In this document: one piece after another, positions 1-64,000 of the stretch | How positions within the stretch are numbered: the stretch's first letter is position 1 | Layout of the letters: each line of letters starts with the position of its first letter | Assembly: GCA_024640955.1 (NCBI GenBank) | Contig: JAHEDZ010000042.1 | Coordinates: 1-64,000 of the forward strand | Source: Oceanospirillaceae bacterium | Lineage (GTDB): Bacteria; Pseudomonadota; Gammaproteobacteria; Pseudomonadales; Balneatricaceae | Direction: 5' to 3' | DNA length: 64,000 nucleotides | Made by a program: the position numbers and the translations under genes | Notes under the pieces: generated by a model | What the model saw: the letters and a program-made list of their open reading frames with translations, nothing else | The model's database searches: none | Told to the model about the DNA's origin: nothing

Positions 1-121
1 AATGAGCGTAATCGTATTTCATACGCACGACTTCAACAGCCAGACAGATAGAGAGCCCCCAGCGTTGTGTATCCTGTTTGACGCTAATTGCAGATGCTCT
101 TCAATGACTGCTAAGGGTCGA

Positions 122-1447
122 TTACAGACTAGAGTTTGCACTACCCTGGCCTACAATCCTCACCTCACGCTGCGGGAAAGGAATCTCAACATTCGACTGC
201 TTAAGCGCATGCCAGATCATCAGCAGCAGATCCCCACCCACCCGGTTCTGACCATCATCAATCCCCTCTATCCAGAACTCGATCAAGATATTGATTCCGG
301 AGTCACCAAAACCTTTAATTTCAGCATCGGGGCGCTCCTCTACCGGCACATCGTCGCCGCTGATAACCTGCGGGTGCTCAGAGACCACCTCCCGCAGCAG
401 CGGAAACAGCTCGTCAAGATCAGTGCTGTAGGCGACCTGTAGATCAATTGAGTAGCGCTGCTTCGAGTTCTTGTGCGTCCAATTGGTAAAGGTGCTGCTC
501 ATAAAGCGCTCGTTGGGCACCATGATATCTTTGCCATCAAAGGTCTCGAGCGTGGTTGAGCGCATCTTCAGCTCGCGTATCACGCCACCTTGCCCATCAT
601 CGAGCTCAATGTAATCGCCGATTTTTAACGAACGATCTAGCAAGAGGATAATACCTGATATGAAGTTAGAGGCGATCGACTGCAGCCCGAACCCAAGCCC
701 TACACCCACTGCACCACCAAAGACGGCCAGGGCTGTTAAATTGATACCCATTACCTGCAGCAGCAACAGAAAAATAACAACCGTCAACACCACTTCAAAC
801 AGCTTAGCGAAGAGCTCACGCGTCCCCGCATCAAGCTCCTCTTGGCGACGTATAATGCGATTACCGGCAGTACGCGAGAGACGACCCAACCAGAAGAGTA
901 GCGAACCAAACACCAGCATCCGCAGTACGCCATAGGCGGAGATCTTGATGTTACCGACCTCAAGCGCTACCTCATCGAGGTAGAGAATCACAGCCCCCAA
1001 GAGATCAAATATATGCAGCACCGCAGCGGGGACCAGTAACCAGAGCACCAGAGTGCGCAGCAATTTGTGATGTAGAAAGTTGCGCGCAAAAGTGAAAAGC
1101 AGGAAGACTACCGCGGCACTCTCGCTAACTCTCACCAGATAACTCTGGCTAAGCAGGTGGTCGCTAAGATCCACCGCCAGAGCCAAAGAGATGATTAAAA
1201 ATAGCGGAAATAGCAGTGGCCGAGAGGTCGAAACAAAGTCACGAAACCCTCCGGCACTCTGCGCTTCAGGCAGATGGTTGAAGATTGCTGCTTTAGCCGC
1301 GGCTAGCCTCGAGAGGCTGTAAGCGATAACAGCCGCAGCGAGTATCAATCCGAGTTGAGAGTAAAACCCTGGACCGTTAAACCAGTCGACTAAAGTTAAC
1401 CCAAGCGTCTCAAAATGCTCAGATAGTGCATCAATAAATAGTGTCAC
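122..1447 (-). CDS. MscS-family mechanosensitive ion channel, 441 aa
   Basis: The protein has about six hydrophobic segments (roughly residues 31-50, 72-92, 105-120, 130-160, 175-190 and 218-240) before a glycine/alanine-rich pore helix near residues 243-270 (AVFGGAVGVGLGFGLQ). A soluble C-terminal domain follows, with the family signature LLLDRSLKIGDYIE. Such proteins open under membrane tension and release solutes on osmotic downshock. At 441 aa it is longer than E. coli MscS (286 aa) because of extra N-terminal membrane helices, so it belongs to the larger MscS-like subgroup and is not classical MscS. The start is GTG at 1447, preceded by GGAG seven bases upstream. It lies 63 bp downstream of ridA on the same strand and could be co-transcribed with it. 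The transported solute cannot be inferred. Confidence 0.9.
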   Translation of the reverse strand: MTLFIDALSEHFETLGLTLVDWFNGPGFYSQLGLILAAAVIAYSLSRLAAAKAAIFNHLPEAQSAGGFRDFVSTSRPLLFPLFLIISLALAVDLSDHLLSQSYLVRVSESAAVVFLLFTFARNFLHHKLLRTLVLWLLVPAAVLHIFDLLGAVILYLDEVALEVGNIKISAYGVLRMLVFGSLLFWLGRLSRTAGNRIIRRQEELDAGTRELFAKLFEVVLTVVIFLLLLQVMGINLTALAVFGGAVGVGLGFGLQSIASNFISGIILLLDRSLKIGDYIELDDGQGGVIRELKMRSTTLETFDGKDIMVPNERFMSSTFTNWTHKNSKQRYSIDLQVAYSTDLDELFPLLREVVSEHPQVISGDDVPVEERPDAEIKGFGDSGINILIEFWIEGIDDGQNRVGGDLLLMIWHALKQSNVEIPFPQREVRIVGQGSANSSL

Positions 1448-1510
1448 TCAGAGACTCCAGCGGTAAAAGCAAAAGCTGTTATGTTAATAACCAGTATAGC
1501 CGGATTAACG

Positions 1511-1900
1511 CTAGTCGTTAGTCAGCATCACGCCTTCAATCTCGATATCTGCACCTTTAGGAATCGCCTTTACCGCGAAGGCAGCTCGGGCCGGATATGG
1601 CTCATCAAAATAGCGCGCCATAACCTCGTTAACCTGAGGGAAGAAATCCATATCAGAGAGTAAGATCGTCAATTTCACAATGTCATTAAGCTCACCACCA
1701 GCAGCATTAGCAACTGCCTTGAGGTTTTCAAACACACGCACTGCCTGAGCTTCAAAGCTCTCGGTCACCAGCTCCATAGTTGCTGGGTCAAGTGGGATCT
1801 GACCGGACATATAGACGGTATTACCAACCTTCACGGCCTGCGAGTAGGTGCCGATAGCTGCTGGTGCATTGGGCGTGCTGATAGTGCTGCGATTAGACAT
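1511..1900 (-). CDS. ridA: RidA family reactive enamine/imine deaminase, 129 aa
   Basis: The whole protein is a YjgF/YER057c/UK114 domain. Known RidA proteins hydrolyse 2-aminoacrylate and related enamines made by PLP enzymes, so protecting those enzymes in the cytoplasm. The family-defining substrate arginine is present in [14 protein letters not shown], at residue 105 when counted from the ATG at 1900, and the motif [11 protein letters not shown] is conserved. An in-frame ATG lies two codons upstream (1906), but the Shine-Dalgarno GGAG is only 2 nt from it and 8 nt from the ATG at 1900, so I chose 1900. The gene is divergent from tlyA. Confidence 0.93.
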
Positions 1901-2042
1901 ATGCATAGCTCCGAAATTAAAAGTGATTCACAAAAAGAATTTACCCGCATTATCCCTTTACCGTGGAGGGTAGCAAGCATTTTCCCGCTCGCCCCCCGGG
2001 CTGGTAAACTAGCCGCTTCAGCAAAAACGAGATTCAGTCACT

Positions 2043-2798
2043 GTGCCAGTTCGCTTAGACCAACTCCTTGTAGAGCTCCAGCTTGTTAGTAGCCGTTCTC
2101 AAGCGCAACGCATCATCAAAGAGGGACGTGTCGAAGCCGAGCTCAAAGGCTGGCAGGTCATTGATAAGAGCTCATTCAAGCTCGACGCTGATACACCAAT
2201 TCGGATTGAACCGGACGAGTCTGACCAGTACGTTTCCCGCGGTGCTCTTAAGCTCAAGGCAGCACAGGAGCGATTCAATCTCAACTTTGAGGGTTTGGTC
2301 GCGATCGATGTGGGCCAATCTACTGGTGGGTTTACCGACTACCTTCTGCAACATGGCGCTGCCAATGTAGTTGGCATTGAAGTCGGACAGGATCAGCTTG
2401 CGCCGCGCTTGCGCGATGACCAGCGCGTCACATGCATCGAGAGCTACAACGCCCGAAATCTCGAACCAAACCTGGTTGAGAAGAGCCCAAGCGGTCAGTT
2501 CGACCTGGCCGTAATGGACGTCTCGTTTATCTCACAAACACTGATACTCCCTGGCCTTTGCAACTTGCTAAGCAGCGGCTCGCGGCTGGTCACACTGGTT
2601 AAGCCCCAGTTTGAACTTGGACCAGAGCATATTGGCCGAGGCGGCTTGGTGCGCTCTGAGCACCTCTTCCCGCAGCTAGAACAGCAGATGTGTAAACTGG
2701 TCGCTAAACTTGGAATGGACGTTGAGGGCTATATCCCCAGCCCGATCAAGGGTGGTGATGGCAATCAGGAGTTTCTGCTGGTAGCACGCAAGAACTGA
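2043..2798 (+). CDS. tlyA: TlyA-family rRNA methyltransferase (S4 + FtsJ-like), 251 aa
   Basis: An S4 RNA-binding domain occupies about residues 1-60 (RLDQLLVELQLV...). It is followed by a Rossmann-type SAM-dependent methyltransferase domain with motif I AIDVGQSTGGF near residues 88-98 and VMDVSFIS later. TlyA proteins 2'-O-methylate cytidines in 16S and 23S rRNA and were once called haemolysin A. The start is GTG at 2043 with only a weak ribosome site. The gene stands alone, divergent from ridA and convergent with ftsZ. Bacterial TlyA members differ in whether they modify both rRNAs, and this cannot be read from the sequence. Confidence 0.9.
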   Translation: MPVRLDQLLVELQLVSSRSQAQRIIKEGRVEAELKGWQVIDKSSFKLDADTPIRIEPDESDQYVSRGALKLKAAQERFNLNFEGLVAIDVGQSTGGFTDYLLQHGAANVVGIEVGQDQLAPRLRDDQRVTCIESYNARNLEPNLVEKSPSGQFDLAVMDVSFISQTLILPGLCNLLSSGSRLVTLVKPQFELGPEHIGRGGLVRSEHLFPQLEQQMCKLVAKLGMDVEGYIPSPIKGGDGNQEFLLVARKN

Positions 2799-2833
2799 TC
2801 CGCAGGAGTACTGAACACTGCAGCAAAGAAAAG

Positions 2834-2860
2834 ACCCGCCACCTCAGATAAGGGGCGGGT
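2834..2860 (-). terminator. Rho-independent terminator downstream of ftsZ
   Basis: The arms ACCCGCC (2834-2840) and GGCGGGT (2854-2860) form a GC-rich stem. Read on the minus strand, it is followed by TCTTTTCTTT, so it should end ftsZ transcription and isolate it from tlyA. Confidence 0.75.
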
Positions 2861-2892
2861 AAACCTGGACGGTTTAAAAAGCGTTAAATCAG

Positions 2893-4104
2893 TTAGTCGG
2901 CCTGTCGACGCAAGAAGGCTGGGATGTCCAGGAACTCCATATCGTCAGTGCCAGTTTTCTGTACAGTTGGCTGCTCAAGTGGCAGATCCTGCTGTTCAGT
3001 TTTGCGGTTACGAATCACAGTCGGCGTATCCAGATCGGTAAAGCCAGCCGTTGTTGGAGCAGCAACAGTACGCGTAAGCTGCGCCTGCGGTGCAGGCTGA
3101 GCCGCTGCCTGAGCATCGGAATTGACGACCTGTGCTTCCATCTGCTGTGCGCGGGCCAGACCGGTTGCTACTACTGTAACTTTAAGCTCTTCGCTCATAT
3201 CAGGGTCGATTACAGTACCCACAACAACGGTAGCGTTGTCAGAGGCGTACTCTTCAACAACCTCACCCACTTCGGCGAACTCACCAAGACTCAGGTCCAT
3301 ACCTGCAGTGATATTTACCAGAATGCCACTGGCACCCTTAAGATCGATATCTTCAAGCAGCGGACTGTTGATCGCCGCCTCAGTCGCTTCACGCGCACGC
3401 TCATCGCCGCGAGCAACGCCTGTACCCATCATCGCTTTGCCCATTTCCGACATGACGGTACGCACGTCAGCAAAGTCGACGTTGATCATACCCGGACGGA
3501 TGATCAGATCCGCGATACCCTGCACCGCGCCTTTGAGCACGTCGTTTGCCGCACTGAAGGCTTTGATTAGGCTAGTGTTTTTACCCAGAACAGGGAGCAG
3601 TTTTTCGTTTGGAATGATGATCAGGGAATCAACACGGTCCTGCAACTCGCGTATACCCTCTTCAGCGATCTTCATGCGCTTGCGACCTTCGAATGGGAAG
3701 GGTTTAGTCACTACAGCGACTGTCAAAATACCCATCTCTTTGGCCACCTCTGCAACGATTGGCGCGGCACCGGTGCCGGTACCACCACCCATGCCAGCAG
3801 TGATGAAGACCATGTCAGCGCCTTGCAGCATCGCCATAATCTGCTCGCGATCTTCCATCGCAGCAGACCGACCTACTTCAGGATTAGCACCTGCACCCAA
3901 GCCTTTGGTCAGCTCACCACCGATATGAAGGGCTGCGTGCGATGCGATCTTCGCCAGCGCCTGGGCATCTGTGTTGGCACAGATAAACTCTACGCCATTT
4001 ACATCCGACGACACCATGTGTGATACCGCGTTACCGCCGCCTCCCCCGACACCGACAACTTTGATCACAGCACTTTGAGTCGCGCTATCTACCATTTCAA
4101 ACAT
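2893..4104 (-). CDS. ftsZ: Cell division GTPase FtsZ, 403 aa
   Basis: This is the tubulin homologue that polymerises into the Z-ring at mid-cell. The nucleotide-binding glycine loop [10 protein letters not shown] lies near residues 18-27 and the tubulin signature GGGTGTG at residues 107-113. A variable glutamine/alanine-rich linker (about 320-390) is followed by the conserved C-terminal peptide [11 protein letters not shown], which binds FtsA and ZipA. The start at 4104 has an excellent Shine-Dalgarno (GGAGGTG). It lies 85 bp downstream of ftsA. Unlike the usual dcw cluster, lpxC does not follow: a terminator does, and then tlyA on the other strand. Confidence 0.99.
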
Positions 4105-4189
4105 AAAACACCTCCAGGTTTACATTTTATGGCTCCGATCTATGCCGGCTCGCCACACTTAGCACTCTCAGAGTGCAAATTCCAAAGGA

Positions 4190-5482
4190 TCAGAAGTTAC
4201 CCTGAACCCAAGTTTTGATACGTGCCACCCAGCTCCCCTGCTCGGTATCACGGGATTCTCTCTTTTCAACACGGTGCTCTGAGCGTTCATCTGCAGTCAG
4301 GCTCATGTCATCTACGCCGCGAGTATCAACAGATTGCACCAACTCATTATCAGCGGAGTAGAGCATTAGACCGATCGCTGTGGCGTATATAGGATTAGTT
4401 AGTAGGTCATCCACACCAGCCACACCCGTTGGGCGCGCTAAACGCACCGGCATGTGGAAGATCTCCTCAGCCAGCTCAACTGCGCCCTCCATCTTGGAGG
4501 TACCACCTGTCAGAACCAGACCTGCTGCAACCAGATCCTCAAAACCACTGCGGCGTAACTCCGCCTGCACCAGCGTAAATAGCTCTTCATAACGAGGCTC
4601 TACCACTTCAGCTAACGCTTGGCGCGACAGGTCGCGTGGAGCGCGGTCGCCGACGCTAGGAACTTTAATAGTCTCATCGGCACGCGCCAGCTGTGCCAGG
4701 GCACAGGCGTACTTCATCTTGATTTGCTCGGCATGCTGCATCGGTGTGCGTAGCGCCATAGCAATATCGTTACTCACCTGGTCACCCGCAACTGGAATCA
4801 CAGCTGTATGGCGAATCGCACCTTGAGTAAAGACCGCGATGTCGGTAGTGCCACCACCAATATCGACCATACAGACGCCAAGATCCTTCTCATCATCGGT
4901 CAATACGGCATAACCTGAAGCGAGCTGTTCTAGTACAACAGCGTCCACTTCTAAGCCGCAGCGGCGCACACACTTCTCGATATTCTGAATGGCGTTGGTT
5001 GCACCGGTTACCAGATGAACCTTAGCTTCAAGACGCACACCAGACATACCCAGAGGCTCTTTAATGCCCTCTTGGTTATCGATTAAGTACTCCTGAGGAA
5101 GAATATGAAGAATTCGCTGATCTGCTGGGATAGCGATAGCCTGCGCCGCCTCGATAACGCGCTCGAGATCAGACTCAGTCACCTCACGGCTCTGTAGTGC
5201 AACGATACCGTGGGAGTTGTGGCTATCGATATGGCTGCCGGAGATACCGACACTAACTGAATGAACCTTGCAGCCCGCCATAAGCTCGGCGGCTTCAACA
5301 GCACGCTGAATCGATTGTACTGTGGATTCAATATTGACGACGACGCCGCGCTTCAGACCGCGCGAGGGGTGTGACCCTACACCAACGACATCAACACTGC
5401 CGTCCTGCCCAACTTCAGCGACCATACAGACCACTTTCGAGGTACCGATGTCGAGCGCAACAATCATTTTAGGATCTGTCAC
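4190..5482 (-). CDS. ftsA: Cell division protein FtsA, 430 aa
   Basis: This actin-like ATPase tethers FtsZ to the inner membrane. The phosphate 1 motif ALDIGTSKVV starts at residue 9, a second phosphate motif appears as VDIGGGTTDIAVF, and the extreme C-terminus (WVARIKTWVQGNF) is the amphipathic membrane-targeting helix. The annotated start is GTG at 5482. An ATG five codons downstream (5467) has a better-placed AGGTGA and is a serious alternative, although orthologues usually have a few residues before the MIVGLDIG-like segment. ftsQ normally sits immediately upstream and overlaps ftsA; here a ~500-bp AT-rich non-coding region replaces it, so ftsA must have its own promoter. Confidence 0.98.
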   Translation of the reverse strand: MTDPKMIVALDIGTSKVVCMVAEVGQDGSVDVVGVGSHPSRGLKRGVVVNIESTVQSIQRAVEAAELMAGCKVHSVSVGISGSHIDSHNSHGIVALQSREVTESDLERVIEAAQAIAIPADQRILHILPQEYLIDNQEGIKEPLGMSGVRLEAKVHLVTGATNAIQNIEKCVRRCGLEVDAVVLEQLASGYAVLTDDEKDLGVCMVDIGGGTTDIAVFTQGAIRHTAVIPVAGDQVSNDIAMALRTPMQHAEQIKMKYACALAQLARADETIKVPSVGDRAPRDLSRQALAEVVEPRYEELFTLVQAELRRSGFEDLVAAGLVLTGGTSKMEGAVELAEEIFHMPVRLARPTGVAGVDDLLTNPIYATAIGLMLYSADNELVQSVDTRGVDDMSLTADERSEHRVEKRESRDTEQGSWVARIKTWVQGNF

Positions 5483-5524
5483 CTGTTATAACCTGTCCAG
5501 AAAAAGGCGGTTTCCCGCTATGAG

Positions 5525-5570
5525 CGCCAAAACTCAGAAACTATTTTTAGTTTTTAACGAAATTTTGGCG
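5525..5570. repeat. Nested inverted repeat just upstream of ftsA
   Basis: The outer arms CGCCAAAA (5525-5532) and TTTTGGCG (5563-5570) enclose an inner repeat AAACTA-TTTT-TAGTTT (5538-5553). In an ftsA transcript starting further upstream, this would fold 43-88 nt before the start codon. It may be an operator or an mRNA leader structure. Confidence 0.6.
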
Positions 5571-5772
5571 TTCTTATCATTAATATTAGCACGATTATTA
5601 ACCACCGCTGATCATAAAAGCAACAACTAATTTAGTATAAAAACGCAATCGAATTTGAAGTTATAATAATATTACTCCGTTATATATCAATAGCTTAGCT
5701 ACATCAAAGTCCCTTTATTGGGGCCTATTACAAGCATCCTATAGATTATATTTTTCAATAATGAGGAGATAT

Positions 5773-5791
5773 AAAATCAAGATTTGATTTT
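5773..5791. repeat. Short inverted repeat AAAATCAA-GAT-TTGATTTT
   Basis: Perfect 8-bp arms (5773-5780 and 5784-5791) flank a 3-nt centre. The half-site ATCAA/TTGAT recurs in the longer repeat at 5834-5864, suggesting related sites or a fold-prone sequence. Confidence 0.5.
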
Positions 5792-5833
5792 GAATAAATA
5801 GCGAAATATCAAAACCAATTCTTGAACAAGCAC

Positions 5834-5864
5834 TAATTAATCAAAAACTATTTTTGATTAATTA
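5834..5864. repeat. Perfect 14-bp inverted repeat with 3-nt loop
   Basis: The arms TAATTAATCAAAAA (5834-5847) and TTTTTGATTAATTA (5851-5864) are exactly complementary around CTA. This is too perfect to be chance drift even in AT-rich DNA. It could be a cruciform, a regulator site, or a remnant end of a small mobile repeat. Confidence 0.65.
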
Positions 5865-5958
5865 AATGTATTTCAATATTAGTTTTTGATTTTTTATACT
5901 AACTATATCCCTATTATCACCAGCAACCAACGACCTCTAGCTGACAGCGAACACAAAA

Positions 5959-5985
5959 AAGGCGCTCAGGATAAGTGAGCGCCTT
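5959..5985 (-). terminator. Rho-independent terminator after the small membrane protein gene
   Basis: The arms AAGGCGCTCA (5959-5968) and TGAGCGCCTT (5976-5985) pair perfectly. On the minus strand they are followed by a run of Ts (TTTTTTGTGT). It ends the gene at 6007-6363 and separates it from ftsA. Confidence 0.85.
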
Positions 5986-6006
5986 GCGACAACTGCCTAT
6001 GGGTCT

Positions 6007-6363
6007 CTATGGCCAGTTGAGGTATAGGTAGACATCAACGATCAGCGTAAGAGGTAGCATCAGCATAAGCGTCGTCTTATCACCGAGCAGGCGCTGCAAG
6101 AATACGATATGGATAATGGGGAATGTCAGAAACATGCAGGAGAGCGGGATCGACCAGTGCTGAGTTAAAAAACCATACGCCATGGCACCGACCAAGCTCA
6201 GCGCAGCAAAATTACCCGTCAGAACCACTGATACCTGAGAATTCTTACTTTTAAGCCACTCTGGCTTCTGGTCCTCGGCCAGTTTATTTAGCGCACTGGC
6301 ACTCAGCGCAGCAGACATTGAGACAAGGCCGGCGGCAAGAAAGATGTATAGCGCTTCGTTCAT
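6007..6363 (-). CDS. Small four-helix inner-membrane protein, unknown function, 118 aa
   Basis: I do not recognise the family. The start is ATG at 6363 (MNEALYIFLAAG), preceded by GAGGAT at good spacing. A longer reading frame reaches back to 6486, but its extra residues are not protein-like and overlap the divergent gene. Four hydrophobic stretches are visible (about residues 5-23, 42-62, 68-90 and 97-115), with a short lysine-rich loop between the first two. It ends in its own terminator and is divergent from a small secreted protein gene. The function is unknown. Confidence 0.7.
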   Translation of the reverse strand: MNEALYIFLAAGLVSMSAALSASALNKLAEDQKPEWLKSKNSQVSVVLTGNFAALSLVGAMAYGFLTQHWSIPLSCMFLTFPIIHIVFLQRLLGDKTTLMLMLPLTLIVDVYLYLNWP

Positions 6364-6425
6364 CAGTATAATCCTCAAAAATTTCACCGATTGTACGAAG
6401 AGCCGACCCTCAGCTCCAGACCTAG

Positions 6426-6743
6426 ATGATGAAAGAGTTAAGATTTTTACTTGTGGCGCCCGCATTAATGCTGGCAAGCACGGCAACCTTTGCGCAGGAA
6501 TCGCAGCACTGGGTGTGTCAAACAGAACCGCTCTACCGCCAGTTACTCAGCGCCCGTCTATACGGTGTCGGCAAAGATCCTGAGCAAGGTTGTCAAAAGC
6601 TCCCTACTGGCCTCTCAATTGAACAACTAGAGTGTGTCACTTCTGATCTGGAGTTGTGTCAATACCGCTGGCAAAACCTGGAGCCCGGAGAGACCTTCTG
6701 GGGAAGCCCGATCATCAAAGCAGTGCAGCCGTCCAACCAATAA
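6426..6743 (+). CDS. Small secreted/periplasmic protein, unknown function, 105 aa
   Basis: The N-terminus has a clear Sec signal peptide: basic start, hydrophobic core LLVAPALMLASTA, and a cleavage site near TFAQES (after residue 23). The mature ~80-residue part has four cysteines (in WVCQTEP, GCQKL, LECVTS and LCQYRW) that could form two disulfides after export. I do not recognise the family. The start is MM at 6426; a second ATG three bases later is equally possible. It lies 22 bp before the O-methyltransferase gene on the same strand and is probably co-transcribed with it. Confidence 0.65.
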   Translation: MMKELRFLLVAPALMLASTATFAQESQHWVCQTEPLYRQLLSARLYGVGKDPEQGCQKLPTGLSIEQLECVTSDLELCQYRWQNLEPGETFWGSPIIKAVQPSNQ

Positions 6744-6765
6744 GCCGCCACAAAAGGAGCCCAAC

Positions 6766-7404
6766 ATGCCCGATTTTCTCGTCGATGAAGCGATCGAGGA
6801 TTACGCCTTTCTGGTGACTGGTGAAGAGCCGCCGCTGTTGCAAGAGCTGATCGATCAGACCAACCTCAAAATGGGTTGGCCACAGAAGCTCTCGGGCCGT
6901 TTGGTCGGGAGGACACTTAAAATGCTTTCAGCCCTCAAGCAACCTAAGCGCGCGCTTGAGATTGGTATGTTTACCGGCTACTCAGCCCTATCAATCGCTG
7001 AAGGTATGCCGCAGGATGGCAAGATCATCTGTTGTGAAACGAATCCGCGTGCGATCGACTTTGCCAAGACCTTCTTCGACCGCTCAGAGCACGGTCACAA
7101 AATCGATGTGATCTTCGGCCGAGCCCTGGATACGCTCGAGACACTTGAAGGTCCCTTCGATTTCACTTTTATCGACGCCGACAAGCGCAACTATATGAAC
7201 TACTACTTGAAGGTCAAAGAGCTGACCGAACCCGGCGGCCTGATCATACTTGACAACGTGCTCTGGTCAGGAAAAGTGCTCCAGCCGGAGTCTGATATTG
7301 ACGATGTACTGGTTGAGTGCAATCAGTTTATCGCTGATGACCCAGATGTTGAGAACGTCTTTCTTACGGTGCGCGACGGGCTGAACGTCGTTAGAAAACT
7401 CTAA
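6766..7404 (+). CDS. Class I SAM-dependent O-methyltransferase, 212 aa
   Basis: This belongs to the catechol/caffeoyl-CoA type O-methyltransferase family (Methyltransf_3). Motif I ALEIGMFTGYSAL lies at residues 63-75, the acidic metal/substrate region FTFIDADKRNYMNYY near 137-151, and LIILDNVLWSGK near 161-172, as in divalent-metal-dependent members. The start is ATG at 6766, placed 6 nt after a strong AAGGAG; the frame stays open further upstream but there overlaps the preceding gene. The physiological substrate, probably a small phenolic or catechol compound, cannot be stated. Confidence 0.88.
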   Translation: MPDFLVDEAIEDYAFLVTGEEPPLLQELIDQTNLKMGWPQKLSGRLVGRTLKMLSALKQPKRALEIGMFTGYSALSIAEGMPQDGKIICCETNPRAIDFAKTFFDRSEHGHKIDVIFGRALDTLETLEGPFDFTFIDADKRNYMNYYLKVKELTEPGGLIILDNVLWSGKVLQPESDIDDVLVECNQFIADDPDVENVFLTVRDGLNVVRKL

Positions 7405-7834
7405 ACCAAAAAACCTGCGATCACGGGCGCCGCATTAGCCAAGGGCCTGTGCTTTCCAAAAGGCTCTGCCATCAAATTCGCTCGCAGTCCAAATCGCTCG
7501 CCATCTAAATCGCTTAGTTAGGGCCCAAGCCAAACCGCGAAACAGTGCTGGTGAATACTCGGGTACCCGTCTGTCGATAAGTTAGGCCGCAGCCGACTAA
7601 CTGCATGACGACACCTATTTGGCTTCAATTCAGACGGCTAAATCTCTTTTCAGCCTCGGGTTCACGACAAGACGTAGGGAAGAGTAAATGGGTAGATTTC
7701 AGATGGAGGCCATATGAGTTGGACTCAGTTCAACAATTAAATATTTCATGTTTATAGACGATCACTTGAAATTGATTCACCTATATACTTACACCCCACT
7801 AACTTATGACAACAATACTGATTAAGAGGCTGGC
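7405..7834. other. 430-bp stretch with no supported gene
   Basis: No frame looks coding on either strand. The region contains a short run of imperfect 16-nt direct repeats (7472-7517), the 10-bp palindrome CGGGTACCCG near 7560-7569, and a very short open frame MSWTQFNN (7714-7740) behind a strong GGAGG. That tiny frame could be a leader peptide or chance. The promoter of the following gene must lie toward the right end, which is more AT-rich. Confidence 0.6.
7472..7517. repeat. Three imperfect 16-nt direct repeats
   Basis: The copies are TCAAATTCGCTCGCAG, TCCAAATCGCTCGCCA and a shortened TCTAAATCGCTTAG, directly adjoining. They lie in non-coding DNA and may be a small slippage-derived array or clustered binding sites. 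Confidence 0.5.
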
Positions 7835-8791
7835 ATGTCTTTGACACTCGCCGAGAAACTGAGCAAACGCGACCTGGGGGTCTACCTGATTGGCACCACT
7901 CCACCAAAGGAGGAAACCGATGATGAGACCATGCGCGGAATCGCTCAGAAGCTACTGGCCCGTTTGGGTAACAGCGAATACGACGGCATGATTGTCTACG
8001 ACATTCAGGATGAGAGCACGCGTATCTCGACTCCCCGCCCCTTTCCCTTCTCACGCACTCGCGATCCTCGTGAGTACGCCAAGCTGATCAGCGAGCTGAA
8101 TGGTCTGGAGACCATCACCTACAACTCCGTTGCGCAGGGTAGCAGAGCAGAATTTAACTCTTGGCTAGAGCAGACCGCCACCGAGTTCGACCAGACAAAT
8201 ATTGTTCTAGTCGGCAGTCCGGCAGCGATCAGTGCGAAGATGTCATTGTCAGAGGCTTATGAGACCGCCAAAGAGGCAGCTACCCCATTACGGTTAGGTG
8301 GTGTCAGCATAGCCGAGCGTCATATAAAGAAAGGTGATGAGCATCTTCGCCTAATCGAGAAGCAAAGACAGGGCTGCAGCTACTTCATCTCTCAGGCGGT
8401 CTATAACCCGCAGGCTACTATCGATATGCTAACGGCCTACGCCCGCGAATGCCGTGAGCAAGGTATCGAACCGGCACGCATCATACTCACCTTTACTCCG
8501 TGCGGAAGTACTAAGACCTTAGAGTTTATGCGCTGGCTCGGCATCTCGATTCCAGAGGCAACCGGCTACCGCATACTTGATGCCGAAAATCCACTGCTTG
8601 AGAGCCAACGAATCTGCTACGCGAACCTCAGACAGATTCTTTCAGCGGTCATACCGCTGGACTTACCTCTGGGGCTAAATATCGAGAGTCTAACAAACCG
8701 TAAGGAGGAGATTGATGCAGCGATCACCCTCTATCGTCTGCTAAAGGCGCGCATGGAACTCTCTATGGCTCAAGCCCAAATTGGGATTTAA
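7835..8791 (+). CDS. Methylenetetrahydrofolate reductase-like protein, 318 aa
   Basis: The order of motifs matches the MetF TIM-barrel family: an N-terminal substrate strand with MIVYDIQDE, a central LRLGGVSIAERH corresponding to the region where MetF has GxYPExH, and GCSYFISQAVYN corresponding to the TQ(F/x)F segment that contacts folate. MetF enzymes reduce 5,10-methylene-THF to 5-methyl-THF using FAD. Overall similarity to canonical MetF looks low, so it is probably one of the divergent MetF-like FAD oxidoreductases and may act on another one-carbon substrate. The start has AGAGG six bases upstream. No methionine genes are adjacent. It overlaps the convergent protease gene by 29 bp. Confidence 0.6.
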   Translation: MSLTLAEKLSKRDLGVYLIGTTPPKEETDDETMRGIAQKLLARLGNSEYDGMIVYDIQDESTRISTPRPFPFSRTRDPREYAKLISELNGLETITYNSVAQGSRAEFNSWLEQTATEFDQTNIVLVGSPAAISAKMSLSEAYETAKEAATPLRLGGVSIAERHIKKGDEHLRLIEKQRQGCSYFISQAVYNPQATIDMLTAYARECREQGIEPARIILTFTPCGSTKTLEFMRWLGISIPEATGYRILDAENPLLESQRICYANLRQILSAVIPLDLPLGLNIESLTNRKEEIDAAITLYRLLKARMELSMAQAQIGI

Positions 8792-9557
8792 CGTCAGACT
8801 GCTGCCGCAGCACCGCTATCTGATCGAGCAATGATTGGCGCTCAACCTGCAGCTCGGCGATCTGATCTGGCGCCCACTGCAGCGTCTTCCCATCTAGATC
8901 GAGTCGATACTCTACCTGCGAAAGCAGGTCCATACCAAGCAGCCCCTGATGCGCCGAGCTGCCTCGAAACTCTAGCAGTTGGACTTGCGCTGGACTGATC
9001 TCGAAAGGGCCGATCTGCAAGCGATCGACTTTCGCTTGATAGAGCGGTATCTCCTCACCACTCGCGGTACGAGCACCACCCACCAAGCGATCCTCTGACA
9101 CCAAGCCTGACAGCGCCTGTCGATGAAACACGGTGCGATTGGCACCGGTATCGAGCAGCAACTTCAAGGTACGGCTACGATTACCTCGGCCTATTTCCAC
9201 CGGAACAACAACCTGGTTATTGTTAAAACTGATCGGCGAACTGGCACTCGCAAGCATACGATCGATACGGCGCAGCGCCACCTCCAACTGACTGATTTGC
9301 CGCAGCCGCTGGGCGGCAGCACGCTCTTCGGGTGAGGCTTGATAGGCTTCGCGGGAGACAAGCTGGTCACGGTACTCTAGCGGTACAGCGGAGAGTCGAT
9401 CGACAAAGACACGCCGCCCCGAGTTGTCTCGATACTCATATAGCTGAGCCCAGGCCGACAGGCTCAACAGTAGGGCGAGCAGTAAGCTAGCCGCCGGCCA
9501 GCTTAACCTGATAGCCCTCTTTCTCCAGCATCGCTTTGATTTTGTCACGATGATCAC
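8763..9557 (-). CDS. Exported retropepsin-like aspartic protease with DUF4124-like N-terminus, 264 aa
   Basis: The basic N-terminus (KRCWRKRAIR) is followed by a hydrophobic core (LLLALLLSLSAWAQ), giving a signal peptide or anchor. A short DUF4124-like segment YEYRDNSGRRVFVD comes next, then a single retroviral-type aspartic protease domain with the active-site motif LLLDTGANRTVF near residues 133-144 and the flap/second motif GLLGMDLL near 207. Family members act as dimers in the periplasm. The C-terminus is a glutamine/leucine-rich coiled coil. The start at 9557 overlaps the end of yciH by 71 nt in another frame; GTG at 9548 is an alternative. No later start would keep the signal peptide intact. 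Confidence 0.72.
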   Translation of the reverse strand: MIIVTKSKRCWRKRAIRLSWPAASLLLALLLSLSAWAQLYEYRDNSGRRVFVDRLSAVPLEYRDQLVSREAYQASPEERAAAQRLRQISQLEVALRRIDRMLASASSPISFNNNQVVVPVEIGRGNRSRTLKLLLDTGANRTVFHRQALSGLVSEDRLVGGARTASGEEIPLYQAKVDRLQIGPFEISPAQVQLLEFRGSSAHQGLLGMDLLSQVEYRLDLDGKTLQWAPDQIAELQVERQSLLDQIAVLRQQSDVKSQFGLEP

Positions 9558-9861
9558 CCTGTATTTCGATGACCCCCTCGCTCAGAGAGCCGCCTGTACC
9601 GCAGCTCTTTTTCAGACGTTTTAGGAGTGCTTTGAGCTCAGCCTCAGGTTGAGCCACTCCTGAAATTGTAGTCACACCCTTGCCTTTACGCCCGGATGTC
9701 TCGCGACGGATTCGCACAATACCGTCCAAGCTGGCCATACGCTGCTGATCGGCTAGCTCAGCGCAGACACACTGAGCACGCGCCTCACCGCAAGCGGGGC
9801 AGAGATCCCCCTTTTCGGTTGAGTAAACCAGACGACTTAGCTGGTCTGATAAGGACGCCAT
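9487..9861 (-). CDS. yciH: SUI1/eIF1-like translation factor YciH, 124 aa
   Basis: The C-terminal half (about residues 45-124) is a SUI1 domain with the conserved KGVTTISG and KKSCGTGGSLSEGVIEIQGDH segments. The N-terminus has a CPACGEARAQCVC cysteine cluster that may bind zinc. Bacterial YciH is an eIF1 homologue thought to influence start-codon selection on the ribosome. It lies 8 bp downstream of dgt and overlaps the protease gene, so the three may form one transcript. Confidence 0.92.
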   Translation of the reverse strand: MASLSDQLSRLVYSTEKGDLCPACGEARAQCVCAELADQQRMASLDGIVRIRRETSGRKGKGVTTISGVAQPEAELKALLKRLKKSCGTGGSLSEGVIEIQGDHRDKIKAMLEKEGYQVKLAGG

Positions 9862-9869
9862 AGTCTCTC

Positions 9870-11189
9870 CTAAACTCGAATGCCGCCGCCTATTTGGCGT
9901 GCAAGGTAACTTGCGTAGGAGTCGGTCATACCTGAAATAAAGTCCAAGGCGCGCATATAACCTGAGTAGAGTGAGTCATCCGCGCTCGGCGCATGAATAC
10001 CCATCAGGCTCATAATTTTCTCACTGCGATAGCAGAGGTTCTCCGCCCCTTTGTCGTGCTGTTCCCATACGGCCTCAATGAAGGCTTCGACCAGAACGCC
10101 GAGAATTGTGTATGCGCCAACCTCGAGCTCTGCCTTTCGAGTATCCGGGAATACTCGCTGCTGCGCGATACCCTTAGCCTCGGCTAATCCATCGCGCACC
10201 ATCGGATCGCCATCTCCCAATAGCTCACCCTGATACTCTCCGGCCATCAGAGCATCCAAGTTTGACGCGAACACATCCACCGATGAGTTAACCATGTTCT
10301 CCATCGCGCGACCACGTAGCGCGGATATCTTACGTCGTGAAGAGGCCGCAGTTGCAAAGATCTCATCATCAAAGCTGAGGTCGCCGCAGAGTTTTAGTAG
10401 GATCGGTTTTACTTCATCAAAGCTCAATAGACCCAGTTCAATCGCGTCTTCTAGGTCAAGAATGGCGTAACAGATATCATCCGCCGCCTCCATTAGGAAA
10501 TTGAGTGGGTGGCGGCACCAGCGATCAGACTCCAACCGCACCAAACCTAAGTCCTGGGCCAGAGACTCAAGAATATCGAGCTCAGCCTGGTAGCAACTAT
10601 ATTTTCCCTTTTTACCGCCGTGGCGCGCCGACCACGGATACTTCAGCAACGTCCCCAAGGTGGCGTGAGTGAGACGCAAGCCTCCGTTCATCAGATGATT
10701 TTCGATGCGGGTTACCACACGAAAGCCATGCGCGTTACCTTCAAAAGTCGATAGATCAGCCCACTCCTCTGCACTCAACTGGGCAAAACGCGCCTCACCT
10801 TTGCGTTGACGAAACCAGTCTCGAATAGCGTATTCACCAGCATGGCCAAACGGAGGGTTACCGATATCGTGTGCAAGACAGGCTGACTGCACAATGGTGC
10901 CCAGATCATCTGCCGAGATGCTCGGAGGGAGGTGATCTGCGATCAGCTCGCCCGCTCGTATGCCTAAGCTACGCCCCAGACTACCCACTTCAATCGAGTG
11001 AGTTAGGCGGGTGTGAATATGATCATTGAGGGCCAGCGGATGCACCTGAGTCTTGCGACCCAAGCGACGAAAGGCGCTGGAGAAGATGATGCGGTCATGA
11101 TCCTTGTGAAACTGACTGCGGCCAGCCTCCTGCGCGCTCGGTTGCGCATGACCAAAGCGCTTAGCCGAGAGTAGTTTGTGCCAATCCAT
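9870..11189 (-). CDS. dgt: dGTP triphosphohydrolase-like HD protein, 439 aa
   Basis: This is an HD-superfamily metal-dependent hydrolase. The first histidine is in THSIEVG (near residue 64), the HD dyad in CLAHDIGNPPFGHAGE (near 104-119) and the distal aspartate in EAADDICYAILDLED (near 205-220). FRRLGRKTQVHPL is the conserved N-terminal nucleotide-binding region. dGTPases cut dGTP to deoxyguanosine and tripolyphosphate, adjusting dNTP pools. The length fits the ~440-aa dGTPase-like subgroup and not the longer E. coli enzyme. It sits 33 bp downstream of the photolyase gene. Confidence 0.92.
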   Translation of the reverse strand: MDWHKLLSAKRFGHAQPSAQEAGRSQFHKDHDRIIFSSAFRRLGRKTQVHPLALNDHIHTRLTHSIEVGSLGRSLGIRAGELIADHLPPSISADDLGTIVQSACLAHDIGNPPFGHAGEYAIRDWFRQRKGEARFAQLSAEEWADLSTFEGNAHGFRVVTRIENHLMNGGLRLTHATLGTLLKYPWSARHGGKKGKYSCYQAELDILESLAQDLGLVRLESDRWCRHPLNFLMEAADDICYAILDLEDAIELGLLSFDEVKPILLKLCGDLSFDDEIFATAASSRRKISALRGRAMENMVNSSVDVFASNLDALMAGEYQGELLGDGDPMVRDGLAEAKGIAQQRVFPDTRKAELEVGAYTILGVLVEAFIEAVWEQHDKGAENLCYRSEKIMSLMGIHAPSADDSLYSGYMRALDFISGMTDSYASYLARQIGGGIRV

Positions 11190-11222
11190 CGTAGACTCTA
11201 ATAGCGTGACTCGTAGTTCGTA

Positions 11223-12611
11223 TTAGCCACTATTGTAACTGCCTAACGCCCGTTTGCGTGCACTCGGGTAGTCAATTATTGGTTGAGGACGCCCAAATTG
11301 AGCACCAGCACCGGGCAGATGACGCTGTTTGGCCGGTATCTGAGCCAACTCAGGCAGCCAGTGAGCAAGAAATTCCCCCTGTGCATCGAACTTCTGGCTC
11401 TGCGTAATCGGATTAAAGATTCGAAAATAGGGAGCGGCATCGGCACCTGTAGAGGCCGACCACTGCCAACCACCGAGGTTAGATGGGAAGTCCGCATCAA
11501 TAAGGTGCTGCATAAAGAACTTCTCACCGAGACGCCAATCAACGCCCAGCAGCTTCGTCAGAAACGAGCCTACGACCATTCGCAGCCGATTGTGCATCCA
11601 ACCTGTCTCTAGCAGTTGCTTCATGGCGGCATCCACAATCGGAAACCCAGTTTCACCCTGACACCAGGCATCAAAACCCTCAGGGTTATCCAACCAGGTT
11701 ATGCGCGCCTCAGTCTCGGGCCTGAACGGTTCAAGTTTATTCAGTTCTGGAAATGCGACCAGTAGATGACGATAGAACTCTCGCCAAATAATCTCGTTAA
11801 GCCAACTGCCTTCCAGCCAGGATTCATCGCGATACTGATTGCGCAGCACGTGTATCAACTGCAGCGGTGAGACGGCTCCGATAGTTAGGTAAGGAGAGAG
11901 CTTGGAGGTACCGTCGACTGCAGGGAAATCACGCTTTTGCGCATAATCAGCCTCGCGCTGCTCAACAAAATCATACACCCGGGCGCGTATTTTCTCTGAA
12001 TCAACGGGCCAGAGCTGCGCATCATGTTTTAGTACCTGCCAACCCAAGTCCTCAGGCACCTCATCAGACGATACACCACTCGTGGAAAACGCCTCTTTTA
12101 CCGCTCTGATCGGGCGGTCAAAACGGTGAAGCTGCCGACGCCAGGCGCGCGAGAAAGGTGTGTAAACTTTGAAATCGGTTCCCTGCCCTGTCTTAACCTC
12201 GCCCGGAGGGATGATCAACTCCCCATGAAAGCTCTCGAACCCTAACCCGGCCGATCTCATTGCCTGCTCTACGGCCCTATCACGCAAGCGTTCATTGAGC
12301 GGGTACTCCTGATTACATAACAGCCGAATCGCACCAAGTTCCTGCATCAGCTTCCGCAACGCATCAGCGCAATCCTTGAAGTGTCCAACCTCGAGTACCT
12401 TCAGAGGAATATTGAGCTGTTCGAGTTCGGACTGAAGAGTTACCAAGCGAGCGCGCCAAAACCCCATGCGCAGCACGCCTTCATCATGTTCACTCCAACT
12501 CTGGGGTGTAAGACAGACAACAGCCACGGCCGGCTCACCGGTCTCAGCCGCCCGATCAATCGCTGGGTTGGCGTGCAACCGTAGATCATTTCGAAACCAG
12601 ATTAGATTCAA
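11223..12611 (-). CDS. phrB: Class I CPD-type deoxyribodipyrimidine photolyase, 462 aa
   Basis: An N-terminal antenna-binding alpha/beta domain begins with LIWFRNDLRLHANPAI. The helical FAD domain carries the conserved LNEIIWREFYRHLL, TGWMHNRLRMVVGSFL and GWQWSASTGADAAPYFRIFNP motifs. Known members use blue light and reduced FAD to split cyclobutane pyrimidine dimers; the asparagine in WMHNRLRM and the W-W region fit a CPD enzyme and not a cryptochrome. It lies directly downstream of chrR, separated by a terminator. Photolyase genes commonly accompany RpoE/ChrR loci, so photo-oxidative regulation is likely, but I find no RpoE-type TGATC motif in its own leader. Confidence 0.95.
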   Translation of the reverse strand: MNLIWFRNDLRLHANPAIDRAAETGEPAVAVVCLTPQSWSEHDEGVLRMGFWRARLVTLQSELEQLNIPLKVLEVGHFKDCADALRKLMQELGAIRLLCNQEYPLNERLRDRAVEQAMRSAGLGFESFHGELIIPPGEVKTGQGTDFKVYTPFSRAWRRQLHRFDRPIRAVKEAFSTSGVSSDEVPEDLGWQVLKHDAQLWPVDSEKIRARVYDFVEQREADYAQKRDFPAVDGTSKLSPYLTIGAVSPLQLIHVLRNQYRDESWLEGSWLNEIIWREFYRHLLVAFPELNKLEPFRPETEARITWLDNPEGFDAWCQGETGFPIVDAAMKQLLETGWMHNRLRMVVGSFLTKLLGVDWRLGEKFFMQHLIDADFPSNLGGWQWSASTGADAAPYFRIFNPITQSQKFDAQGEFLAHWLPELAQIPAKQRHLPGAGAQFGRPQPIIDYPSARKRALGSYNSG

Positions 12612-12713
12612 CGCCAGATTTCCTTCTCTTTTCTCTTCAACGCTACGTGCTCTTCACAACCCGCTTCGCTCGATGCGAGGGGACAAAGAACTAAAAACTC
12701 AAGGAAGTAAAAA

Positions 12714-12740
12714 CAAAAAAACCGGCGCAAAGCACCGGTT
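12714..12740 (-). terminator. Terminator after chrR
   Basis: AACCGG (12720-12725) pairs with CCGGTT (12735-12740), followed on the minus strand by TTTTTTTGTTTTTA. It separates rpoE-chrR from the photolyase gene. Confidence 0.75.
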
Positions 12741-12758
12741 CTTCCTTATTAAAACGCT

Positions 12759-13403
12759 CTACAGGCCAATAAACGGTTGAACCAACTTACCCATCAGACC
12801 ACTGAATTTCAGCGGTGAATCAGTCGCGATCAAACAGATGCATTCGTGCTCTGTATCTACGATAGGCTGATGTTCAAGCTGATCGTCCAGATCTGCTACA
12901 TCACCGACCTGGAACCGTCCGATTTCGTCGCTGTAGGAGCCGCGAAGAATCAGAGTTAGCTCATTACCGGTGTGCGTGTGGTGCGGCACAGAGACTCCAG
13001 GTTGGATACGCAACAGACGTGCTGCGCCCGCACCACCGAACTTCAAGTCGTACTGCTGCACGCCCATACCCATAGTTTTCCAGTCCAACGCATCCAAGTC
13101 ATCGCCTATGTACTCGACCAGCGACGCAGGTACTTCGGCATTGTGTGAGCGAGACACAACGGGAGCCTCTGGCTCGACATCGTCCAGCATGCTTAAAACC
13201 TGATCCAATGAACCACTCTTCATCGCAACAGGCTGGATTTGGCGCAAAAGATCCCCGCCAATCCTGTTAGAAGTCTGGACCTGCTCCATACAGTTTTCAC
13301 ACATCTCCAGGTGACTCTCAACTAGCAACGCCATTCCTTTATTCAGCGTGCCACTTGAGTACGCAATTAACGTCGCGTCGTCAAAATGGTGACTAATTTT
13401 CAC
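12759..13403 (-). CDS. chrR: ChrR-type zinc-binding anti-sigma factor with cupin domain, 214 aa
   Basis: The N-terminal zinc anti-sigma domain has candidate ligands His6, His31, Cys35 and Cys38 (HLEMCENC), which match the positions known in Rhodobacter sphaeroides ChrR. The C-terminal half is a cupin-like domain with VPHHTHTGNELTLILRGSY, carrying His141, His142, His144 and Glu148 as possible second-zinc ligands. In characterised systems ChrR holds the sigma factor RpoE inactive and releases it on singlet oxygen or organic peroxide stress. Its start overlaps the end of the sigma gene by 11 bp, so expression is translationally coupled. A terminator follows it. Confidence 0.93.
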   Translation of the reverse strand: MKISHHFDDATLIAYSSGTLNKGMALLVESHLEMCENCMEQVQTSNRIGGDLLRQIQPVAMKSGSLDQVLSMLDDVEPEAPVVSRSHNAEVPASLVEYIGDDLDALDWKTMGMGVQQYDLKFGGAGAARLLRIQPGVSVPHHTHTGNELTLILRGSYSDEIGRFQVGDVADLDDQLEHQPIVDTEHECICLIATDSPLKFSGLMGKLVQPFIGL

Positions 13404-14004
13404 TTTTTTCTCCCCAGTGCGCTTTCAACTTGGAAAACGCCAAACGTAATCTTGATTTTACACTTCCAAGAGGTATTCCAAGCTGCTCTGCAATCTCGGA
13501 ATGACTCTTGCCTTCGTAGTATGATAGATAGAGAACTTGAGCCTGGGCCTCTGGTAGCTTCGCGATAGCATCCTCCATTCGCTGGGCTACGACTGCGTGT
13601 TCGCCATAATGGCGTTGATCCGGATCAGCCTCCTCTTCGGGAAGCTCGTACTCCACCGCTTTTTCACGGCGTAGGCGGTCAATGCACTGGTTCCGCGCCA
13701 GCGTGAAAATCCACGTACTCGCACTCGCTTTCGAACGATTGTACAAGTGGGCCTTACGCCATACAGCCAACATGGATTCCTGCGTCAGCTCCTCAGCCGC
13801 CGCGGGATTCATACCGAACCGTATAATGTATGCTTTGACGCGTGGTGCGAAATACTCGTACAGACGAGAAAATTCGAGCTTGTCACGTGTCTCTGCTAAC
13901 GAACTCAGACACGCCGACCACTCATCCCGTATTTTTTTCTTTTTGTCTTCTACAAGCGCAGCTGCAGCATTCACATCAGCTCCCTCGGCCTTATCTTTAC
14001 TCAC
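13393..14004 (-). CDS. rpoE: ECF sigma factor, RpoE/ECF11 type, 203 aa
   Basis: Region 2 spans roughly residues 45-110, with EELTQESMLAVWRKAH and STWIFTLARNQCIDRLRR. Region 4 spans about 140-195, with SYYEGKSHSEIAEQLGIPL and SVKSRLRLAFSKLKAHW. Together with the adjoining ChrR, this identifies it as the singlet-oxygen-response sigma factor, which directs transcription of membrane-lipid, photolyase and detoxification genes. The annotated start is GTG at 14004 with AGAGG six bases upstream. A second GTG at 13974 has an even stronger GAGGGAG in front of it, and would be the sensible start if the RpoE-type promoter at 14011-14040 is used, because that transcript would begin near 14004. Confidence 0.94.
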   Translation of the reverse strand: MSKDKAEGADVNAAAALVEDKKKKIRDEWSACLSSLAETRDKLEFSRLYEYFAPRVKAYIIRFGMNPAAAEELTQESMLAVWRKAHLYNRSKASASTWIFTLARNQCIDRLRREKAVEYELPEEEADPDQRHYGEHAVVAQRMEDAIAKLPEAQAQVLYLSYYEGKSHSEIAEQLGIPLGSVKSRLRLAFSKLKAHWGEKSEN

Positions 14005-14010
14005 TGACCA

Positions 14011-14040
14011 CCTCTACGCTCATTTTATTATGGCGGATCA
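14011..14040 (-). promoter_or_regulatory. Candidate RpoE-type promoter for rpoE-chrR
   Basis: On the minus strand, TGATCC (14040-14035) is followed after 18 nt by TAGAGG (14016-14011). This resembles the TGATC-N18/19-TA form of RpoE-ChrR promoters and would give autoregulation. The -10 overlaps the ribosome site of the GTG at 14004. Confidence 0.45.
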
Positions 14041-14084
14041 CCCACACTACTCTCATTTTGGTTGATAAACCACCTAAACACCGT

Positions 14085-14113
14085 TGATCCACAAACCGAC
14101 GCCGAAGCGTAAC
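14085..14113 (+). promoter_or_regulatory. Candidate RpoE-type promoter for the amine oxidase operon
   Basis: TGATCC (14085-14090) is separated by 19 nt from TAAC (14110-14113), about 36 nt before the ATG at 14149. It is back-to-back with the similar motif facing rpoE. The arrangement suggests that RpoE drives both directions. Confidence 0.5.
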
Positions 14114-14148
14114 CGTAGTACTCGTCTGTACGGAATTGGAAAAGACCG

Positions 14149-15501
14149 ATGAACATCCATTATATAAAGCCGCTCAAGATCGCCGTGATCGGCTCTGGAA
14201 TTTCCGGGCTCTCCGCTGCCTGGCTGCTGAACAAGCGGCATGATGTAACACTCTTCGAGAAGGATGATCGACTGGGTGGACACACCCATACCGTTGACAT
14301 TGACACACCCGAAGGCACCCGCGGCGTCGATACGGGCTTTATTGTCTACAATCCGGTTAATTATCCGAACCTGATCAAACTATTTGACCATCTGGATGTC
14401 GAGAACGCCGAAACCGACATGACCTTCGGCGTATCGGTGGACCAAGGGCGTATCGAGTACAGCGGCTCCGGCTTAAGCGGTTTCTTCGCCAAGCGCTCAC
14501 AGATTGGATCTCCGCGTCACTGGCGCCTTCTACGTGACATTTTACGATTCTACAAAGATTCTGATCGGTTGCTGAACGATCCTTCGCTTGAACACTTGTC
14601 GCTAGGACAGCTACTCGAGCGTGAGAAATACAGCAAGACATTCATTCACGATCATCTGATACCGATGAGTGCTGCGATCTGGTCGACGCCTGCGCAGAAG
14701 ATGTTGGAGTATCCGGCACTTACCTTTATGCGATTCTGCATGAATCACGGCTTGGTGCAGCTTGACGACCGCCCGCAGTGGCGAACAGTTGTCGGGGGCA
14801 GCCGTAATTATGTTAAAAAAATCGCGGCGACACTCGACGGTAAGATCCGTCTCAATGCGCACATTCATAAGGTGCACCGCCGCAACGGTAAAGTGATATT
14901 AGAACACCACCACGGAAAGACCGAAGAGTTCGATCAGGTGGTTATGGCCTGTCATGCCGATCAGTCATTAGCGCTTCTGGCCGATCCGACCCCTGACGAG
15001 CAACGACTACTTACAGCATTTCCATACCAGCGCAACCGTGCAATCCTGCATACCGATGTTCGCCAGATGCCTAAACGTCGAACTGCTTGGTCTGCTTGGA
15101 ACTATTTAGCGGAATCTAACTCAGACAGCGAAGACGTCGCGGTAACTTACTGGATGAACCAGCTGCAGCCACTGAATACCAGCAAAGAGGTGTTCGTGAC
15201 ACTGAACCCCCTGACTGAACCCAGTGAAGGGCGTATTCTTGGAAGCTACCTTTACGACCATCCAGTATTCGATATGCGATCAATTGCCGCTCAGAAAGAT
15301 CTATGGTCGCTCCAAGGAGTGAATCAAACCTGGTTCTGTGGTGCCTGGTGGGGCTACGGGTTCCATGAAGATGGACTCCAGTCCGGTCTAGCGGTAGCCG
15401 AAAATCTTGGACGCGTTGAGCGCCCGTGGCAGTTGGACAACCCCAACAGCCGAATCTACGCTCCAACCCTCAAACGTTACTCCAAAGGCCAAGTCGCTTG
15501 A
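14149..15501 (+). CDS. FAD-dependent amine oxidase/desaturase-like protein, 450 aa
   Basis: The N-terminal dinucleotide-binding fold has IAVIGSGISGLSAAWLL followed by the FAD ribose motif LFEKDDRLGGHTHTV, and the C-terminal FAD-contact region has FCGAWWGYGFHEDGLQSG. This is the NAD(P)/FAD-binding protein regularly found next to DUF1365 and cyclopropane-synthase-like genes in RpoE/ChrR regulons. By that association it probably acts on membrane fatty acids under photo-oxidative stress; homologues have been linked to making unusual (furan or methylated) fatty acids. It is the first gene of a five-gene operon, and its TGA overlaps the next start. Confidence 0.85.
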   Translation: MNIHYIKPLKIAVIGSGISGLSAAWLLNKRHDVTLFEKDDRLGGHTHTVDIDTPEGTRGVDTGFIVYNPVNYPNLIKLFDHLDVENAETDMTFGVSVDQGRIEYSGSGLSGFFAKRSQIGSPRHWRLLRDILRFYKDSDRLLNDPSLEHLSLGQLLEREKYSKTFIHDHLIPMSAAIWSTPAQKMLEYPALTFMRFCMNHGLVQLDDRPQWRTVVGGSRNYVKKIAATLDGKIRLNAHIHKVHRRNGKVILEHHHGKTEEFDQVVMACHADQSLALLADPTPDEQRLLTAFPYQRNRAILHTDVRQMPKRRTAWSAWNYLAESNSDSEDVAVTYWMNQLQPLNTSKEVFVTLNPLTEPSEGRILGSYLYDHPVFDMRSIAAQKDLWSLQGVNQTWFCGAWWGYGFHEDGLQSGLAVAENLGRVERPWQLDNPNSRIYAPTLKRYSKGQVA

Positions 15502-16292
15502 TACGCTCGAAACTATACGCAGGACAGGTGATGCACCACCGGTTTAGCCCGAAACGGCACCGTTTCGTTTACCGCGTGGTATCGATGTTGTTAGACCTTG
15601 ATGAAGCGGCTAGTGATAGCCTAGGTATGCGGCTGTTTTCAATTAACCGCTTCAACCTCTTCTCATGGCGAAACCGAGATCATGGCGACGGTACAGATAA
15701 ACCCCTGGCGAGCCAAATCAGAACTCTACTTGATGAGCGCGGATTTTCACAATTCAAACAGCGCGTACAGCTGCTCTGTTACCCCAGGATTCTAGGCGTC
15801 GTGTTTAATCCTCTTAGTGTCTATTACTGCTACGATGCAAGCGGTAAGCTGGGTGTAATATTATACGAGGTCTCCAACACGTTCGGCGAACGTCACACCT
15901 ACTGCATACCTGTACCCGACCAAGCAAAAGTGGTGCGCCAGCGGGCGTCGAAAGCCTTCTATGTATCACCCTTTATGCCGATGTCTGCTGACTACCAGTT
16001 TCGTATGGTGCCACCCGAATCGCGGGTAGCGGTATGTATTCGTCAAACAGAAAACCAACAGTCGTTACTGCATGCAACTTTTACTGGTGAGCGTCGCGAA
16101 CTGAACGATAAAGCGCTTTTTGGCGTATTCGTTAAATATCCGTTGATGACGTTGAAAGTGATCGCTGGCATCCACTGGGAAGCGCTACAGCTATGGCGCA
16201 AAGGCGTAAAGCTACAACCCCGCGTCTCAACAGAGAATAACAGAATTACCCTAGGTTCCCCTATGGAGGCGTCGCAACATGAAACCCTCTGA
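15498..16292 (+). CDS. DUF1365 family protein, 264 aa
   Basis: The protein begins IRSKLYAGQVMHHRF, which matches the usual start of DUF1365 proteins. I therefore take the TTG at 15498, which overlaps the TGA of the preceding gene (TTGA) and has AAAGG nine bases upstream. The GTG at 15426 would put it deep inside the previous gene. Conserved segments include FSPKRHRFVYRV, LLCYPRILGVVFNPLSVYYCY and VSNTFGERHTY. The molecular activity of DUF1365 is unknown, but it almost always sits between the FAD oxidoreductase and the fatty-acid methyltransferase, as here, pointing to lipid modification. Its end overlaps the next gene by 14 bp. Confidence 0.85.
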   Translation: MIRSKLYAGQVMHHRFSPKRHRFVYRVVSMLLDLDEAASDSLGMRLFSINRFNLFSWRNRDHGDGTDKPLASQIRTLLDERGFSQFKQRVQLLCYPRILGVVFNPLSVYYCYDASGKLGVILYEVSNTFGERHTYCIPVPDQAKVVRQRASKAFYVSPFMPMSADYQFRMVPPESRVAVCIRQTENQQSLLHATFTGERRELNDKALFGVFVKYPLMTLKVIAGIHWEALQLWRKGVKLQPRVSTENNRITLGSPMEASQHETL

Positions 16293-17514
16293 GTATTCAA
16301 CAGCTACTCCAGCCCAAGTTCAAACACAGAGCGAAAGCTGGCTAGCTAAACGCTACCTATCAAAAGTGCTCAGCCACCTGCCCAAATTGGAGTACGGTAC
16401 TCTCTCTCTGTTTCTACCCAATGGCAAAGAGCTGCAGTTTGGTTCAGCTGCACCGGGCGAGCCCCGAGCAGAAGTTCGTTTGAATAGTCTCAAGCCAATC
16501 TCGCGCTTGATTCGCTCGGGCTCAGTTGGCTGGGCAGAGAGCTATATGGCGGGCGAGTGGGACACACCCGATCTGACCGAGATGATTCGCTGGGGCGTGG
16601 GCAACGAGCACCAGATGGAAGAGGTGGTTGGTGGCAGCTCTCTACTCAACTTCTTCAACCGCCTCATCCATTTAGCCCGCGCTAACACGCGCAGTGGCAG
16701 TCGCAAGAACATCTCTTATCACTACGATCTAGGCAACGACTTCTACCAGCTCTGGTTAGATCCAAGCATGACTTACTCATCAGCGCTCTACGACCAAACA
16801 GATGATTTGTTTGAGGCGCAACAGACTAAGTGCCGCCGCATCTGCCAAATGTTGAACATTCAGCCCGGCGAGACCGTACTGGAGATCGGTTGCGGATGGG
16901 GTGGTTTTGCTGAGTTAGCAGCGAGTGAATTCGGTGCTCAAGTTACCGGAATCACTCTGTCTAAAGAACAGCTGGCGTATGCTAAAGAGCGTATCGAGCG
17001 CAAGGGACTGAGCCAGCGAGCACAGTTCCACCTAATCGATTATCGCGACGTCAATGGCCAGTATGATCATATCGTCTCAATCGAGATGTTTGAGGCGGTG
17101 GGTGAAGAGCATTGGCCGACCTACTTCAAACAGGTGAAACGCCTTCTGAAACCAGGTTCAAGTGCGCTGCTACAGATCATCACCATCTCCAATGAGCGCT
17201 TTGATACCTACCGCAAGTCAGCTGACTTCATACAGAAGTACATCTTCCCGGGCGGTATGCTGCCAAGCCCCGAAGCGCTTGAGCGAGAGTTCGCCAGCGC
17301 AGAGCTCAAGTTTGAAGATTCGCTCTACTTCGGCAAGGATTACGCGCGCACCTTGGCTCAGTGGCGTCATGACTTCCTGGCACAATGGCCACGTATTCAG
17401 ACGCAGGGATTTGACGAGCGCTTCCGCAGAATGTGGCTCTACTATCTCTGCTACTGTGAGGGCGGATTTACAGAGAACTCCATCGATGTAGGCCTTTTCA
17501 AGATCAGTAGCTAA
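16279..17514 (+). CDS. cfa: Cyclopropane-fatty-acid-synthase-like SAM methyltransferase, 411 aa
   Basis: The C-terminal two-thirds is a SAM-dependent methyltransferase with motif I VLEIGCGWGGFAELAA (near residues 196-211), SIEMFEAVGEEHW, and the lipid-side motif FIQKYIFPGGMLPS, all typical of CFA synthases that methylate or cyclopropanate unsaturated acyl chains of membrane phospholipids. ISYHYDLGNDFYQLWLD precedes the domain. The start is ATG at 16279 behind TGGAGG. In RpoE/ChrR regulons such enzymes help build singlet-oxygen-resistant membrane lipids; whether this one makes cyclopropane, methyl-branched or furan-precursor chains cannot be told from sequence alone. Confidence 0.9.
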   Translation: MKPSEYSTATPAQVQTQSESWLAKRYLSKVLSHLPKLEYGTLSLFLPNGKELQFGSAAPGEPRAEVRLNSLKPISRLIRSGSVGWAESYMAGEWDTPDLTEMIRWGVGNEHQMEEVVGGSSLLNFFNRLIHLARANTRSGSRKNISYHYDLGNDFYQLWLDPSMTYSSALYDQTDDLFEAQQTKCRRICQMLNIQPGETVLEIGCGWGGFAELAASEFGAQVTGITLSKEQLAYAKERIERKGLSQRAQFHLIDYRDVNGQYDHIVSIEMFEAVGEEHWPTYFKQVKRLLKPGSSALLQIITISNERFDTYRKSADFIQKYIFPGGMLPSPEALEREFASAELKFEDSLYFGKDYARTLAQWRHDFLAQWPRIQTQGFDERFRRMWLYYLCYCEGGFTENSIDVGLFKISS

Positions 17515-17519
17515 TCAGC

Positions 17520-18806
17520 ATGCAACAGCGCCAGAGTTTGATCTACGCGCTGCCGGCCCTACCGCTGGCACTTCCAACAATGGTGCTGTTTATCTACCTG
17601 CCAACGCTATATGTTGAAGAGTTTGGTCTAAGTTTGGCTCTGGTCGGCACGCTTCTTATGCTAGCACGCGTCTCCGACCTCGTGATTGATCCCTGGGTGG
17701 GACGACTCAACGATAACCTCTCAACAGGACAACAGCGTCGGCTTATGCTTGTTGGCGCCCTGCTCTGCGGCATCGGACTCTTCTGGCTGACCCGTCCCAT
17801 ACCCGACTGGAGCGCTAGCTCTCTAATTATATCCCTCTCGGTTCTCTACTTTGGCTGGACACTGGTACAGATACCCTATCTCGCACTCCTTCCGGGTTTA
17901 AGCCCGAGCAGCCGAGAGAGAACTCAGATCGCCAGCCTCCGGGAGGGGATGGGTGTAGTGGGGCTCCTCTTTTCGGCTGCCTTCCCAGTCGTTCTCATCA
18001 ATGGCGGCAGCTCGACCCTGGAGGCACTGCGTCAACTAAGTGATTTAAGTATCTTACTGGTCGCATTTACCCTCGGCTTACTGGTGACAAAACTGCACTG
18101 GCCAGTGCGCACCAAACCGAGCAGCAATGCGCGTTGGCGGAGCCTCTGGCGTAATCGGCCCGCGCGAGTATTGATGTTCGCCTGGTTCAGTAACGGGCTG
18201 GCTAACGGCATACCGGCGGTGCTCTTTCCCCTCTATATCACTGAAGTTCTGCAGCTGGATGAAGCCGCCCGCGCCAACTACATCCTAATCTATTTTATCT
18301 GCGCCATTCTCTCGTTACCTCTCTGGTGGCTTGTTAGCAGGCGCATTAGTCGCAAACGACTCTGGCAAGGAGCGATGTTGATCGCTTTGATCTGTTTCTT
18401 ACCAGCAAGCCTTTTAGGACCGAGCGATGCCAACCTATTCATGCTCATCTGTATGCTGACAGGTGCCATGCTCGGCGCCGACCTCGCGTTACCCCAAGCT
18501 CTGCAGGCTGATGTCTGTGATTGGCATCGTTTTCGATTCAAGCGTGATCAGAGCGCCTCTCTATTTGCGATCTGGAATGTTTTTACCAAATTGGCGCTCG
18601 CATTCGCAGCACTCGTCGCGTTTGGCTTGCTGGATCTCAGCGGCTTCAACCAAAACACGAATGAGGTCGGACAACTCGCGCTGATCTACGCTTTTTTGCC
18701 CTGCGTATTTAAGTTAATAGCGATATTGATGATGGAGAAATTCGCGTTAAGCGAGGCTCAACATGCTGCAATCATCGCCCGACTAGACCGGAGACAAGAT
18801 GTATAA
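17520..18806 (+). CDS. MFS transporter of the photo-oxidative operon, 428 aa
   Basis: About twelve hydrophobic segments are visible, with an MFS loop 2-3 motif around LARVSDLVIDPWVGRLND near residues 47-64, typical of GPH/melibiose-like carriers. It starts 5 bp after the preceding stop and overlaps the next gene by 8 bp, so it belongs to the RpoE-linked operon. The same kind of MFS protein recurs at this position in related clusters. Its substrate is unknown; a lipid, lysolipid or oxidised product would suit the context, but that is inference. Confidence 0.82.
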   Translation: MQQRQSLIYALPALPLALPTMVLFIYLPTLYVEEFGLSLALVGTLLMLARVSDLVIDPWVGRLNDNLSTGQQRRLMLVGALLCGIGLFWLTRPIPDWSASSLIISLSVLYFGWTLVQIPYLALLPGLSPSSRERTQIASLREGMGVVGLLFSAAFPVVLINGGSSTLEALRQLSDLSILLVAFTLGLLVTKLHWPVRTKPSSNARWRSLWRNRPARVLMFAWFSNGLANGIPAVLFPLYITEVLQLDEAARANYILIYFICAILSLPLWWLVSRRISRKRLWQGAMLIALICFLPASLLGPSDANLFMLICMLTGAMLGADLALPQALQADVCDWHRFRFKRDQSASLFAIWNVFTKLALAFAALVAFGLLDLSGFNQNTNEVGQLALIYAFLPCVFKLIAILMMEKFALSEAQHAAIIARLDRRQDV

Positions 18807-19353
18807 GCTGTTCCTCGTCGCGTTATTCACTTTTATGTTGCAGGGCTGCACCACTATGGACATCGCCGACATTGGCAAACCAACACCTGAGCTAAAAATC
18901 GAAGAGTACTTCGACGGCAAGGTATATGCCTGGGGCATATTTGAGGATAGATTTGGACAGATTCGACGCCAATTCCAGGTTGAGATCGACGGCACTTGGG
19001 ACGGTAAAGAACTGGTGTTGGATGAGCGCTTTCTGTACGACGATGGTGAGCGTGATCAAAGGATCTGGACCATACGCTCAGTGGGCAATGGTCGCTATAC
19101 GGGCACGGCTGCAGACGTCATCGGTGAGGCGCAGGGCATTGCTCAAGGCAACGCATTGAACTGGAGCTATCAGCTGGATCTGCCGGTTGGCGATTCGACC
19201 TGGAAAGTCAATTTCGATGACTGGATGTTACTGCAGGAAGGGGGCGTACTGATTAACCGCGCTTTTGTGAAGAAATGGGGATTCACAATCGGTAGCGTAA
19301 CCCTCAGCTTTCAGCGGAGTGATCAGCTTCAGGCAGTGCCATTCGCCCTTTAA
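18799..19353 (+). CDS. DUF3833 family lipoprotein, 184 aa
   Basis: The N-terminus is a lipoprotein signal peptide with lipobox LQGC, so the mature protein begins at Cys17 and is membrane-anchored on the periplasmic side. The remainder matches DUF3833 in the motifs IEEYFDGKVYAWGIFEDRFG and WKVNFDDWMLLQEGGVLINR. DUF3833 proteins are of unknown function but travel with the amine oxidase/DUF1365/CFA cluster. It closes the plus-strand operon. Its last 50 bp overlap the end of the convergent NTF2-like gene. Confidence 0.85.
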   Translation: MYKLFLVALFTFMLQGCTTMDIADIGKPTPELKIEEYFDGKVYAWGIFEDRFGQIRRQFQVEIDGTWDGKELVLDERFLYDDGERDQRIWTIRSVGNGRYTGTAADVIGEAQGIAQGNALNWSYQLDLPVGDSTWKVNFDDWMLLQEGGVLINRAFVKKWGFTIGSVTLSFQRSDQLQAVPFAL

Positions 19354-19759
19354 GCCGGCGCAGCAAAGCGCCGAGCAGTGGCAATTTTAGATAGATCGGT
19401 GCGCTATCCCAATAGTCTAGGTGCTCGCTAATCAAGCCTTGGTTATTAAACTGTAACCGTGAAACTCCCTCTACATCCAGACAGCCCAAAACCGGCAACC
19501 GCGCGCTGAAATGCCAGCGTATAAAGGCAGCATCACCACCCAAACGGTGCTCTAGCACAGTGAATTTTGGCTCTTCACTACGCTCAAACATATCAACAAG
19601 GATCGCCTGCATCTTTGATCTACCGCGAACATCGTTGAAAGGGTCGCGAAAATGAATATCCTCACTCACCCACTCGGCGAATTCAGGGATACGCTCAGGT
19701 CTCAGATTGGCGAAGAGCTCAAGATACCCCTGACAGACCTTCTCATGTGGATGACTCAT
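19304..19759 (-). CDS. NTF2/SnoaL-like protein, 151 aa
   Basis: This small alpha+beta cone protein of the SnoaL/nuclear transport factor 2-like family has the typical N-terminal FAEWVSEDIHFRDPFNDVRGR and a C-terminal strand region ISEHLDYWDSAPIYLK. Members may bind or isomerise hydrophobic small molecules, or may be inactive binding proteins. It overlaps the upstream SDR gene by 4 bp (ATGA) and converges on DUF3833. Homologous pairs of SDR and NTF2-like genes are common in RpoE/ChrR clusters, which supports a shared lipid-stress role. Confidence 0.82.
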   Translation of the reverse strand: MSHPHEKVCQGYLELFANLRPERIPEFAEWVSEDIHFRDPFNDVRGRSKMQAILVDMFERSEEPKFTVLEHRLGGDAAFIRWHFSARLPVLGCLDVEGVSRLQFNNQGLISEHLDYWDSAPIYLKLPLLGALLRRLKGRMALPEADHSAES

Positions 19760-20505
19760 TGCGCAGTGATTCTCTTAATAAGAGCGAAATAGAGCTTGTA
19801 GGGTAACATGCTTAGCACTCTGAGCGTGCCGGCAAAAACGGTCGGGAAACGGATCTCAAAGGCAGTACCGTCTAGTCCTTTGATAATGCGCTGCGCTGCC
19901 TCATCCGGGTCTATTAGGCTGGGCATCTCAAATTGGTTGCGATCGGTCAGGGGTGTTCTCACAAAACCGGGGTTTATCAGCCTCAAATCCACTGGACCAC
20001 CCTCCAACTCCACCCGCAACGCCTCGCTAAGATTGATCAAGGCCGCCTTGCTAGCGCCATAGGCTGCGGCTAGCGGCAAACCTCGATAACCGGCTAGAGA
20101 TGCTACCACCGCCAACTGCCCACCTCGTTGGCGTAGATCTGGCAGAATCTGCTCTATCAGACGTGTAACGCCATAGAAGTTAACATTCATCAGATACTCA
20201 ATGGTCTCTTGACTGAACTCTGCCGCTGGCATTTCACGATGATCGCCAGCGTTAAGAATAATTCGATCCACCTGCCCTGTCCGCTCGCTAACTTCCCGCC
20301 AGGCTGCAGCACAGGCCTGTGGATCAGTCACATCTAACACGACGGAAACGATACTACCTTGCAGCGCTTCTGCTTCAGTAACAACCTCAGCTAAAACCTC
20401 AGCACGGCGTCCGCTAATCAAGACCTGTGCACCACGGCGAGCATACGCCAGCGCTAATTCGCGACCGATGCCCGTGCCGCCTCCGGTGATCCAAACAGAC
20501 TCCAT
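19756..20505 (-). CDS. Short-chain dehydrogenase/reductase, 249 aa
   Basis: This is a classical SDR. The cofactor motif is GGGTGIGREL (TGxxxGIG type) near residues 7-16, NAG appears in IILNAGDH, a catalytic serine lies in VVASLAGYRG, and YGASKAA supplies the YxxxK pair. The C-terminal part ends in a hydrophobic segment (LRVLSMLPYKLYFALIK), suggesting membrane association. It is coupled to the NTF2-like gene by overlap. The substrate is unknown; the setting suggests an oxidised lipid or aldehyde. Confidence 0.88.
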   Translation of the reverse strand: MESVWITGGGTGIGRELALAYARRGAQVLISGRRAEVLAEVVTEAEALQGSIVSVVLDVTDPQACAAAWREVSERTGQVDRIILNAGDHREMPAAEFSQETIEYLMNVNFYGVTRLIEQILPDLRQRGGQLAVVASLAGYRGLPLAAAYGASKAALINLSEALRVELEGGPVDLRLINPGFVRTPLTDRNQFEMPSLIDPDEAAQRIIKGLDGTAFEIRFPTVFAGTLRVLSMLPYKLYFALIKRITAQ

Positions 20506-20565
20506 GCAGCTCCTTACTCTTGTGCTCTCATTCGTGCGCTTATTCGTTCATTAGCTTCGTAAACC

Positions 20566-21249
20566 TTATCTCTGAGCGCCACGCCAGCGCACGTCGATGG
20601 TTGATCCATCTTTGGCTTTGAAGGTCATTCCTCGCCAGATACCGCTTTGGTCATACCAACTTAGCGTATTGTCTAGTTCACCGCCTAGGCGAAAACCTGT
20701 CACGGGAACCAAAGCGCCATCAATCGTCCAAACCTGTTCGGCCTCCAATTGCACGGCAATTGCACTCGTTCTGCCATTCAAAGTGTTGAGTACTTCAGAC
20801 TGTGTGAGGATCCTGTCGAACCAGTGATGGGTCGTCAGCAAACTCCCGGGTAGCAGGCGCTCGCGCCCCTTCTGATCGACGACTTCTAGCAGATCACCTT
20901 GGCGTCTTGCCTGGATCTGCTCCTCATCGCCATTCGTTAACATGGTCACCCCAAGTGACTCTAGCTGATCATCGCGCCACACCTCTTGGGCACGGTAATT
21001 GTAGTCATAACTGAACAGACCGAAAATTTTAGTTTCAATCTGCATCTCGACCACAACCTTTAACAGCTCCTCAGAGGGCTCAAAGTTGATGCGGTATTCG
21101 CCAACGGGCTTGTCGTTTCGGTAGACATCATAGTTGACGATAGGGCTGTAGCCACCGGCTTTTTCAAGCAGCAATGAGGCGTGCGTATCGGCACTGATGA
21201 GTCCTGAAACAATAAAGAAAGATAGAAATACCGAAAGTGCGCGCATCAC
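20566..21249 (-). CDS. DUF6134-like exported protein, 227 aa
   Basis: A signal peptide is clear (MRALSVFLSFFIVSGLISA, cleavage near THAS). The mature part has repeated beta-strand character with NYDVYRNDKPVGEYRINF, a WFDRILTQ segment and WRGMTFKAKDGSTIDVRW, which I associate with the DUF6134 family of periplasmic proteins. The function is unknown. It lies 60 bp upstream of the SDR gene on the same strand and probably belongs to the same stress locus. The start is the first or second of two adjacent ATGs (21249 or 21246). Confidence 0.7.
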   Translation of the reverse strand: MMRALSVFLSFFIVSGLISADTHASLLLEKAGGYSPIVNYDVYRNDKPVGEYRINFEPSEELLKVVVEMQIETKIFGLFSYDYNYRAQEVWRDDQLESLGVTMLTNGDEEQIQARRQGDLLEVVDQKGRERLLPGSLLTTHHWFDRILTQSEVLNTLNGRTSAIAVQLEAEQVWTIDGALVPVTGFRLGGELDNTLSWYDQSGIWRGMTFKAKDGSTIDVRWRGAQR

Positions 21250-21332
21250 TAAGCTCCTACTAGTTACTTGAGCGTACGCAGCAATTGAAGTCAGCGGTTC
21301 ATCTTGGCTCAGCCGCAGAATTTAGCTAGTCT

Positions 21333-21362
21333 TGATCACCTACGATTCAGTTGTACTAATCA
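21333..21362 (+). promoter_or_regulatory. Possible RpoE-type promoter for the cyclophilin gene
   Basis: TGATCA (21333-21338), an 18-nt spacer and TAATCA (21357-21362) lie just before the ATG at 21376. The same bases can be read as a weak sigma-70 promoter (TTGATC-N16-TACTAA). Confidence 0.3.
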
Positions 21363-21375
21363 CTCGGAGATACAG

Positions 21376-21930
21376 ATGCACAAAGTCCTCTGCCTGGCCT
21401 TAGGTTTAACAGCATTTTCCAGCCTTACTGTACAGGCTGAAGTAACGGTGGTTATGGACACCAGCGTTGGTGAGATTGAGTTTAAGCTCGATGACGAAAA
21501 GGCTCCAATAACAGTCGCAAACTTTGTTGAGTACACCGAAGCGGGTCACTATGACGGTCTGATTTTCCATCGTGTTATCCCTAAATTTATGATTCAGGCG
21601 GGTGGTATGGATGCGGACATGGAGCAGCGAGATACCCGAGCCCCGATCAAGAATGAGTCGAACAATGGACTGCGAAACGTTCGTGGCAGTATCGCTATGG
21701 CCCGCACCCAAGCGTTGGATAGCGCTACTTCGCAGTTCTTCATCAATACCAAGGATAACCCATCACTGAACGATGGCGGACCTTACGGCGGCTATGCGGT
21801 CTTCGGTAAGGTGAGTCGCGGTATGGATGTCGTTGATACCATTTCGGCCACAGAGACGGGTAGCGTCGGCTTTTACCGCGACGTGCCGGTGAAGCCAATT
21901 GTGATCAACTCGGTAAAAGTCGTCGACTAA
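21376..21930 (+). CDS. ppiA: Periplasmic cyclophilin-type peptidyl-prolyl isomerase, 184 aa
   Basis: The signal peptide LCLALGLTAFSSLTVQAE precedes a complete cyclophilin domain. FHRVIPKFMIQAGG contains the catalytic arginine, and ATSQFFINTKDNPSLN and GYAVFGKV are conserved. It should accelerate proline isomerisation during folding of exported proteins. The start is ATG at 21376 with GGAG upstream. The frame stays open to 21304, but those residues precede the signal peptide and are not credible. Its position beside the photo-oxidative locus may be coincidental. Confidence 0.92.
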   Translation: MHKVLCLALGLTAFSSLTVQAEVTVVMDTSVGEIEFKLDDEKAPITVANFVEYTEAGHYDGLIFHRVIPKFMIQAGGMDADMEQRDTRAPIKNESNNGLRNVRGSIAMARTQALDSATSQFFINTKDNPSLNDGGPYGGYAVFGKVSRGMDVVDTISATETGSVGFYRDVPVKPIVINSVKVVD

Positions 21931-21946
21931 CGCCAAAATTCAACAG

Positions 21947-24154
21947 CTAGTCTAGTCTCACTTTCGCAAGCCGGCGGGCGTTGCCTACAACTGTCACCGA
22001 TGACAGCGCCATCGCCGCGCCGGCTATCATAGGACTCAGCAACACACCCATCAACGGATAGAGCGCACCTGCTGCTACCGGTATGGCGAGTGTGTTGTAG
22101 ATGAAAGCGCCAAACAGGTTCTGTTTGATATTGCGCACCGTTGCGCGCGAGAGCTGGATCGCATTTGCGACCGAGTGTAATGAGTTCTGCATTAAAACGA
22201 CGTCAGCCGACTCTATCGCGACATCGGTACCACCGCCCATAGCATAGCCAACGTCTGCTTGCGCCAATGCAGGTGCGTCGTTTATGCCGTCACCGACCAT
22301 CGCAACGACTTCGCCCTGAGCCTGGAGTGCTCGAATCTCCTCAAGCTTATCCTCGGGCTTTACACCGGCCTTGTACGTGTCTATCTTCAGTCGCGCAGCC
22401 AGCGCCCTAACGGCTAGTTCGTGATCACCTGACAGCAATACCAGTTTCAGACCCGCTTGGTGCAAACGCTCGATCGCGCCGGCGCTATCTTCCCGAATGG
22501 CATCGCTGAGTGCAAACAGCGCCTTAACCTCTGAGCCAACGGATAGCCACACCAGCGAACAGCCCTGTGCGGCCCAGCTATCTGCTTTCTCAATCAGCGC
22601 AGTGCAATCGACGCCCTCCGATTCCAACCAGGATTGACGGCCAAGTCTCACCTGTTGCGATTCAAACTCAGCCTTTACACCCGCACCCGTAACGGATTCA
22701 AACTGCTCGAGATTGAGATTCGCTGCAGGCAGTGTATCAGCCAGTGCACGTGCTAAAGGATGCTCTGAACGCTGTGCTAGAGCTTGCGCTAGTGCTTCAT
22801 CTCCATCTTCCAGAGTTTCTGAATGAGCAAGACTTGGCATCCCCTCAGTAAGAGTACCAGTTTTATCCAATACCACCGTAGTAAGATTCTGAGCGCGCTG
22901 TAGCGCATCACCCTGGCGAATCAGCACGCCAAGATCAGCCGCACGCCCAATCCCAACCATAACCGACATCGGTGTAGCGAGGCCCAACGCACAGGGACAC
23001 GCCACGATTAGCACGGTAAGCGCGGCGAGAATCGCATAGCTCCAGCTCGGTTCTGGACCAACGTTAATCCAGACAACATAAGTAACTAGCGCGATTAGCA
23101 TCACCACCGGTACAAATACCGCAGCCACTCTGTCTGCCAAGCGACCCAGCGCGGGTTTAGTGTTCTGCGCCTGACGCACCGAATCCATTATTTGAGCGAG
23201 CCGTGTCTTAGCACCCACTTGGGATACGCGCACCAACAGGCTACCTTGCTGATTTTGGGTTCCACCGGTCAGGCTATCGCCCACCTTACGGTGCACGGGA
23301 ACAGGCTCTCCCGATAGCATCGACTCATCAACGTAGGTTTCACCCTCAACGACTTCTGCATCGACGGGCACTCGTTCACCCGGACGGATACGCACTAGAT
23401 CGCCTGGCACCAACATTTGAATAGAGACTTCTCGTTCCTCATCACCGCGAACGCGCAGCGCCTGCTTGGGCTGCAGATTCATCAATTTGCGCAGCGCGGA
23501 GGCAGTCTGCGTGCGTCCGCGTGTCTCGAGGGCTTGGCCAAGCAGAATGAAGCCGATGATCATCAACGTCGCTTCGTAGTAGAGATGACGCGCCGCTTGC
23601 GGTACCGAATCTGGCTCTGTAGCAATCGCTAGCAGCAACCCCGAGGAGTAAATCCAGGCGGCACCTGTTCCAAGCGCAATCAGCGTATCCATGTTGAAGT
23701 TGAACCGGCGGGCAGTACTCCAAGCCCCTTTATAGATGTGCGCCGCGGTTTTACGCATCACCATCAAGGTCAGTACAGCGGTGATAAGGCCCGAGATAAG
23801 ACCTTCAGACGCCTCAAGCGGAGGAATCCAGCCCATCATCATCTGCAGCATCAACAGCAGACCGAGTCCGAGGGCGAGCCAAGCATGTTCGAATTGCTGC
23901 TTCAGTTCAGCGCGTTGTTGTTCGTCACGCGCTTCAAGATCCTCATCATTTTCGATAAGCGCAGCACCGTAACCAGCGCTAGTGATAACCTCAACGACAT
24001 GATCAGGCGCAGCCTGTGTTTCGATAGTGGCGGTTCGCTCAGCGAAGTTGATAGCGTGATCTATGACCTCGGCATCAGCATCTAAAGCTTTCTCGATAGA
24101 ACGCACGCAGCCAGCACAACTTACCTTAGATAGAGCAAACTGATGAATCGTCAT
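21947..24154 (-). CDS. copA: Copper-translocating P1B-type ATPase CopA, 735 aa
   Basis: One N-terminal heavy-metal-associated domain carries the metal site SCAGC (residues 12-16). About eight membrane helices follow, with the transmembrane CPC motif in VACPCALGLATP. The cytoplasmic domains have the phosphorylation site DKTGTLTEG, the actuator TGE equivalent in MLSGEPVPV, the SEHPLA motif of heavy-metal ATPases and GDGINDAPALAQAD. It exports Cu(I) from the cytoplasm. It has a GGGGAG ribosome site and stands apart from any visible copper regulator; no CueR-type gene or operator is evident in the short leader. Confidence 0.94.
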   Translation of the reverse strand: MTIHQFALSKVSCAGCVRSIEKALDADAEVIDHAINFAERTATIETQAAPDHVVEVITSAGYGAALIENDEDLEARDEQQRAELKQQFEHAWLALGLGLLLMLQMMMGWIPPLEASEGLISGLITAVLTLMVMRKTAAHIYKGAWSTARRFNFNMDTLIALGTGAAWIYSSGLLLAIATEPDSVPQAARHLYYEATLMIIGFILLGQALETRGRTQTASALRKLMNLQPKQALRVRGDEEREVSIQMLVPGDLVRIRPGERVPVDAEVVEGETYVDESMLSGEPVPVHRKVGDSLTGGTQNQQGSLLVRVSQVGAKTRLAQIMDSVRQAQNTKPALGRLADRVAAVFVPVVMLIALVTYVVWINVGPEPSWSYAILAALTVLIVACPCALGLATPMSVMVGIGRAADLGVLIRQGDALQRAQNLTTVVLDKTGTLTEGMPSLAHSETLEDGDEALAQALAQRSEHPLARALADTLPAANLNLEQFESVTGAGVKAEFESQQVRLGRQSWLESEGVDCTALIEKADSWAAQGCSLVWLSVGSEVKALFALSDAIREDSAGAIERLHQAGLKLVLLSGDHELAVRALAARLKIDTYKAGVKPEDKLEEIRALQAQGEVVAMVGDGINDAPALAQADVGYAMGGGTDVAIESADVVLMQNSLHSVANAIQLSRATVRNIKQNLFGAFIYNTLAIPVAAGALYPLMGVLLSPMIAGAAMALSSVTVVGNARRLAKVRLD

Positions 24155-24173
24155 ACAGACTCCCCGAGTTTAG

Positions 24174-24617
24174 TTAGCGCACACGAGCGGCGTAGTCCCC
24201 AGTGAGTTTCAACACCGGTGATACAGGACTGCCCAGGAATACGGTCAATGGCAGCTTAGCACGTCCTCGCTGTTTCAGACGGGTTTCAAAAGTCGCCAGA
24301 ACCTCGCGTTCAGGCAGGCTGACACTGGTTTTTAGATCTTCCGTAAGTGGCGCCAGATACTCAACCTCAGAGCGCGCGATCATTACATCGGCGTCGATAC
24401 CACGAGCATGCAACCAGAGAGTGATAATGCACCAACCACTGAGTGTTGCCAGACCCGAAGTTGAGCCAGCAAAGCCCGTACCCTTGTCATTCAAATTGGG
24501 TGCAAGCGGCGCGTGCAGTGAGAGAGTTTGGCCATCAAAGTCGACACTGTCGATTTGCATCGCTGCTGTCAGAGGTATCTCGGCATGCAGCCAACTCAAA
24601 AACTCAGACTGCTGCAT
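24174..24617 (-). CDS. YiiD C-terminal-type hotdog thioesterase, 147 aa
   Basis: A single hotdog-fold domain of the type found at the C-terminus of YiiD/FabY-like proteins, with LNDKGTGFAGSTSGLATLSGW as the central helix region and VEYLAPLTEDL after it. Such proteins are putative acyl thioesterases; no substrate can be assigned. Its ATG overlaps the stop of the upstream nitroreductase gene (TAATG), so the two are translationally coupled. Twenty bases separate it from copA downstream. Confidence 0.8.
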   Translation of the reverse strand: MQQSEFLSWLHAEIPLTAAMQIDSVDFDGQTLSLHAPLAPNLNDKGTGFAGSTSGLATLSGWCIITLWLHARGIDADVMIARSEVEYLAPLTEDLKTSVSLPEREVLATFETRLKQRGRAKLPLTVFLGSPVSPVLKLTGDYAARVR

Positions 24618-25171
24618 TATCTCCAGCTCTGCGTTAACGTGCTCGCATCAAACTCAGGCGCTGCACGCACTTTTAGAGACTGCCCGAGATAAACAAAACC
24701 AACGATCTCTTCATTCTCGGCAATATTGAGCCCCTCACGAACATCAGGATTATGTGTCATCGCTCCTGTGCGCCACATGGCACCCAGATTTTGAGCGAAA
24801 GCGCTCTGAACGATGGCATGAGCAGCACAGCCAGCAGTAATCACCTGTTCAACCTCTGGCACTTTCGGGTGCTCCTGTTTCACAGCGATAGCAACGATAA
24901 TCATCGGTGCTCGCAGCGGCATGTTCCGCAGTTTCTTCTGTGCTGTCTCGTCCAGATCTGGATCTTTCTTTAAGCCCGCTGCCAAAAACAGTTCGCCCAG
25001 CTTTAACAACCCCTCTCCTTCGATCACGAGGAAACGGTAAGGCCGCAGGAGACCGTGATCGGGTGCACGACAGGCCGCATCCAGCATAACCTGCACCTGC
25101 TCCGCCGATGGAGCCGGCGCGCGCAGCGCCGGTGTCGATGTGCGTTGTGTCAGAAGTTCCAGTGCATCCAT
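24617..25171 (-). CDS. ydjA: YdjA-type NAD(P)H nitroreductase, 184 aa
   Basis: A small FMN-dependent nitroreductase. The FMN phosphate-binding start RTSTPALRAPAPS and ACRAPDHGLLRPYRFLVI match the minimal YdjA subgroup, as does GAMTHNPDV near the C-terminal half. These enzymes form homodimers with two FMN at the interface and reduce nitro or quinone compounds with NAD(P)H; the natural substrate is unknown. The length equals E. coli YdjA (183 aa). Confidence 0.92.
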   Translation of the reverse strand: MDALELLTQRTSTPALRAPAPSAEQVQVMLDAACRAPDHGLLRPYRFLVIEGEGLLKLGELFLAAGLKKDPDLDETAQKKLRNMPLRAPMIIVAIAVKQEHPKVPEVEQVITAGCAAHAIVQSAFAQNLGAMWRTGAMTHNPDVREGLNIAENEEIVGFVYLGQSLKVRAAPEFDASTLTQSWR

Positions 25172-25180
25172 GATCTACTC

Positions 25181-26005
25181 CTACTGGCGCGAAAGGCGCA
25201 TATTATCCGGACGCTCATTAAGACTCGAACGGAAAGGATTAATGTCTAGGCCTCCGCGACGCACATAGCGCGCGTAGACACTCAATTTTTGCGGGCGGCA
25301 CTGGTTCCAGATATCCATGAAGATGGTCTCTACGCACTGTTCATGAAAGTCACCATGCTCGCGATACGAAATCAGGTAAGCAAGCAGACCTCGTTCGTCG
25401 ATTTTCGGACCCTGATAACTCACCTGCACGCTCGCCCAATCAGGCTGCCCTGTAACTGGACAGTTTGATTTAAGCAGATGACTGACCAGCGACTCAGAAA
25501 CAGCTCCCCCTGAAGCGCTCAACACTTGCGGGGCTGGCTCATAGTGTTCGATCTCCACATCCAGATCATCAATGCATCGCCCCTCAAGCTGACCGATCAC
25601 GGCCCTGTCCTGAGGGTAGGTAATATAAACCTCAACTTCCCCGCCAGCCGCTTTTGAGAGATCTTGCTGCATCAACTTTACTACCTCAGCTTCCGAGCCA
25701 AAACGGGTCAGGTTGAACGAGTTGAGGTAGAGTTTGAACGACTTCGACTCGATGATGTGAGTCGAATTGGCAGGCAGTCGAAACTCTGCCAATGCAACAA
25801 CTGGTTTGCCTTTGGCGTTTAGCCAACTCACCTCATAGGCGTTCCAGATATCAACGCCGCGAAAGGGTAATGAGGTTCTCTCCACACCCTGGCGTTTCCA
25901 GTTAATGTCGCGCTCGATTGGGTAGAGCAACTCGGGGTCGTAGCGGTTTACATACACCGTGCCCTTTCCCAGTGGCGAGTGCAGTACTGACTCATGTTCA
26001 GGCAT
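25181..26005 (-). CDS. queF: NADPH-dependent 7-cyano-7-deazaguanine reductase QueF (type II), 274 aa
   Basis: QueF reduces preQ0 to preQ1 in queuosine tRNA modification. The bimodular T-fold (about 274 aa) marks the proteobacterial type II enzyme. The catalytic cysteine is in LLKSNCPVTGQPDWASV, and the substrate-binding region HEQCVETIFMDIW follows. The FxLPANSTHIIESKSFKLYL-like segment in the N-terminal half is conserved. Its ATG overlaps the stop of the ABC permease gene (TAATG), so it is part of a coupled three-gene unit with the exporter. Confidence 0.96.
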   Translation of the reverse strand: MPEHESVLHSPLGKGTVYVNRYDPELLYPIERDINWKRQGVERTSLPFRGVDIWNAYEVSWLNAKGKPVVALAEFRLPANSTHIIESKSFKLYLNSFNLTRFGSEAEVVKLMQQDLSKAAGGEVEVYITYPQDRAVIGQLEGRCIDDLDVEIEHYEPAPQVLSASGGAVSESLVSHLLKSNCPVTGQPDWASVQVSYQGPKIDERGLLAYLISYREHGDFHEQCVETIFMDIWNQCRPQKLSVYARYVRRGGLDINPFRSSLNERPDNMRLSRQ

Positions 26006-26778
26006 TAGCTACGGATCCCCCGACCAATTTTTAGAAGGTGAAGTGCAATCGCTGAGAGCACTACAACAAACAAGCCAATCATACCCAAAGCAAAACCTAC
26101 ATCGATGTCGCTAACACCCAGAACACCGTAGCGGAAGGTGTTAACCATATAGAGGATCGGGTTTAGCTGAGACACCCACTGCCAGAACTCGGGTAGCATC
26201 GAGATTGAGTAGAATACTCCGCCGAGGTAGGTCAGCGGCGTCAGCACGAAAGTTGGAATGATCGATATATCGTCAAAAGTGTTGGCAAACATCGCATTAA
26301 GGAAGCCACCCAGCGCGAAAACCACCGCCGTCAGGAATACGATGACAATGGTGATCAACGGATGCGCCAAACTCAAGTCAGTGAAGAATAGCGAAAGCGC
26401 AGTGACTATCACCCCGACCATCAAACCACGGGTAACACCGCCGATAACATAACCAGCCAGAATGACCCAATTAGGTACCGGTGCGACCAACAACTCCTCG
26501 ATATGGCGCTGCATCTTGGTGCCAAAAAATGAAGATACGACGTTACCGTAGGAGTTGGTTATCACAGACATCATGATCAGACCCGGAGCTATGTACTGCA
26601 TGTAGTCATAGCCCCCCATCTCGCCGATACGCGAACCGACCAGGTTACCGAAAATAATGAAATAGAGCGTCATGGTGATCGCTGGAGGAACGAGCGTCTG
26701 CACCCAGATGCGGGTAAAACGGCGTACCTCTTTAACAACGATGGTCCAGAAAGCAGTCCAGATTATCTGAGAGTTCAT
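26005..26778 (-). CDS. ABC-2 type exporter permease, YadH-like, 257 aa
   Basis: Six membrane segments and the ABC2 signature region near PTFVLTPLTYLGGVFYS identify it as the membrane half of an ABC-2 exporter like E. coli YadH. FTRIWVQTLVPPAITMTLYF is the first membrane helix. It overlaps the ATPase gene upstream (TGATG) and queF downstream. The exported substrate of YadGH-type systems is not established. Confidence 0.9.
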   Translation of the reverse strand: MNSQIIWTAFWTIVVKEVRRFTRIWVQTLVPPAITMTLYFIIFGNLVGSRIGEMGGYDYMQYIAPGLIMMSVITNSYGNVVSSFFGTKMQRHIEELLVAPVPNWVILAGYVIGGVTRGLMVGVIVTALSLFFTDLSLAHPLITIVIVFLTAVVFALGGFLNAMFANTFDDISIIPTFVLTPLTYLGGVFYSISMLPEFWQWVSQLNPILYMVNTFRYGVLGVSDIDVGFALGMIGLFVVVLSAIALHLLKIGRGIRS

Positions 26779-27707
26779 CAGGCTGCGCCCTCCTTCTGCT
26801 GCTCAACCAGCGAGACAAATAGCTCTTCTAGACGGTTGGCTTTATTGCGCATACTCAGCACTTTGATTCCTGCTCCGTTGAGATGCTCGAACACATCATT
26901 TAGGCCTGACTCTTTTGGCACATCGACCTCCAAGGTGTGTGGGTCGCTCAGACGCGCCGTGAGACCACCAACTTCAGGGGCCTCAGTCAGATCTTCAGCG
27001 AGATCGAGAACAAAAGTTTCCATATTCAGTTGCGCCAGCAGTGCCTTCATTGAGGTGTTCTGCACAATCTCGCCCTTATCGATAATGGCGATAGTGCGGC
27101 ACAGAGACTCAGCCTCTTCGAGGTAGTGGGTTGTCAGAATAATCGTGGTACCGGCCGCGTTGATCTTACGCAGGAACTCCCACATTGAGCGACGCAGCTC
27201 AATATCAACGCCGGCGGTTGGCTCATCAAGGATCAGTAGTTTAGGGTCGTGTACCAGAGCCCGCGCGATCATCAGTCGACGTTTCATACCACCCGAGAGC
27301 ATACGCGAAATGTTATCCCGCTTATCCCAGAGCCCTAGCTCTTTGAGATAGAACTCAGCTCGCTCCAGCGCCTGCTTGCGGCCGATACCGTAATAACCGG
27401 CCTGAGTAACAACGATATCGAGCACTTTTTCAAACTGGTTGAAATTAAACTCCTGGGGCACGATACCCATGCTGAGCTTCGCTTCAGTTGAGTGAGTATC
27501 TGTATCAAAGTCAAAAACTTGGACGCTCCCCTCAGACTTATTCACCAATGAGGTCACGATTCCCAGGGTTGTAGACTTACCCGCGCCGTTAGGGCCTAAG
27601 AGAGCAAAGAAGTCCCCCTTCCTAACCTCGAGATCTATGCCTTTCAGGGCCTGAAAGCCGTTGTCATAGGTCTTGCGCAGATTACTAATCCGCAGTGCGA
27701 CATCCAT
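26778..27707 (-). CDS. ABC exporter ATP-binding protein, YadG-like, 309 aa
   Basis: Walker A is LLGPNGAGKSTT (near residues 37-48), the ABC signature is MLSGGMKRRLMIARALVHDP, Walker B is LLILDEPTAGVD, and the switch histidine lies in LTTHYLEEAE. A ~80-residue C-terminal extension follows the core, as in YadG/CcmA-like exporters. The start is ATG at 27707 (MDVALRISNLRKTYD) with AAGGA eight bases upstream; the open frame reaches 27749 but lacks a ribosome site there. Confidence 0.92.
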   Translation of the reverse strand: MDVALRISNLRKTYDNGFQALKGIDLEVRKGDFFALLGPNGAGKSTTLGIVTSLVNKSEGSVQVFDFDTDTHSTEAKLSMGIVPQEFNFNQFEKVLDIVVTQAGYYGIGRKQALERAEFYLKELGLWDKRDNISRMLSGGMKRRLMIARALVHDPKLLILDEPTAGVDIELRRSMWEFLRKINAAGTTIILTTHYLEEAESLCRTIAIIDKGEIVQNTSMKALLAQLNMETFVLDLAEDLTEAPEVGGLTARLSDPHTLEVDVPKESGLNDVFEHLNGAGIKVLSMRNKANRLEELFVSLVEQQKEGAA

Positions 27708-27813
27708 AGGGTGAATCCTTCTGCTTATTTCTCGTTGAGATGGGGCCAAAAGCGGCGTAAATCAAGGTAAACTAGCCCCAAATTCCATTCTACCTGTTTC
27801 AGGAGCGCTTAGG

Positions 27814-28233
27814 GTGACCAGTTTTCATCAGTTCCATCTAAATCTACTCAAATTCGGCTACAACAACCTGATTAAACAGCCACCGTTCAATGAGTCTGAA
27901 GAGGATTACTCGACCGAAGCTGACGAGTTACTAGCGCTATTCCAAGAGACGATTACCCTATACCAAGAGCACGCAGCCGAGGCGTTTGATCTGGGCCAGG
28001 TATTAATGACTCGACTGGTACGTAACTACCCACAGATGATACAGCTGTTAGCTCGAGATCTACTTTGGCTGTTTGGTGGTGATTGTATTCATTACCTGGC
28101 TGACGACGAGATCAACGACTTTCAGGCGCTGGACGAGGCGCGTTACATCAAAGAAGCGCAGAACGAGGCGTACGATTACCTAGAGTTGCGCAATGCGATG
28201 ATTGGTGAAGTTCAAAATCCACAGACGCACTAA
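27814..28233 (+). CDS. PA2817-family protein of unknown function, 139 aa
   Basis: This acidic, mostly helical small protein has the conserved segment LLWLFGGDCIHYLADDEI and FQALDEARY, which I recognise from the Pseudomonas PA2817 family. No biochemical role is known. The start is GTG at 27814 with AGGAG eight bases upstream. It is monocistronic, divergent from the ABC exporter and convergent with the tRNA cluster. I see no signal peptide or membrane helix. Confidence 0.75.
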   Translation: MTSFHQFHLNLLKFGYNNLIKQPPFNESEEDYSTEADELLALFQETITLYQEHAAEAFDLGQVLMTRLVRNYPQMIQLLARDLLWLFGGDCIHYLADDEINDFQALDEARYIKEAQNEAYDYLELRNAMIGEVQNPQTH

Positions 28234-28301
28234 AGCCGCTACGGCATCGCAGTTATCGGGTACATTAATAAGGTTTTGAAAAATATCGGAGTTAGAAGGA
28301 G

Positions 28302-28377
28302 TGGAGCGGGATATCGGGCTCGAACCGACGACCTATACCTTGGCAAGGTATCGCTCTACCAACTGAGCTAATCCCGC
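28302..28377 (-). tRNA. glyV: tRNA-Gly (anticodon GCC), copy 1
   Basis: A complete 76-nt cloverleaf: acceptor arm GCGGGAT pairing with ATCCCGC, D-arm GCTCAGTTGGTAGAGC, anticodon loop TTGCCAA, T-arm GTCGGTTCGAGCCC. CCA is encoded at the 3' end (28302-28304). It is the last tRNA of the array as transcribed. Confidence 0.97.
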
Positions 28378-28381
28378 TTAA

Positions 28382-28457
28382 TGGCGTCCCATAGGGGGTT
28401 CGAACCCCTGTTACCGCCGTGAAAGGGCGGTGTCCTAGGCCACTAGACGAATGGGAC
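28382..28457 (-). tRNA. gltT: tRNA-Glu (anticodon TTC), copy 1
   Basis: A complete 76-nt cloverleaf with acceptor GTCCCAT/ATGGGAC, D-arm GTCTAGTGGCCTAGGAC, anticodon loop CTTTCAC and T-arm AGGGGTTCGAACCCC; CCA is encoded. Only 4 nt separate it from the tRNA-Gly downstream. Confidence 0.97.
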
Positions 28458-28475
28458 GCAGCCTACGCGTTTTTC

Positions 28476-28500
28476 ACACTCTTAAACTGGCCAAGAGTGT
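28476..28500. repeat. Hairpin between the two tRNA pairs
   Basis: ACACTCTT (28476-28483) pairs exactly with AAGAGTGT (28493-28500) around a 9-nt loop. It lies in the spacer of the tRNA precursor and may be an RNase processing signal or a weak attenuator. Confidence 0.55.
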
Positions 28501-28508
28501 TGCGAATT

Positions 28509-28584
28509 TGGAGCGGGATATCGGGCTCGAACCGACGACCTATACCTTGGCAAGGTATCGCTCTACCAACTGAGCTAATCCCGC
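28509..28584 (-). tRNA. glyW: tRNA-Gly (anticodon GCC), copy 2
   Basis: Identical in sequence to the copy at 28302-28377, including the encoded CCA. It lies 4 nt downstream of the second tRNA-Glu. The 207-bp spacing between copies equals the repeat unit length. Confidence 0.97.
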
Positions 28585-28588
28585 TTAA

Positions 28589-28664
28589 TGGCGTCCCATA
28601 GGGGGTTCGAACCCCTGTTACCGCCGTGAAAGGGCGGTGTCCTAGGCCACTAGACGAATGGGAC
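28589..28664 (-). tRNA. gltU: tRNA-Glu (anticodon TTC), copy 2
   Basis: Identical to the copy at 28382-28457. It is the first gene of the array as transcribed, about 40 nt downstream of the -10 box of the strong promoter at 28705-28733. Confidence 0.97.
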
Positions 28665-28704
28665 GTGACCTTCGCATTTCGCGTTCCTCATTGAGGAGGC
28701 GCAG

Positions 28705-28733
28705 ATAATACGGAGACCCCCTCTTAGCGTCAA
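28705..28733 (-). promoter_or_regulatory. Strong sigma-70 promoter of the tRNA array
   Basis: On the minus strand, TTGACG (28733-28728), a 17-nt spacer and TATTAT (28710-28705) are followed by a GC-rich discriminator CTGCGCC. Near-consensus hexamers with such a discriminator are typical of stable-RNA promoters under stringent control. Confidence 0.85.
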
Positions 28734-28818
28734 GACTCGCAGCTAACTTTTTTACAATTTTGTGTAGCTTTTAAAAGAGGTGGGCAACGCCTGCTTGAAA
28801 AGCCATAGTTTAGCTATC

Positions 28819-29324
28819 CTAACAGAAGGTAAAGCTAGGAGCGGAAGATGACGCCGACTCAAACTTCTGATCAACATCACGCACTAAGCGCTGAGCAACC
28901 ACACCTTTGAGGTTTACAGACAGGTCTGGGTTGATGCGCCTTAATTCCGAGTCATCGAAGAAGTTACAGACGTGCTGAATCGCTTGGGGTGCTGAGGTTG
29001 AGTGCAAGGTCGCCAACACCAGATGCCCCGTCTCGGAGTAGCGGATCGCCTGCTCCATCGTATCGCGGTCTCGGATCTCACCAATCATGATTACATCCGG
29101 AGCCTCACGCATGGCGTTCTTAAGTGCTTGCTAATAAGAGTGGATGTCGATGCCCACCCCTCGCTGATTAACGATCGAGCGGTTATTAGCATGAGAGAAA
29201 TCGATGGGATCCTCTACCGTCAAGATATGCCCGGTAATGTTAGTGTTGCGGTTGCTCCCGGCTCCAGGCGACCATCCCCGATAGGACGCATCATCCCATC
29301 AATTTTGACTTGTACGCAGGCTGT
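28819..29324 (-). pseudogene. Decayed PilT/PilU-type pilus retraction ATPase fragment
   Basis: Translating the minus strand gives pieces of a PilU-like ATPase in order. Near 29324-29230 is an N-terminal-domain piece (VQVKIDGMMRPIGDGRLEPG). After a one-base frame change near 29230 come GHILTVEDPIDFSHANN, an in-frame TAG at 29131-29133, and then MREAPDVIMIGEIRDRDTME, SETGHLVLATLHSTSAPQA and SVNLKGVVAQRLVRDVD. The central region with Walker A is missing and the C-terminus stops at 28819. Deletion, frameshift and nonsense change together show a dead gene. Intact relatives power twitching motility. Placing it as PilU and not PilT rests on the NLKGVVAQRLV segment and is inference. Confidence 0.88.
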
Positions 29325-29332
29325 TTGAACAC

Positions 29333-29386
29333 AAAAAAGCCAAGCACTATTGGTCTATTCAGACTAGTAACGCTTGGCCATTTTTT
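29333..29386. terminator. Bidirectional terminator after the pirin gene
   Basis: The arms GCCAAGC (29339-29345) and GCTTGGC (29372-29378) are extended inside by ACTA/TAGT and GTCT/AGAC. An A-tract before and TTTTTT after make it usable on both strands; on the minus strand it ends the pirin transcript. Confidence 0.85.
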
Positions 29387-29409
29387 CCAAAGCCGGATCG
29401 AGAGAGAGA

Positions 29410-30261
29410 CTAGCCGGTCAATCGATTGGCTCGGTAGTCGTTAATTGCTTGCTCTATCTCATCATGAGTATTCATCACAAAAGGGCCGTATTGAGCGATA
29501 GGTTCACCGATCGCCTTCGCCGCAACAATCAACAGACGAGCACCGCCCATACCAGCCTGCAGCTCTATCTGATTCCCACTATCAAGTTCGGCCGCCTCTG
29601 CTAGATTCAGCGGGTCATTGGCTAGACGTGCCCCACCCTCAAACAGATAAACAAAGCCGCTCAACTCAGCGGGTACCGGCAGTGTGTAGCGGGCATTGGG
29701 CTGCATTTGGATTTCAGCAAACAGCGGCTGTCGGCTGATTCCGTTCACTGGCCCGGTCTGGCAGTTGCCGTCGACATCCGTTAACCCACCAGCGACAAGG
29801 CGCACATGAACACCTTCAAACGCATCAAACTCAGCAACCTCTTCAGGCTCGATATTCTGATACGCAGCGGGCTTCATTTTCTCCGCAGCAGGGAGATTAA
29901 TCCAGAGTTGAAAGCCGCTCATAAGGCCCTCTTCCTGCTCTGGCATCTCCTCGTGGATTACGCCACGACCAGCGGTCATCCACTGGACACCGCCCGAACG
30001 CAAAATACCCTCGTTGCCCATATGATCGCGGTGGCGCATGCGCCCCTCAATCATATAGGTCACCGTCTCGAAGCCTCGATGCGGATGTGCTGGAAAACCA
30101 GCTATGTAATCATCAGGATTGTCCGATGAGAAGTTGTCCAACATCAAGAAAGGATCGATGCGGGCAAACTGCGAGTTACCGACGCTACGAAGGATTCGGA
30201 CACCCGCCCCATCCATGCTGTTCACCGCGTTGATGCGGCGTTTTATACCTCGATTTCTCAT
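29410..30261 (-). CDS. Pirin family cupin protein, 283 aa
   Basis: A two-cupin pirin. The N-terminal metal site is in FPAHPHRGFETVTYMIEG and the downstream HRDHMGN, with GGVQWMTAGRGVIHEEMP as the family signature. Pirins are iron or other metal-binding proteins; several bacterial members have quercetin dioxygenase activity, and others act as redox-sensitive partners. It lies 19 bp downstream of azoR on the same strand, a frequent pairing, and is probably co-regulated by the divergent LysR protein. Confidence 0.93.
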   Translation of the reverse strand: MRNRGIKRRINAVNSMDGAGVRILRSVGNSQFARIDPFLMLDNFSSDNPDDYIAGFPAHPHRGFETVTYMIEGRMRHRDHMGNEGILRSGGVQWMTAGRGVIHEEMPEQEEGLMSGFQLWINLPAAEKMKPAAYQNIEPEEVAEFDAFEGVHVRLVAGGLTDVDGNCQTGPVNGISRQPLFAEIQMQPNARYTLPVPAELSGFVYLFEGGARLANDPLNLAEAAELDSGNQIELQAGMGGARLLIVAAKAIGEPIAQYGPFVMNTHDEIEQAINDYRANRLTG

Positions 30262-30279
30262 CGAACTCTCCTGGATTAA

Positions 30280-30867
30280 TTACGCCAGCGCCGCGCGCGC
30301 TTTTTCCAGAGCAGCGTCTCGATGGTCGTCCATTGCAAGGCCTTCAGCGACAACTAACTGCTGGTTGTTCAACCCCATGAAACTGAGCAACTGCTTCACG
30401 TAGCTGATCTGCATCGTAGAGCCTTCGTCACCGTAGACACCACCACGAGTCGAGATCAGATAAACAGGACGGTCTTCAATTAGACCATCTACCCCAGTCT
30501 CAGTGTACTGGAAAGTAACACCGGCGCGAGCCAGATGATCAAACCAAGACTTAAGCTGGGAAGGGACGCTGAAGTTGTACATCGGTAGCCCGATAACAAT
30601 CACATCAGCTGATTTGACCTCTGCCAGCAGTTGATCTGCTAGGTCCACCACGGCCTGCTGCTCTGCGGAGCGTTCAGCTTGCGGAGTATTCAGCGCGCCC
30701 ATACGAAAGGCATCTAAATGCGGTACTGGATCAGCGGCAAGATCTCGCTCGATCACACTCGAGTCAGAATTTTCCTGACTCCAACGACTAATAAATGAGC
30801 CTGCAAGTTGAGCTGACTGACCCTGATCACCAAACAGACTGCTCTTAACGTGAAGTAATGTTTTCAT
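30280..30867 (-). CDS. azoR: FMN-dependent NADH-azoreductase AzoR, 195 aa
   Basis: A flavodoxin-like quinone/azo reductase. It begins MKTLLHVKSSLFGDQGQS, where the SxxxxxS loop holds the FMN phosphate, and contains GLPMYNFSVPSQLKSWFD and STRGGVYG, which contact the isoalloxazine ring. The dimeric enzyme reduces quinones and azo compounds by two-electron transfer. The start is ATG at 30867 with GGAG six bases before it; a TTG four codons upstream is in frame but lacks a ribosome site. It is divergent from a LysR regulator and adjacent to pirin. Confidence 0.93.
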   Translation of the reverse strand: MKTLLHVKSSLFGDQGQSAQLAGSFISRWSQENSDSSVIERDLAADPVPHLDAFRMGALNTPQAERSAEQQAVVDLADQLLAEVKSADVIVIGLPMYNFSVPSQLKSWFDHLARAGVTFQYTETGVDGLIEDRPVYLISTRGGVYGDEGSTMQISYVKQLLSFMGLNNQQLVVAEGLAMDDHRDAALEKARAALA

Positions 30868-30916
30868 GTGTGTCTCCAATTGATTTCTCTTTTACTTATT
30901 ATTTGATCTACACTTT

Positions 30917-30939
30917 CGATAATAAATAGCTAAATATCG
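30917..30939. promoter_or_regulatory. Candidate LysR-type operator between azoR and lysR
   Basis: CGATA (30917-30921) and TATCG (30935-30939) form an interrupted dyad with a 13-nt centre in the divergent intergenic region, the usual place for a LysR-regulator recognition site. Confidence 0.45.
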
Positions 30940-30964
30940 GCCAAATCGATCGAAAAAACTGATT

Positions 30965-31867
30965 ATGAACATTACACTTGAACAGTGGCAGGCTCTCATA
31001 GCCGTGGTAGATCAGGGAGGTTATGCTCAAGGTGCTGAAGCCTTGCGCAAAAGCCAGTCCACCTTGAGTTACGCAATTCAGAAAATCGAAGATCAACTCG
31101 GTGTGACACTGTTTCGCATGGAGGGCCGCAAAGCTAAGTTGACAGATACCGGTGAAGTGCTCGTTCGACACGCACGTGACCTGCTAAACCGGGCATCTCT
31201 TACTGAAGAGCTTGCTGTGCAGTACGGTGAGGGTGCTGAACCGCTAATACGCCTGCAGGTTGAAGCGATTTTTCCTGAGTCCATTATTTTCGAAGCCCTC
31301 AAGCGTTTTGCAGAGGTCCAGCCTCAAACCCGAATTGAACTGCGCCAATCGGTTCTTAGCGGTACAGAAGAGGCCATATTAGAGCGCCGCGCAGATCTGG
31401 TAATCGGCGGAAGGGTTCCACCGGGTTACGCTGGAGAACAACTGACGTCGATCGACTTCATTGCTGTCGCTTCGCCTGAACACGAACTGTTAGCAGCGTC
31501 AGAGAAGCTCGGATTGGAAGATCTAAGACAATATCGGCAAATCATCGTAAAAGACTCAGGCCAGCGAAACCTCGACGACGGTTGGTTGGGAGCCTATCAG
31601 CGTTGGGGTGTAGACAGCATTGAGCTTTCAATTAAAGCCGTGACAGAGGGACTTGGTTTTGCATGGTTGCCCGAACTTAAAGTTCGTGAACTTATAAACT
31701 CAAATCGTTTGGTTGAACTTCCGTTGATTGAGGGCGCAAGGCGAAGCGCGCAGCTGCACTTGATACTGACCAATGGTGAATACACCAGCGCCGGCGTCAA
31801 TGAACTCGGGTCGATTATCAAAAAGGTGGTCTCAGAGCAGTGTCAGCAGCGCTATGCCTCCTTATAG
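30965..31867 (+). CDS. LysR family transcriptional regulator, 300 aa
   Basis: The N-terminal winged helix-turn-helix spans about residues 1-62 (LRKSQSTLSYAIQKIEDQL is the recognition region). The type 2 periplasmic-binding-like effector domain follows from about residue 90. LysR proteins usually control the divergent gene together with their own, so azoR-pirin is the likely target and a quinone or electrophile the likely signal; both are inference. Its end overlaps a coding-like remnant on the other strand. Confidence 0.92.
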   Translation: MNITLEQWQALIAVVDQGGYAQGAEALRKSQSTLSYAIQKIEDQLGVTLFRMEGRKAKLTDTGEVLVRHARDLLNRASLTEELAVQYGEGAEPLIRLQVEAIFPESIIFEALKRFAEVQPQTRIELRQSVLSGTEEAILERRADLVIGGRVPPGYAGEQLTSIDFIAVASPEHELLAASEKLGLEDLRQYRQIIVKDSGQRNLDDGWLGAYQRWGVDSIELSIKAVTEGLGFAWLPELKVRELINSNRLVELPLIEGARRSAQLHLILTNGEYTSAGVNELGSIIKKVVSEQCQQRYASL

Positions 31868-32022
31868 TGACGACGTAAATGCTCCGCCAAAGCCAAACCG
31901 CGCAGGGTGCGGGTTCCGATTAAGGTTACCGCCTGCTGTCTATAAACCTGCACAAAACTGTCGCTAACGACCGGTTGACCTCTATGTGGCCCGAGATGCC
32001 GCGCGCTGACTATCGATTTTGC
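31852..32022 (-). other. Coding-like remnant without a good start (56 codons)
   Basis: The minus strand has an open stretch ending at 31852 with protein-like composition, for example VQVYRQQAVTLIGTRTLRGL and ALAEHLRRHYKEA. No ATG or GTG start with a ribosome site gives a sensible length; the only in-frame GTG would yield about 34 residues. A stop lies just upstream (32023-32025). I do not recognise the family. It may be the 3' end of a deleted gene or chance. The rest of the gap to 32127 holds nothing I can support. Confidence 0.3.
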
Positions 32023-32127
32023 CTAGCGATTAATAAGTACAGGCTAGCAGTTTAGAGGAGGGCTTCCAGATATATTAATTCATCTCATGAAAGCTAGGTG
32101 AGCAGTTGTGACATCTGCCGCGTAAAG

Positions 32128-32745
32128 TCAGAAGTTCTCAATTGACCCCGCTCCCTCACGCACCACGCGAACCTCTTCATCGGTGAGGTCGACAACCGTT
32201 GTTGCCTCCATCCCGCAGTAGCCACCATCGATGATAAGGTCGACCTGGGACTGGAGCAGATCACGAATATCATAGGGGTCAGTCAGCGGCAGATCATCCC
32301 CCGGAAGAATGAGAGAAGTACTCATAATAGGCTCACCGAGCTCTTCGGCGAGAGCGAGTGCGATCGCATTATCTGGAATTCGAATACCAATAGTGCGCCG
32401 TTTTGGATGCATCAGTCGACGCGGAACCTCTGTCGTACCGTTTAAGATGTAGGTGTAGGCACCTGGCGTATGCGCTTTAATAAATCGGAATACCGAGTTG
32501 CCTACCTTCGCGTAGGTCCCAATCTCAGATAGATCTCGACAAACCAGAGTAAAGTTGTGCTTATCATCTAGCTTTCGAATGCGCTGAATACGCTCCATCG
32601 CCTTCTTATCGCCTAGATGACAGCCCAGTGCGTAAGCAGAGTCGGTTGGATAGACCACCACTCCACCCTTGTGAATGATCTCAACCGCTTGGTGAATCAG
32701 GCGTTTCTGTGGGTTATCCGGATGAATTTGAAAGAATTGGCTCAC
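32128..32745 (-). CDS. yciO: YrdC/Sua5-domain protein YciO, 205 aa
   Basis: The whole chain is a YrdC-like domain. KGGVVVYPTDSAYALGCH is the nucleotide/threonine region, and the KRRTIGIRIPDN and PIMSTSLILPGDD segments are conserved. It is related to threonylcarbamoyl-AMP synthase (TsaC), but the YciO branch does not readily replace TsaC and its role remains uncertain. The start is GTG at 32745 behind AAGGAG. It follows the RNase AM gene by 9 bp. Confidence 0.92.
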   Translation of the reverse strand: MSQFFQIHPDNPQKRLIHQAVEIIHKGGVVVYPTDSAYALGCHLGDKKAMERIQRIRKLDDKHNFTLVCRDLSEIGTYAKVGNSVFRFIKAHTPGAYTYILNGTTEVPRRLMHPKRRTIGIRIPDNAIALALAEELGEPIMSTSLILPGDDLPLTDPYDIRDLLQSQVDLIIDGGYCGMEATTVVDLTDEEVRVVREGAGSIENF

Positions 32746-32754
32746 TGGAGCTCC

Positions 32755-33606
32755 TTAGGCACTAGCCGCAAGCAAACGCTCGGTAATCAGGCGTTCCGCT
32801 TTAAATGCTGGATAGCGTCCGAGCGAGGTCCAGCGCTGGTCCGGAGAGTGGAAGTCACTGCCGGCAGATACATAACACTGGCGCTGCTGCGCCAGCTTGA
32901 TTAATTCGTGCTGGTGGCCCGGTGTCACACCCGGGAAACTCACCTCAAGGCCGATGGCACCAGCCTCAAGCAGATCAGCCATCAACTCACGAATCTTCGT
33001 GAAGGTGAACTTGTATTTTGTCGGATGCGCCAGCACAACCATGCCACCCGCTTCGGTAATCAGCTCTGTAGCTTCACTATAGCTCGGCCAGGTCGCTTTA
33101 ACATCACCGACCGTGCCTTGGCCAAGATAAGCATCAAATGCCTCCTGCATCGAGCCAACCTTGCCAAGCAGCATCAAAGCTTTGGCAAAGTGTGGGCGAC
33201 CTATCTGCGTTTCGCCTGCCTGCTCTCTCGCCAACTCGTAAAGATTTGAGCCTAGGCCTCGCTTCTCAAGCTTTTGTGCTATTACCCGCGCCCGCTCGTC
33301 TCGCAGTTGCATGAGGTTGTGCATATAGGCCTCGAAGGCGGGTGCCTGAGCATCGAAGTTAAGCCCCACTAAATGAATGACTCGTCCACGCCAGTCGGCC
33401 GTTAACTCGACTCCGTTAACAAACCGCATACCCTGAGACTCTGCTGCAGCGCGCGCTTCGTCCAGACCATCAAGTGTATCGTGGTCAGTCAGCGCGATAA
33501 GCTCAACACCGGCGGCGGCCGCACGTTGCATCACCTCTGCCGGCGGCAGCGCGCCATCGGAAGCGCTACTGTGCATGTGCAGATCAAAATGTGGTCCGCT
33601 ATTCAT
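32755..33606 (-). CDS. rnm: PHP-domain 5'-3' exoribonuclease RNase AM (YciV), 283 aa
   Basis: PHP phosphoesterase fold. The metal-binding motifs are DLHMHSSASDG (HxH), LIALTDHDTLDG, VLAHPTKYK and SAGSDFHSP. The E. coli orthologue removes 5' nucleotides during rRNA maturation and also acts on 3',5'-bisnucleotides. I chose ATG at 33606; the TTG at 33648 would add 14 residues but has no ribosome site. It is divergent from yciB and coupled to yciO. Confidence 0.9.
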   Translation of the reverse strand: MNSGPHFDLHMHSSASDGALPPAEVMQRAAAAGVELIALTDHDTLDGLDEARAAAESQGMRFVNGVELTADWRGRVIHLVGLNFDAQAPAFEAYMHNLMQLRDERARVIAQKLEKRGLGSNLYELAREQAGETQIGRPHFAKALMLLGKVGSMQEAFDAYLGQGTVGDVKATWPSYSEATELITEAGGMVVLAHPTKYKFTFTKIRELMADLLEAGAIGLEVSFPGVTPGHQHELIKLAQQRQCYVSAGSDFHSPDQRWTSLGRYPAFKAERLITERLLAASA

Positions 33607-33712
33607 CTCGGTTTCACTCTGTTGTGACAAACTCTTATACTCTCTCAAATGTCCCGGCCTTACCCGACCAACATGGATTCAGGCCCATTCACAGCAACAC
33701 TGGATATCAACA

Positions 33713-34264
33713 ATGAAAATACTACTCGATTTTTTGCCGGTTATCGTCTTTTTCGCGGTTTATAAATACACCGGTGACATATTGATTGCGACCGCTGTGC
33801 TGATTCCAGCCACCCTACTGCAGATGCTCTACACCTGGCGGGTGCAGAAAAAGATCGAAACCATGCAGCTGGTTACCTTGGCACTCGTCGTGCTGCTCGG
33901 TGGCGCGACTCTGCTGTTTCAAGACAAAGCGTTCATACAGTGGAAGCCGACCGTCGTTAACTGGTTGTTTGCTGTTGGCTTCGTTGGAACGCAGTTTATC
34001 GGCAAAAAGACAGTCGTTGAGCGTTTGATGGGCTCGAGCATCGAGCTACCACAACAGATTTGGCGCCGTCTGAACCTGATCTGGGTGGTTTTCTTTATCG
34101 CCCTGGGCATCGTCAACCTCTATGTCGCTTATAGTTTCAGCGAGGAGACATGGGTTAACTTTAAGCTATTCGGAATGCTGGGCCTAACCTTTATCTTTAT
34201 TATAGCGCAAGGTGTCTACATTTCGCGCCATGCAAAAGAGCCTGAGCAGGAGGCTGGAAACTGA
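33713..34264 (+). CDS. yciB: Septation protein A / intracellular septation protein YciB, 183 aa
   Basis: This inner-membrane protein with five to six helices starts [18 protein letters not shown], and the [15 protein letters not shown] and [20 protein letters not shown] segments are hallmarks of the YciB/IspA septation family. It influences cell division and envelope integrity and is reported to contact elongation and division proteins. The ATG at 33713 is the only start that fits the family. Its TGA overlaps the ATG of yciI. Confidence 0.94.
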
Positions 34265-34563
34265 TGTACTACGCCATTATCTCGCAAGATATCCCCGACT
34301 CTCTTGAGCGCCGCATGAGCGTGCGCCCAGCACACGTTGAGCGTCTCAAAGCACTCGCCGATGAGGGGCGTCTTTTGATCGCTGGACCACATCCCGCCAT
34401 TGACAGCGAAGACCCAGCAGAGGCCGGCTTCACGGGCAGCTTGGTCGTTGCAGAGTTTGCTTCATTAACAGAGGCTCAAGCTTGGGCTGACGAAGATCCC
34501 TATGTCAGAGCGGGTGTCTACCAGAGCATAGAGGTCAAACCTTTTAAAAAAGTTTTGCCTTAG
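34264..34563 (+). CDS. yciI: YciI family protein, 99 aa
   Basis: A small ferredoxin-like alpha/beta protein. [17 protein letters not shown], the [11 protein letters not shown] histidine region and [17 protein letters not shown] match YciI. A role in ring-opening or hydrolysis chemistry is proposed for relatives, but the E. coli protein's activity is unclear. It is translationally coupled to yciB (TGATG), with GGAGG upstream. Confidence 0.93.
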
Positions 34564-34681
34564 ACTACAAAAATTTCGGATTTAGGCTATTGTTTAACCT
34601 AGATTAAGGATCAATCGTGTCTAATGGCGAACACCAAACTGTATCCTTGGTCATTACTCAACGCAAAAGGAACTTCAGAAT

Positions 34682-35278
34682 ATGAAAAAAATTGCACTCG
34701 CAGCTAGCCTAGCCTTGATGGTCGGTTCCACTGCAGCAATGGCCCACGGCGACAAGCCTGGCTACGCTACCCACGCAACTGGCGGTTACGTGATCACTAA
34801 TGGCGCTGGCGATTGCTGGAAAACACCAAACTGGACTGCAGACTACGTTGCACCCGAGTGTGGCGGTGAAGCAGAGATGATGGCTGAGCCGGCACCTAAG
34901 TACATGACCGAGGAGATGACTAAGACCTACGCTCTGTACTTCGACTTCGATAGCACTGTTGTTGGTCGCACTAGTAACATTGTTGATTACATCAACTCAC
35001 AGCAGACACTAAGCTCTGTAGAGCTGACTGGCCACGCTGACCCACTGGGTGATGCGGGCTACAACTTTGCACTGTCACAGCGTCGCGCAGATGCCGTTGC
35101 CACTGAACTGGTAGCAGGCGGTGTTGCAGCTGATAAGATCGTTACTCGCGCTATGGGTGAGAACGCTCCAGTTGCTAACTGTACTGGCTCTGGTGCGCAG
35201 CTAATCGCATGTCTGCGTCCAGACCGTCGTGTAGATGTGACTGTAAACAGCACCGTTGGCAAGATCGTTTACGAATAA
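34682..35278 (+). CDS. OmpA-domain exported protein lacking a beta-barrel, 198 aa
   Basis: A signal peptide (KKIALAASLALMVGSTAAMA, cleavage before HGDKPG) precedes a ~60-residue spacer with two cysteines (DCWKTPN and PECGG). An OmpA C-terminal peptidoglycan-binding domain follows (about residues 85-195), with YFDFDSTVV, VELTGHADPLGDAGYN, LSQRRADAVATEL and CLRPDRRVDV. No membrane beta-barrel or lipobox is present, so it is probably a soluble periplasmic peptidoglycan-binding protein. Codon use is strongly biased (CGT, GGT), suggesting high expression, and a strong terminator follows. Confidence 0.9.
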   Translation: MKKIALAASLALMVGSTAAMAHGDKPGYATHATGGYVITNGAGDCWKTPNWTADYVAPECGGEAEMMAEPAPKYMTEEMTKTYALYFDFDSTVVGRTSNIVDYINSQQTLSSVELTGHADPLGDAGYNFALSQRRADAVATELVAGGVAADKIVTRAMGENAPVANCTGSGAQLIACLRPDRRVDVTVNSTVGKIVYE

Positions 35279-35311
35279 GCCGAAACGCTGTTACACCGCT
35301 TTTACAAAGAG

Positions 35312-35336
35312 AAGCCGGCTAACGCCGGCTTTTTTA
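35312..35336 (+). terminator. Rho-independent terminator after the OmpA-domain gene
   Basis: AAGCCGGC (35312-35319) pairs with GCCGGCTT (35324-35331) around a 4-nt loop and is followed by TTTTTATTT. Confidence 0.92.
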
Positions 35337-35378
35337 TTTGAGTAAAAACATCGATTATCACTTTAGAGGTTGTTGACT

Positions 35379-35801
35379 ATGCGCTACCTGGTCAGCCTAA
35401 TCTTCGCTCTCTCCATAAACTTTGCCATCGCAGATACGTACGACTCACAAAAAGTCGTCTATCACATCAACTACAAAGATATGAGCCGCTTCAGCGCCAC
35501 GCTAGCCAATATGGCCAATCACATTGCTGCAGTTGGCGAAGATCGCATAGATCTCAAAGCGATGGTTCATGGAGAGGCAGTCGAGATCTTTATGAATGCA
35601 ATGGATGATGACGGCCTGCAAATTACTCTCGACGCTGCCCGTTTCAACGGTGTCCAGTTCATTATCTGCGGTAACACCCTAACCGGCTACGATATAACCT
35701 ACGAAGATCTCTACGACGTCTCCGAAGAGGACCTCGTACAAGCAGGCCTCCCCGCGATCATTAAACTCCAGCAACAGGGCTACTTCTACGTCCGCCCTTA
35801 G
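35379..35801 (+). CDS. DsrE-like exported protein, 140 aa
   Basis: A hydrophobic signal sequence (RYLVSLIFALSINFAIA) precedes a domain with the DsrE/F-like pattern: VVYHINYKDMSRFSATLANM, a central VHGEAVEIF and GVQFIICGNTL, where a single cysteine sits at the usual position. DsrE-like proteins take part in sulfur transfer in some contexts, but exported single-domain forms are of unknown role. The start is ATG at 35379 with AGAGG nine bases before it; the TTG at 35370 is less likely. Confidence 0.75.
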   Translation: MRYLVSLIFALSINFAIADTYDSQKVVYHINYKDMSRFSATLANMANHIAAVGEDRIDLKAMVHGEAVEIFMNAMDDDGLQITLDAARFNGVQFIICGNTLTGYDITYEDLYDVSEEDLVQAGLPAIIKLQQQGYFYVRP

Positions 35802-35814
35802 ACGGATTCAGGCT

Positions 35815-35912
35815 CGCCGGGGAGAGGATCGTCGGAGACGCCGTGAACCCATCGATGGGGGCTTGGTGTTTTCATATATGAAAACAACACTCCGCCAACC
35901 CTCTCCCCGCCG
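35815..35912. repeat. Palindromic intergenic element (possible REP/MITE-like repeat)
   Basis: The outer imperfect arms (35815-35837 and 35890-35912, about 18 of 23 positions complementary, centred on GGGGAGAGG/CCTCTCCCC) enclose two perfect palindromes: CCCATCGATGGG (35848-35859) and the 20-bp TGTTTTCATATATGAAAACA (35867-35886). The GTGAACCCATCnATGGGGGCTT part resembles a family of interspersed repeats I associate with marine gammaproteobacterial genomes, but I cannot check this. Confidence 0.7.
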
Positions 35913-35952
35913 GCTACCCCTCTCTGGTGGTCTTAACCGGAACGCCAGTAAC

Positions 35953-35976
35953 AAAAACGGCGACTAAAAAGTCGCC
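35953..35976 (-). terminator. Terminator downstream of purL
   Basis: GGCGACT (35959-35965) pairs with AGTCGCC (35970-35976); on the minus strand it is followed by GTTTTTGTTA. Confidence 0.85.
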
Positions 35977-35994
35977 ATTTGATCTGAGTTAAGA

Positions 35995-38900
35995 TTAACT
36001 AACCCACTTGCGAGCGTTACGGAACATTCGCATCCACGCTCCATCTTCCGACCACTCATCCGGCGCCCAAGAGTTCTGCACTGCACGGAATACACGCTCG
36101 GGATGCGGCATCATGATAGTGACGCGACCATCGCGTGTAGTCACACCAGTGATACCAGCCGGCGAGCCGTTCGGGTTCGCTGGGTAGGTCTCAGTTGCGT
36201 TGCCACGGTTATCAACGTAGCGCAGCGCGACAGTGCCCGAGTCACCGAGGTTAGACAGATGTGTCTGATCTACGAACTCAGCACGACCCTCACCGTGAGC
36301 CACAGCGATTGGCATGCGTGAACCGGCCATGCCATCAAGGAACAGAGAGTCAGATTTCTGTACTTCAACCATCGCTACACGTGCTTCAAACTGCTCAGAG
36401 TTGTTGCGCACGAAGTGTGGCCACAGGTCGGCACCCGGGATCAGCTCGTGCAGGTTAGAGAGCATCTGACAGCCGTTACATACACCCAGAGCAAAGCTAT
36501 CCTCGCGCGCAAAGAAGGCGCTGAACTGGTCGCGAGCACGTGGGTTAAAAAGGACTGACTTAGCCCAGCCCTCACCGGCACCGAGTACGTCACCATATGA
36601 GAAGCCACCGCAAGCAACCAAACCTTTGAACTGGTCCAGCGAGATACGGCCGCTGAGGATGTCGCTCATATGAACGTCGACGGCGTTAAAGCCGGCGCGA
36701 TCGAAGGCTGCAGCCATCTCGATCTGTCCGTTAACGCCCTGCTCCCGCAGAATGGCCATCTCTGGGCGAGCACCCGTCGAAATGAATGGCGCAGCGACAT
36801 CGTCGTTCTGATCGAAGCTCAGTTCTGCATTCAGACCCGGATCTTCGGCATCTAGCAGCGCGTCAAACTCCTGCTGAGCACACTCTGAGTTATCACGCAG
36901 TGACTGCACACGGTAGGAGGTCTCCGCCCACCAACGCTGCAGCGTTACACGGCTCTCAGAGTAGATATCTTCATCATCGAAGCTCAGCGTGATGCAGTCA
37001 TCAGGGTTTGGCGCACCGATAACAGCTGCAATGTCACCTAGGCCCGCCGCAGAGAGTTCTGTCAGAACTTGCTCAGTATTCTCGCGTTTCACCTGGATCA
37101 CAGCACCGAGCTCTTCATTGAAGAGGGCCGATGCAACATCAGCGCGATCCTGCGCGATCAGATCCAGACTTATATCTACACCCGTACGACCGGCAAAAGC
37201 CATCTCAGCCAGAGTCGCGAACAGTCCACCGTCCGCACGGTCGTGGTAGGCCAACAGAAGACCCTGGTTGTTGAGCTCCTGCACTGCAGCAAAGAAAGTT
37301 GCGAAAGTATCAGCATCGTCCAAATCTGGAACTGACCGACCCACTTCATTGTAGACCTGTGCCAGTGCAGAGAGGCCCATGCGGTTCTGGCCTGCGCCAA
37401 GATCCAGCAATATCAGATCCGTCTCGCCCTGATCGGTGCGCAGCTGAGGTGTGAGTACTTTACGCACATCTGTCACTGGCGCGAAACCCGAGATCACCAA
37501 GGAGAGAGGCGCCGTAACGCTCTTCTGCTCATCACCGTCTTGCCAAACGGTGCGCATCGACATTGAGTCTTTACCGACAGGAATGGTTATACCCAACTGC
37601 GGACAGAGCTCCATGCCCACGGCACGCACAGTGTCATAGAGTTTCTCATCCTCGCCCGGGTGGCCAGCGGCACACATCCAGTTAGCTGAGAGTTTGATAT
37701 CTTCAACCGCGCTGATTGGTGTACCGGCCATGTTCGTCAGCGTCTCACCGATAGCCATGCGCCCTGATGCGGGGCCATCAATGAGGGCTAGCGGTGTGCG
37801 TTCACCCATTGCCATCGCCTCACCTGCGTAGGTGTTAAATCCGGTTGCCGTTACGGCACAGTCAGCCACAGGAACCTGCCAGGGGCCGACCATCTGATCG
37901 CGCACAACCTGGCCGGTAATCGAACGGTCACCGATGGTGATCAAAAACGACTTAGACGCAACAGCTGGGAGCTTCATAACACGCTCTACCGCATCAGCCA
38001 GCTCAACCTTCGAGCAGTCAAACTCGCGCACTTCATATGCAACACGCGTCACTGAGCGATGCATCTTAGGTGGTTTACCGAATAGGACCGACATCGGCAG
38101 ATCAACCGGCTTATTCTCAAAATGGGTATCGCCCAGCGTTAGATGGTGCTCCTCGGTTGCGGTTCCGACGACAGCATAAGGGCAGCGCTCGCGCTCACAA
38201 ATTGCTTCGAAACGCGCCATATTTTCCGGCGAAACTGCCATAACATAGCGTTCTTGCGCTTCGTTACACCAGATCTCCAGCGGTGCCATACCCGGTTCAT
38301 CATTGTTAACCTTGCGCAACGCAAAATCACCGCCGCGACCACCATCTTTAACAAGTTCTGGGAAAGCGTTAGAGAGACCACCCGCGCCTACATCATGGAT
38401 GAAGGCGATCGGGTTAGCGTCACCGAGCTGCCAGCACTGGTCAATAACTTCCTGACAGCGGCGCTCCATCTCTGGGTTACCACGCTGAACTGACGCAAAA
38501 TCCAGATCCGCAGACGAGCTACCTGATGCCATCGATGATGCAGCACCACCACCAAGACCGATCAACATTGCAGGTCCGCCGAGGCAGATCAGTTTCGCAC
38601 CAACCTCAATTTCAGCTTTCTCTACATGGTCAGCACGAATATTGCCCATACCGCCCGCCAGCATAATCGGTTTGTGATAACCGCGTACCTCTTCACCGTT
38701 GGCGCCGTTGACCTTCTGTTCAAACGTACGGAAGTAACCGTTGAGGTTAGGGCGACCAAACTCATTGTTGAATGCTGCACCACCGATAGGCCCCTCGATC
38801 ATGATATCGAGTGCAGAGACAATACGTTCAGGCTTACCGTATTTGGACTCCCAAGGCTGCTCGAAGCCGGGGATATTGAGGTCAGAAACGGTGAAACCTG

Positions 38901-39897
38901 TCAGGCCCGCTTTCGGCTTAGCGCCACGTCCAGTTGCACCCTCATCGCGAATCTCTCCACCAGAACCGGTAGCGGCGCCCGAGAAGGGGGCAATCGCCGT
39001 TGGGTGATTGTGGGTCTCAACCTTCATCAGGATATGTACCGGCTCCTCACTGAAACCGTAAGCCTTAGACTCCGGGTTAGGGAAGAAGCGTGCAGCGACT
39101 GACCCTTCGATTACAGCAGCGTTATCTTTGTAAGCTGATAGAACTCGGTCACCCGCCATCTCATAGGTGTTTTTGATCATACCGAAGAGCGATTTCTGCT
39201 GCGCTTCGCCATCAATATCCCAAGAGGCGTTGAAGATCTTATGGCGACAATGCTCAGAGTTAGCCTGAGCAAACATCATCAGTTCAACATCACTAGGGTC
39301 GCGATCCAACTCCTGGAACGCCTCTACGAGATAATCGATCTCATCGTCTGCAAGTGCCAGCCCGAGTGAGACGTTCGCTGCCTCAAGCGCTGGACGACCA
39401 CCCGAAAGGATCTCGACACGAGACATCGGACGTGGTTCATCATGGCTGAACAGTGAGGCACCCTGCTCCATTTGTGCAAATACGACCTCAACCATGCGAT
39501 CGTGCAGTGCAGCGCTGACAGCGGTGTGTTCTTCTGCGCTGAGAGCTGCCTCTGCGCTGATGTAGTAGGCAACGCCACGCTCAAGTCGCTGTACTGCCTC
39601 AAGGCCACAGTTATGCGCAATATCGGTCGCCTTGCTCGACCAGGGAGAGATTGTACCTGGGCGTGGCACGACTAATTGCAACTGCCCCTGAGGTTCATGC
39701 GCCTCGGCTTTGGGGCCATAGCGCAGTAGTCGACCTAGAATTTCAGACTCTTCAGAGGAGAGGTCACGAGTGACTTCGGCGAAGTGGATATACTCAGCAT
39801 ACAAGTCAGTGACTTTAGCAACACGCGACTGAACAGCGTTCAGAAGTTTAGCGTGACGGAAGGCTGAGAGAGCTGGAGCTCCACGCAATACGAGCAT
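35995..39897 (-). CDS. purL: Phosphoribosylformylglycinamidine synthase PurL, 1300 aa
   Basis: The large single-chain FGAM synthase converts FGAR, glutamine and ATP to FGAM in step 4 of purine synthesis. An N-terminal PurS-like domain is followed by duplicated AIRS-like domains ([36 protein letters not shown]) and a C-terminal class I glutaminase, in which the nucleophile is the Cys of [10 protein letters not shown] and the dyad lies in MPHPERVFR. The length matches E. coli PurL (1295 aa). The start is MLVLRG at 39897, with AGAGG upstream. It is divergent from mltF, the conserved gammaproteobacterial arrangement. Confidence 0.99.
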
Positions 39898-40010
39898 CTT
39901 GGTACGAACCTCTTAAGATTCCTGAATTCAGGCGTTGGAAAGCGCACAATTTTATCGCAAACTGCATCAATAAGGGAGCCCAAAACGGGCCGGAGGCTCG
40001 TAGTCACCTA

Positions 40011-42013
<2,003 letters not shown>

Positions 42014-42038
42014 TTATGGCGCACTCACTAGAACGAAA

Positions 42039-42065
42039 AAAGGCCCCCGTCACATCGGGAGCCTT
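42039..42065 (-). terminator. Terminator after the winged-helix protein gene
   Basis: An imperfect stem pairs AAGGCccCCG with CGGgaGCCTT. On the minus strand it is followed by TTTTTTCGTTC. Confidence 0.75.
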
Positions 42066-42087
42066 CTTGCAAGATCAAAACCTAGAC

Positions 42088-42384
42088 TTACACGTTCAGT
42101 TTGTAACGTGAACTACGCGGCCCAGCAACACGCTCGATGAGCTGGCAATCTTCCAGTTTCTTCAGCGACTTGAAGAATTGTGAGCGAGAGACTGAACCCT
42201 CCTCCACTTCGTTCTCAAGGAAACGCTCGTAACTCAGAGCAGCTTCGCCAGAGTTCTGATCTGCAACCTTCCACAGTACGTTTAGGACCTGACGATCCGC
42301 TTCGGTGAGACCTTCAACACCCAGCTCGCGCGCTGTCGAATCAATCAAACGAAGAAGATCTAAGAAAAATCTCAAACTGCTCAT
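42088..42384 (-). CDS. Small winged-helix protein, 98 aa
   Basis: The pattern of helices followed by a short wing (SRSQFFKSLKKLEDCQLIER then VAGPRSSRYKLNV) fits a MarR/PadR-like winged-helix DNA-binding domain of under 100 residues. I do not recognise a named family. The N-terminus (SSLRFFLDLLRLIDSTAREL) is probably a dimerisation helix. A strong AAGGAG ribosome site precedes the ATG, and a terminator follows, so it is monocistronic. Its targets are unknown. Confidence 0.65.
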   Translation of the reverse strand: MSSLRFFLDLLRLIDSTARELGVEGLTEADRQVLNVLWKVADQNSGEAALSYERFLENEVEEGSVSRSQFFKSLKKLEDCQLIERVAGPRSSRYKLNV

Positions 42385-42498
42385 AAGGTCTCTCCTTGAG
42401 TACCATTTAGTTTGCTGCCGTCATAGAGATGCATGTACTAATTTGCACTGCACCAGCGACGATTAGTTAATCTCTATTACAAGAATAGCACGGGAGGA

Positions 42499-42894
42499 CT
42501 AAGAATATACTGAGAAGATGTTCACAGTATGAAACAGATTCAACCGTCCAAATAGCGGGTGCTCACGACTGAAGTTAAACAGCACAATCGGAAAGTAGAC
42601 CACAAAAGCCCCCAAAGACCCGTAGAGGGCGACTTATGGGAGACTTCTACCAAAGTAGAGATCCATCGTAGCGTGCGCAAAGAAGATCGGCACAATCGCC
42701 GCGGCGCCGCCGAAAGCTGCGAAGATTACCTTAAACCCGAACGGGATAAATAGCAGGCTCACCAGGCTTACCACACCCGAACTAAACACCATCTGCTCCA
42801 ACGGAAAGATAATGTTGAACTGCACCAAAAAGGCGAGCATCAATACGACATAAACGCCTAACTGAAAGATGACATTCGACTGTAGGTATCTCAT
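42499..42894 (-). pseudogene. Four-helix membrane protein gene interrupted by in-frame TAA
   Basis: From ATG 42894 the frame gives 86 residues with three membrane helices (FQLGVYVVLMLAFLVQF, SGVVSLVSLLFIPFGF, FGGAAAIVPIFFAHATMD) and stops at TAA (42634-42636). The same frame then continues without a shift for 44 more residues, including a fourth helix VALYGSLGAFVVYFPIVLF, to a TAG at 42499-42501. A continuing hydrophobic, coding-like sequence behind the stop suggests a recent nonsense mutation, not a natural end. The family is not recognised; the LLFIPFGF region recalls small sensory membrane domains. If 86 aa is the true product, it is CDS 42634-42894. Confidence 0.6.
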
Positions 42895-42971
42895 CTATTC
42901 CATCCAGCGCTCGATTGGACCTCATATTTCACGCCACGTCAGCATGGCAGGTTCTTACACCGACACAAGCA

Positions 42972-42985
42972 TGCAACTGGTTGCA
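42972..42985. promoter_or_regulatory. Palindromic operator-like site TGCAAC-TG-GTTGCA
   Basis: A 6-bp perfect dyad lies in the 290-bp gap between the interrupted membrane gene and the guaA terminator. It resembles a regulator half-site pair, but the cognate protein is unknown. The rest of the gap (42895-43144) contains no supported gene. Confidence 0.35.
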
Positions 42986-43144
42986 ATTTATCGAATTATG
43001 CTGCCATTTTCGCCAAACACAGACTAAGTCTCAACGCTTAGACCCGAAACTGAACCATAACCACCAAAAAATCCAGCTATCGATCACCTGCAACGGATTG
43101 CAGATATTTCATGTTGATAGACATAACAACTTCCAAAAGGGACA

Positions 43145-43170
43145 AAAAAGCCCGCTATAGCGGGCTTTTT
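43145..43170. terminator. Bidirectional terminator after guaA
   Basis: A 26-bp perfect palindrome, AAAAAGCCCGCTA then TAGCGGGCTTTTT, with A- and T-tracts on either side. It ends guaA on the minus strand. Confidence 0.95.
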
Positions 43171-43186
43171 GTATTGAGAGTATTAG

Positions 43187-44767
43187 TTACTCCCACTCAA
43201 TTGTCGCAGGCGGCTTCGACGAAACGTCGTAAGTTACCCGAGAAACCTGATCGATCTCGTTAATGATACGGCTCGATACAGTCTCAAGAAGTTCGTACGG
43301 CAGGTGCGCCCAACGAGCAGTCATAAAGTCGATGGTCTCTACGGCACGTAGTGCAATCACGTACTCGTAACGACGACCATCACCAACTACACCGACAGAC
43401 TTAACCGGCAGGAATACTGCGAAAGCCTGGCTGGTTTTGTGATACCAATCAGCGTTGTGCAGCTCTTCGATGAAGATCGCATCTGCTTCGCGCAGGATAT
43501 CGGCGTACTCTTTTTTAACTTCACCGAGAATACGCACACCCAGACCTGGTCCCGGGAACGGGTGACGGTAGACCATGTCGTATGGCAGGCCGAGTTCAAG
43601 ACCGATCTTGCGTACTTCATCCTTGAATAGCTCGCGCAGCGGCTCAACCAATTCAAAGGCCATATCCTCGGGCAGACCACCGACGTTATGGTGTGATTTA
43701 ATCACGTGCGCTTTGCCGGTTTTCGAGGCAGCAGACTCAATCACATCGGGATAGATAGTGCCCTGGGCGAGGAAACGACAGTTCTGAAGCTTGGCTGCCT
43801 CCTGGTCGAACACTTCGATGAAGGTGTTACCGATTATCTTACGCTTAGCCTCAGGATCATTTTCACCTTTGAGGCGGCCGAGGAACATCTCTTCAGCATC
43901 GGCACGGATAACACGCACACCCATATTTTTGGCGAACATATCCATAACCTGATCGCCCTCGGTTTTGCGCAGCAGACCATTATCTACAAACACACAGGTG
44001 AGCTTATCGCCAATCGCTTTGTGCAGCAGCGCAGCCACGACAGATGAATCGACACCGCCCGAGAGACCCAGCAAAACTTTGTCATTGCCAACCTGTGCCT
44101 GGACGCGCTCAATCATATCTTCGATGATATTCGCAGCTGTCCAAAGTGCTTCGGTACCACAGATCTCGCGCACGAAACGCTCAAGAATACGCAGACCCTG
44201 TTTGGTGTGCGTCACTTCAGGGTGGAACTGCACGCCAAACAGCTGGCGAGCGGGATCGCACATAGCCGCTACCGGAGCAGATTCAGTTGCTGCGATACAG
44301 TGGAAGCCCTCAGGCATCTCAACCACTTTGTCACCGTGGCTCATCCAGACATCTAGCGAGAGCACACCGTTGTTAGCGATATGATCCTCAATACCCTCGA
44401 GTAGAAGGCTCGGGGTATCAGACAAACTGACTCGGGCGTAACCAAACTCGCGCTCATCCGAGCTGGCAACCTTACCGCCTAGCTGCTCAGCCATTGTCTG
44501 CATGCCGTAACAGATACCCAGTACAGGAACACCCAGGTCAAACACGACTTGGGGCGCGCGCGGCGAATCCAGCTCAGTCACAGACTCCGGACCGCCCGCA
44601 AGAATGATCCCCTTCGGGTTGAACGCGCGAATCTCCGCCTCATCCATATCCCAAGCATAGATCTCGGAGTAGACGCCGATCTCACGCACACGGCGTGCAA
44701 TTAGTTGTGTGTATTGCGATCCAAAGTCGAGAATCAGAATACGCTGTGCATGAATATCGAGACTCAT
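43187..44767 (-). CDS. guaA: GMP synthase (glutamine-hydrolysing) GuaA, 526 aa
   Basis: The N-terminal class I glutamine amidotransferase has its nucleophile in [12 protein letters not shown] and the His-Glu pair in [11 protein letters not shown]. The C-terminal ATP pyrophosphatase domain has the PP-loop [16 protein letters not shown] near residues 233-248, followed by the dimerisation domain ending IEWE. It aminates XMP to GMP. It follows guaB on the same strand, but a terminator-like hairpin occupies its leader 37-72 nt before the ATG. GGAG lies nine bases upstream of the start. Confidence 0.99.
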
Positions 44768-44803
44768 TTCAGTGACTCCACCGAGGGGCGAATCTAGCCC
44801 GTA

Positions 44804-44839
44804 AATAAAAAATGGGGCAGTTCAATTTGCAACTACCCC
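44804..44839 (-). terminator. Terminator or attenuator between guaB and guaA
   Basis: On the minus strand GGGGTAGTT pairs with AACTGCCCC around an 8-nt loop (one G-U pair) and is followed by ATTTTTTATTT. It is a good intrinsic terminator within the guaB-guaA gap, so guaA depends on read-through or a separate start. Confidence 0.75.
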
Positions 44840-44873
44840 ACTTGAGTAAGTGTTTCAGGCGCTACCGCTGCTC

Positions 44874-46370
<1,497 letters not shown>

Positions 46371-46381
46371 TTAAGCGCGCG

Positions 46382-46410
46382 ATTATATAAAAAACTGCGA
46401 TCCAATTCAA
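46382..46410 (-). promoter_or_regulatory. Sigma-70 promoter of guaB
   Basis: On the minus strand, TTGAAT (46410-46405), a 17-nt spacer and TATAAT (46387-46382) are followed by the GC-rich discriminator CGCGCGC. This is the layout of growth-rate and stringently controlled gua promoters. Confidence 0.82.
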
Positions 46411-46500
46411 TCCAGCACGAGCAGAACATCCCTCCACAGCAGCGACTGTTTTAGCGGATTTGCCCTGTTCGCCGATGCTGAAGCTGGTTAAGATGAGACC

Positions 46501-47850
46501 ATGAATTCAAACAACAAATCCATCAGCGTCAGCGAGCTAAACCGTCAGGTCAAATCCCTGCTTGAGCACTCCTTTATGTCACTGCGAGTCACGGGCGAGA
46601 TCAGCAACATGGTGCGCGCCAGCTCCGGACACTGGTACTTCACACTCAAAGATACCCGTGCGCAAGTGCGCTGTGCCATGTTCCGCGGACGTAACGCTCA
46701 GGTGCGCTTTCGCCCGCAAGAGGGATCGCAGGTTCTCTGCACAGCGAAAGTGAGCCTGTACGAGGGGCGTGGCGATTTTCAGCTGATCGTTGACTCGATG
46801 CAGGAGGATGGCCAAGGGCAACTGCAGCAAGCGTTTGACCAGCTCAAAGCGCGACTGCAGGCTGAGGGCCTTTTTGCTCAGGAACGTAAACGGTCCATAC
46901 CCTCCCACCCGCGCACAGTCGGTGTAGTTACCTCGGCTACCGGGGCTGCTTTGCACGATATCCTTACGGCATTTGAGCGACGATACCCCGGCATGCAGGT
47001 GAATCTCTACCCAACTCTAGTACAGGGAGCCGAAGCCGCTGACCAGATCGTCGCCGCCATTAGCTTAGCGAACCGTCACGCCGAAGCCGATGTTCTTATT
47101 GTAGGGCGTGGTGGCGGATCACTTGAGGATCTTTGGCCTTTCAATGAGGAGCGTGTCGCCCGCGCTATCATCGCATCGGATATACCGGTCGTCTCAGCGG
47201 TGGGCCATGAGGTAGATTTCTCGATCAGTGATATGGTGGCGGACCTACGCGCCCCCACACCAACCGCAGCTGCTGAGCTGCTCAGCCCAGACCATCGCCA
47301 GATTCAACAACGTCTTACCCAACTCCAACAGGGGTTGCAGCGCCGCTTTGACTGGCAAATGAAGCGCCAACGCGAACGCCTTACCGCTCTGCGCCGGCAG
47401 ATGCGCCACCCAGGCGATCGTATCCGCGAGCAGCAGCAGCGTTGTGATGATCTCGAGATGCGGCTGCAGCGTGCAATTCAGCGTCGATTAGAGCTTCGTA
47501 ACCAGCGTTTAACTGCTGCATCTGCTCGTCTTGAGTTGCAGAGTCCGGTGCGATTGCTCGCAAAGCAGCGCGAACATCTGAGCGACCTGCGAGCGCGCCT
47601 CGCCTCCCGTATCGACGGTTTGCTTGAGCGTAGACGTTTGCAGCTTGGTCAAAAGGTAGGTCGGCTCAACGCCATTAGCCCTCTTGCGACACTAGAGCGC
47701 GGTTACTCACTGACACAGACCGACAGTGGCGAACTCGTGCGGCATGCGACGCAGCTCAAGGCAGGATCGACTGTCAGAGTAAGACTACAGTCAGGCGCTT
47801 TCAGCGCAGAAGTCACCGATATCGAACCCGCGACAAACAACGGAGATTGA
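46501..47850 (+). CDS. xseA: Exodeoxyribonuclease VII large subunit XseA, 449 aa
   Basis: An N-terminal OB-fold domain (SVSELNRQVKSLLEHSF; GEISNMVRASSGHWYF) is followed by the nuclease core with VGVVTSATGAALHDIL, VGRGGGSLEDLWPFNEE and VSAVGHEVDFSISDMVAD. A long arginine/glutamine-rich coiled coil (about 265-395) binds XseB. The enzyme degrades single-stranded DNA to oligonucleotides. It is the first of four closely spaced same-strand genes. xseB is not nearby. Confidence 0.97.
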   Translation: MNSNNKSISVSELNRQVKSLLEHSFMSLRVTGEISNMVRASSGHWYFTLKDTRAQVRCAMFRGRNAQVRFRPQEGSQVLCTAKVSLYEGRGDFQLIVDSMQEDGQGQLQQAFDQLKARLQAEGLFAQERKRSIPSHPRTVGVVTSATGAALHDILTAFERRYPGMQVNLYPTLVQGAEAADQIVAAISLANRHAEADVLIVGRGGGSLEDLWPFNEERVARAIIASDIPVVSAVGHEVDFSISDMVADLRAPTPTAAAELLSPDHRQIQQRLTQLQQGLQRRFDWQMKRQRERLTALRRQMRHPGDRIREQQQRCDDLEMRLQRAIQRRLELRNQRLTAASARLELQSPVRLLAKQREHLSDLRARLASRIDGLLERRRLQLGQKVGRLNAISPLATLERGYSLTQTDSGELVRHATQLKAGSTVRVRLQSGAFSAEVTDIEPATNNGD

Positions 47851-47852
47851 TA

Positions 47853-48674
47853 ATGAAAAAATTCGCCGCTATTTACGCCCTATTACCCACGCTGTTGATG
47901 TGGAGCGGCATAAGCTGGGCTCTGCCAACCGAGTCTCGCGTGCCAGGTGGTGTCGCCCTGATTGATCTCCCCGCTTCCCAAACACCTCCGGAGATCGACT
48001 ATCTGGGCAACCGAGTCATGGTGGTTCCGAGTGAAACTGGCACAGGCTGGACTGCAGTTGTGGGAATTCCGCTGAGCGCTAAAACCTCTGAAACGCAGAA
48101 GCTAACCGTCAATGGTAAACCGATGAGCTTTGGTATATCGGGCAAAGACTACCCGGAACAACGCCTCAAGATAAAACAGCGAAAATATGTCGAGCCAGAT
48201 CCCAAACAGGTTGAACGTTGGCGTCGCGAGTCGGCAGAACAGAAGTCGGCGTACAAACAGTGGAGCGAGCCGAAGGACGCTGTGACCCGACTCGCTATGC
48301 CAGCTCAAGGCCCCTACTCTAGCGCCTTTGGGCTGAAACGTTTCTACAACGATCAGCCGCGCTCACCGCACTCTGGCCTTGATATAGCCGCACCGGATGG
48401 CGCTCCAATAACAGCCGCCGCGCCGGGCGTAGTTACAGCAAAAGGGCACTACTTCTTCAACGGCAACACCATCATCGTTGACCATGGTCACGGCCTTTCC
48501 ACCATGTACTGCCACATGAGCGAGATCTCAGTCGAGCTGGGGCAGAAGCTAGAAACAGGTGACCTGATCGGCTTGGTTGGCAAAACCGGACGCGTCACTG
48601 GGCCGCATCTACACTGGGGCGTCAGCCTCAACAACACCCGAATAGATCCACTGCTGTTCGTTCAGCAAAACTGA
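47853..48674 (+). CDS. M23 family metallopeptidase, exported, 273 aa
   Basis: The signal peptide FAAIYALLPTLLMWSGISWA precedes an N-terminal beta-rich domain and a C-terminal LytM/M23 domain (about residues 155-270). Zinc ligands are visible in SPHSGLDIAAPDG (HxxxD) and in GPHLHWGV (HxH). All ligands are intact, so it is probably an active peptidoglycan endopeptidase, unlike EnvC/NlpD-type activators. The start is ATG at 47853, overlapping nothing but only 2 nt past the xseA stop, with GGAG eight bases upstream. Confidence 0.92.
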   Translation: MKKFAAIYALLPTLLMWSGISWALPTESRVPGGVALIDLPASQTPPEIDYLGNRVMVVPSETGTGWTAVVGIPLSAKTSETQKLTVNGKPMSFGISGKDYPEQRLKIKQRKYVEPDPKQVERWRRESAEQKSAYKQWSEPKDAVTRLAMPAQGPYSSAFGLKRFYNDQPRSPHSGLDIAAPDGAPITAAAPGVVTAKGHYFFNGNTIIVDHGHGLSTMYCHMSEISVELGQKLETGDLIGLVGKTGRVTGPHLHWGVSLNNTRIDPLLFVQQN

Positions 48675-48730
48675 GCTGGCTATGGTAATCTGCGGCCTCT
48701 TTTTTCCACTCACACAGAAACGGACAGATA

Positions 48731-49357
48731 ATGAGCGAAGTAAAACTCGACACCGTTGAACAGCGTGCTAGCTACGGCATCGGCCGTCAGATGGGCGACC
48801 AACTGGCTCAGAACGGTTTTAAAGGCGCAGACATCGAAGCTGCTGCGCTGGGCTTAAAAGATGCATTCAACGGCGAGGCGCTACGCATCGACGCTGAGGA
48901 CCTACAGGCTGCTTTCAACGAGCTGACTGAGCGTCTGCGCGTTGAGCAAGAAGCGGAAGCTAAAGCACAGGCCGAAGAGGGTCAGAAGTACCTCGAAACC
49001 AACGCTAATCGTGAGGAAATCACAGTCACCGAATCAGGTCTGCAGTACGAGGTGATTGAAGCGGGTGACGCGAGTAGCGAAAAACCTCAGCACCAGTCTA
49101 AAGTGCGTGTTCACTACCACGGCACCTTCATTGACGGCCGCACCTTCGATAGCTCCTACGAGCGCGGTCAGCCAGCTGAGTTCCCAGTAGGCGGCGTTAT
49201 TTCAGGCTGGACTGAAGCACTGCAGCTTATGAATGTTGGCGCAAAATGGAAACTGTACATTCCATACAACCTGGCATACGGCGCACAGGGCTCACCAGGT
49301 GGTATCCCCCCGTACTCAACTTTGGTATTTGACGTAGAGCTACTGGACATCCTCTAA
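48731..49357 (+). CDS. fklB: FKBP-type peptidyl-prolyl isomerase FklB, 208 aa
   Basis: An N-terminal helical dimerisation domain (ASYGIGRQMGDQLAQNGF) is linked by a charged helix to a C-terminal FKBP domain (about residues 115-208), with VRVHYHGTFIDGRTFDSSYE, VGGVISGWTEALQLMNVG and YGAQGSPGGIPPYSTLVFDV. There is no signal peptide, so it acts in the cytoplasm like E. coli FKBP22. It precedes ybfF by 3 bp and is probably co-transcribed with it. Confidence 0.96.
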   Translation: MSEVKLDTVEQRASYGIGRQMGDQLAQNGFKGADIEAAALGLKDAFNGEALRIDAEDLQAAFNELTERLRVEQEAEAKAQAEEGQKYLETNANREEITVTESGLQYEVIEAGDASSEKPQHQSKVRVHYHGTFIDGRTFDSSYERGQPAEFPVGGVISGWTEALQLMNVGAKWKLYIPYNLAYGAQGSPGGIPPYSTLVFDVELLDIL

Positions 49358-49360
49358 GCG

Positions 49361-50119
49361 ATGCAACTGCACTACCACCGCAGCGGACAGGGACGTCCGC
49401 TGGTTATCCTACATGGCCTGTTCGGTACCTGGGAGAACTTAGGCGCGAGCGTTAAAGCACTCGCTGAAGACTGGGATGTTATCGCGCCAGACCTGCGCAA
49501 CCACGGTCGCTCTGAGCACTCCGACGAGCACTCCTACCCGTTGATGGCGGCTGATCTAGCTGAGCTGTTGGACGACTTAGAGCTTGAGACAGTCTCAATC
49601 CTGGGCCACTCAATGGGCGGCAAAGTGGCAATGGAGTTTGCCCTAACCTACCCAGCGCGCGTTGAAAAGCTGATCGTTGTAGATATTGCACCTGTGCAGT
49701 ACCCTGCGCACCACACCGAGGTGTTCGCTGGTATCTCCGCGATAGACCTAAAGAACATCAAGAGCCGCAGCGATGCAGATCGCCAACTCAGCGAACGAGT
49801 CGAATCCCCCGGGGTACGTGCGTTCCTGTTGAAGAACCTCTACCGTGACGAGGGTTCGTTTAGATGGCGCGCAAACTTTACCACGCTTGAGCGAAAGTAC
49901 GCTCAGATCGCTGCCGCACCGGTGACCGGCCACTTCCCTGGGCCGACACTGTTCATCAAAGGGGCAAATTCAAACTACCTACTGAATGAATACCAGCAAG
50001 CTGTGGCTGAGCGTTTTTCGAAGGTACAGCTGAAGATCATCAATGATGCTGGCCACTGGCCGCATGCAGAAAAACCTGAAACTTTTCTGCGCCTTGTGAC
50101 TCGGTTTTTGGAGAGTTGA
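49361..50119 (+). CDS. ybfF: Alpha/beta hydrolase, YbfF-type esterase, 252 aa
   Basis: Alpha/beta hydrolase fold with the oxyanion region VILHGLFGTWENLG, nucleophile elbow LGHSMGGKVAME (near residues 88-99), catalytic histidine in NDAGHWPHAEKP, and WDVIAPDLRNHGRS typical of the YbfF esterase family, which hydrolyses short acyl esters and thioesters. The natural substrate is unknown. No ribosome site is evident, and translation is probably coupled to fklB, whose stop lies 3 bp upstream. Confidence 0.92.
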   Translation: MQLHYHRSGQGRPLVILHGLFGTWENLGASVKALAEDWDVIAPDLRNHGRSEHSDEHSYPLMAADLAELLDDLELETVSILGHSMGGKVAMEFALTYPARVEKLIVVDIAPVQYPAHHTEVFAGISAIDLKNIKSRSDADRQLSERVESPGVRAFLLKNLYRDEGSFRWRANFTTLERKYAQIAAAPVTGHFPGPTLFIKGANSNYLLNEYQQAVAERFSKVQLKIINDAGHWPHAEKPETFLRLVTRFLES

Positions 50120-50550
50120 CGGGCTATAGCAGCGGCGGACAGACTAAACCTAGTCTATTGCTCTGCAGTTCAGACTTACGGCGACTGCCATCCGTATTGG
50201 ATATTTGAGTCAAATAACTTGCTGCCGATAAATTTTCTACTGCGTCGATTGAACTCTCTCCGATTAGCCACTTAATTCCTGCCAATCACTCGGACACACC
50301 ACTCTTATTCTTACTGTAAACTCCAAATAGAGCGGCGCACGAAAGTGTTAATTCCCTACGTAAAGCTTAGCAGGCAAGTTCAATCTTTCAAAAAAAAGCC
50401 ATAAAATAGAGTGACTTAGCTGTTATTTAGGCGCATTTATCTCAACTGCCAGCTATAATTTCGAGACCGGCTTAAAATCTGAGCACAAAACCTCGCATAA
50501 CTGTCACAACGTATTGTTAACCTCAGCGCTTCAAATCAAGGTGGGATTCA
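50120..50550. other. 431-bp stretch without a supported gene
   Basis: No frame is convincingly coding on either strand. The left part is unremarkable. The right part becomes AT-rich and contains a TATAAT at 50454-50459 without a recognisable -35 at normal spacing; it may be the -10 of the gene at 50551. I see no repeats or terminators. Confidence 0.55.
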
Positions 50551-50919
50551 ATGTTTCTGAAGATTAAAAAAGATCGCGGTATTTCAATTAATCACAATGG
50601 CATGGATAAGGACTGGGTTCACGACGTCACGTCAAACTTTCTGATCAATGTGGCGCATATTGGTGAAATCTCCTTCTACACTCAGCAGTCGGAGCGTGAG
50701 CGCATCAATCTGCAGGGCCAGCCATTTAATCAAGCGCCAGGCACGCGTGTTATTCACCTGCAGATGACACACACGTACGCGACTTTTGACGAGAGCCTGG
50801 CTGCAGGTGTAGGACGTCGACGCGTAAAGGTGTACTACAAGCTCTACTTCGCGCCTGAAAATATTGATGCCTACCAAGAGTTGCGTGAGGCTATTGAGTC
50901 TCAGGTCGTTAACCTCTAA
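50551..50919 (+). CDS. Conserved-looking protein of unknown function, 122 aa
   Basis: A soluble protein with mixed alpha/beta character, no signal peptide and no membrane segment. The arginine-rich RRRVKVYYKLYF strand and the C-terminal helix NIDAYQELREAIESQVVNL are notable. It may be a small RNA-, nucleotide- or phospholipid-binding domain, but I do not recognise the family and assign no function. The ATG at 50551 has GGTGG upstream. It is monocistronic and convergent with bioD across a hairpin. Confidence 0.6.
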   Translation: MFLKIKKDRGISINHNGMDKDWVHDVTSNFLINVAHIGEISFYTQQSERERINLQGQPFNQAPGTRVIHLQMTHTYATFDESLAAGVGRRRVKVYYKLYFAPENIDAYQELREAIESQVVNL

Positions 50920-50943
50920 CAAACGGCTGTTCTTAGAATAGAA

Positions 50944-50968
50944 GTGCCATCGTGTGTTGCGATGGCAC
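50944..50968 (-). terminator. Terminator hairpin after bioD
   Basis: GTGCCATCG (50944-50952) pairs perfectly with CGATGGCAC (50960-50968). On the minus strand TTCTATTCTAA follows, a moderate T-tract. Confidence 0.6.
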
Positions 50969-51041
50969 AACCCCTGTACTCAATCAAACGTACTCGAACA
51001 TTAATATTCCGTTGACTTAAGCATACCTAACCGTGGAGTCT

Positions 51042-51725
51042 TCATTGCTCCAACAGAGAGAGATCTAGGTAGTCGGCTGCCTCGCCGGGTGTAGGAGTGG
51101 AAAGGTGCGGGATTGTACCCAAGAGCGGGACGCCCATCGCTTTGGTAAGCCACTCAAGGTTGGCGTCAAACTCAGACATCTCTGGCTCTGCTCGATTGGC
51201 AACCCAGCCAGCTAGCTGCAATCCGTCTCGACGAATCGCTTCTGCGGTGAGAAGAGCATGATTCAGACAGCCCAGTTTCATCCCCACAACCAGAATAACC
51301 GGGAAACCCAACTCTTGCGCCAGGCGCGATAGCGGTTCGCGATCATTCAGAGGGACGCGCCAGCCGCCGGCACCTTCGACCAACGCGCGGTCATATTTAC
51401 GCATTAGAGTGCCACGACAGTACGCAGCCAGACGATCGGAGTTAAGGTTAATGCCCACTTGAGCAGCGGCAATGTGAGGTGCGATGGCCGGCTCCAGCGC
51501 CACGGGATTCACTTGGGAGTAACTCAGCTCGATACTTGCCTCGGCCATCAGCGACAGAGCGTCATCATTTTTCAACTCGCCGTCAATGAGTTCGCATCCA
51601 GCTGCAACCGGCTTTATGCCGAGCGTCGCTAGCCCCTGCTTGCTCCATGCGTTCAGCAGAGCCGCACTGACTAAAGTCTTACCTGAATCGGTGTCGGTAC
51701 CGGTAACGAAATAGCTCTGCTTCAT
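51042..51725 (-). CDS. bioD: Dethiobiotin synthetase BioD, 227 aa
   Basis: A P-loop carboxylase that closes the ureido ring of dethiobiotin from DAPA, CO2 and ATP. The P-loop is FVTGTDTDSGKTLVSAALL at the N-terminus; VEGAGGWRVPLND carries the Mg/substrate acidic motif. It is the last gene of the operon; its ATG overlaps the bioC stop (ATGA). Confidence 0.96.
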   Translation of the reverse strand: MKQSYFVTGTDTDSGKTLVSAALLNAWSKQGLATLGIKPVAAGCELIDGELKNDDALSLMAEASIELSYSQVNPVALEPAIAPHIAAAQVGINLNSDRLAAYCRGTLMRKYDRALVEGAGGWRVPLNDREPLSRLAQELGFPVILVVGMKLGCLNHALLTAEAIRRDGLQLAGWVANRAEPEMSEFDANLEWLTKAMGVPLLGTIPHLSTPTPGEAADYLDLSLLEQ

Positions 51726-52480
51726 CGACGGATAAACTCCAAATAGTGCACTTCATAACTGGCAGGAATCCCCTGCCCTGTCCGAAACTGTTGATAGTGT
51801 TGCATCATCGCTTTGAGCTCAGATTGGCCACCCAACCCTTGGCGCCGCTCCGGGTTGACGTTGTGAGCACCCAAGGTACGCAACTCGCGCAGCAACTGCC
51901 CCACCTCTGAGTAATGCTCCACTTCAGTTTGCTGCTGATGCTGAACAAGCTCCAGGGGTAGCTTGAAGTTCAGCCACTCGGTGGGCGAAATAAACTGATT
52001 TACATGCTGCTGCTCGTTCACGGCGGCCCATGCCTCACGCAACTCAAACAGCGTTGAAGGACCCAACGTAGAGATAAGGATACGTCCACCAGGGCGCAAC
52101 ACCCGGCAAAGTTCATGGATCAACGCCTCCGGTTGCTCGCTCCACTGTAGCGCCAGTGATGACCAGATAAGATCCATAGAGATATCCGCCAGCGGCAGGG
52201 ATTCTGCATCTCCCGCAACATGAAAACCCTGACATCCACCAGCCTTGGCAAAACCCAGCATCCCCTCTGCCAGGTCAATATTGACTAGCTGCTCTGTCCG
52301 ATCGCTGAGCCAGGTATTGGCATAACCGGTACCCGACCCTAGATCTAGAGCGCGCTCGACGCGTGTATCCGAAAGCCAAAACGCGAGTTGATCAGCAATA
52401 CGCCGCTGTAAACCTGCGACTTGATCGTAGCGCGGTGCAGCACGGCTAAACGAAGCGGCAACCAAACGTTTATCGCGCAT
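51722..52480 (-). CDS. bioC: Malonyl-ACP O-methyltransferase BioC, 252 aa
   Basis: This SAM methyltransferase starts biotin synthesis by methylating malonyl-ACP so that fatty-acid synthase can make pimeloyl-ACP ester. FSRAAPRYDQVAGLQR is the BioC N-terminal signature and ALDLGSGTGYANTWL is motif I. I chose ATG at 52480 ([11 protein letters not shown]), overlapping bioH by 11 bp; the frame is open further up, but that lies inside bioH. Confidence 0.94.
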   Translation of the reverse strand: MRDKRLVAASFSRAAPRYDQVAGLQRRIADQLAFWLSDTRVERALDLGSGTGYANTWLSDRTEQLVNIDLAEGMLGFAKAGGCQGFHVAGDAESLPLADISMDLIWSSLALQWSEQPEALIHELCRVLRPGGRILISTLGPSTLFELREAWAAVNEQQHVNQFISPTEWLNFKLPLELVQHQQQTEVEHYSEVGQLLRELRTLGAHNVNPERRQGLGGQSELKAMMQHYQQFRTGQGIPASYEVHYLEFIRR

Positions 52481-53213
52481 CTGAGCCACTCTCTTGAAGG
52501 CTAATCCAACTAAGAACATCAGTTCTGAGCTGCTCGGCCTGATCCTGGAACAGCAGATGACTCGATGCTGCAACCCTACTCAACTGAACCTCAGGAAACT
52601 GAGCACACAGCGCTTCACCTAGCTCCGCTGGTACTAGAGCATCCGAATCAGCGAGCATCATCAATGTTGGTACCTCTAGAGCGCTTAGCGATTCCCGCCT
52701 ATCAATGGCAAGCAGCTCCAACAGCTCTGCAAGCAGACGTTCAGGATTCAACAGCTTGGCTTTTAGCTCTCGCAACTGAGTGCGAGGCTCGACCGCTCCG
52801 GCAACTTGCAGCGAAGCAAAACGCTGTAGAGTTCGCTGCGGGTTAGAGCGGTAGGCTTGAAGGAAATCTGCAAAAATTGTTGGCTGCATGCCAGGCCAGT
52901 CGGTCTGGGCCACGAAACAGGGATTTGTCGCGAGAGTTATTACCCCTTTGACCTCATCCGGAAACTGGTTCGCCAGGTCCAAGGCGATAGCACCACCAAG
53001 CGACCAGCCGAGCCAGTAGCTATTTTCTGGTGCCGATTGCTGCAACCGCTCAGACCTATCCTCGAGGGTCAGCAGTTGACCCGCCTCTAAATCGGGTATC
53101 GCCACAACCCGGATATCCAAAGACGACTCTAATGTTGCGAGCCAAGGGCGCAGTAACTCCGGCGAGACGCCCCAACCACCCAGCACCGCTAGCGAGGGTC
53201 GAGCATTAGCCAA
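52470..53213 (-). CDS. bioH: Pimeloyl-ACP methyl ester esterase BioH, 247 aa
   Basis: An alpha/beta hydrolase that releases pimeloyl-ACP. The nucleophile elbow is [11 protein letters not shown], the acid is in [12 protein letters not shown], and the histidine in [10 protein letters not shown]. There is no ATG at the expected start. A TTG at 53213 lies inside the end of bioF and is preceded at ideal spacing by AAGGAG, giving a protein that begins near [15 protein letters not shown] and has family-typical length. Farther upstream the open frame is non-homologous, being bioF in another frame. Translation is thus coupled to bioF. Confidence 0.9.
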
Positions 53214-54384
53214 TGCGTAGCTCCTTCTGTGCAGTCTCCAGCGCATCCAACAACTGCTTAACCTGCTCAGGCGAGTGACTAGCACTGAGCGTAACACGCA
53301 AACGGGCACTACCAGCGGGTACCGTGGGCGGCCTAATCGCCCCGACGAAAATACCCTGCTGTTCAAGACTTTGACTCATCGCTATTGCCCTTTCAGACTC
53401 CCCCACCAGTATTGGCTGAATAGGGGTCTGAGAATCCATCAGCTCAAGGCCTAGCTCAGTTGCGCCAGTTCGGAACGTCTTGATCAGCTCAGTTAACCGC
53501 TCCCGGCGCCAGCTTTCCGCCCGCACAATGGCGAGGCTCTCAAGGGTCGCGTGCGCGACGGCCGGTGGCATCGCTGTGGTGTATATATAGGGACGGGCAA
53601 ACTGAATTAGATATTCGATCAACGCCTCACTACCCGCAACAAAAGCACCGGCGGTACCGAAAGCCTTGCCCAGCGTGCCGATCAGGATCGGAAGTTGCTG
53701 TTGATTGAGGCAAAAGTGTTCGGCAATACCTCCACCCGTCTCGCCTAAAGCGCCAAAACCGTGTGCATCATCAACCAGCAGATGGGCGTTTTTTGCCTGA
53801 CAGATTTTGGCAATTTCAGGCAGTGGCGCCAGATCTCCATCCATACTGAAAACACCGTCGGTCACGACCAGCGCATCACTCTGTTGCGCACTCTCGAGGA
53901 GATTCGCCAACGCGCTCGCATCAGCATGTCGATAGCGCTTGAAGCGCGCACCGCTCAGCAGCCCGCCATCTAAAAGAGATGCGTGATTCAGCTGATCCTG
54001 AAACACCCACTCGCCTCGACCAGAGAGCGCAGCAATCGTACCGAGGTTCGCCATGTAACCGGTTGAGAAGAGCAGCACGCGATCGCGCCCAGTGTGCTCA
54101 GCCAGAGCCTCTTCGAGCTGGTGATGTGCTCGACTATGCCCCAGCACCAGATGCGATGCACCGCTACCGGCGCCATAAAGCTCTGTACCCTGGCGCATAG
54201 CAGCGGCGATGCGCTGATCAGCGGCGAGACCCAGATAATCGTTGGAGCAGAATGCCAGATACTCGCGTCCATCTACCCGTACAACAGGTGTCTGGGCACT
54301 CTCGAGCGTGCGGCGACGACGATAGAGGTGCGCCTCTTCACGCGCCTCAAGCTGCGTCTTCAGGCGCTGATCCAGTCGACTCAT
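53206..54384 (-). CDS. bioF: 8-amino-7-oxononanoate synthase BioF, 392 aa
   Basis: PLP-dependent alpha-oxoamine synthase that condenses pimeloyl-ACP/CoA with L-alanine. The core shows [53 protein letters not shown], and the PLP lysine in [17 protein letters not shown]. The ATG overlaps the bioB stop (TAATG). Normal family length. Confidence 0.98.
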
Positions 54385-55445
54385 TAGTGACTCGCGTCGT
54401 AGAACTTCGGCTCGTCTGCCTGCTTGATCAGTTGCTGTTCGATAGCTTGCTGCTGCGTCGCGTCATCCTCTTCAATGCGCTGCTCAGGGCGCAACCCCAG
54501 GCGTTTGAAAAGCTGTAGGTCGCGGTGAGTCTCCGGGTTTGGTGTGGTCAAAAGACACTCACCGTAGAAGATCGAGTTGGCGCCAGCGAAGAATGCCATC
54601 GACTGCAGCTCATCACTCATTGATTCGCGTCCTGCTGAGAGACGTACATGCGAGCTGGGCATCAGAATTCGGGCCACCGCAATATTGCGGATATACTCAA
54701 ACGGATCCAGATCTTCGACATTCTCCAGCGGCGTGCCGGCCACCTTTACCAGCATGTTAATCGGCACTGACTCTGGAGGCTGAGGCAGATTAGCTAGCTG
54801 CTGCAGCAGACCGATTCGATCGCTGGCGGTTTCGCCCATGCCAAGTATGCCGCCGCTACAGATCTTCATACCGCTATCACGCACGTTCTGCAGCGTATCG
54901 AGACGATCCTGATAAGTACGTGTCGTAATGATCTTATCGTAGAATTCTGGCGAGGTATCAAGGTTGTGGTTGTAGTAGTCCAGCCCTGCATCAGCCAACT
55001 GATCGGCCTGCTCAGGCTTTAGCATGCCCAAAGTCATACAGGTCTCAAGACCCATCTCACGCACACCGCGCACCATCTGCAGAATGTAGGGCATGTCTCG
55101 GTCAGTGGGGTGCTTCCACGCCGCACCCATACAGAAGCGCGTGGCCCCCGTCTCTTTTGCCTGCTTGGCTTTGTTGAGTACTGCTTCTACTTCCATCAGA
55201 CGCTGCTTCTCCAGCCCTGTGTCGTAGTGCGCGCTTTGTGGGCAGTACTTGCAGTCCTCTGGGCATGAACCAGTTTTGATCGATAGCAGCGTGCTGACCT
55301 GCACTTCATTGGGATCAAAATGTTCGCGATGCACAGTCTGCGCGCGAAACAGCAGGTCATTGAACGGCAGATCAAAGAGCGCTTGAATCTCTTCATAGCT
55401 CCACTCTTTTTTGGTTTGGGCCGTTGCAGTTGCAGTTGCAGACAT
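54384..55445 (-). CDS. bioB: Biotin synthase BioB, 353 aa
   Basis: Radical SAM enzyme that inserts sulfur into dethiobiotin. The radical SAM cluster motif is [17 protein letters not shown] (CxxxCxxC), with further conserved [28 protein letters not shown] and [10 protein letters not shown]. The start is ATG at 55445 ([15 protein letters not shown]) with AGGAGA ten bases upstream; residues before it are not conserved-looking. It is the first gene of bioB-F-H-C-D, each overlapping the next. bioA is not in the cluster. Confidence 0.98.
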
Positions 55446-55542
55446 AAGCGAAATCTCTCCTAAACTTAGATAAAGCACCAGGACGGTGTGGCTGCTTTCA
55501 AGGATGCGAGCAGTTTAAAGTGACACGGAGAACTGTCAACCA

Positions 55543-56226
55543 ATGCGCGACCAATTTTTAAACAAGTGGTTAAATATTAATCACATCTGTCCACTTTGTG
55601 ATCTGGCTCCTGCAAACCGCTCTGGCCCATGCAAGAGGTGCGAAGCGGACCTTCCCTATCTACTGCAAGGTTGTGCTCGCTGCGCCCTGCCGGGTATCGA
55701 TGGCGTCTGTACTGCCTGCCGAGAGTCCCCCCCCTCTTTTAGTGATGTGTATGCGGGATTTAATTACCGATTCCCCCTACCCCAACTTATCCACCGAATA
55801 AAGACCAACAGAGATCCGGAACCCCTTTACTGGCTCAGCTACCTACTGGCGAAGTCGATAGGGCAGCAAATAGATCCCCGCTCGACACTGGTTCCGGTAC
55901 CGATGCACTCCTGGGACCAGACGCTCAGAGGATTTAACCAGAGCGAACTGATCAGCCAGAGGCTAGCCAAACTCCTGCGCCTGACTCACCAATCACAACT
56001 CCTCAGAAAACAGCAGCGCACACCGCACCAGGCCTCACTTAATCGCAAAGAGCGAACGACAAATTTACAAAACTGCTATGAGCTTAATGAAGCTATTCCC
56101 AAACAGGTAACGCTCGTTGACGACGTAATGACAACGGGTACAACCGTTGAGCGGCTGAGCGCGCTCCTGATAAACGCTGGCTGTGATAGGGTTGATGTGG
56201 TTGTTCTTTGTCGCACACCAAGGTGA
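55543..56226 (+). CDS. comF: ComF family protein, 227 aa
   Basis: An N-terminal cysteine-rich zinc region (ICPLCDLAPANRSGPCKRC, GCARCALPGIDGVCTACR) is followed by a phosphoribosyltransferase-like domain with the PRPP loop TLVDDVMTTGTTVERLSALL. ComF-like proteins assist uptake of transforming DNA in naturally competent bacteria, and many non-competent relatives also carry one. It is divergent from bioB, the order known from Pseudomonas. Confidence 0.92.
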   Translation: MRDQFLNKWLNINHICPLCDLAPANRSGPCKRCEADLPYLLQGCARCALPGIDGVCTACRESPPSFSDVYAGFNYRFPLPQLIHRIKTNRDPEPLYWLSYLLAKSIGQQIDPRSTLVPVPMHSWDQTLRGFNQSELISQRLAKLLRLTHQSQLLRKQQRTPHQASLNRKERTTNLQNCYELNEAIPKQVTLVDDVMTTGTTVERLSALLINAGCDRVDVVVLCRTPR

Positions 56227-56275
56227 TATCAACGGCTGCTGAGGCTATAGTTAGCGCTCAGCTAGCTGCGCCGGA

Positions 56276-56986
56276 ATGGATGCAATGCAGATCCAGACAA
56301 TCGCCCGAATATCCAGCCCATTTACGGAAAAGTTTGGTATACCTCGCCAACCTGGACTGGCACCATCGATAACCGCGGAGGTGATTCTCGAGCCCGAATT
56401 CTCAAGCCGCGAGGCTGTCTCTGGGCTGGAGAAGTGCAGTCACGTTTGGCTTCTATTTATCTTCTCAAAGGCCGTTGATCAGGGCTGGAAACCGCGTGTT
56501 CGTCCTCCGCGCCTGGGCGGCAATCAGAAGCTCGGTGTCTTCGCGACTCGCTCTCCCTTTCGCCCAAATCATATTGGCATGTCCGTGGTGGAGCTTCTCG
56601 ATATCCAGATGCGGGACAACAGCATGGTGCTGAGGGTGCGCGGTGCCGACCTGCTCGACGGCACACCGATCGTCGATATCAAACCCTACCTACCCTATGC
56701 CGACAGCCTTCCTAACGCCACTTATGAGCTGGCGAGTAGTGCGACCAAACTGGATCTGCCACTAGCACTCTCCACGGAGGCGCAGAAACAGCTATCTCAA
56801 CTAGCACCAGATTACCCCGCAGATCTACAGCAGCAGATCAGTGAACTTCTCGCCTGCGATCCGCGCCCAGCCTATCAGCAGGACCCCGATCGCACTTACG
56901 GTGTTCGACTCTACAATCTCAATATTCGATTCCGAATCGATGACAAAGCCATACACCTGATTAGCCTCGAGAAAGCTCCGCAATGA
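56276..56986 (+). CDS. trmO: tRNA (t6A37)-N6-methyltransferase TrmO, 236 aa
   Basis: A TsaA/UPF0066 beta-barrel SAM enzyme that methylates N6-threonylcarbamoyladenosine 37 in some tRNAs. Family motifs are FGIPRQPGL, HVWLLFIFS, GVFATRSPFRPNHIGMSVV and GADLLDGTPIVDIKPYLPY, and a C-terminal domain ends in TYGVRLYNLNIRF. The length matches E. coli TrmO (235 aa). ATG 56276 is annotated; ATG 56285 is a close alternative with slightly better spacing from GGA. Confidence 0.93.
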   Translation: MDAMQIQTIARISSPFTEKFGIPRQPGLAPSITAEVILEPEFSSREAVSGLEKCSHVWLLFIFSKAVDQGWKPRVRPPRLGGNQKLGVFATRSPFRPNHIGMSVVELLDIQMRDNSMVLRVRGADLLDGTPIVDIKPYLPYADSLPNATYELASSATKLDLPLALSTEAQKQLSQLAPDYPADLQQQISELLACDPRPAYQQDPDRTYGVRLYNLNIRFRIDDKAIHLISLEKAPQ

Positions 56987-57038
56987 TGCTCTAAAGCCCC
57001 GTAACGGGCGTACCTCAGACTTCACAAGGAGTACCTCA

Positions 57039-58349
57039 ATGCCCGGCCCAACTCTACTTTGGTTCACGCACAATCTTCGACTCGATGATAATCCTGCTCT
57101 GGAAGCCGCTCTGGATGCTGAGCAACTGATCTGTGTTTTCATTGTTGAGTCCAGTTGGTTTCGAGCAAATCGCTACTCACTGAACTCTCTGGGCACTCAC
57201 AGACGCGCCTTCTTGCAGCAGACGCTAGATGATCTGAGTCAACGACTTGAAGAGCGAGGCCAGCGCCTGTTGCTGTGGCACGACACGCCATTGGAGTCAC
57301 TGACACGTCTGGTGCAGCAAGCTAAGGTAAGCCGTGTAATTACCGCTGAGCATCCTGGGCACTACGAGCGACATACCCTCACACAGCTGCAGAGTCGCTT
57401 TCCACACCTACAGTGTGAAGCGATAAGCAGCCAGACGCTCTTTACCTCATCACAACTACCCTTTGAGCTCGATCAACTACCGGAGAGTTTCAGCGCATTC
57501 AGACGCAAGATTGAGAAGAAGAAGTTGGAACCAAATCGCCCAACACCTGCTCCTGAGCACCTTCCACCACCGGTTACCGGCCTCAGTGACAAGGTCACCG
57601 ACCTGCCGCAGCCCGAGAGTCCCTCTCTCTTTCTTGGCGGCGAAGCGGGTGCTCAGAAGCAGCTGGATTACTACTTCGCCGCAGATCTACCACAATCCTA
57701 TAAAGAGACGCGTAACGGTCTCGATGGCTGGGACTACTCATCGAAATTCAGTGCCTGGCTAGCGAATGGGAGCCTGTCACCGCGTCGCTTGTGGCAGCGG
57801 ATCGATCAATATGAAGCTGAAGTACTGGCCAATGAGTCGACCTACTGGCTCAAGTTTGAACTTCTCTGGCGTGAATATTTTCAATGGTACGGTATGCGCT
57901 TCGGGGCTAAGTTATTCAAGCTTCAAGGACCATTCAATCGCGCACCGTTAACCTCTTTCTACCCGGAACGGTTCAAAGCCTGGTGCGAAGGTACCACGCC
58001 CTATCCGATTGTGAACGCCGCTATGCGACAGCTCAATGCAACCGGCTATATGTCAAACCGTGCTCGTCAGCTGGTCGCCAGCGCATTCGTCCATGAGCTT
58101 GGGCTAGACTGGCGCTACGGCGCCGCTTATTTTGAGCAGCAACTGATTGACTATGACGTCGCCAGCAACTGGGGCAACTGGCAGTACTTAGCCGGCGTTG
58201 GCGCAGATCCGCGGGGACATCGTAAGTTCGATTTGGATAAGCAGTCGAAGATCTACGACCCCGAGCAGGCATTTATTGATGCCTGGCAGGGCAAAGAGCA
58301 TGCTCACCCGCTACCGAATCGAGACTACTACGATTGGCCCGTTGCCTAA
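57039..58349 (+). CDS. DASH-family cryptochrome/ssDNA photolyase, 436 aa
   Basis: A photolyase-superfamily protein with N-terminal antenna fold ([20 protein letters not shown]) and FAD domain. [34 protein letters not shown] and [21 protein letters not shown] are the CRY-DASH signatures. Such proteins bind FAD and methenyl-THF and repair CPDs in single-stranded DNA; some also signal. The ATG at 57039 has AAGGAG at ideal spacing. The stop overlaps the next gene by one base, giving a three-gene photolyase operon. Confidence 0.95.
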
Positions 58350-58495
58350 TGCATAAGAAAGCCCACCTGCCCGAGAAGATCTGCCTGCACTGCCAACGCC
58401 CTTTCACTTGGCGTAAGAAGTGGGAGCGCGACTGGGAGCAGGTCAAATACTGCTCGGAACGCTGTCGCCGCGCGCCGAAACCTAAGGAAGAGTAA
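58349..58495 (+). CDS. DUF2256 zinc-ribbon-like protein, 48 aa
   Basis: A very short basic protein starting [19 protein letters not shown], with a CxxC near the start and CxxxC (YCSERCRR) near the end; the four cysteines should bind one zinc. The tryptophan-rich middle ([14 protein letters not shown]) is the DUF2256 signature. Members are almost always encoded beside a cryptochrome or photolyase, as here. The ATG overlaps the preceding TAA (TAATG) and the stop overlaps the next gene, so translation is coupled throughout. The function is unknown. Confidence 0.9.
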
Positions 58496-60033
58496 TGAAA
58501 CGCCTGCGCCTAATACTGGGCGATCAACTCAATGCCCGCCACAGCTGGTTGCGCGAAGTTGATCCAGACACCCACTACCTGATTGCAGAGCTTAAGCAAG
58601 AGACCGGCTACGTACGCCACCATGTGCAGAAGATATGCGCTTTCTTCGCAGCGATGCAGCAGTTCGCACAGGCGTTGAGCGAAGCTGGCCATCACGTGAT
58701 TCACCTAACTCTGGATGAGAGCACCCAGTACACTGACCTTCCCGAGCTGTTGCGCGCGCTTATTGCAGAGCACGGTATTGAGCAGTTTGAGTACCAACGG
58801 CCCGACGAGTGGCGCTTGTTACAACAGTTGCGCGACTTTGATCCGGGCATCTCAATGCGCGAGGTCGATACAGAGCACTTTCTTCTGCCGTTCGACGATA
58901 TCTTTAAGCAATTTAAGCCGAGTAAATCGAGCCGCATGGAGGCCTTCTACCGACGCATGCGCAAGCGCTACGGTTATCTTATGCAGGGTGATGAGCCCGT
59001 CGGTGAACGCTGGAATTTTGATAGCGATAACCGCCAAAAACTCAAGGCAGCAGATATTGATCAGGTACCAAAACCCCTGGTATTTAGCACCGATGTTAGC
59101 GAGATTTTGGCTCGTTTAGAACGTCATCAAGTAGACCATTTTGGCGAGGCTCAGAGTCAGCTTATTTGGCCGACGCGTCGCTCAGAGGCGCTGGAGTTGT
59201 TGGAGTTCTTCTGCACCCATCAACTGGCCCTGTTTGGGCGATTTCAGGACGCCATGACGAGTCAAACTGAATATAAATGGAGTCTCTACCACTCCCGCCT
59301 CTCCTTTGCGATCAACGCGAAGATGATCTCGCCTCAGCAGGTGATCGAGCGCGCAATTGCGGAGTGGCAACAACGCCCGAATGAGATCGGCCTTGCTCAG
59401 ATTGAAGGCTTTGTGCGCCAAATTTTGGGCTGGCGTGAGTTCATCCGCGCCATTTACTGGGTCAACCAGCCCGAGTATGGGACGCTGAATGCGCTGGATG
59501 CGCAGCAAGCGTTACCGGACTATTTCTGGAGTGGTAAGACGAAGATGCACTGCATGCAGCAAGCCATCAGTCAGTCGCTCGAATATAGCTATGCTCACCA
59601 TATTCAGCGCCTGATGGTAACCGGCAACTTCTCACTGATCGCCCAGCTTCATCCTGACCAGGTTGATGCTTGGTATCTAGGCATCTACATCGACGCGCTC
59701 GAGTGGGTCGAGCAGCCGAATACTCGTGGCATGGTTCTCTTTGCTGATAACGGCATAGTCGCCAGTAAACCCTATGCCGCCAGCGGTGCTTATATCAACC
59801 GGATGAGCGACTACTGCAAGGGTTGCTATTACAAAGTAACCGAACAGACCGGTGAACGCGGGTGCCCCTTCAACAGCCTTTACTGGGGTTTCATGCTGAA
59901 ACATCGAGAAAGACTAGCAAAAAACCCACGCTTGGGAATGCTCTATAAGAATTGGGACAAGCGAGATGAGCAGAGTCAGCAGGCCGTGCTAGACCGCGCC
60001 CGCTGGTGTAGCGACAACCTTGAGGCGCTTTAA
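58495..60033 (+). CDS. Fe-S bacterial cryptochrome/(6-4) photolyase, 512 aa
   Basis: A member of the FeS-BCP/CryPro class. It begins RLRLILGDQLNARHSWL, the class N-terminus, and has the four cysteines for a [4Fe-4S] cluster at 353, 441, 444 and 457 (MHCMQ; YCKGCYY; RGCPFN). Their spacing equals that of Agrobacterium PhrB (350/438/441/454). The FAD region includes YSYAHHIQRLMVTGNF. Characterised members repair (6-4) photoproducts using FAD and a lumazine antenna. It closes the CRY-DASH/DUF2256 operon. Confidence 0.95.
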   Translation: MKRLRLILGDQLNARHSWLREVDPDTHYLIAELKQETGYVRHHVQKICAFFAAMQQFAQALSEAGHHVIHLTLDESTQYTDLPELLRALIAEHGIEQFEYQRPDEWRLLQQLRDFDPGISMREVDTEHFLLPFDDIFKQFKPSKSSRMEAFYRRMRKRYGYLMQGDEPVGERWNFDSDNRQKLKAADIDQVPKPLVFSTDVSEILARLERHQVDHFGEAQSQLIWPTRRSEALELLEFFCTHQLALFGRFQDAMTSQTEYKWSLYHSRLSFAINAKMISPQQVIERAIAEWQQRPNEIGLAQIEGFVRQILGWREFIRAIYWVNQPEYGTLNALDAQQALPDYFWSGKTKMHCMQQAISQSLEYSYAHHIQRLMVTGNFSLIAQLHPDQVDAWYLGIYIDALEWVEQPNTRGMVLFADNGIVASKPYAASGAYINRMSDYCKGCYYKVTEQTGERGCPFNSLYWGFMLKHRERLAKNPRLGMLYKNWDKRDEQSQQAVLDRARWCSDNLEAL

Positions 60034-60042
60034 AGATCTGTC

Positions 60043-60867
60043 TCAGTGCGATTGATTGGCAAGGCTGACTGACAAAGCCTGCGCGATACAGAGAGAGGCG
60101 GAGAGCGAGCGTATTCCGTGCACATCCGCCTCTTTCACGATCAGCATACTGCTGGCCAGAGGCGCTAGGGGACTGAGTTGGCTGTCGGTGATCAGCACGA
60201 TCGGTACCCCCTTAGAGGCCGCATCGCGAACAATCTCCTGAGTTTCAGAAGCGTAAGGGTGAAAACTGACAGCAATCAGCGCGTCGCCCTTTCGAATACT
60301 GCAACCCTGCTCTTTCGTTAAACCACCGACACTGTCGATCAGAAACGCGCGACGCTCAGCGTGACGCAGAGCATATGCAAAGTAACTCGCCACAACAAAC
60401 GCCCGCCTAACTCCAATGATGTATACAGTATCTGCTTCGAGCAAGAACTCCTCTGCAGAGCGCAGAGCGTCCATATCAATTTCTGAAACAAGCTGATCAA
60501 GCGTTGCTGAATTAGCGGAAGCGAATTGACCCAGTAGATTGACCGGGTCAGCACTGCTCTCACCCAGGGATTCACGCGCTATACGCATGCGATCTGTGTA
60601 GCTCGGCGACTCCTGCAAGAGATGCTGCTGGAATAGACGTTGCATTTCAGAGAAGCCAGAGAAGCCAAAAGCGTTGGCAAAGCGCACCAATGTAGAGGGG
60701 TGTACTTCAGCATCCTTAGCAATAGTCGCTACGGTACCAAAGGCTATTTGATTGGGGTGGTCTACCAGATACTGTGCAACCTGGCGCAGACGCTTACTCA
60801 AGCTCTGATGTTGCTCAGCAATCACCAGTTTTAGTTCATTAAGAGTTTTTGGTAGTCCAGATGGCAT
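60043..60867 (-). CDS. iolR: RpiR/MurR-family regulator, likely inositol repressor IolR, 274 aa
   Basis: An N-terminal HTH_6 domain (about residues 10-85; TVATIAKDAEVHPSTLVRFA is the helix-turn-helix) is followed by a SIS sugar-phosphate-binding domain (about 125-255), with VYIIGVRRAFVVASY, GDALIAVSFHPYASET and VPIVLITDS. Its place beside iolB and iolC, plus GGAA-N6-TTCC sites in its own and the iol promoters, makes it the probable repressor of inositol catabolism, relieved by a phosphorylated intermediate. The name is by context. The ATG at 60867 has AAAGGA upstream. Confidence 0.88.
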   Translation of the reverse strand: MPSGLPKTLNELKLVIAEQHQSLSKRLRQVAQYLVDHPNQIAFGTVATIAKDAEVHPSTLVRFANAFGFSGFSEMQRLFQQHLLQESPSYTDRMRIARESLGESSADPVNLLGQFASANSATLDQLVSEIDMDALRSAEEFLLEADTVYIIGVRRAFVVASYFAYALRHAERRAFLIDSVGGLTKEQGCSIRKGDALIAVSFHPYASETQEIVRDAASKGVPIVLITDSQLSPLAPLASSMLIVKEADVHGIRSLSASLCIAQALSVSLANQSH

Positions 60868-60895
60868 GTGGGGCGTCCTTTACACTTTTTCTTTC

Positions 60896-60934
60896 ATACT
60901 AGCCATAAGATTTCAAATTTGGAATATTTTTTCC
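60896..60934 (-). promoter_or_regulatory. Promoter and operator of the RpiR-type regulator gene
   Basis: The site GGAA-TATTTT-TTCC lies at 60921-60934. On the minus strand a -35-like TTCCAA (60924-60919), 17 nt and TAGTAT (60901-60896) overlap it, so binding would block transcription and give autoregulation. Confidence 0.6.
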
Positions 60935-61021
60935 AGATAATGGAGAAAAATTCTAAGAAGCTGGTACGCGCCTGCAGAAATCTGCGAGAATCCTTCGAAA
61001 GCAGATCATTAAGGAGCGAGC

Positions 61022-61231
61022 ATGATTCGCGATCAAGACCTCGAGTTTTTCCGCCCCGTCAGTCGACGCTATGGCATTACGATCTTTCTGCTAGTGTGGA
61101 GCATCTACGAGTGGTTTGTAATTGGCAGCCCTTTCTGGGGTATTTTAACCGGTGCATTAGCGCTTTATTGCTACCTCAGGCTCATCCACAACTTCCCTGA
61201 GCTACCGCCTGATGATGTAGATGACCAGTAG
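61022..61231 (+). CDS. Small two-helix membrane protein, unknown function, 69 aa
   Basis: Two hydrophobic stretches (ITIFLLVWSIYEWFVIG and WGILTGALALYCYLRLI) are separated by a short SPF turn, with an acidic C-terminal tail ELPPDDVDDQ. The ATG at 61022 has AAGGAG at good spacing, which is the main reason to believe it is real. I do not recognise the family. It lies between the regulator and iolB and ends at a strong terminator; a link to inositol metabolism is possible but unproven. Confidence 0.6.
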   Translation: MIRDQDLEFFRPVSRRYGITIFLLVWSIYEWFVIGSPFWGILTGALALYCYLRLIHNFPELPPDDVDDQ

Positions 61232-61274
61232 TAGCGTTCTACGCAAATCCTACTATGTGACCAACCACCTATAA

Positions 61275-61301
61275 AAAACGGGAGCTCTGAGCTCCCGTTT
61301 T
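61275..61301. terminator. Bidirectional terminator between the small membrane protein and iolB
   Basis: AAAACGGGAGCTC (61275-61287) and GAGCTCCCGTTTT (61289-61301) are exact complements around one base. It ends the convergent transcripts of the 61022 gene and iolB. Confidence 0.92.
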
Positions 61302-61351
61302 AGATCTGTGCGATATCGAATCGCGAAATAGCGCTGCGCGCTTATACGGTC

Positions 61352-62179
61352 TTACTGCGCCGCAGCCTTCTTCTTATCAGCTTCGATAATCCATTCATGA
61401 TCTGGGTCGTTGTGGAAGATCCACTCACGTGATGGGCCGGCCATTACGTTGAGGTAGTATGAGGTGTAACCGTGCGGTGCACCCACTGGGTGGTAGCCCT
61501 CAGGAACCATAACCACACCGTTCATCTCAATCGCCATGGTCTCATCGAGCGAGCGGTCGTCTGTGTATACACGCTGGAATACGAAGCCCTGCTCTGGGTC
61601 CATCTTGTGGTAGTAGGTCTCTTCCAGCAGCGTTTCAGCTGGCGCGATATCACGGTCATGTTTGTGTGGAGGGTAGCTAGACCAGTTGCCGTCTGGCGTG
61701 ATTACTTCACACACCAGCAGCTTTTCCGCAGCCATATTGCCGAACAAAACATTACATACGTGACGTGTGTTCGTGCCCACACCGCGAGTTTCAAAGCTCG
61801 CCTTCTCAGGTGTAATCAGACGCGCTGGGTATTCGCCCTTCGCTGGCGCTTTACACAGGGCGATCTCACAGTCAGTCGTCGCCGTCACTGCATAGTGATC
61901 GGCAGGTGGAACGTAGACAGCGTAAGGCGCTTTGTGCTCGAACACGCTCATGCGATCACCCAAATCTGTCCAGCTCTCATTCGCGGTGCTTACATCAGCT
62001 TTACCAGTAACCAGAACAACGCAAACCTCTTTATCTTCTGTGTTCTGTTTTAAGCTCTCACCCGCCTTAAGCTGGTATACATCGAAACCTACATAGGTCC
62101 AACCCGCTGACTCTGGAGTGATGTGCTGAATACGACCTTCAGCGTTCGGCGCTTGAGCGCGCGATAACAGCTTAGACAT
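61352..62179 (-). CDS. iolB: 5-deoxy-glucuronate isomerase IolB, 275 aa
   Basis: A bicupin isomerase of the inositol pathway that converts 5-deoxyglucuronate to 5-dehydro-2-deoxygluconate, the substrate of IolC. YPPHKHDRD is the metal-binding cupin motif, and LEETYYHKMDPEQGFVFQRVYT and VPEGYHPVGAPHGYTSYYLN are IolB signatures. The start at 62179 has GAGGTAG upstream. It is divergent from iolC, with an operator between them, and ends at a terminator, so it forms its own transcript. Confidence 0.97.
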   Translation of the reverse strand: MSKLLSRAQAPNAEGRIQHITPESAGWTYVGFDVYQLKAGESLKQNTEDKEVCVVLVTGKADVSTANESWTDLGDRMSVFEHKAPYAVYVPPADHYAVTATTDCEIALCKAPAKGEYPARLITPEKASFETRGVGTNTRHVCNVLFGNMAAEKLLVCEVITPDGNWSSYPPHKHDRDIAPAETLLEETYYHKMDPEQGFVFQRVYTDDRSLDETMAIEMNGVVMVPEGYHPVGAPHGYTSYYLNVMAGPSREWIFHNDPDHEWIIEADKKKAAAQ

Positions 62180-62282
62180 CTTCTACCTCAAATGTTTCGG
62201 CACCACAGAATCAGGTGCGTTCAATATTCAAACAGTTGCAGGAGATACTAAAGGGGTTCGCACAAGAACTAAAGACAATTTT

Positions 62283-62296
62283 GGAATTAAAATTCC
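62283..62296. promoter_or_regulatory. IolR-type operator GGAA-TTAAAA-TTCC
   Basis: A perfect dyad of the GGAA-N6-TTCC form known for RpiR-type inositol repressors (extended by one pair each side to TGGAATT-AA-AATTCCA). It lies about 104 nt upstream of iolB and 235 nt upstream of iolC. Confidence 0.7.
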
Positions 62297-62396
62297 ATTT
62301 CGTGCTATATAAAGGCCATTTTAAGTCGATTTACCCCCCTAAAAAACACAAATAAACTGAACAAACCATTGTTTTAAATATATTTATTTAGTTTAT

Positions 62397-62410
62397 GAAA
62401 TATATTTTCC
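62397..62410. promoter_or_regulatory. Near-match operator GAAA-TATATT-TTCC at the iolC promoter
   Basis: One base differs from GGAA-N6-TTCC. Its position 6 nt before the iolC -35 box makes it a likely repressor site. Confidence 0.5.
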
Positions 62411-62416
62411 AAAATA

Positions 62417-62445
62417 TTGACTCGAGCATCCCAACTTTCTATCCT
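62417..62445 (+). promoter_or_regulatory. Sigma-70 promoter of iolC
   Basis: TTGACT (62417-62422), a 17-nt spacer and TATCCT (62440-62445) lie 86 nt before the ATG at 62531. It adjoins an operator-like site. Confidence 0.75.
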
Positions 62446-62530
62446 GTCTCCCTTGAGTTTTAGTCTGCAGATCTAGTGCGCGTTCAGTCTCGCCCACCTG
62501 TCTTCATTACAAAAAATGGGAGTCCCTCAG

Positions 62531-64000
62531 ATGAGCGACCTAAAAGCGAGTGTTGGCCAGCGCCAGCTTGACATCATAAGCATCGGCCGCGCAGCCGTTG
62601 ACCTTTACGGTGACCAGATTGGTAGCCGCCTTGAAGATATGGGTAGCTTCTCAAAATACCTCGGTGGATCCTCAGGCAACATCGCTTATGGCACCTCACG
62701 TCTTGGGCTGCGCTCTGCCATGCTCACACGCGTCGGCGACGAGCATATGGGACGCTTCGTACGTGAAGAATTTGAATCTGTTGGTGTTGACACGAGCAAC
62801 CTGATTACCGACAAGGAGCGCCTCACCGCTCTGGTCATCCTGGGCATCAAGGATCAAGACACCTTCCCACTTATCTTCTACCGCCGTGACTGTGCAGACA
62901 TGGCACTGTGCAAAGAGGACATCAATCCAGAGTTCATCGCCTCCAGCCGCAGCATCCTGATGACCGGCACACACCTCTCAACACCTAAAACGTACGACGC
63001 TTGCATGGCAGCGATTAAAGCTGCCAAAGCTGCGGGCACCAAAGTTGTTCTGGATATCGATTACCGTCCAGTACTCTGGGGCCTAACCGGTATCGGCGAA
63101 GGTGAAAATCGCTTCGTTTCTGATGAGAAAGTCAGCGCACACCTGCAGACTGTACTGCCACACCTGGACCTGATTGTGGGTACAGAGGAAGAGGTGCACA
63201 TCGCCGGCGGCAGTACCGACACTATCGCCGCACTGAAGAAGATCCGCGAACTGAGCCATGCCACCATCGTACTGAAACTGGGTGCACTAGGCTGTACTGT
63301 GCTTGACGGTGCAATTCCAGACTCTATGGATGACTTCGATGTATTCACCGGCGTACGCGTTGATGTTCTCAATGTACTAGGCGCGGGCGATGCATTCATG
63401 AGCGGCTTCCTGCGCGGCTGGCTGCTCGGCAAGGATTACCATACATGCTGCCAGTACGCTAACGCGTGTGGCGCACTGGTAGTTTCACGTCATGGCTGTG
63501 CACCAGCGATCCCTTCAGCTGAAGAGCTGGACTACTACATCGCTCACGCGGAAGAGATTCCACGTCCAGACCAGGACACAGAACTTAACTACCTGCACCG
63601 TGTCACTACACGTCGCAAAGCACAGTGGAGCGAGATCTTCGGTCTGGCTTACGACCACCGCATTCAGCTGTTCCAGATGGCACGCGAAACCGGTGCTGAT
63701 GAGAAGCGCATCAAGAAGCTTAAACAGCTTTTGGTTGAGGCGACTCAGGCTGGCGCTGATGCCGAAGGCCTGGAAGGCAACGTTGGTGTACTGATCGACG
63801 ATACTTACGGTCAGGATGCGCTGAACGACGTAACCGGTCGCGGTTGGTGGATCGGCCGCCCAGTAGAGATGCCAACCTCTAACCCAATCGAGCTTGAAGG
63901 TGGCCGTTCTATCGGTAGCCGCCTGAAAGAGTGGCCGCTGGAGCACGTTGTTAAGTGCCTGATCTTCTACCATCCAGATCAGCCCGTAGACCACCGTCTA
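62531..64000 (+). CDS. iolC: 5-dehydro-2-deoxygluconokinase IolC fused to DUF2090, partial (490 codons in window)
   Basis: The gene is open to the right edge, so the C-terminus is missing. Residues 1 to about 330 form a PfkB/ribokinase-type kinase: LDIISIGRAAVDLYG, SKYLGGSSGNIAYG, the anion hole and catalytic base in NVLGAGDAFMSGFLRG. This is followed by the start of a DUF2090 aldolase-like domain (from about 350; WSEIFGLAYDHRIQLFQMA, GRGWWIGRPVEMP). The kinase makes the 6-phosphate that the aldolase step splits, and proteobacterial IolC proteins often carry this fusion. GGGAG precedes the ATG. More iol genes probably follow beyond the window. Confidence 0.95.
   Translation, partial: MSDLKASVGQRQLDIISIGRAAVDLYGDQIGSRLEDMGSFSKYLGGSSGNIAYGTSRLGLRSAMLTRVGDEHMGRFVREEFESVGVDTSNLITDKERLTALVILGIKDQDTFPLIFYRRDCADMALCKEDINPEFIASSRSILMTGTHLSTPKTYDACMAAIKAAKAAGTKVVLDIDYRPVLWGLTGIGEGENRFVSDEKVSAHLQTVLPHLDLIVGTEEEVHIAGGSTDTIAALKKIRELSHATIVLKLGALGCTVLDGAIPDSMDDFDVFTGVRVDVLNVLGAGDAFMSGFLRGWLLGKDYHTCCQYANACGALVVSRHGCAPAIPSAEELDYYIAHAEEIPRPDQDTELNYLHRVTTRRKAQWSEIFGLAYDHRIQLFQMARETGADEKRIKKLKQLLVEATQAGADAEGLEGNVGVLIDDTYGQDALNDVTGRGWWIGRPVEMPTSNPIELEGGRSIGSRLKEWPLEHVVKCLIFYHPDQPVDHRL

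Follow-up and report, generated by a model that had tools for sequence, protein, structure and literature searches.

To our knowledge, the control of FtsA and FtsZ amounts is known in few bacteria. In Escherichia coli, several promoters drive ftsA-ftsZ as part of ftsQAZ, an operon within the dcw cluster, and we know of no phased operator array there. NtrC-type enhancers, for example the paired sites before glnA, consist of 17-bp dyads about 32 bp apart, and NrdR acts at paired boxes, two only, whose dyads lie about three helical turns apart. Autoregulation is frequent, though not universal, in the Lrp/AsnC family. According to two reports, Lrp-like proteins wrap DNA and bind it at multiple sites spaced by two or three turns, and the operators of BarR and Ss-LrpB contain several AT-centred dyads of about 15 bp, with the DNA being wrapped by an octamer or by several dimers (PMC2995911, PMC10201364). 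The FleQ box is given, in a further report, as a 14-bp core made up of the repeats GTCAAT/ATTGAC with 2 nt between them (PMC10723142).

The DNA analysed here, from now on referred to as the window, is the first 64 kb (64,000 nucleotides) of contig C19 of a 2.59 Mb draft genome that is 99.12% complete. Similar to E. coli ftsQAZ, the operons described below appear to have several promoters for ftsA-ftsZ, but they lie outside the dcw cluster and carry a phased array. The 32-bp period of this array (97 sites in 24 leaders) matches the two-or-three-turn dyad spacing of Lrp/AsnC operators; in contrast to these, its target is ftsA-ftsZ, it has up to five sites at a near-constant 32-bp period and no Lrp gene adjoins it in the loci whose neighbours were examined. 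With sigma54 enhancers it shares 17-bp dyads about 32 bp apart, located upstream of GG-N10-GC in 16 of 24 leaders, whereas its half-site is different and the window's genome has the array without a sigma54-like element. The FleQ boxes of Pseudomonas have the same TCAA/TTGA half-sites, and a sigma28-like element suggests a flagellar context for the array as well, but in array sites TCAA and TTGA are separated by 9 bp. Pairs of NrdR boxes are alike in their three-turn spacing and presumably differ in sequence and box number. Based on position, spacing and a motif conserved before related ftsA genes, we read 5777-5889 as an array of phased operators that serves the ftsA-ftsZ operon and would be bound by an oligomeric transcription factor, and assign this reading a probability of roughly 0.65. 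The same evidence supports the suggestion of an earlier note on this DNA that the region is a regulatory array for division genes.

Four phased palindromes in the leader of ftsA

In the window, ftsZ, ftsA and an ORF of 118 aa are all encoded on the minus strand, with an AT-rich leader (5483-5958) located between ftsA and the 118-aa ORF (Table 1). The latter gave zero Pfam or NCBIfam matches. The closest named relatives of the window's FtsA are found in Marinobacterium, placed in the Oceanospirillaceae by NCBI and presumably in the family that GTDB names Nitrincolaceae.

Table 1 Coordinates of features in the window and of the Lrp/AsnC-family genes found at the corresponding position in related genomes.
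Feature	Location (strand)	Sequence or size	Remarks
Palindrome 1 (ftsA-distal)	5873..5889 (-)	TCAAAAACTAATATTGA	1 mismatch to TCAAAA-N5-TTTTGA
Palindrome 2	5841..5857 (-)	TCAAAAATAGTTTTTGA	0 mismatches; centre of perfect 14-bp inverted repeat 5834-5864
Palindrome 3	5809..5825 (-)	TCAAGAATTGGTTTTGA	1 mismatch
Palindrome 4 (ftsA-proximal)	5777..5793 (-)	TCAAAATCAAATCTTGA	1 mismatch
Candidate sigma70-type promoter	5595..5623 (-)	TTGCTT (5623-5618) N17 TAATAA (5600-5595)	
Presumed ftsA 5' untranslated leader	5482..5588 (-)		Start inferred at ~5588; hairpins 5519-5576 and 5501-5519
ftsA	4190..5482 (-)	430 aa	GTG start; TIGR01174, 515 bits
ftsZ of second operon	2893..4104 (-)	403 aa	TIGR00065; groups with second-operon FtsZ in tree
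Hydrophobic ORF	6007..6363 (-)	118 aa	Frequent upstream neighbour of second ftsA-ftsZ operon
Intrinsic terminator of 118-aa gene	5959..5985 (-)	10-pair stem, then TTTT	Divides gene from array
Wedged Lrp/AsnC gene, L034	7416-7877		
Wedged Lrp/AsnC gene, L076	931-1392		
Wedged Lrp/AsnC gene, L077	3149-3610		

Within the leader, four 17-bp palindromes of the form TCAAAA-N5-TTTTGA, each with at most one mismatch, follow one another with a period of exactly 32 bp. The earlier note had described a region of abruptly different composition with three separate inverted repeats, one of them a perfect 14-bp pair with a 3-nt loop, and a recurring motif. The difference in composition is confirmed (29.8% G+C in 5483-5958 against 52.5% in the whole window, whose lowest-GC 476-bp stretch begins at 5451 in a scan by steps of 50), as is the perfect pair (5834-5847 / 5851-5864). 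Inverted repeats are indeed present, but they are not separate, being mostly parts of the one four-palindrome array: the perfect pair and the further repeats 5808-5825/5841-5858, 5834-5857/5873-5896 and 5773-5780/5784-5791 coincide with it, the exception being 5519-5532/5563-5576. The motif, AAACTATTTTT, does occur twice in the window (5538 and 5845) and was rejected as the repeating unit: the copy at 5845 is found within a site, the one at 5538 in a separate inverted repeat, with a site score of 5.7 against 20.8-31.5 for the four array sites.

Among 5,000 dinucleotide-preserving shuffles of 5483-5958, scored with a motif that came from the real sequence itself, 43 contained one site and none contained two. 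In a motif-free test, a chain of four 6-5-6 palindromes with a period of 20-44 bp arose in 1 of 2,000 shuffles. Allowing up to one mismatch, the pattern matches 11 places in the window's genome versus 5 for the reversed control; among the 8 of these 11 places that were listed, four make up the array and the others are single. No second copy of the array was found in this genome, the sole other match being the array against its own reverse.

Conservation before related ftsA genes

Conservation in the ftsA leaders of close relatives, which the earlier note had set as a test, was found. A like array of 3-5 sites precedes the non-dcw ftsA-ftsZ operon of Marinobacterium, Nitrincola, Neptuniibacter, Amphritea and Osedax symbionts. 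We collected 24 leaders with 97 sites, with chain members allowed up to 3 mismatches and a spacing of 30-34 bp; one of the leaders (L084) has two sites only, one of them weak. The sites share the consensus TCAAWATTNAATWTTGA, and in five sister pairs identity is 90-94% in the site arms versus 47-69% in the linkers, figures that are partly circular because the sites were chosen by likeness to the motif. Less circular is the clustering of successive spacings, which are 30-33 bp and mostly 32, within the allowed 30-34 bp.

Among 113 distinct ftsA genes, at least three sites precede 21 of the 28 without ftsQ directly upstream, compared with no site pair before any of the 85 that have ftsQ upstream. 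Of these 85, 22 belong to the family and 63 come from other families, in many cases from Pseudomonas. The seven remaining genes without ftsQ are those of L085 and L203 with two sites, L041/L084 with a single accepted site, three species in which an Lrp gene replaces the array, and Motiliproteus (L017/L093), where ftsA lacks an upstream ftsQ and yet has no array. A stricter pattern, TCAAWATNNNATWTTGA, matches 20 places in 24 whole genomes versus 1 for a control pattern, and 18 of the 20 fall within array leaders. The other two are strong single sites (G013 C1:216243 and G016 C1:1247479) with no surrounding array and are taken as chance. There is no exact match to this pattern in the window's own genome, the sites of which differ slightly. 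The array looks dedicated to one operon, barring overlooked weaker sites elsewhere, and it remains with ftsA while the upstream neighbours vary. A foreign remnant, as previously considered, or a chance AT-rich spacer would account for the sharp drop in G+C; however, an array that is kept across genera, is not reproduced by shuffles and has no other copy in the genome leaves such an origin with a negligible probability.

A duplicated ftsA-ftsZ operon

Of 24 family genomes searched, 19 yielded two ftsZ genes, compared with 0 of 13 outside the family, where one genome (G035) shows ftsZ as two pieces; two full ftsA genes are present in 11 of the 24 family genomes. One operon is classical and follows ftsQ. 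The other has a different location, and the region fetched around it usually contains a relative of the 118-aa ORF. BLAST identified such a relative in the regions fetched for 20 of the 24 array leaders, at distances of up to several kb; it was unseen for G005, where the contig ends, as well as for L039, L098 and L203.

Trees were built for FtsA (41 rows) and FtsZ (46 rows) from loci chosen among L000 (the window), L012-L045, L078-L122 and L202-L213. In the FtsZ tree, the window's protein falls with those of second operons. No such separation of the two operons is seen in the FtsA tree, and the identification of the window's ftsA as the second copy thus rests on its neighbours and on FtsZ. Generally, FtsZ copies fall into a dcw group and a second-operon group, G019 and Motiliproteus being among the exceptions, and FtsA copies often cluster by genome, as seen in G016 (nearly identical copies), G010, G019 and M. 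lacunae/M. litorale. This is the pattern that gene conversion of ftsA, alongside divergence of ftsZ, might leave.

The dcw cluster of the window's genome passes from ftsQ directly to ftsZ at C12:79789-81497 (L210), with no space for ftsA. The draft genome yielded no further true ftsA, its only other match scoring 27 bits and corresponding to a part that matches MreB. With the main-cluster ftsA gone, the array therefore precedes the sole ftsA found in the window's genome. An ftsQ-ftsZ junction without ftsA is also seen in G001 (L211) and G004 (L212). Identity between the dcw FtsZ of the window's genus and the window's second-operon FtsZ is about 58-62%, and dcw FtsZ C-termini end in ...AFARR, ...TYARR or ...TYLRR, shorter than ...AFLRRQAD. 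In G012, a second locus (G012:C96, L207) contains ftsZ together with a 118-aa ORF relative but neither ftsA nor array; this genome is also without FliA and FlhA.

Promoter-like elements between array and ftsA

Where present, promoter-like elements lie at distances from the array that vary by 2-4 bp only, counted from the centre of the ftsA-proximal palindrome. In 14 of 24 leaders, a sigma28-like GCCGAT is found at 135-138 bp, and 9 of these leaders also have TAAA 14-15 bp upstream of it; by consensus, we take GCCGAT plus TAAA to be a sigma28/FliA-type promoter. GCCGAC occupies this position in L103 and GCCGATA lies farther away in L084 and L085. Among the 24 leaders, GCCGAT is absent from those of G000 (the window's genome), G001 and G005 and from L087, L090, L091 and L208. 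Of the 24 leaders, 8, including those of the window, G001 and G005, have a sigma70-like TTGNTT-N17-NRATNN at 159-163 bp, and 2 more have it elsewhere. The -35 of the window's candidate begins 162 bp past the centre of palindrome 4; this candidate is absent from the sites reported by a general consensus scan. In 300 shuffles of the 24 leaders, the sigma70-like element was in place in a mean of 0.05 leaders and at most 1, and no more than 1 leader had the sigma28-like element in place, with both patterns having been read off the same, related leaders.

For a sigma54-like TGG-/GGG-N10-GC, the distance is 239-241 bp in 14 of 24 leaders; L084 and L085 have this element at another distance. The array-to-element distances also hold in Amphritea and G019, where the sigma54-like element is about 100 bp farther from ftsA. 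An alternative reading is that the array is an enhancer for an NtrC-type sigma54 activator looping to a -24/-12 promoter before ftsA. Besides the 16 leaders with such an element, the presence of rpoN in all 12 genomes tested, that of the window among them, is in line with it, and 17-bp dyads 32 bp apart would also suit NtrC-type proteins. However, six of the 24 leaders, among them the window's, have no GG-N10-GC between array and ftsA, and G001 and G005 have no sigma54-like element at 239-241 bp. As the array was kept in the window's genome without a sigma54-like element, control by a sigma54 activator alone is less likely in this case. Further, the score of the element is matched by at most 2% of shuffles in 9 of the 16 leaders but by 5.5-14.5% in the other 7, and the Neptuniibacter stretch may instead be a sigma70 promoter. 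Sites of known activators do not fit either: the NtrC dyad has 8.1 of 12 mismatches to the array sites and the FleQ box, at its best offset, 6.9 of 12. The sole activator gene directly upstream of an array, in G016, encodes PspF; as it adjoins pspA, PspF was rejected as the regulator. Taken together, we regard a sigma54 enhancer as unlikely.

The same distances bear on the idea that the array is a chromosome-organising or segregation site, bound by a nucleoid-associated or partition protein and simply located near ftsA. AT-richness and the near confinement of strong sites to one locus per genome would be expected of such a site, but the array stays with ftsA despite changing neighbours and keeps distances of 135-138, 159-163 and 239-241 bp to the elements, making this explanation very improbable.

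It may also be that RNA or DNA structure is what matters, either as the 14-bp perfect hairpin or through attenuation in the leader RNA. The leader RNA (5470-5588(-)) has a predicted fold with z -3.4, in addition to the perfect inverted repeat of palindrome 2. In 4 relatives, however, nothing comparable was predicted (z -0.29 to 0.05), and the fold was dropped as a conserved element; zero Rfam matches with E up to 5 were obtained in 5300-6100. The array would be outside the leader RNA because it is located upstream of the sigma70-like element. The earlier proposal of a DNA-structure element does not hold as the main function, as the conserved features are the 17-bp dyads and their spacing, and the perfect arms belong to one of four sites. 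We consider a structural role of either kind to be highly improbable. On the minus strand, the predicted leader hairpin at 5501-5519 reads GCGGGAAACCGC, followed by CTTTTTC, and is attenuator-like.

Proposed mechanism and candidate regulators

We infer the action of the phased operator array from the sites, their period, their conservation before related ftsA genes and their near-constant spacing to promoter-like elements, all of which can be read in the DNA. Each 17-bp palindrome would bind one transcription factor dimer. As 32 bp correspond to three helical turns, the dimers would lie on one face of the DNA, and 3-5 of them would therefore bind cooperatively as one higher oligomer, with the DNA probably wrapped or looped around it. 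The bound oligomer would then set the activity of a promoter (5595-5623) that follows at a distance of about 160-190 bp. What counts against this reading is that about 200-300 bp separate the array from the proposed transcript start downstream of it, which is far for a classical repressor.

The leading candidate for the array-binding protein is a member of the Lrp/AsnC family, although this is a guess and a tentative one. An Lrp/AsnC octamer, i.e. four dimers, would fit the geometry and context best; the site sequences do not point to it in particular. At site centres, the E. coli Lrp consensus has 4.8 of 15 mismatches versus 7.1 at random positions; however, on a quarter of the sites, 15% of 5,040 symmetric column permutations fit equally well, so that the match does not serve as proof. 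The window's genome encodes four AsnC-domain proteins. No comparable array, which autoregulation would lead one to expect, was found before Lrp genes in 52 Lrp-related loci taken from a larger number of matches, some of them overlapping (L046-L075, L174-L195), a sample that includes all 4 of the window's genome.

Losses in the genus of the window

FliA (over cut-off) and FlhA were detected in the same 16 of 24 family genomes, and G000-G004, the window's genome being G000, have neither. In G005, FliA and FlhA were detected and the sigma28-like element is absent; the flagellar genes of this genome are uncertain because it is listed as 6% contaminated. GCCGAT is present in 9 of 12 FliA-bearing and 0 of 2 FliA-less array genomes (14 in the 24-genome set), numbers too few for significance. 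The window's leader keeps the array and the sigma70-like element, without the sigma28- and sigma54-like ones.

Of 6 genomes of the genus, 3, specifically the array-less G002-G004, have an Lrp/AsnC-family gene that separates ftsA from the 118-aa ORF (Table 1), which speaks for an Lrp/AsnC protein as the regulator. There, this gene is preceded by CGCAAA-N3-TTTGCG palindromes (at most 2 mismatches) located 101-146 bp apart. The fact that Lrp is accompanied by another kind of palindrome in these three species counts against an Lrp/AsnC protein as the binder of the array. One relic array site with a score of 24.2 is found in G004 upstream of the Lrp gene before ftsA. The nearest relative of the wedged Lrp in G005 (62%) adjoins a putative alanine dehydrogenase ORF.

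A broader scenario, possible and at the same time rather doubtful, is that the duplicated operon became wired to the array together with sigma28-type, sigma54-type and vegetative promoters in tandem, which would couple early division proteins to motility, and that the window's lineage subsequently lost flagella, both of the corresponding elements and the main-cluster ftsA.

Significance

Phased operator arrays as such are known. An array on a duplicated ftsA-ftsZ operon, combined with this set of promoters, is apparently new: in the titles and abstract openings of the open-licence papers surveyed, no description of these ftsA-ftsZ duplicates or of the array was found. For related marine bacteria, it represents a conserved control region in which putative binding sites, their spacing and likely promoters are directly readable and testable. 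If our reading is true, these bacteria would provide a natural example in which a division operon has been duplicated and the second copy is regulated on its own, possibly in connection with motility.
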